Assembly (NCBI GenBank): GCA_003663345.1
Contig: QMZU01000004.1
Span: 1 to 17,224 of the forward strand
DNA from: Candidatus Aenigmatarchaeota archaeon
GTDB lineage: Archaea > Aenigmatarchaeota > Aenigmatarchaeia > PWEA01 > B50-G16
Length of the DNA stretch: 17,224 bases
Reading direction: 5' to 3'
The stretch's first letter is position 1; each line of letters opens with the position of its first letter. Of this stretch, positions 1-17,224 are shown in pieces. Under the pieces are notes generated by a model. The model did not search any database. It was not told the DNA's origin and was given only the letters and a program-made list of their open reading frames with translations. Position numbers and translations under genes: made by a program.

Positions 1-216
1 AATTACTCCGATCCATGGGACCCGGAAAGGGATGCTCTGGATGATGCCGTCCTCCGATTGATAAACCGGCTGGATTCCGATAACAACGGAAGGAGTGACG
101 TGGAGCTTGATTCAAATGACGTGGAGATAATCTCATCAACAATAAGAGGCGTCCCGTTTCTCTGGGGTCCAAACCTCTTCACACTCAAAATCTGGGCGGG
201 TGAACCGAATGAATAA
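1..216 (+). CDS. C-terminal 71 residues of a truncated protein upstream in the pilus operon
   Basis: An open frame runs from the window edge to TAA at 214-216, so the start and most of the protein are missing. The visible part is acidic and soluble. It contains a DSDNNGRSD stretch (bases 73-99) that fits the DxDxNGxxD calcium-binding loop seen in dockerin, thrombospondin type-3 and EF-hand-like proteins. The tail is rich in aromatics and hydrophobics (FLWGPNLFTLKIWAGEPNE). The next gene starts inside its last codons (ATG at 209, 8-base overlap), so it belongs to the same translationally coupled operon. By position it is probably a minor pilin-like or extracellular subunit, but no N-terminus is available to show a signal peptide. 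The calcium loop is inferred from spacing alone. Confidence 0.6.
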   Translation, partial: NYSDPWDPERDALDDAVLRLINRLDSDNNGRSDVELDSNDVEIISSTIRGVPFLWGPNLFTLKIWAGEPNE

Positions 217-1432
217 AAGAGGATTCTACTATTCCCTGATGACCATTCTTCTGCTCGCACCGATAATAACACTCACTGTCACATACTCCCTCTCGACGGG
301 TGATGTGAGTCAGAGCATCTCATCCTCCCTGAGAAGGGACAGCGCCTTCTTCTTTCTCCAGAGCGTCGAGAAGGATATCCATCGCTCCATGGAAATAATA
401 GGCCAGAGGTCATTGACAGCAGCAGTAAATTATGTTATAGATACCGGCGAGGGTCTGGACTCGGCTGATGAGAGAATAAAGGAGTTGTTCGAGAACGGAA
501 CCGTGAACGGCAATCCCTCCGGAATAATGACCAACTCAACGATGAGGGACTGGCTGGAGAGAATGGAAAGAATAGGTGAGGACAGAGGATTCTTTCTCGA
601 TATAGAGCTCCGGAATACGAATGTATCACTCGAGGATAACTTTCTGGTCGGTTTCGATATGGGATATTCCATAAGAATAGAGGATATAAAGGGCGACTTT
701 TCATTTACAAAGGAGATGAATGACTCTGTTACGGTTAGTATAATCGGTCTTGAAGACCCCTCTTACACCCTCAACACAAACGGGAGGGTAAGCATCAAGT
801 TCAAAGATTCACCGTTCAATAACTTCACATCACTTCTTGCAACAGGTACAGGGAACAATTCATGGACCTCGGGCATCAGTTTCATCGCGTCATCATCCGA
901 AGCATCCACGATACCGGACAAAGCCAGCACAATACTCGTGACGGATGATATGGCTGCTGTTCCGAACCCGGAGGAATTCGCAGGGATTATTGCTGAATCA
1001 AACCCACTCGTGGGGTTCACAAAACCTTACATAATCAACTCCTCGGCAATGTCGCTGATACCGAACAACACGAGAATAGTTCTGGATGCTGATTCAGGAG
1101 AGGTATGGAGTATACAGAACCTCCACGAGACATGGTCGAATCAATACTACGTAGATGGAAACGGTCCGTCATTCTTCGACAGACTCGAGAACAGTTTAAC
1201 TAACTCCCGCCCGGGAATGGGTTTGGATGTCTTTGTCAGAAAGGATATCCTGGCGGATTACGGGCTCTTTGTGAAACTCAGCAGAAGCAACGTTGACCAT
1301 ATCTATTTTAATACGGACCCTGTAAATAATTATAGAGTCAAGGGGATGCCGAGCAGCTTCAGAATAGATAATGAGACCTGCGCTTCCCTTTCCCATGTGG
1401 AGATGTTTGGTGTTGAGAGGCTGATATATTGA
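209..1432 (+). CDS. N-anchored pilin-like surface protein (candidate minor pilin or pilus-operon glycoprotein)
   Basis: This 407-residue protein has a short basic N-terminus (MNKRG) followed directly by one hydrophobic segment, about residues 5-25, then a long soluble ectodomain. KRG before F resembles the [KR]-G cleavage context of archaeal class III prepilins, but the usual Glu at +5 is missing, so processing by a prepilin peptidase is uncertain. The ectodomain has nine N-x-S/T sequons (proline excluded), which suits an exported, N-glycosylated archaeal protein. I chose ATG 209 because GGGTGA at 198-203 sits five bases upstream; GTG 200 would add three residues and lose that site. The gene overlaps its predecessor by 8 bases and the next gene by 4. 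It is much longer than ordinary pilins (about 100-160 residues). I recognise no enzyme domain, so an adhesin or minor subunit role is inferred. Confidence 0.7.
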   Translation: MNKRGFYYSLMTILLLAPIITLTVTYSLSTGDVSQSISSSLRRDSAFFFLQSVEKDIHRSMEIIGQRSLTAAVNYVIDTGEGLDSADERIKELFENGTVNGNPSGIMTNSTMRDWLERMERIGEDRGFFLDIELRNTNVSLEDNFLVGFDMGYSIRIEDIKGDFSFTKEMNDSVTVSIIGLEDPSYTLNTNGRVSIKFKDSPFNNFTSLLATGTGNNSWTSGISFIASSSEASTIPDKASTILVTDDMAAVPNPEEFAGIIAESNPLVGFTKPYIINSSAMSLIPNNTRIVLDADSGEVWSIQNLHETWSNQYYVDGNGPSFFDRLENSLTNSRPGMGLDVFVRKDILADYGLFVKLSRSNVDHIYFNTDPVNNYRVKGMPSSFRIDNETCASLSHVEMFGVERLIY

Positions 1433-2232
1433 AGACGGAAGTTCTCAAGAGGATTTTAATAGAGACAGATGCGGATAAATTACTCGACCTTGTGAACCAG
1501 AAGAAGAGGGTGACGGTGGAAGAGGCAGCCAAGATTTTGTCAGTGGAGCAGGATGTTGTGGAGAGGTGGGCAAAGATATTCGAGGAGCATCACCTCGTTT
1601 CATTAAATTATGGTCTCGGAGATATAACCATCAAAAAGAGAATCGATTCTGAATCCGAAAAAACAGCCAAGGAGATCGAGAACATACTCGGAAAGAAGTT
1701 CATTGAGAGCACTGAAAGGATAGATGAGGACATTGAGGATATTTTTCTCTATATTAAAAACTCCATGGAAGGGATAAAGAAGAAGGTTGATGATATAAAG
1801 AGTTCCATAGAGGAACTGGAGAAACTATCACCGGGCATCCGCAAGGGCATAAAGATGAGAAAGGTGAAGAAATCGATTAAAAGAGGACTTTCAGAGCTTG
1901 AGGATCTGAGGAAAGAGCTTGATGAGAAATCAAAGGTAATGAAGAGGTACGAAAAAGAAATCAAAGAATTGAATGAAAGCCTTCTGCAATTCTCCAAAGA
2001 CCTGACCCAACTCGAGGAAAAGGTAAAGGAGGGTGAGAGAAAGAAATCGTTCTTTGATTTTCTTTTTAAAAAAGAGAAAGAACCCGAAAAGAAGCCTGAA
2101 AAGAAGACCAAGAGAAAACACGAAACCAAGAAGAAATCCAAAGTCAAACCCCGGAAAAAATCCGCTAAGAAACCCAAGACAAAACACAGAACAAAGAGAA
2201 GGAGTGCCAGAAAGAAAAAGGTGAGAAAATGA
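1429..2232 (+). CDS. Unknown winged-helix, coiled-coil protein with Lys-rich tail, pilus operon
   Basis: This 267-residue protein starts at TTG 1429, whose last bases form the upstream stop (TTGA overlap); GAGAGG at 1415-1420 serves as ribosome binding site. Three zones are visible. Residues about 5-70 look like a winged helix-turn-helix (VTVEEAAKILSVEQDVVERW, then a wing-like GLGDITIKK). Residues about 75-205 are charged, heptad-like coiled coil without hydrophobic membrane segments. Residues about 206-267 are almost purely Lys/Arg with Pro, Thr and Ser. Position between a pilin-like protein and the motor ATPase, with 4-base overlaps on both sides, argues for a role in the pilus machine, perhaps a cytoplasmic scaffold or nucleic-acid-binding regulator. 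No function can be assigned. The tail could bind DNA, RNA or anionic membrane. A similar tail ends the second ATPase in this window (13660-15399). Confidence 0.85.
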   Translation: MKTEVLKRILIETDADKLLDLVNQKKRVTVEEAAKILSVEQDVVERWAKIFEEHHLVSLNYGLGDITIKKRIDSESEKTAKEIENILGKKFIESTERIDEDIEDIFLYIKNSMEGIKKKVDDIKSSIEELEKLSPGIRKGIKMRKVKKSIKRGLSELEDLRKELDEKSKVMKRYEKEIKELNESLLQFSKDLTQLEEKVKEGERKKSFFDFLFKKEKEPEKKPEKKTKRKHETKKKSKVKPRKKSAKKPKTKHRTKRRSARKKKVRK

Positions 2233-3791
2233 AAAATCTAATGAAGGAATATACGGTCACTGCTGACAATGTTGAGGCAACTGTGAAGATATTTCAGGAG
2301 CCTGCCGACTATGTCCCCACATACGGTCTCATCTTCCCGGAGATAAAATCCGCAACCGAGGCTGTTATGGACCAGATAAGGGACGAGCTCATAACCAAAC
2401 TGAAGATAACGGGCAGGGAGATTCTCGACCCGGAGGCCATGGAGAGGATAAAGAAGAATTTCATGGACATATCACAGGAACTGGTCAAGAAGTACCTCCC
2501 AAGCCTTGATAAGAAGAAGCAGATGAGCCTTGCCGGAAGACTGGTTCACCAGATGTTCGGTCTGGGAAAGATAGAACTTCTCCTTAAGGATGATGACCTG
2601 GAGGAGATAGTTATAAACAGCTCCAGGGAGCCTGTATGGGTTTACCACAAGGAGTTCGGATGGCTCAAAACCAACATAACTCTGAGGGACGAGGAGGAGA
2701 TATACAACTTCGCATCACAGATAGGCAGAAGGGTCGGAAGACAGATAACGAACCTCAACCCGCTGATGGATGCTCACCTCATCTCAGGCGACAGGGTGAA
2801 CGCAACCCTGTTCCCCATCTCAACTCAGGGGAATACTCTCACGATAAGGAAATTCGCCCGAAACCCGTGGACCATAATCCATTTCATAGACCCAAAGGTC
2901 AACACACTCTCAAAGGAGGTGGCAGCACTCCTCTGGCTTGCCATACAGTATGAGCTGAACATAATAATAGCTGGAGGTACAGCTTCTGGTAAGACCTCCC
3001 TTCTTAACGCCCTCACACCGTTCATGCCTCCGAACCACAGGATAATATCCATAGAGGATACGAGAGAGCTGCAGCTTCCGGACTTTCTCCACTGGGTTCC
3101 GATGACAACCAGGGAACCGAATCCTGAGGGCAAGGGCGAGGTCTCCATGCTCGAGTTAATGGTAAACAGCCTCAGGATGAGACCGGACAGAATCATAGTG
3201 GGTGAGATAAGGAGGCAGAGACAGGCCGAGGTTCTGTTCGAGGCGATGCACACGGGCCACTCCGTTTACTCAACCCTTCACGCAAACACCGCTGACGAGG
3301 TCAAGAGAAGGATGATAAATCCACCCATAAGTTTGCCACCAAGTATGCTGGAGGCGCTTCACCTCACGTGCATCCAGTTCAGGCACAGGAGGCTTGGTGT
3401 TAGAAGGACGTTCCAGCTGGCAGAAGTGATACCACAGATAACGAGAAGTGGTGAGGGGATGACCGTTGACATGAACGTCCTCTACAGGTGGAGCCCCAGA
3501 GAGGATAGGCTGATTCAGAGCAGGGATTCTGTGAGGATAATGGATGAGATACAGATGCACACAGGCATGTCCGAAAAGGAGATATTCGAAGACCTTCGTG
3601 AAAAACAAAGAATACTCCAGTGGATGCTGGAGAACAACATAAAAACGGTCAACACTGTTGGAAAGGTCATAGCGGACTACTACAAGGACAGGGAGATGGC
3701 ACTTGAAAGGGTAAGAAAGAACATGAAACCTAAGGACATATTCTCCCAGGAACTCCTGAATGAGATGAGGGCAAGGGGCTTAATAAAGTGA
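2229..3791 (+). CDS. Type IV pilus/secretion ATPase, archaeal GspE/TadA/ArlI family (system A)
   Basis: This 520-residue cytoplasmic hexameric ATPase powers assembly of type IV-like filaments. Visible motifs: Walker A GGTASGKTS at residues 249-257 (K255), Asp box SIEDTREL shortly after, Walker B-type RIIVGEIRR with E326, and the His box TGHSVYSTLHA. The N-terminal half (residues about 1-220) carries the family's N2-like domain, ending in the TLTIRKF strand. ATG 2229 overlaps the previous stop as ATGA, with GGTGA at 2220-2224. Two TadC-like genes follow directly, the expected order ATPase then platform. It differs clearly from the ATPase at 13660-15399: it lacks the long N-terminal extension and the Lys-rich tail. 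Assignment to the superfamily is firm. Whether it drives an adhesive pilus, a secretion device or another filament cannot be read from sequence. Confidence 0.95.
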   Translation: MKNLMKEYTVTADNVEATVKIFQEPADYVPTYGLIFPEIKSATEAVMDQIRDELITKLKITGREILDPEAMERIKKNFMDISQELVKKYLPSLDKKKQMSLAGRLVHQMFGLGKIELLLKDDDLEEIVINSSREPVWVYHKEFGWLKTNITLRDEEEIYNFASQIGRRVGRQITNLNPLMDAHLISGDRVNATLFPISTQGNTLTIRKFARNPWTIIHFIDPKVNTLSKEVAALLWLAIQYELNIIIAGGTASGKTSLLNALTPFMPPNHRIISIEDTRELQLPDFLHWVPMTTREPNPEGKGEVSMLELMVNSLRMRPDRIIVGEIRRQRQAEVLFEAMHTGHSVYSTLHANTADEVKRRMINPPISLPPSMLEALHLTCIQFRHRRLGVRRTFQLAEVIPQITRSGEGMTVDMNVLYRWSPREDRLIQSRDSVRIMDEIQMHTGMSEKEIFEDLREKQRILQWMLENNIKTVNTVGKVIADYYKDREMALERVRKNMKPKDIFSQELLNEMRARGLIK

Positions 3792-4675
3792 TGCTGATGG
3801 AGAAGAAACTCCCTTTAGTACCCTTTCCTATGGAGAAGACCAGAAAGATAGCGCACAGGTTTCTCGGTATCGGCAGCATCCTGGCAAAGATGCGACCCGG
3901 TCTGAAGAAGGACCTTTTTCAGAGCAAGATCGATATAGACCCTGTTGAGTATATGTCAATTGTCTTTTTCGTATCCCTATTTTACTCGTTACTCATCGGT
4001 TCAACCGTAACATTTCTTGGTTTGGTGGTCAGGGGCAGGATAGATATCATAGGTCCGATCGTTGGGCTGACTTTCTTTCTTATACCTTTCTATTATCTGA
4101 GTCTGTACCCGAAGGTCACCGCAAAGAAGAGGATAAAAACCCTTGAGAAGAACTTGTTATTCGCATTGAGACACATACTCATAGAGGTCAGGAGCGGGGT
4201 ACCCCTTTACAACGCTCTGGTGGGCGTTAGTGAAGGTTACGAGGAGCTTTCCGAGGAGTTCAAGCTCATAGTCAAGGATATAGCTGGAGGGAAGAAACAG
4301 ATAGAGGCGCTCGACAAGGGTGCTGAGAGAAATCCTTCCCTTTTCTTTCGCCGAGCTCTGTGGCAGCTTTCAAATGCTCTGAGGGCAGGAAGCGACATAG
4401 GCGATACACTTGAAGCGATAACCAACGATTTTGCCCAGAGACAGGCCAATGAGATAAGGAGATACGGTCAGGAGCTGAACCCATGGACCATGATATACAT
4501 GATAGTTGCTGTGATAATTCCCAGCCTTGGAATAACCTTCATGATAATCCTCACAACCTTTTCGGGCATACAGATACCCGACTTCACCTTCCCGCTGATA
4601 CTCCTGGGTCTGGGGCTGTTCCAGTTCTTCTTCATGGGTTTCATAAAGACGAAGAGACCTGCAATATCGGTGTGA
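3788..4675 (+). CDS. Membrane platform protein, TadC/GspF/ArlJ-like, first of pair (system A)
   Basis: This is a 295-residue polytopic membrane protein with the T2SSF layout: two hydrophobic segments (about residues 55-81 and 86-108), a cytoplasmic helical domain (about 110-230; NLLFALRHILIEVRSGVPL and the GSDIGDTLEAITNDFA region), then two more segments (233-258 and 267-286). Such platforms sit in the cytoplasmic membrane above the ATPase and transmit its motion to the pilin subunits. GTG 3788 overlaps the ATPase stop as GTGA, the same pattern as other joins in this operon; ATG 3791 or 3797 are alternatives that change little. It is followed after 3 bases by a second, different platform gene, so the platform is probably heteromeric. 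Confidence 0.9.
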   Translation: MMLMEKKLPLVPFPMEKTRKIAHRFLGIGSILAKMRPGLKKDLFQSKIDIDPVEYMSIVFFVSLFYSLLIGSTVTFLGLVVRGRIDIIGPIVGLTFFLIPFYYLSLYPKVTAKKRIKTLEKNLLFALRHILIEVRSGVPLYNALVGVSEGYEELSEEFKLIVKDIAGGKKQIEALDKGAERNPSLFFRRALWQLSNALRAGSDIGDTLEAITNDFAQRQANEIRRYGQELNPWTMIYMIVAVIIPSLGITFMIILTTFSGIQIPDFTFPLILLGLGLFQFFFMGFIKTKRPAISV

Positions 4676-4678
4676 TGC

Positions 4679-5671
4679 ATGAAAAAAATATACAAATTTG
4701 TCGGAAATGTTGTCCCTTACAAGGAGAAGATACGGGAGCAATTGGACTATGCTGGATTCGAGACAACACCGGCCGTAGAATTCTCCGGATTCATGTTCTT
4801 CTACGGATTATCAGCGGGTTTCCTCCTCTTCGGTCTCTTTACATTTCTTAACCTCAGCTTGCCCCTATCACTTCTGGGGTTTGCCATCGGTTTTCTGGGA
4901 CTCCAGGGTCTCATATATATGATACTTGTGATGATCGCTGATTCACGGGCCAATGAGGTTGATGAGATACTTCCCGATGCGCTTCAGCTCATGTCAGCGA
5001 ACATCAGAGCAGGGATGACAATGGACAGAGCTATATGGCTGGCAGCCCGTCCGGAGTTCGGACCGCTTGAGAGGGAGATTCACAGAGTCGGGGCAGAAGT
5101 TCTGGGCGGTAAGAGCATGGTCGAGGCCCTTGAGGGTATGAAGAAGAGAATAAACTCGGTCCTTCTCAGAAGAGCGCTCAAGCTTGTGGAAGAGGGGATA
5201 GAATCGGGTGGTGAGATGGGACACCTTCTTGACGAGACAGCTAACGACATAAGAACAGCAAAAGCGATGAAGGACCAGGTCAAGAGCAACGTGATGATGT
5301 ATTCCCTCTTCATAATATTCGCATCGGTGATAGGTGCACCTCTTCTCTTCGCTGTTTCCCTTTACTTTGTTGAAATAACCAACGAGCTCTGGTCACAGAC
5401 CATGCCAGGAACAGAAGATTTGTTCAATCAAATGGGCGGTCTGATAAAATTCGGAGGACCGCAGGTGGGTGTTGAAGAACTGCAACTGTTCGCAACAGCC
5501 ACCATCATACTCACAACCGTTTTCGGTTCCCTTATCATAGGTCTGATTCAGACAGGGAAAGAAAGGAACGGATTGAAGTACATGCCTTTCCTGACCGGCA
5601 CGGCCCTTGTAATATTTTTCGTAGCAAAGATCCTGATATCTTCTGTTCTGGGCTCTCTTGTAGGTTTCTAA
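4679..5671 (+). CDS. Membrane platform protein, TadC/GspF-like, second of pair (system A)
   Basis: This 330-residue protein has hydrophobic segments at about 35-57, 62-86, 207-230, 270-292 and 303-326. Between the second and third lies a cytoplasmic domain with the T2SSF signature region (DEILPDALQLMSANIRAGMT, then EEGIESGGEMGHLLDETAND). That GG-x-hydrophobic pattern is typical of TadC/TadB proteins. ATG 4679 lies 3 bases after the previous stop, with GGTG at 4669-4672. It is longer than the first platform protein and has extra C-terminal segments, as is common for the second member of archaeal platform pairs. It ends the co-translated run of system A; the following pilin gene has its own promoter. 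Confidence 0.9.
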   Translation: MKKIYKFVGNVVPYKEKIREQLDYAGFETTPAVEFSGFMFFYGLSAGFLLFGLFTFLNLSLPLSLLGFAIGFLGLQGLIYMILVMIADSRANEVDEILPDALQLMSANIRAGMTMDRAIWLAARPEFGPLEREIHRVGAEVLGGKSMVEALEGMKKRINSVLLRRALKLVEEGIESGGEMGHLLDETANDIRTAKAMKDQVKSNVMMYSLFIIFASVIGAPLLFAVSLYFVEITNELWSQTMPGTEDLFNQMGGLIKFGGPQVGVEELQLFATATIILTTVFGSLIIGLIQTGKERNGLKYMPFLTGTALVIFFVAKILISSVLGSLVGF

Positions 5672-5678
5672 ATGAAAG

Positions 5679-5687
5679 ATTTATAAA
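5679..5687 (+). promoter_or_regulatory. TATA box of the pilin gene
   Basis: ATTTATAAA with a purine-rich stretch just upstream (GAAAG) fits an archaeal TATA/BRE pair. A start about 25 bases downstream would leave a leader of roughly 10-15 bases carrying the AGGTGA site at 5709-5714. This lets the pilin be made in greater amounts than the machine genes before it. Confidence 0.6.
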
Positions 5688-5721
5688 GGAGTCGTCTCAA
5701 TTAAATTTAGGTGACCCTCAG

Positions 5722-6198
5722 ATGAAAGTTTTAAGAGGTTCAAAAGGACAGACAGCAATGGAATATCTGATGACATACGGATGGGCTATCCTGATAATAC
5801 TTGTAGTCGGTGGTGTTCTCTATTACTACGGAGTTTTCTCACCATCAACACTGGTAGGCGAGTCAAAGACAGGGTTCAGCAAAATAGATGTGGTCGACTG
5901 GCAGTGGAGGGCAAGTGATGATCACCTGCTCATAATGCTGGAGAACAGGGCAGGTGTAGACGTTAACGTTACATCGATAGTCGTTACATACGGGACAACC
6001 ACTTCAACCTATACGATACCGGGCGGTGAGTCCATATCTGCCGGTGACAGGAGCAGCTTCATAGATGCAACCACAACAGGAATCGATTTTGACTCAGGAG
6101 ATGCGTATCAGATTGATGTGACCATTAACTACTACAGGACCGATTCACCAGCAACAACACTTTCCAGCTCAGGAAGACTCTCAGGAAAGGCAGCTTAG
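5722..6198 (+). CDS. Type IV pilin, class III (archaeal) signal peptide
   Basis: This 158-residue pilin precursor has a textbook archaeal class III signal. A short basic leader ends in K8-G9, then Q10-T-A-M-E14: cleavage is expected between G9 and Q10, and Glu at +5 of the mature protein would pair with the incoming subunit. The hydrophobic assembly helix follows at about residues 15-38 (YLMTYGWAILIILVVGGVLY). The remainder is a Thr/Ser/Gly-rich beta-type headgroup with one NVT sequon. The start is ATG 5722 with AGGTGA at 5709-5714. Its own promoter and terminator indicate separate, probably high expression, as expected for a major subunit. It needs an EppA/PibD-type prepilin peptidase, which is not in this window. 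The neighbouring ATPase and platform genes (2229-5671) are the likely assembly machine. Confidence 0.95.
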   Translation: MKVLRGSKGQTAMEYLMTYGWAILIILVVGGVLYYYGVFSPSTLVGESKTGFSKIDVVDWQWRASDDHLLIMLENRAGVDVNVTSIVVTYGTTTSTYTIPGGESISAGDRSSFIDATTTGIDFDSGDAYQIDVTINYYRTDSPATTLSSSGRLSGKAA

Positions 6199-6215
6199 CC
6201 CATATCCGTTGAAAG

Positions 6216-6266
6216 AACCCAGATTTTTTCAATCTTATCTGGGTTTGCTGTTTCTTTTTTATTTTA
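6216..6266 (+). terminator. Hairpin plus T-tract terminator after the pilin gene
   Basis: A perfect 9-bp stem pairs AACCCAGAT (6216-6224) with ATCTGGGTT (6237-6245) around a 12-base loop, and is followed by a T-rich run (6251-6266). It lies 18 bases after the pilin stop and separates the pilus region from argS. Confidence 0.75.
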
Positions 6267-6272
6267 TTAATC

Positions 6273-6279
6273 TTTAAAA
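6273..6279 (+). promoter_or_regulatory. TATA box of argS, predicting a leaderless mRNA
   Basis: TTTAAAA is centred 26 bases before the argS ATG at 6302. The bases just before the ATG (GAAGAATTATTCTT) contain no ribosome binding site. Together this predicts transcription starting at or within a few bases of the start codon. Confidence 0.55.
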
Positions 6280-6301
6280 CCCTTCCTGAAGAATTATTCT
6301 T

Positions 6302-7990
6302 ATGTTCGAGGAATTCAGGAAAGAGGTTTTCGAAATTCTTAAGATGGCTGAGGAAAACATAGAAATGAATGACCTAGAAGAACCGAAGGAAGGATTTGGG
6401 GATCTCGCATTTCCATGCTTCCCGCTTGCAAAAATATACAAAAAAAGACCGGATGAAATTGCAAAACAGATAAGGGAGAACCTGGATGAAGGGAAATTCG
6501 ATCTGATAGAGAGAGTGGAAGTCGTGGGACCTTACATCAATTTTCACCTGAATTATAACAGGTTCTGTGAGAGGTTTGTGAAATACAGATTCAAACCTTT
6601 CGGAAAGGGAAAGATACTTTTAGAACACACTTCAATGAATCCGTCCGGACCCGTTCATGTGGGAAGGGTGAGAAATGCCCTGATAGGGGACTCTCTCAAG
6701 AGGATACTAAAATACGTGGGTTATGATGTTGATACACACTACTACGTAAACGATATGGGAAAGCAGATCGCGATGATAGCATGGGCCAGGAGGAAATTGA
6801 AACCAAAAAAAGAGCTGAGAGAGATGTACAAGGACTATGCTGATAAGGAGGATTTTGAAACGATGTTCTATTATGTGGCCGCCAATGAGTACCTTGAGGA
6901 GAATCCTGATGAGATGAAAGAAGTGGATGAGTTGCTGTTGAGAGCCGAGAGCGGGGACAAAGATGCTCTTCATGAGCTGAGGAGCGTTGCATCCTATTGC
7001 ATAAAAGGACAGAGAAAGATTCTGGAGAGACTGGGTATTGAATACGATTCGTTTGATTACGAAAGTAAATATGTGGAGAACAGTGATGTCAAAAAGGTCA
7101 TAGAAAATCTGAAGAGAAGCAGATATTTCAAAGAAGAAAACGGTGCCATTGGTCTTGATCTTCAGAGTTTCGGTATAGAGAGAAGAGGAGGTCTGGTCGT
7201 GATTCAGAGAAGCAACGGAACATCCGTGTATCTGACCAGAGACATAGCGTACCATCTTGAGAAATCAAAGAAGTCGGATTACATAATAAACGTTCTCGGC
7301 GAGGATCACAAGGTCGAGGCAGAAGTTCTTAGAACAGTACTTACTAATATTCTCGGAGTCAGAACACCCATAGAGAGCATCTTCTATTCATTCGTGAATT
7401 TCAAGGGTCTTCAGCTTTCAACCAGAAGGGGTCTGACCGCTCCGATGGACCTTCTGATAGACCAGTCCGTTGAGAAGGCTCTTCAGGAGATAGAGAAAAG
7501 GGAATTCATAAAGGAGAAAAAGGAGAATATAGCTGAAACAATTGGAATAGGGGCTGTGAAATACCACATCCTCAGAACAGGAATAACAAAACCCATAAAC
7601 TTCACTTGGGAGGAGGCGCTGAGCTTTGATGGCGATGCTGCACCGTATCTTCAGTACATGCATGCAAGGGCATGTTCGATCCTGAGAAAGGCGGATGGAT
7701 ACAGATTCAAGGAGGCAAGGGTTGAACACCCATCCGAAAAGAGATTGTTGCTTTCGCTCTCGAAGTTTGGTGATGCCTTGAAGAGGTCTGTGGAGGAGAG
7801 GTCACCGCATCATATAGCGAACTTCTGCTACAGGGTGTGCACGAGTTTCAGCGCATTCTACAGGGACTGTCCTGTCCTTGAAGCAGAAAGCCCTACCAGA
7901 GAAACAAGATTATTCCTGGTGGAGAGGAGCAGAGATATAATAAAGGATTCACTGAACCTGCTCGGAATAGATGCTCCTGAGAGAATGTGA
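6302..7990 (+). CDS. argS: Arginyl-tRNA synthetase
   Basis: This class I synthetase charges tRNA-Arg with arginine using ATP. It has 562 residues, the usual family length. The N-terminal tRNA-binding domain covers about residues 1-85. The HIGH-type signature is PSGPVHVGR, with H119-V-G-R122 and the following RNALIGDSL. YYVNDMGKQIA is the conserved ArgRS continuation, and the KMSKS equivalent is LQLSTRRG (S373-TRRG). A C-terminal DALR-type anticodon-binding region begins around residue 440. The Arg in place of the last HIGH histidine is a variant I recall from haloarchaeal ArgRS, so it does not suggest loss of function. The gene is monocistronic with a leaderless promoter. Its stop at 7988-7990 directly touches the stop of the convergent acetyltransferase gene. 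Confidence 0.97.
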   Translation: MFEEFRKEVFEILKMAEENIEMNDLEEPKEGFGDLAFPCFPLAKIYKKRPDEIAKQIRENLDEGKFDLIERVEVVGPYINFHLNYNRFCERFVKYRFKPFGKGKILLEHTSMNPSGPVHVGRVRNALIGDSLKRILKYVGYDVDTHYYVNDMGKQIAMIAWARRKLKPKKELREMYKDYADKEDFETMFYYVAANEYLEENPDEMKEVDELLLRAESGDKDALHELRSVASYCIKGQRKILERLGIEYDSFDYESKYVENSDVKKVIENLKRSRYFKEENGAIGLDLQSFGIERRGGLVVIQRSNGTSVYLTRDIAYHLEKSKKSDYIINVLGEDHKVEAEVLRTVLTNILGVRTPIESIFYSFVNFKGLQLSTRRGLTAPMDLLIDQSVEKALQEIEKREFIKEKKENIAETIGIGAVKYHILRTGITKPINFTWEEALSFDGDAAPYLQYMHARACSILRKADGYRFKEARVEHPSEKRLLLSLSKFGDALKRSVEERSPHHIANFCYRVCTSFSAFYRDCPVLEAESPTRETRLFLVERSRDIIKDSLNLLGIDAPERM

Positions 7991-8299
7991 CTACAACTCT
8001 TTTCTAAGGATCACTTCATCAAACCCCGAATCAATAACCTCAAATCCATGCTTTTTATAAAAACCAACGGTCCATGGCCAGCTCGAGACAAGAACCTCCT
8101 CACAACCCAATTCTTTAAGATACTCGAGGGATTCCTTGAGAAGATATGAGCCCAACCCCTTTCCTTTCTCACTTACGCTTATATGTTTTAGAAGATATGC
8201 TTCCAAACCGTAATAAGGTTTCTGAAAGATTGCAGAGCCCTTCTCACCATCAAGTACAAAATTCAAATAATTCTTCTCATCACTTACTCTTATTTTCAT
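7991..8299 (-). CDS. Small GNAT-family N-acetyltransferase
   Basis: This protein of about 102 residues has the GNAT acetyl-CoA site: a beta strand (LLKHISVS), the pyrophosphate-binding turn EKGKGLGSYLLKESLEYL, and the later strand/helix FYKKHGFEVIDSGFDEVILRKE. The substrate is unknown. I chose ATG 8299 because a TATA-like AATTTTAAAAAT (8321-8332) lies about 27 bases upstream, and because the domain begins there. An upstream ATG at 8368 would add 23 mostly hydrophobic residues not typical of GNAT proteins and would overlap the neighbouring gene's stop by 8 bases. It may also be read from the transcript of the prenyl synthase upstream. Its stop abuts that of argS, leaving no room for a terminator for either gene. 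Confidence 0.8.
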   Translation of the reverse strand: MKIRVSDEKNYLNFVLDGEKGSAIFQKPYYGLEAYLLKHISVSEKGKGLGSYLLKESLEYLKELGCEEVLVSSWPWTVGFYKKHGFEVIDSGFDEVILRKEL

Positions 8300-8320
8300 A
8301 AAACCTATAACCGCGCCGAA

Positions 8321-8332
8321 AATTTTAAAAAT
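8321..8332 (-). promoter_or_regulatory. Possible TATA box of the acetyltransferase gene
   Basis: AATTTTAAAAAT is centred about 27 bases before ATG 8299 on the minus strand, which suits a leaderless transcript. It lies just past the 3' end of the upstream gene. A+T-rich sequence is common in this stretch, so the call is tentative. Confidence 0.35.
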
Positions 8333-8360
8333 AGACGTGAAGAAAAACGTCATTTGTCGT

Positions 8361-9425
8361 TCAAACATCCCTCTCTATGAGATACTGAGCAAAGGCCGCT
8401 AAATGTCTCTTTGCACTGCTCTCCGGGAGAATCTTATCCGCCTCCGCCCATGCTTCCCTCACTATTCTTCTGGCACACTCTCTTGCATAATCGACAGAGC
8501 CGTTCCTCTTCAGTATCTCTATGGCCTCCATTATCTCCTCTTCGGTCTTCTCAGGTTTATCCAGTATCTCTATGATTCTCCTCCTGTCCTCATCATTACC
8601 ATTCCTCAAAGTGTGTATGACCATGAGACTTCTCTTTCCCTCCTTTATGTCATCACCCACCTCCTTTCCCCAGTCCTGTGAACGTGGAAGTATGTTCAAT
8701 ATATCATCCTGTATCTGGAATGCAACTCCTATACTCTCTGCAAGGTCACCAAGCTTCTCCACAATCTTTTCATCAGCCCCGGCAAAGAGAGCACCGAGCT
8801 TTGCAGACAACCTCGCAAGTGTTCCGGTCTTGTATGCGCACATCTGCAAGTACTCCTCCTCCGTTATATCATCACCGTGGCCGTTGTGCCAGTAGATATC
8901 CATGGCCTGCCCAAAGCATATATTGATCATCTCCTGAATGCAGATATCATAGGCCTTCTTTATTGTTTTTTCATCAAAACCCATTCTGTTCCTTAATAAT
9001 ACGAGATATGGCAGGAAGAACATCACATCCCCGAGATTTATTGCCACGTCCATTCCGTATATCCTGTAGGTACACTCCTTTCCCCTTCTCATTTCACTTC
9101 CATCCTCTATGTCATCGTGCATGAGTGTTGCGTTGTGTATGACCTCCGGTATAACCACCAAATCCTTTATCTTCTCAGGTTCACCGCCCAGCGCCTCATT
9201 CACGAGCAGAAGCAGCGCCGGTCTCCATCTCTTTCCTCCCCGGTCCAGGAATTCCCACATGGGCTCTATTATGGTCTTCTGAGGCGCTTCAAGATTGTAC
9301 TTGTATTTTGCCTTACCGAGCATCCACTCAATACTCTTCTCATCCAGCTCTCTGGGTATGTAACTTTCAATTGTACTATCTATCATTCCTTTTTTTTCAG
9401 CAAGAAATTTTTTCACATCCTCCAT
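8361..9425 (-). CDS. Polyprenyl (probably geranylgeranyl or longer) diphosphate synthase
   Basis: This trans-prenyltransferase condenses isopentenyl diphosphate with allylic diphosphates to build isoprenoid chains, in archaea mainly for ether lipids. It has 354 residues, somewhat above the usual 300-330. Visible motifs: GGKRWRP (63-69), the first Asp-rich motif DDIED (104-108) followed by MRRG, GQAMD (172-176), KT (199-200), the second Asp-rich motif QDDILN (239-244; Asn instead of the common final Asp), and GDDIKEGKRS (257-266). The residue five before the first Asp motif is Ala99. In this family a bulky aromatic there limits chain length, so the product may be longer than C20. That is inference. 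A TATA-like CTTAAATAA (9454-9463) gives a very short leader. The divergent neighbour is a KaiC-like gene. Confidence 0.93.
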   Translation of the reverse strand: MEDVKKFLAEKKGMIDSTIESYIPRELDEKSIEWMLGKAKYKYNLEAPQKTIIEPMWEFLDRGGKRWRPALLLLVNEALGGEPEKIKDLVVIPEVIHNATLMHDDIEDGSEMRRGKECTYRIYGMDVAINLGDVMFFLPYLVLLRNRMGFDEKTIKKAYDICIQEMINICFGQAMDIYWHNGHGDDITEEEYLQMCAYKTGTLARLSAKLGALFAGADEKIVEKLGDLAESIGVAFQIQDDILNILPRSQDWGKEVGDDIKEGKRSLMVIHTLRNGNDEDRRRIIEILDKPEKTEEEIMEAIEILKRNGSVDYARECARRIVREAWAEADKILPESSAKRHLAAFAQYLIERDV

Positions 9426-9453
9426 ACAATCACTCTCACTTCTTTGGATATTG

Positions 9454-9463
9454 TTTATTTAAG
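9454..9463 (-). promoter_or_regulatory. TATA box of the polyprenyl synthase gene
   Basis: On the minus strand this reads CTTAAATAAA and is centred about 33 bases before ATG 9425, predicting a leader of only a few bases. A GTGAGAG stretch just before the ATG may act as a weak ribosome binding site. Confidence 0.45.
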
Positions 9464-9517
9464 TCTTTCGTTCTGAAACTTCCCTATATTCGACCATAAT
9501 CGAACATCTTTTCAAAA

Positions 9518-9525
9518 TTTATATA
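9518..9525 (+). promoter_or_regulatory. TATA box of the KaiC-like gene
   Basis: TTTATATA, preceded by A-rich CAAAA as a possible BRE, predicts transcription starting around 9545-9548. The AGGTG ribosome binding site at 9546-9550 then lies at the very start of the mRNA, five bases before TTG 9556. Confidence 0.55.
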
Positions 9526-9555
9526 GAACTGTATAGATATTATACAGGTGCTGAT

Positions 9556-10266
9556 TTGCCGCGGAAGAGTGCCCCCAGGATAGAGAGAGTACCATCTGGT
9601 ATACCAGGTCTGGATAGGTTGATTCAGGGAGGTTTTGTCAAGGGAACCTGTAATCTCATAAGCGGAACAGCCGGTACAGGCAAAACCATATTCGCATCCC
9701 AGTACATATGGCATGGTTTGCAGAATGGCGAAAAATGCCTTTTCCTCTCTTTCGAGGAGAATCCTGATGAGATAAGGGAGGCGGCTCTGGATTTCGGCTG
9801 GGATTTCAAACCTTATGAGAAGAAGGGAAAACTGGTTCTGCGATATGAGGAGCCATCAAAAATACAGATGGATCCATTTTATTTCCGCGAGGAGTTGAAA
9901 GAAAAAGGCTATCAGAGGATAGCTGTTGACTCCACATCTGTGATGGGATTTGCCACGGATAATCTGGCGGATGTGAGGAAGAATTTGATGACATTGATAT
10001 CTGAACTGAAGAGGTACGGTGCAACATCCATTATCACAGGTGAGATGGAAGAGGGAAGTGAGAAGATATCGAGGTTCGGTGTGGAGGAATTCCTTGTGGA
10101 TGGTGTGATAGTTCTTTACTTCACGGGAATAGGAGGAGAGGAGGGAAACAACCTTCAGGTCAGGAAGATGAGAAGGACCAAACATGCAAAAGGATACTTT
10201 CCTTTGATATTCACAAAGAATGGACTGAAGGTCGGTAGGGAGGGTATTTCGGTTCTGATGAAATGA
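9556..10266 (+). CDS. KaiC-like single-domain RecA-superfamily ATPase
   Basis: This 236-residue protein has one KaiC/RadA-type domain. It opens with the family's VPSGIPGLDRLIQGGFVKG entry, followed by Walker A GTAGTGKT (37-44), the paired glutamates FEE (67-68), and Walker B RIAVDS (D125). The KaiC-style end, VRKMRRTKH then a short strand with GLKV, is also present. Archaeal KaiC-like ATPases act as switches or regulators; the filament-associated ArlH is one relative. Nothing here shows circadian function. The start is TTG 9556 with AGGTG five bases upstream. Ten bases separate it from the V4R gene downstream, so they form one operon. Single-domain proteins of this kind lack the duplicated KaiC architecture, so calling it kaiC would overstate the evidence. 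Confidence 0.92.
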   Translation: MPRKSAPRIERVPSGIPGLDRLIQGGFVKGTCNLISGTAGTGKTIFASQYIWHGLQNGEKCLFLSFEENPDEIREAALDFGWDFKPYEKKGKLVLRYEEPSKIQMDPFYFREELKEKGYQRIAVDSTSVMGFATDNLADVRKNLMTLISELKRYGATSIITGEMEEGSEKISRFGVEEFLVDGVIVLYFTGIGGEEGNNLQVRKMRRTKHAKGYFPLIFTKNGLKVGREGISVLMK

Positions 10267-10276
10267 TATAAGTGAT

Positions 10277-10942
10277 ATGATGTATGGTTTTCTTTCAAGA
10301 TTGATAATTTCAAAGCGGTTGCAGTTTGAGCAAGGGAAGATAATATTTGTAGGTCAGCCCATGTCCTTTTTGTCGCTGCTGACATTAAAGGAAATGACAC
10401 TTGATGCAATGAAAGAGGGAAAGAGAGGAATAAATCGACTTTACTACTACGGCTGGCATTCTGGTTACACATTCACGAAAGCATATATGGAAACTCTGAA
10501 GTTAAGACCCTTCGAGGAAACATTTAAACTGATTATGGATGTTTCATCTATGATAGGATACGGTGATTATCAGACTCTTGAGTTCAAACAGAGAAAATAT
10601 TCGAAATTTAAAAACATAGAGAACCCCTTTGGACTTCTCTTCTATCCATCTGATAAGATGTACTGCCATTTTATAAGAGGAATAAACGCTGGTGGAGGAA
10701 CGGCTTTACATGGGGTTTTGATGAACGGCCTTGAATTTGAGTGCACAGCCCAGAATGGTAAGTACTGTCTTTTCATGAATATCGAAAATTCGATAATAAA
10801 GAAGAAGTACAGTGATATCGCTAAAGAACAGCTCGACATGGAATGGCTCAAAAAGAAACAACTTGAACTTATAAAAAGATGCGGTGAGGACCCAAAGAAG
10901 TACCTAAAGGAGGAGAGCAAGAAGGTAAAGGACAAAGAATAG
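10277..10942 (+). CDS. V4R (4-vinyl reductase-like) domain protein
   Basis: This 221-residue protein has a C-terminal half matching the V4R fold pattern: GINAGGGTALHGVLMNGLEF, then C156-TAQNGKY-C164-LF. This small-molecule-binding fold is found in archaeal regulators, bacteriochlorophyll enzymes and TRAPP Bet3 relatives. The N-terminal half (residues about 10-75, with KIIFVGQPMSFLSLLTLKEM) is also V4R-like. Residues about 172-221 form a charged, Lys-rich helical tail. C130 may join the two other cysteines, but a metal site is not proven. It follows the KaiC-like gene by 10 bases and is presumably co-transcribed, suggesting a ligand-sensing partner. ATG 10277 and ATG 10280 are both possible, with AGTGAT just before. 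Its last 39 bases overlap the convergent UbiA gene. Confidence 0.72.
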   Translation: MMYGFLSRLIISKRLQFEQGKIIFVGQPMSFLSLLTLKEMTLDAMKEGKRGINRLYYYGWHSGYTFTKAYMETLKLRPFEETFKLIMDVSSMIGYGDYQTLEFKQRKYSKFKNIENPFGLLFYPSDKMYCHFIRGINAGGGTALHGVLMNGLEFECTAQNGKYCLFMNIENSIIKKKYSDIAKEQLDMEWLKKKQLELIKRCGEDPKKYLKEESKKVKDKE

Positions 10943-11770
10943 AGCGACCAATCTCAATTCACCGAACCTCCTTGATGGGTTATCTCTGATTTTAAGACCA
11001 ATGTAAATGAAGAGCGGTAAAAAGAGAAACAAGCCTGCTAAGTAATACACATCCAATCCCATTCTCCACAACATAAGGACAGTTATCACCAAAAACAAAG
11101 AGACGCCGGATACACCAAGAATAATTGTTTTTCTTTCTCCAAGTTGAATTACAGCCGTGAACTTTCCATATCTTTTATCACCTTCTATGTCTTTGAAATC
11201 CTTGAAGAGAAAAATGAATGTGAACATCAATGTTATGCCAAGCACAACACCAATTCTATTTATGTCAAGGATGAATCCATTCGCAAACAATCCTCCAAAA
11301 AAAGGAAACATAACCATCGGTATACATAATTCTATTTGACTTATTACCCCCCTTCCACAAAATCGGATGGGTGGAATTGAGTAAAGCGCACCCATAATAA
11401 GAGATAATATTGCAATAAGAAGTACCTCCCATCCTATTAACACGGCTATGAGTATAATTACTATGTGAAGGAAGATTGTAAAGTTCCACGCCTCATTTCT
11501 AGTTAACCTGCTCTCCTGCAGCGGTCTGAACGGCATGTTGAACCTGTCCACGTACTCATCATAAATATCGTTTATGGTTGACCCTGCCATATAAGCTAGC
11601 GTGAACAGTATGAAGAGCAGGAAAGCGGTTACGGGTGAGAATGCTCCTGATAAAGCCAGACCAACAACAGCTATCAACCCCGACATCATTCCGTTCCACG
11701 GTCTCCCGACCTCGAGAAGCGCAAAGAATTTGCCCTTCCTCCTGAACACTCTGGCAAAGAATTCCTCCAT
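10904..11770 (-). CDS. UbiA-family prenyltransferase (possible DGGGP synthase)
   Basis: This 288-residue integral membrane protein has about eight hydrophobic segments. Both UbiA Asp-rich motifs are intact: NDIYDEYVDRFNMPFRP (67-83; ND, D71, D75) and KDFKDIEGDKRYG (190-202; D191, D194, D198). These bind the prenyl diphosphate through magnesium. In archaea the main member is digeranylgeranylglyceryl phosphate synthase, which adds the second C20 chain in membrane lipid synthesis. Quinone or heme branches of UbiA cannot be excluded from sequence alone. The polyprenyl synthase nearby (8361-9425) could supply the donor. No ribosome binding site precedes ATG 11770; a minus-strand TATA-like TTTTTATA at 11797-11804 suits a near-leaderless start. 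The stop lies inside the V4R gene, a 39-base convergent overlap. Confidence 0.9.
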   Translation of the reverse strand: MEEFFARVFRRKGKFFALLEVGRPWNGMMSGLIAVVGLALSGAFSPVTAFLLFILFTLAYMAGSTINDIYDEYVDRFNMPFRPLQESRLTRNEAWNFTIFLHIVIILIAVLIGWEVLLIAILSLIMGALYSIPPIRFCGRGVISQIELCIPMVMFPFFGGLFANGFILDINRIGVVLGITLMFTFIFLFKDFKDIEGDKRYGKFTAVIQLGERKTIILGVSGVSLFLVITVLMLWRMGLDVYYLAGLFLFLPLFIYIGLKIRDNPSRRFGELRLVALFFVLYLLALLL

Positions 11771-11835
11771 ATAACGTTATAAATAGGCCCAATTCCTATA
11801 AAAACTTTTATTCTCAGAAAATAAAAGGTGTTTTC
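11771..11835. promoter_or_regulatory. 65-bp divergent promoter region between ubiA-like gene and trpS
   Basis: For trpS (plus), TTATAAAT at 11777-11784 or TATAAAAA at 11797-11804 may act as TATA box; AGGTG at 11826-11830 is the ribosome binding site. For the UbiA gene (minus), the complement of 11797-11804 is TTTTTATA, about 30 bases before ATG 11770. The two promoters interlock, so the two genes probably cannot be initiated fully independently. Confidence 0.5.
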
Positions 11836-12963
11836 ATGACTCAATTCAAGGTAACGCCATGGGATGTCGAAGGGCTGGTTGATTACAAGAAACTAATAGA
11901 GATGTTCGGCACACAACCCATAGACCAGCCACTCTTGAAAAGAATTGAAAAGCATACAGGAGAGTTGCATGTTTTCCTCAGGCGAGGGTTCGCCTTTTCC
12001 CACAGGGACATGGATAAGGTTCTTGATGATTATGAGAAGGGGAAGGGCTTCTTTCTCTACACAGGAAGAGGTCCTTCAGGTAATATGACACTTGGACACC
12101 TCGTTCCTTTTCTCTTCACAAAATGGTTGCAGGATAAATTTGGTGTCAACCTCTACATCGAGATAACAGATGATGAGAAGTTTCTCGTAAAGGACCTGGA
12201 ATTGAACGAGGTCCAGAAGTATGCAGAGGACAACATTCTTGATATAGCAGCTGTGGGGTTTGACTCTGAGAAAACGTTCATTTTCCGGGACACGGAATAT
12301 ATCGCTCACATGTATGAGGATGCCATAAAGGTTGGTAAGAAGATAAACTTCTCGAATGTGAGAGCGGTTTTCGGCTTCACGAATCAGACCAATATTGGTA
12401 TGATATTCTATCCAACACTTCAGATAGTTCCAACACTCTTTGAAAAGAAGAGGTGCCTCATACCTGCAGCAATAGACCAAGACCCGTACTGGCGAGTCCA
12501 GAGGGACATTGCAGAATCCCTTGGATACCACAAGGCAGCTGCCATCCACACCAAGTTCCTCCCGAGCCTTCAGGGCCCTGCTGGTAAAATGAGCACCTCT
12601 GATCCACATACAGCTATATATCTCACTGATTCTCCGGAAGACGTGAGAAGAAAGATAATGAAATACGCTTTCTCCGGCGGTCAACCCACTGTTGAAGAAC
12701 ATAGAAAGAAAGGAGGGAACCCGGATGTGGATACCTCATTCCAGTGGCTCTATATTCTTTTTGAGGAGGATGACCAGAGAATAGAGGATATAAGAAACGA
12801 TTACATCTCCGGGAAACTCCTCACAGGTGAACTCAAGGAGATTCTAATAGAGAAACTCACCTCATTCCTGAAGGAACACCAGAAAAGAAAATGTAAAGCA
12901 GAGAGGGTTGCCAAAAAAATGAAATACACAGGAAAGTTGGCGAAGAGAATGTGGGAAAGATAA
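11836..12963 (+). CDS. trpS: Tryptophanyl-tRNA synthetase, archaeal/eukaryotic type
   Basis: This class I synthetase, 375 residues, charges tRNA-Trp. The archaeal/eukaryotic form is shown by an N-terminal extension (about 1-75), the PSGNMTLGHLVPF signature with T85-LGH88, AIDQDPYWR typical of TrpRS, and GKMSTSDPHTAI (K251-MSTS). The tail segment KYAFSGGQPTVEEHRKKGG is also diagnostic and separates it from the related TyrRS. ATG 11836 has AGGTG at 11826-11830. The TAA stop at 12961-12963 directly touches the encoded CCA end of the minus-strand tRNA-Tyr gene, so readthrough of trpS would produce RNA antisense to that tRNA. No terminator can be fitted between them. Confidence 0.97.
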   Translation: MTQFKVTPWDVEGLVDYKKLIEMFGTQPIDQPLLKRIEKHTGELHVFLRRGFAFSHRDMDKVLDDYEKGKGFFLYTGRGPSGNMTLGHLVPFLFTKWLQDKFGVNLYIEITDDEKFLVKDLELNEVQKYAEDNILDIAAVGFDSEKTFIFRDTEYIAHMYEDAIKVGKKINFSNVRAVFGFTNQTNIGMIFYPTLQIVPTLFEKKRCLIPAAIDQDPYWRVQRDIAESLGYHKAAAIHTKFLPSLQGPAGKMSTSDPHTAIYLTDSPEDVRRKIMKYAFSGGQPTVEEHRKKGGNPDVDTSFQWLYILFEEDDQRIEDIRNDYISGKLLTGELKEILIEKLTSFLKEHQKRKCKAERVAKKMKYTGKLAKRMWER

Positions 12964-12980
12964 TGGTCCGGGGAGCGCGA

Positions 12981-13035
12981 CTCCCAAACCCTTTGGTCCG
13001 GAAGGGTTGATAAGGGCGGGTGTGGCGCCCTTATT
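12981..13035 (-). other. tRNA-Tyr intron 2, 55 nt, non-canonical T-loop position 59/60
   Basis: Removing it restores a perfect 5-bp T stem and the loop TTCAAAT. The splice region fits two 3-base bulges, AAA (5' site) and AGT (3' site), around a 4-pair helix TTCA/TGGG with two G-U pairs. Instead of a simple inner helix the intron folds as two hairpins: ATAAGGGCG/CGCCCTTAT (13010-13034, 9 bp) and AACCCTT/AAGGGTT (12987-13008, 7 bp). This relaxed motif would need a broad-specificity splicing endonuclease. Confidence 0.82.
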
Positions 13036-13057
13036 TTTGAACGCGCGACCTGCCGGT

Positions 13058-13100
13058 TTCTTTAAGAGCAGCTGCTGGGATACAAGCGCAACAGCGCTTG
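13058..13100 (-). other. tRNA-Tyr intron 1, 43 nt, canonical position 37/38
   Basis: A bulge-helix-bulge can be drawn. The anticodon stem continues into a 4-pair helix of CTGT (32-35) with AAAG of the intron (one G·A mismatch). Three-base bulges AGC and AAA hold the two cuts, and an intron helix AAG/CTT extends beyond through two mismatches into GTTGC/GCAGC. An alternative hairpin CAAGCGC/GCGCTTG with loop TGTT competes within the intron. In other archaea and in eukaryotes a tRNA-Tyr intron here is common and can assist modification of position 35. Confidence 0.85.
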
Positions 13101-13136
13101 CTACAGCCGGCCGCTCTTCCGCTGAGCTACCCCCGG

Positions 13137-13390
13137 ATTCTATAATGATGTGATGGAGAAGATATTTAAAAATTAATGTGACTATTCACATTTTCTTTAT
13201 TCTTCTGTTCTTGTTAGGAAGACACCTAGAACATCTCTCTTGAAAAATCTAAGAGATACTTCTTCAGGGTAGCTATTTTTAAACTTTAAATAGTTTTCAA
13301 ACCCGCTAAATTTACGGTCATTAAGGTTATTGCATTGAAGGCAAGAACCTTTTTATTGAATTCTGAGGAAATTTAAATGGAGGTGAAGAG
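13137..13390. promoter_or_regulatory. 254-bp A+T-rich intergenic region with two outward promoters
   Basis: No gene is visible here. Toward the tRNA, the minus-strand TATA-like TTTTTAAATAT lies at 13162-13172. An exact inverted repeat AATGTGA-CTAT-TCACATT spans 13175-13192, followed by a T-rich run on the plus strand; it could be an operator for the tRNA promoter or a plus-strand terminator for trpS readthrough. A looser repeat CTATTT...AAATAG lies at 13273-13293. Toward eS26, TTTTTATT at 13350-13357 is the best TATA box, and GGAGGTGA at 13379-13386 is a full-strength ribosome binding site four bases before ATG 13391. Confidence 0.5.
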
Positions 13391-13663
13391 ATGCCGGTTA
13401 GCAAGGCACCATACAAGCGTGGCTACCATCAGACCAAGGGAAAGGGCAGACAGAGTGTTGTCACCTGCAGTATGTGCGGCTCCAAAGTGCCGAGATTTAA
13501 AACATTTACCAGAAGTTCGGGATTCCGAATCACCGATTCCACAATATTAAAGAGCACCGACAGAAGGAACATCCACACCTTTTCAAGAAAACAGTACATC
13601 TGTCCAAAATGCGCGAGGTTCTACGGTGTGGTTGAGAAACGGAAGAACAGAAGGTATGTATGA
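13391..13663 (+). CDS. rps26e: Small-subunit ribosomal protein eS26
   Basis: This 90-residue, very basic protein has a four-cysteine zinc ribbon: C26-x2-C29 (VTCSMCGSKVP) and C71-x2-C74 (YICPKCARFYG). A basic, glycine-containing N-terminus and an Arg/Lys-rich end (VVEKRKNRRYV) flank it. The order KG-x-G then VTC-x2-CG-x2-VP-x2-K, and the later C-x2-CA before a basic tail, matches eS26 as I know it from eukaryotes and TACK archaea. eS26 sits near the mRNA exit and the 3' end of 16S rRNA. Its ribosome binding site, GGAGGTGA, is the strongest in the window. The last bases overlap the start of a secretion ATPase (ATGA), an unusual partner. Other zinc-ribbon ribosomal proteins fit less well. Confidence 0.78.
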   Translation: MPVSKAPYKRGYHQTKGKGRQSVVTCSMCGSKVPRFKTFTRSSGFRITDSTILKSTDRRNIHTFSRKQYICPKCARFYGVVEKRKNRRYV

Positions 13664-15399
13664 TGTGGAAGGATTTTTTGGAAAGAATCAGGAAGAATTT
13701 CCCCATCAGAAGGGGAATGCTCAGAGAGGTGCATAGAAAGAGGAGCAGAAAGGAGATAGAGGAACTGCTCGAGGAGATTCCGAAGTTTCGGGTTCATGAA
13801 CCGGAGCATCTGATAGTGATTCCACCGACAGATGACATTAGAAACGTTAATGTTCAGTATCCGCTTCTCGAACCCTATGCCTATGCGCATATAAAGTGGA
13901 GTGATGCCGAAGGAGAGCTGATATACAGGGTGGTGGAGCCGAAACTGAACGAGAAGGAGAAAAGAATATATCAGAAGGTCGTGAACGCACTGGTGGAACT
14001 GGTGGATGTTCAGCTCTCCACCATAAAGAACCCGAACCAGGCGATGGAGTATGTGGAGGAGAAGATAAAGGAAATCCTGAGTGAAATGGAGATAGACCTG
14101 AGCAGAACGGAGTTCTCAAAGATAATGTACTACATCTACAGGAACTTCGTTGGTCTTAACCGAATTGAGCCGCTGATGCATGACTCCTACATAGAGGATA
14201 TATCATGCGACGGTATAGAGGTTCCTGTGTACGTTGTCCACAAAAGGTTCGGATCACTCCAGACCAATATAGTGTACAGAGATGAGGAGGAATTGAGGGA
14301 TTTTGTTGTGAAGCTGGCTGAGAGAGCCGGTAGATATATATCTTATGCTGAGCCGCTCCTTGACGGGTCATTACCTGACGGGACAAGGGTTCAGGCAACC
14401 CTGGCAAAGGATGTGACCACAAGAGGACCGACCTTCTCCTTAAGAAAGTTCACAGAAGAGCCCTTCTCACCGGTTGATATGATAAAACTCCACACCGCCT
14501 CTTCGGAGATGATGGCATACCTTTGGTTCCTGATAGAAAACGGCGTCTCGCTTCTGATATGCGGGGGTGTTGCAACAGGAAAAACCTCGCTTCTCAATGC
14601 CATAAGCCTCTTCATACCACCTGAGGCGAAAATAATCTCCATTGAAGATACCAGAGAGCTGAACCTGCCGCACGATAACTGGATACCGGCTGTGGCGCGC
14701 TTGGGTTTCGGAACACCAACAGCTGCCGGAACCAAGTACGGTGAGGTGAGGATGTTCGACCTTCTCAAGGACAGTTTCAGGCAGAATCCTGACTACGTCA
14801 TAATCGGAGAGGTGAGAGGCGAGGAAGCATATGTCATGTTCCAGGGAATGGCCTCAGGTCACCCATCAATGGGAACCATGCACGCAAGAGGCGTCAAAAC
14901 CGTTATAAAAAGACTACAGACACCACCGATACAACTCCCACCCGCTCTCGTTGAGATTCTTGATATCGTTATAACAATGACCCATGCCCGTGAGAAGGGG
15001 AAGAGCGCGCGAAGGATAGAGAGTATAACCGAGATAGTTTCGGTCGACCCTGATACGGGTGATGCCAAGACCAATGTCGTGTTCGAGTGGCTTCCAAGAG
15101 AGGATAAGTTCGTGAGAGGGAAGGGCAACTGGGTCCTGCAGAAGATAAGCAGGGGAAAAGGCATAAGGATGTCTGAAATAAAGAAAGAGCTTGAAAACAG
15201 GGAGAAGGTTCTGGAGTGGTTACTTAAAAAAGGCGTGACCGACTGGAAGAGCGTCGCTGAAATAGTCGGTGAGTATCACCGGAACCCACAATCGGTAATG
15301 AAGAGAATTGGTGTAAGAACTTCAAAGAAGACTTCCAAGAAAACCAAAAAATCCACCGCATCCAAGAAACCAAAGGTTCATAAGTCCAGGAAACGTTAG
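13660..15399 (+). CDS. Type IV pilus/secretion ATPase, archaeal GspE/PilB-like family (system B)
   Basis: This is a 579-residue motor ATPase, second of its kind in the window. Motifs: Walker A GGVATGKTS (302-310; K308), Asp box SIEDTREL, Walker B-type YVIIGEVRG with E384, and His box SGHPSMGTMHA. It has a longer N-terminal part than the ATPase at 2229-3791 (HEPEHLIVIPPTDD and an IKWSDAEGELIYRVVEP strand region) and ends in a Lys/Thr/Ser-rich tail (about residues 550-579). ATG 13660 overlaps the eS26 stop as ATGA, with AAGGT shortly before; ATG 13663 is an alternative. Two platform genes follow. The tail recalls the Lys-rich end of the unknown protein at 1429-2232 and may contact membrane, nucleic acid or a partner. 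That is inference. Confidence 0.95.
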   Translation: MMWKDFLERIRKNFPIRRGMLREVHRKRSRKEIEELLEEIPKFRVHEPEHLIVIPPTDDIRNVNVQYPLLEPYAYAHIKWSDAEGELIYRVVEPKLNEKEKRIYQKVVNALVELVDVQLSTIKNPNQAMEYVEEKIKEILSEMEIDLSRTEFSKIMYYIYRNFVGLNRIEPLMHDSYIEDISCDGIEVPVYVVHKRFGSLQTNIVYRDEEELRDFVVKLAERAGRYISYAEPLLDGSLPDGTRVQATLAKDVTTRGPTFSLRKFTEEPFSPVDMIKLHTASSEMMAYLWFLIENGVSLLICGGVATGKTSLLNAISLFIPPEAKIISIEDTRELNLPHDNWIPAVARLGFGTPTAAGTKYGEVRMFDLLKDSFRQNPDYVIIGEVRGEEAYVMFQGMASGHPSMGTMHARGVKTVIKRLQTPPIQLPPALVEILDIVITMTHAREKGKSARRIESITEIVSVDPDTGDAKTNVVFEWLPREDKFVRGKGNWVLQKISRGKGIRMSEIKKELENREKVLEWLLKKGVTDWKSVAEIVGEYHRNPQSVMKRIGVRTSKKTSKKTKKSTASKKPKVHKSRKR

Positions 15400-15406
15400 A
15401 ATAAAT

Positions 15407-16282
15407 ATGCGCTCTCTGAAGAGAATAGCTGTCAAATGCTGTGGAGGTCTTGCTGACAGGTATTCCGAATTCTTCAAGCCCTTGAGGTCGCCACTTGAAA
15501 GAGGACATTTGAAAATACTCTTCAGAACCTATGTGAGCATAATATTCTTCTTCACAATCCTCTCATCCATATCAGGTGGTTTAATATTATTTCTCTTCTT
15601 CCTCCTTCAGGGCGAAAGCCTTCTCACGTCCCTCATTTATCTCTTTGCGGGTATGGTTATATCCGCAGCCATATCCTTCACTGTCCTTTACCTCTATCCC
15701 ATACAGAGGGCAGCCGAGCGCAAGAAAAGCATAGAGAACAACCTCCCATTTGCGCTGAACCATATGGCTGCTATCGCTTCATCAGGTGTCCCACCATATG
15801 TCATATTCAAACTCCTCACAGGTTTTGAAGAGTATGGTGAGATAAGCAAGGAGGCGGAGAGGATAGTCAGGAATGTGGATACTTTTGGCCAGGACATAAC
15901 CACTGCGCTGCGGATGGCAGCAAAGAGAACACCCTCCCGAGAATTCCAGGAGCTTCTCAACGGCATGGTCTCGACAATCGAAACGGGCGGAAATTTGCAT
16001 GAATTTCTGAAGGTGCAGGCTCAGCAGGCACTCTTCGATTTCCGTTTAAAGAGAGAAAGGTATCTTGAAACACTTTCAACATATGCGGACTTCTACACAG
16101 CCGTGATGATAGCAGCGCCACTTTTCTTGGTCGCTCTCCTTGCAATAATGAACATGATAGGCGGGCAGATAGGAGGGATGAGTATAAAGGATGTTATGGA
16201 GATAGGTATATATGCGGTCATACCTCTAACAAATACAGCGTTCATACTCTTCGTTCACTTAACGCAGCCGGAGCAGGTGTGA
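15407..16282 (+). CDS. Membrane platform protein, TadC/GspF-like, first of pair (system B)
   Basis: This 291-residue protein has hydrophobic segments at about 42-67, 72-97, 224-250 and 264-286, with a cytoplasmic domain between (NNLPFALNHMAAIASSGVPP, then STIETGGNLHEFLKVQAQQA). This is the T2SSF arrangement, and it matches the first platform protein of system A (3788-4675) in layout. It begins 8 bases after the ATPase stop. No convincing ribosome binding site precedes ATG 15407, so translation may depend on ribosomes arriving from the ATPase gene. Two adjacent cysteines near the N-terminus (11-12) are unusual for a cytoplasmic segment and have no obvious role. Confidence 0.9.
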   Translation: MRSLKRIAVKCCGGLADRYSEFFKPLRSPLERGHLKILFRTYVSIIFFFTILSSISGGLILFLFFLLQGESLLTSLIYLFAGMVISAAISFTVLYLYPIQRAAERKKSIENNLPFALNHMAAIASSGVPPYVIFKLLTGFEEYGEISKEAERIVRNVDTFGQDITTALRMAAKRTPSREFQELLNGMVSTIETGGNLHEFLKVQAQQALFDFRLKRERYLETLSTYADFYTAVMIAAPLFLVALLAIMNMIGGQIGGMSIKDVMEIGIYAVIPLTNTAFILFVHLTQPEQV

Positions 16283-16284
16283 AT

Positions 16285-17196
16285 ATGGGAATAATTGAAT
16301 GGATGACAAAGAGTCAGGAGAGGGAGATAATGCTACTCGTCTCCGCAGCCGGAGGGATAACGGTATTTCTGGTGAGCTTCTTCCTCTTCTACGAGGATTC
16401 CAGCCTCTTCACGCTTCTGAACCTGATTGGTGTGGTCATAATTTTCGGGCCATCCCTCATGATAAAGTTCACGGAATACCAGAGAAGAAAGGAGATGGAG
16501 GAGCGCTTTCCGGAATTCCTCAGGAATGTTGTGGAAGGAACAAGGTCCGGGATGACACTGCCACAGGCGCTCAAAAACGCAGCCCGTGGAGAGTATGGAG
16601 TCCTCACACCTTATGTGAAGAAGATGGCTGCGCAGATAGATTGGGGGATACCCTTTGATGATGTCCTGAGAAGCTTTGCCAACCAGATTGGAAGCAACAC
16701 CCTCAAGAGGGTCGTTTCTACCATAATAGAGACACACAGAAGCGGTGGAAACATTTCGGGTGTTCTCGAGGCAGTGAGCCAGAGTGTGGTGGAGGTCGAG
16801 AGGGTCAAGAAGGAGCGCTCCTCACACGTCTACAGTCAGATGATCACGGGATACACAATCTTCTTCATCTTCTTGGGTGTGATGATAGGTCTGCAGGTAT
16901 TCCTCATACCGTCACTCTCGTTTCAGAGAACTGCAGGCACAGAAGGTCTTTCCATTGGAGGCGCAACCAGCCAGGAACTGGTCGAACTCTATAACACCAT
17001 GTTCCAGAGATTGATAATAATACAGGGCGCTTTCTCAGGCCTTGCAATAGGAAAGATGGCAGAAGGAACCATAATGGCTGGGTTAAAACACAGCATGATT
17101 CTGATACTCCTCGGTTACTCCCTCTTCCTGATAGTCCCGGGTCTGCTGGGCGGGTCCGCTCTTGATCTGCTCGGGTTCGGGGCTATTGGGGGGTAA
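16285..17196 (+). CDS. Membrane platform protein, TadC/GspF-like, second of pair (system B)
   Basis: This 303-residue protein has hydrophobic segments at about 14-35, 41-62, 188-210, 242-262 and 268-290. The cytoplasmic domain holds the TadC-type signature (ERFPEFLRNVVEGTRSGMTL, then ETHRSGGNISGVLEAVSQSV). The end is glycine-rich. I chose ATG 16285 because AGGTG at 16275-16279 lies five bases upstream; GTG 16279, overlapping the previous stop as GTGA with GGAG before it, is nearly as good and adds two residues. It closes the visible part of system B. No pilin follows within the remaining 28 bases, which are A+T-rich and without a clear terminator. Confidence 0.9.
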   Translation: MGIIEWMTKSQEREIMLLVSAAGGITVFLVSFFLFYEDSSLFTLLNLIGVVIIFGPSLMIKFTEYQRRKEMEERFPEFLRNVVEGTRSGMTLPQALKNAARGEYGVLTPYVKKMAAQIDWGIPFDDVLRSFANQIGSNTLKRVVSTIIETHRSGGNISGVLEAVSQSVVEVERVKKERSSHVYSQMITGYTIFFIFLGVMIGLQVFLIPSLSFQRTAGTEGLSIGGATSQELVELYNTMFQRLIIIQGAFSGLAIGKMAEGTIMAGLKHSMILILLGYSLFLIVPGLLGGSALDLLGFGAIGG

Positions 17197-17224
17197 AAAT
17201 AAAAAATTGTAAATGGTGTTATAA

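What the first reader, a model, noticed from the sequence alone, without database searches (positions are those of the whole stretch)
12964..13136. tRNA-Tyr gene interrupted twice, including a T-loop intron at 59/60
Every arm of the tRNA pairs only if two segments are removed. The second, 55 nt long, splits the T-loop; its removal restores TTCAAAT and a perfect GCGCG/CGCGC stem. Non-canonical and multiple tRNA introns are best known from Thermoproteales, so finding them beside DPANN-like or other deep-lineage features is notable. It predicts a broad-specificity splicing endonuclease in this organism.
Basis: partly seen in the sequence, partly recalled or inferred. Interest (0 to 1): 0.75.

Follow-up and report, generated by a model that had tools for sequence, protein, structure and literature searches.

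The report
Twice-split tRNA-Tyr carrying a mobile intron
A tyrosine tRNA gene of a tiny uncultured archaeon is interrupted twice, and the intron in its T-loop turns out to be one copy of a small intron family found in many tRNA genes of this and a few related species, sometimes in flipped orientation.

Summary
On the minus strand, 13136-12964 is a tRNA-Tyr(GUA) gene with encoded CCA, a 43-nt intron at 37/38 and a 55-nt intron at 59/60; removing both gives a clean tRNA-Tyr. It is not isolated. All 14 tRNA genes that I rebuilt in this 74%-complete Aenigmatarchaeota-like genome are interrupted (29 introns; 11 of 14 have a T-loop intron, 8 of 11 without three found through the intron itself). The Tyr T-loop intron belongs to a family present in T-loops of 8 tRNA genes here and in 4 other of 156 phylum genomes, but at E <= 0.001 in none of the 13 other genomes of its order. 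In two genomes it runs in the opposite orientation. T-loop introns share one bulge-helix-bulge geometry with exon-intron covariation. The only splicing endonuclease found is one alpha-type gene: no beta gene, no ASL-like insertion, alanine in place of the catalytic lysine. The kind is known (Thermoproteales tRNA introns); the lineage, patchy spread, flipped copies and enzyme appear new. There are no RNA data.

The parts
12964..13136 (-). tRNA-Tyr(GUA) gene with two introns and encoded CCA
13101..13136 (-). exon 1, tRNA positions 1-37
13058..13100 (-). intron 1, 43 nt, position 37/38; match to the shared helix rule is 3 of 4 pairs (AAAG against CTGT)
   Evidence: pairing read by eye
13036..13057 (-). 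exon 2, positions 38-59 (anticodon stem 3' strand, variable loop, T stem 5' strand, TTCAAA)
12981..13035 (-). intron 2, 55 nt, position 59/60, member of the repeated intron family
13010..13034 (-). intron 2 hairpin 1, ATAAGGGCG...CGCCCTTAT
   Evidence: C-G to A-T compensatory change in other copies
12987..13008 (-). intron 2 hairpin 2, AACCCTTCC...AAAGGGTT
   Evidence: fold, limits read by eye
13038..13041 (-). exon strand of the BHB helix, T54 T55 C56 A57
12983..12986 (-). intron strand of the BHB helix, TGGG, two nucleotides before the 3' splice site
12964..12980 (-). exon 3, positions 60-76 with CCA
13163..13170 (-). TATA-like box TTTAAATA, 27-34 nt upstream of nt 1

Best explanation
This is a working tRNA-Tyr gene with two archaeal protein-spliced introns. 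The transcript folds so that four exon nucleotides before each 5' splice site (32-35, and T54-R57) pair with four intron nucleotides lying two bases before the 3' splice site, giving a three-nucleotide bulge at each cut. The single alpha-type splicing endonuclease, presumably as a homotetramer, cuts in both bulges, and RtcB joins the exons. The 59/60 intron is one copy of a small mobile intron family that spreads between tRNA genes and between species, probably as DNA, because copies sit in both orientations. Shown by sequence: gene anatomy, repeated family, orientation, junction geometry at 59/60, endonuclease and ligase genes. Inferred: splicing itself, enzyme assembly, the route of spread.
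For: In-silico splicing gives a tRNA call for 14 of 14 genes built by hand, 0 of 14 unspliced under default settings; the anticodon is as I assigned it in 11 of 14. Tyr introns at both sites in G000, G001, G003, G010. Of 44 T-loop introns, 20 have full 4/4 pairing with T54-R57 at exactly offset 2, against 0-3 at each of eight other offsets, and a mean of 1.0 and maximum of 6 in 1000 shuffles. Exon base 57 covaries with its intron partner: A57 with T 13, C 3; G57 with T 2, C 10; Fisher P 0.0016, on 28 of 44. Tyr intron 93% identical to the Thr intron; 8 T-loop copies in the genome; 5 of 156 phylum genomes carry the family; shuffled control 0 hits. At 37/38 the Tyr introns of G001, G003 and G010 fit the same rule 4/4, the own one 3/4 (by eye and 46 output). 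Endonuclease and RtcB genes. TATA box.
Against: No RNA evidence. For Tyr alone the unconstrained fold (-32.1 kcal/mol) keeps hairpin 2 longer instead of forming the BHB helix (-26.2), and two of its four helix pairs are G-U. In the own genome only 1 of 8 parsed T-loop introns has 4/4 pairing, six have 3 and one has 2. In the covariation test 16 of 44 introns have neither T nor C at the partner base, and related introns are treated as independent. RtcB is cut by a contig end, and none was found in G010. The enzyme lacks the usual catalytic lysine. The MAG is incomplete.
Confidence: 0.85

Rival explanations
1. The two introns are real, but the family resemblance reflects old vertical inheritance plus gene conversion among tRNA genes, not mobility between species.
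For: Related introns recur at the same site in many tRNAs of one genome, as conversion would give; G001 and G010 (same family f2) share other intron sequences. One closer relative, G008, has a weak 28-29-nt match to the core (E 0.014, 0.008), which could be a decayed copy or chance.
Against: None of the 13 other genomes of the same order has the family at E <= 0.001, while four genomes of other families do, with cores up to 97% identical over 36 nt; copies in G022 and G117 are in the opposite orientation.
Confidence: 0.2
2. The gene is a dead tRNA-Tyr copy broken by insertions, and a functional tRNA-Tyr lies in the missing quarter of the genome.
For: The MAG is 74% complete.
Against: All stems are intact after splicing, CCA and a TATA box are present, relatives have introns at the same two sites, and every other tRNA gene rebuilt in this genome is also interrupted.
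Confidence: 0.04
3. The T-loop insert is a DNA transposon remnant (MITE-like) that hit T-loops by chance and is not spliced.
For: Hairpin-rich, repeated, in both orientations, tandem in G022.
Against: All 8 copies found in the own genome lie at the same place of tRNA T-loops, with junction pairing and exon-intron covariation across the T-loop intron set; if unspliced, the cells would lack most of the tRNAs seen.
Confidence: 0.05

Closest known systems
Multiple, transposed tRNA introns of Thermoproteales (Sugahara 2008; Fujishima 2010, known to me only through passages of PMC4090602 and PMC4033280)
   Same: Several introns per tRNA, non-canonical sites, near-identical introns in different tRNA genes
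   Different: Different phylum; here copies of one family occur in both orientations and in several families of a class; no beta subunit or ASL-like loop was detected in the enzyme
Intron-rich tRNA sets of Atabeyarchaeia and Freyarchaeia (PMC11291895, passages)
   Same: 92-95% of tRNA genes with introns, often non-canonical, over half with several
   Different: Asgard archaea; the passages read describe no repeated intron family
Nanoarchaeum equitans and Nst1
   Same: DPANN; endonuclease alpha subunit similar; for Nst1 no beta gene was identified
   Different: N. equitans has alpha plus beta; Nst1 has only two tRNA introns (PMC3655853, passages)
ARMAN-2 epsilon2 endonuclease (PMC12397907: abstract, sections 4 and 15, passages)
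   Same: DPANN enzyme that accepts relaxed motifs
   Different: Three-unit protein with the ASL insertion and catalytic Lys282; the enzyme here has neither. G022, another carrier of the intron family, does have an ARMAN-like enzyme with an insertion and the lysine

Membership tests
Archaeal BHB tRNA introns | Removal restores a cloverleaf | tested here: met
Archaeal BHB tRNA introns | Bulge-helix-bulge at the splice sites | tested here: met
   Met for the set of 44 T-loop introns; for the Tyr 59/60 intron alone 4/4 pairs with two G-U, and not the minimum-energy fold; for its 37/38 intron 3/4 pairs by eye
Archaeal BHB tRNA introns | Splicing endonuclease and RtcB ligase in the genome | tested here: met
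   (RtcB truncated by contig end)
Archaeal BHB tRNA introns | Spliced tRNA and circular intron in RNA | not testable with these tools
   no RNA data
Transposed tRNA introns of the Thermoproteales kind | Similar introns in different tRNA genes of one genome | tested here: met
Transposed tRNA introns of the Thermoproteales kind | Host is a member of Thermoproteales | tested here: not met
   nearest named endonuclease and trpS relatives are Aenigmatarchaeota
Broad-specificity endonuclease types, (alpha beta)2 or epsilon2 | Beta subunit or three-unit protein | tested here: not met
   single 181-aa gene; a beta profile finds the alpha gene and no beta gene in 8 of 8 genomes of f1-f4; in G000 it also gave one E 0.096 match inside a 777-aa frame, taken as chance
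Broad-specificity endonuclease types, (alpha beta)2 or epsilon2 | CSL or ASL insertion with lysine near the active site | tested here: inconclusive
   no insertion after the YG motif relative to M. jannaschii, where ARMAN-2 has one, so no ASL; no crenarchaeal sequence was in that alignment, so CSL was not compared directly
Alpha4 endonuclease | Single one-unit alpha gene | tested here: met
   tetramer not testable
Alpha4 endonuclease | Catalytic Tyr-His-Lys | tested here: not met
   Tyr111 and His127 kept, Lys replaced by Ala158
Group I intron in tRNA | Catalytic core recognised by Rfam | tested here: not met
   no such match in the window at E <= 1; 55 nt is too short

The most novel reading that the evidence does not exclude
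The 59/60 intron is a horizontally mobile genetic element of about 50 nt with no protein of its own, whose home is the tRNA T-loop. Because the bulge-helix-bulge is two-fold symmetric and the intron's 3' end is complementary to the T-loop, an inserted copy carrying T-loop sequence can splice in either orientation. In the present lineage it thrives with a one-subunit endonuclease that works with a rebuilt active site (no classical lysine) and tolerates introns at many sites, against the view that alpha4 enzymes cut only canonical introns.
Probability: 0.35. Interest if true: 0.87.

Novelty: new variant of a known kind. Interest (0 to 1): 0.72.

Why it matters
How archaeal tRNA introns are gained is an open question: large-scale transposition was inferred in Thermoproteales, with mechanism unknown (PMC4090602, passages). 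Flipped copies of one intron family at the same tRNA site in different species argue for a DNA step and give concrete junctions to test. The enzyme side challenges the proposed link between endonuclease type and intron diversity. Practically, the tools run here miss most of these tRNA genes (RF00005: 3 matches at E <= 0.001 in the whole own genome; ARAGORN default: 0 of 14 unspliced genes; tRNAscan-SE was not available), so tRNA-based completeness and codon statements about such archaea need care.

Tried and rejected
ARAGORN on the window and on the unspliced Tyr gene, with and without introns allowed: nothing. Rfam on the window: one sub-threshold C/D-box match, taken as chance. A group I intron was considered and rejected (length). 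A viral or plasmid source: a 17-letter core pattern in viral contigs gave 7 hits whose surroundings do not resemble the intron; no match in phage or plasmid records at E <= 0.01. Spread beyond the phylum: 0 of 35 archaeal genomes behind my trpS loci, some of which may be of the same phylum (35 of 80 loci given). That tool warns that an empty answer without a positive control shows nothing; the same query did match G000 and G022. Contamination of G022 by the own genome: rejected, because the G022 tRNAs read have other exons, no encoded CCA where I could see the end, and the element in reverse orientation. Literature: PMC searches 'tRNA intron' + 'Aenigmarchaeota' (3 papers, none on the subject by title), 'tRNA' + 'multiple introns' + 'DPANN' (1, Asgard), 'DPANN' + 'tRNA genes' + 'introns' + 'splicing' (2, listing), 'Aenigmatarchaeota' + 'tRNA' + 'introns' (1, Asgard), 'tRNA introns' + 'archaeal' + 'inverted orientation' (0). 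Subscription papers are not held, so absence is only within this library. No structure prediction was run.

Rows dropped: five of 14 pattern hits in the own genome (C20, C22, C35, C43:355, C49) gave no tRNA and were dropped as chance (reversed-pattern control 7 hits). Val-CAC (L004, T-loop intron running off the contig) and an odd tRNA-like hit (L002) were left out of the count of 14. One of 19 endonuclease loci (G015) was not recovered by my script and is missing from the alignment of 18. For Leu-TAA (C115) ARAGORN also called a tRNA on the opposite strand of the joined exons.

Full report
What is there. The window is contig C4 of a 951,466-base, 183-contig assembly, 74% complete. Its endonuclease has 75% and 74% identical relatives named Candidatus Aenigmatarchaeota/Aenigmarchaeota, and the closest trpS relatives include Aenigmarchaeota MAGs at 65-67%, so I call it Aenigmatarchaeota-like. 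The finding lies on the minus strand, 13136-12964, tail to tail with a gene I read by eye as tryptophanyl-tRNA synthetase (11836-12963); the stop codon TAA directly abuts the tRNA's encoded CCA.

Anatomy. Exon 1 is 13136-13101, intron 1 13100-13058 (43 nt), exon 2 13057-13036, intron 2 13035-12981 (55 nt), exon 3 12980-12964. The joined exons give C1-G72 and A73 (recalled as archaeal tRNA-Tyr marks), anticodon GTA, T loop TTCAAAT and a perfect T stem. ARAGORN finds tRNA-Tyr(gta) in the joined exons and nothing in the gene as it stands. A TTTAAATA box lies 27-34 nt upstream.

The whole genome is like this. RF00005 finds 3 matches at E <= 0.001 and 7 at E <= 10 in the whole genome. With an intron-aware search I rebuilt 14 tRNA genes by hand: Tyr, Thr-CGT, Ala-GGC, Leu-TAA (two), Arg-GCG, Arg-TCT, Lys-TTT, Lys-CTT, Asp, Gly-GCC, Asn, Val-GAC, Ile-TAT. 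All 14 are interrupted, with 29 introns between them, and 11 of 14 have a T-loop intron. ARAGORN finds a tRNA in 14 of 14 after joining and 0 of 14 before; with introns allowed it called 3 of 14, all with a wrong identity. In 11 of 14 the anticodon is the one I assigned; Lys-TTT and Asp came out with a one-base-long loop and Ala as Pro-TGG, which I put down to a boundary chosen one base off. Three of the 14 (Ala, the C29 Leu, Arg-GCG) were found only through the intron search, which favours T-loop introns; without them it is 8 of 11.

Relatives. RF00005 matches at E <= 0.1: 5-11 in G001, G003, G005, G006, G008 and G010, 17 in G002 (families f2-f4 of the same order), 29 and 30 in G004 and G009 (f5), 16 in G014 and 41 in G020 (other families of the class). 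The tRNA-Tyr genes of G001, G010 and G003 have both the 37/38 and the 59/60 intron (G003 also one in the D-loop); those of four f5 genomes have the 37/38 intron only. Automated parsing gave 15 tRNAs in G003 (10 with T-loop introns, none intronless) and 14 in G010 (8 with T-loop introns, 3 intronless). These are samples from pattern and RF00005 hits, not full sets.

A repeated intron. A 72-nt query (Tyr intron 2 with T stem) matched 8 tRNA T-loops in the own genome: Tyr, Thr-CGT, Ala-GGC, Leu, Arg-GCG, Lys-TTT, Asp, Gly-GCC, besides one 14-nt match at E 0.7 taken as chance. Tyr and Thr introns are 93% identical over 55 nt. Arg-TCT and Lys-CTT introns look like a second related pair (by eye). 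Across the phylum 5 of 156 genomes match at E <= 0.001: G000, G022, G043, G117 and G136; the other 13 genomes of the own order do not, though G008 has a weak 28-29-nt match (E 0.014). In G043 the core sits in two T-loops and in the anticodon-loop intron of one of those tRNAs, in G136 in two T-loops, in G117 in an anticodon-loop intron (the first G043 site and G117 by eye). In G022 it sits at seven places, all T-loops by eye (one of them cut by a contig end); two of them, His-GTG and Gly-TCC, were confirmed as full cloverleaves.

Orientation. In G000, G043 and G136 the element runs with the tRNA; in G022 (7 of 7 places) and G117 (1 of 1) it runs against it, and 6 of the 7 G022 places hold two or three units in a row (read by eye). 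Intron-against-intron BLAST gives the same: minus-strand matches between G022 introns and those of G000, G043 and G136. Hairpin 1 shows a compensatory C-G to A-T change, seen in G000 Ala, G043 and G022 copies; a palindrome kept at DNA level would show the same. My inference: the intron's 3' end must be complementary to the T-loop, so a copy that carries T-loop sequence and is inserted backwards brings its own matching strand. RNA-level reverse splicing alone would not flip an intron.

Junction geometry. If the 59/60 introns are BHB substrates, four intron bases just before a two-base bulge should pair with T54-R57. Of all 44 T-loop introns the finder returned (not hand-curated), 20 pair 4/4 at exactly that offset (mean 3.39 of 4); eight other offsets give 0-3 each, and 1000 shuffles give a mean of 1.0 and a maximum of 6. 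Base 57 covaries with its partner: A57 faces T 13 times and C 3 times, G57 faces T 2 and C 10, P 0.0016; the other 16 of 44 face A or G. Related introns are not independent, so the P value is only a guide. In the own genome the fit is weaker: 1 of 8 is 4/4 (Tyr), six are 3/4, one is 2/4. For Tyr the free fold prefers another pairing by about 6 kcal/mol. So 59/60 is a relaxed motif here. At 37/38 the Tyr introns of G001, G003 and G010 fit the same rule 4/4 and the own one 3/4, by eye and without a statistical test.

Enzyme. One endonuclease gene was found (L008 381-926, 181 aa). It aligns nearly end to end with the M. jannaschii enzyme and over most of the N. equitans alpha subunit. A beta profile from G017, G024 and G030 finds beta genes there, but in the 8 genomes of f1-f4 tested, two of them single contigs, it finds the alpha gene and no beta gene; in G000 there was also one E 0.096 match inside a 777-aa frame, taken as chance. 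After the YG motif, where ARMAN-2 carries the ASL, there is no insertion relative to M. jannaschii; no crenarchaeal sequence was in that alignment, so a CSL was not compared directly. A lysine-rich stretch before the catalytic histidine is six residues longer than in M. jannaschii and is also present in N. equitans alpha. The catalytic lysine (K282 in ARMAN-2, K287 in A. fulgidus; PMC12397907 passages) is replaced by Ala, Thr or Ser in 17 of 18 sequences of the phylum aligned, while Tyr and His remain; the exception is G022, a carrier of the same intron family, whose ARMAN-like enzyme has the lysine and an insertion. Reviews tie broad specificity to (alpha beta)2 and epsilon2 enzymes with special loops (PMC6379350 passages) and to a loop-bearing alpha2 type in Korarchaeota, and call the alpha4 type able to cut only canonical introns (PMC4033280 passages). 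Either the enzymes of f1-f4 break that rule or a partner is missing from the data. The enzyme type does not by itself predict intron load: G020, with a single alpha-type match, has 41 RF00005 matches. RtcB is present, truncated by a contig end; it is present in G003 and G022 and was not found in G010.

Verdict. The kind, archaeal BHB tRNA introns with transposition, is known. New to my knowledge, and not found in the searches listed in Tried and rejected, are its scale in this lineage, a 59/60 intron family with patchy presence across families, flipped copies, and a lone alpha-type enzyme without the classical lysine.

Noticed in passing
L008:381-926 and relatives: Splicing endonucleases of this phylum lack the catalytic lysine in 17 of 18 sequences aligned; a lysine in EHTK, two residues after the catalytic histidine, is conserved in those 17.
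   Followed up: partly
L167 (G010:C1:218800-221300): Three intronless tRNA genes without CCA (Ser-CGA, Val-CAC, Val-GAC) stand together in a genome whose other 11 parsed tRNAs are all interrupted; Val-CAC exists twice. Possibly a foreign element.
   Followed up: no
L001:1501-1608 and L002:1501-1608: A Leu-TAA gene without CCA on a 3.3-kb contig and an odd tRNA-like match; the other 13 own-genome tRNA genes I rebuilt encode CCA.
   Followed up: no
L005 from 352 (Gly-GCC); L210 (G043): Copies of the intron family with a further sequence nested inside.
   Followed up: partly
G001, G003 and G010 introns: Other intron families recur between D-loop and T-loop sites and between genomes, e.g. G001 Asp T-loop against G010 Met D-loop, 85% over 59 nt.
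   Followed up: partly
window 2229-6198 and 13660-17196: Two gene clusters that look, from the translations alone, like type IV pilus or archaellum secretion ATPases with membrane partners, the first with a pilin-like protein (5722-6198).
   Followed up: no
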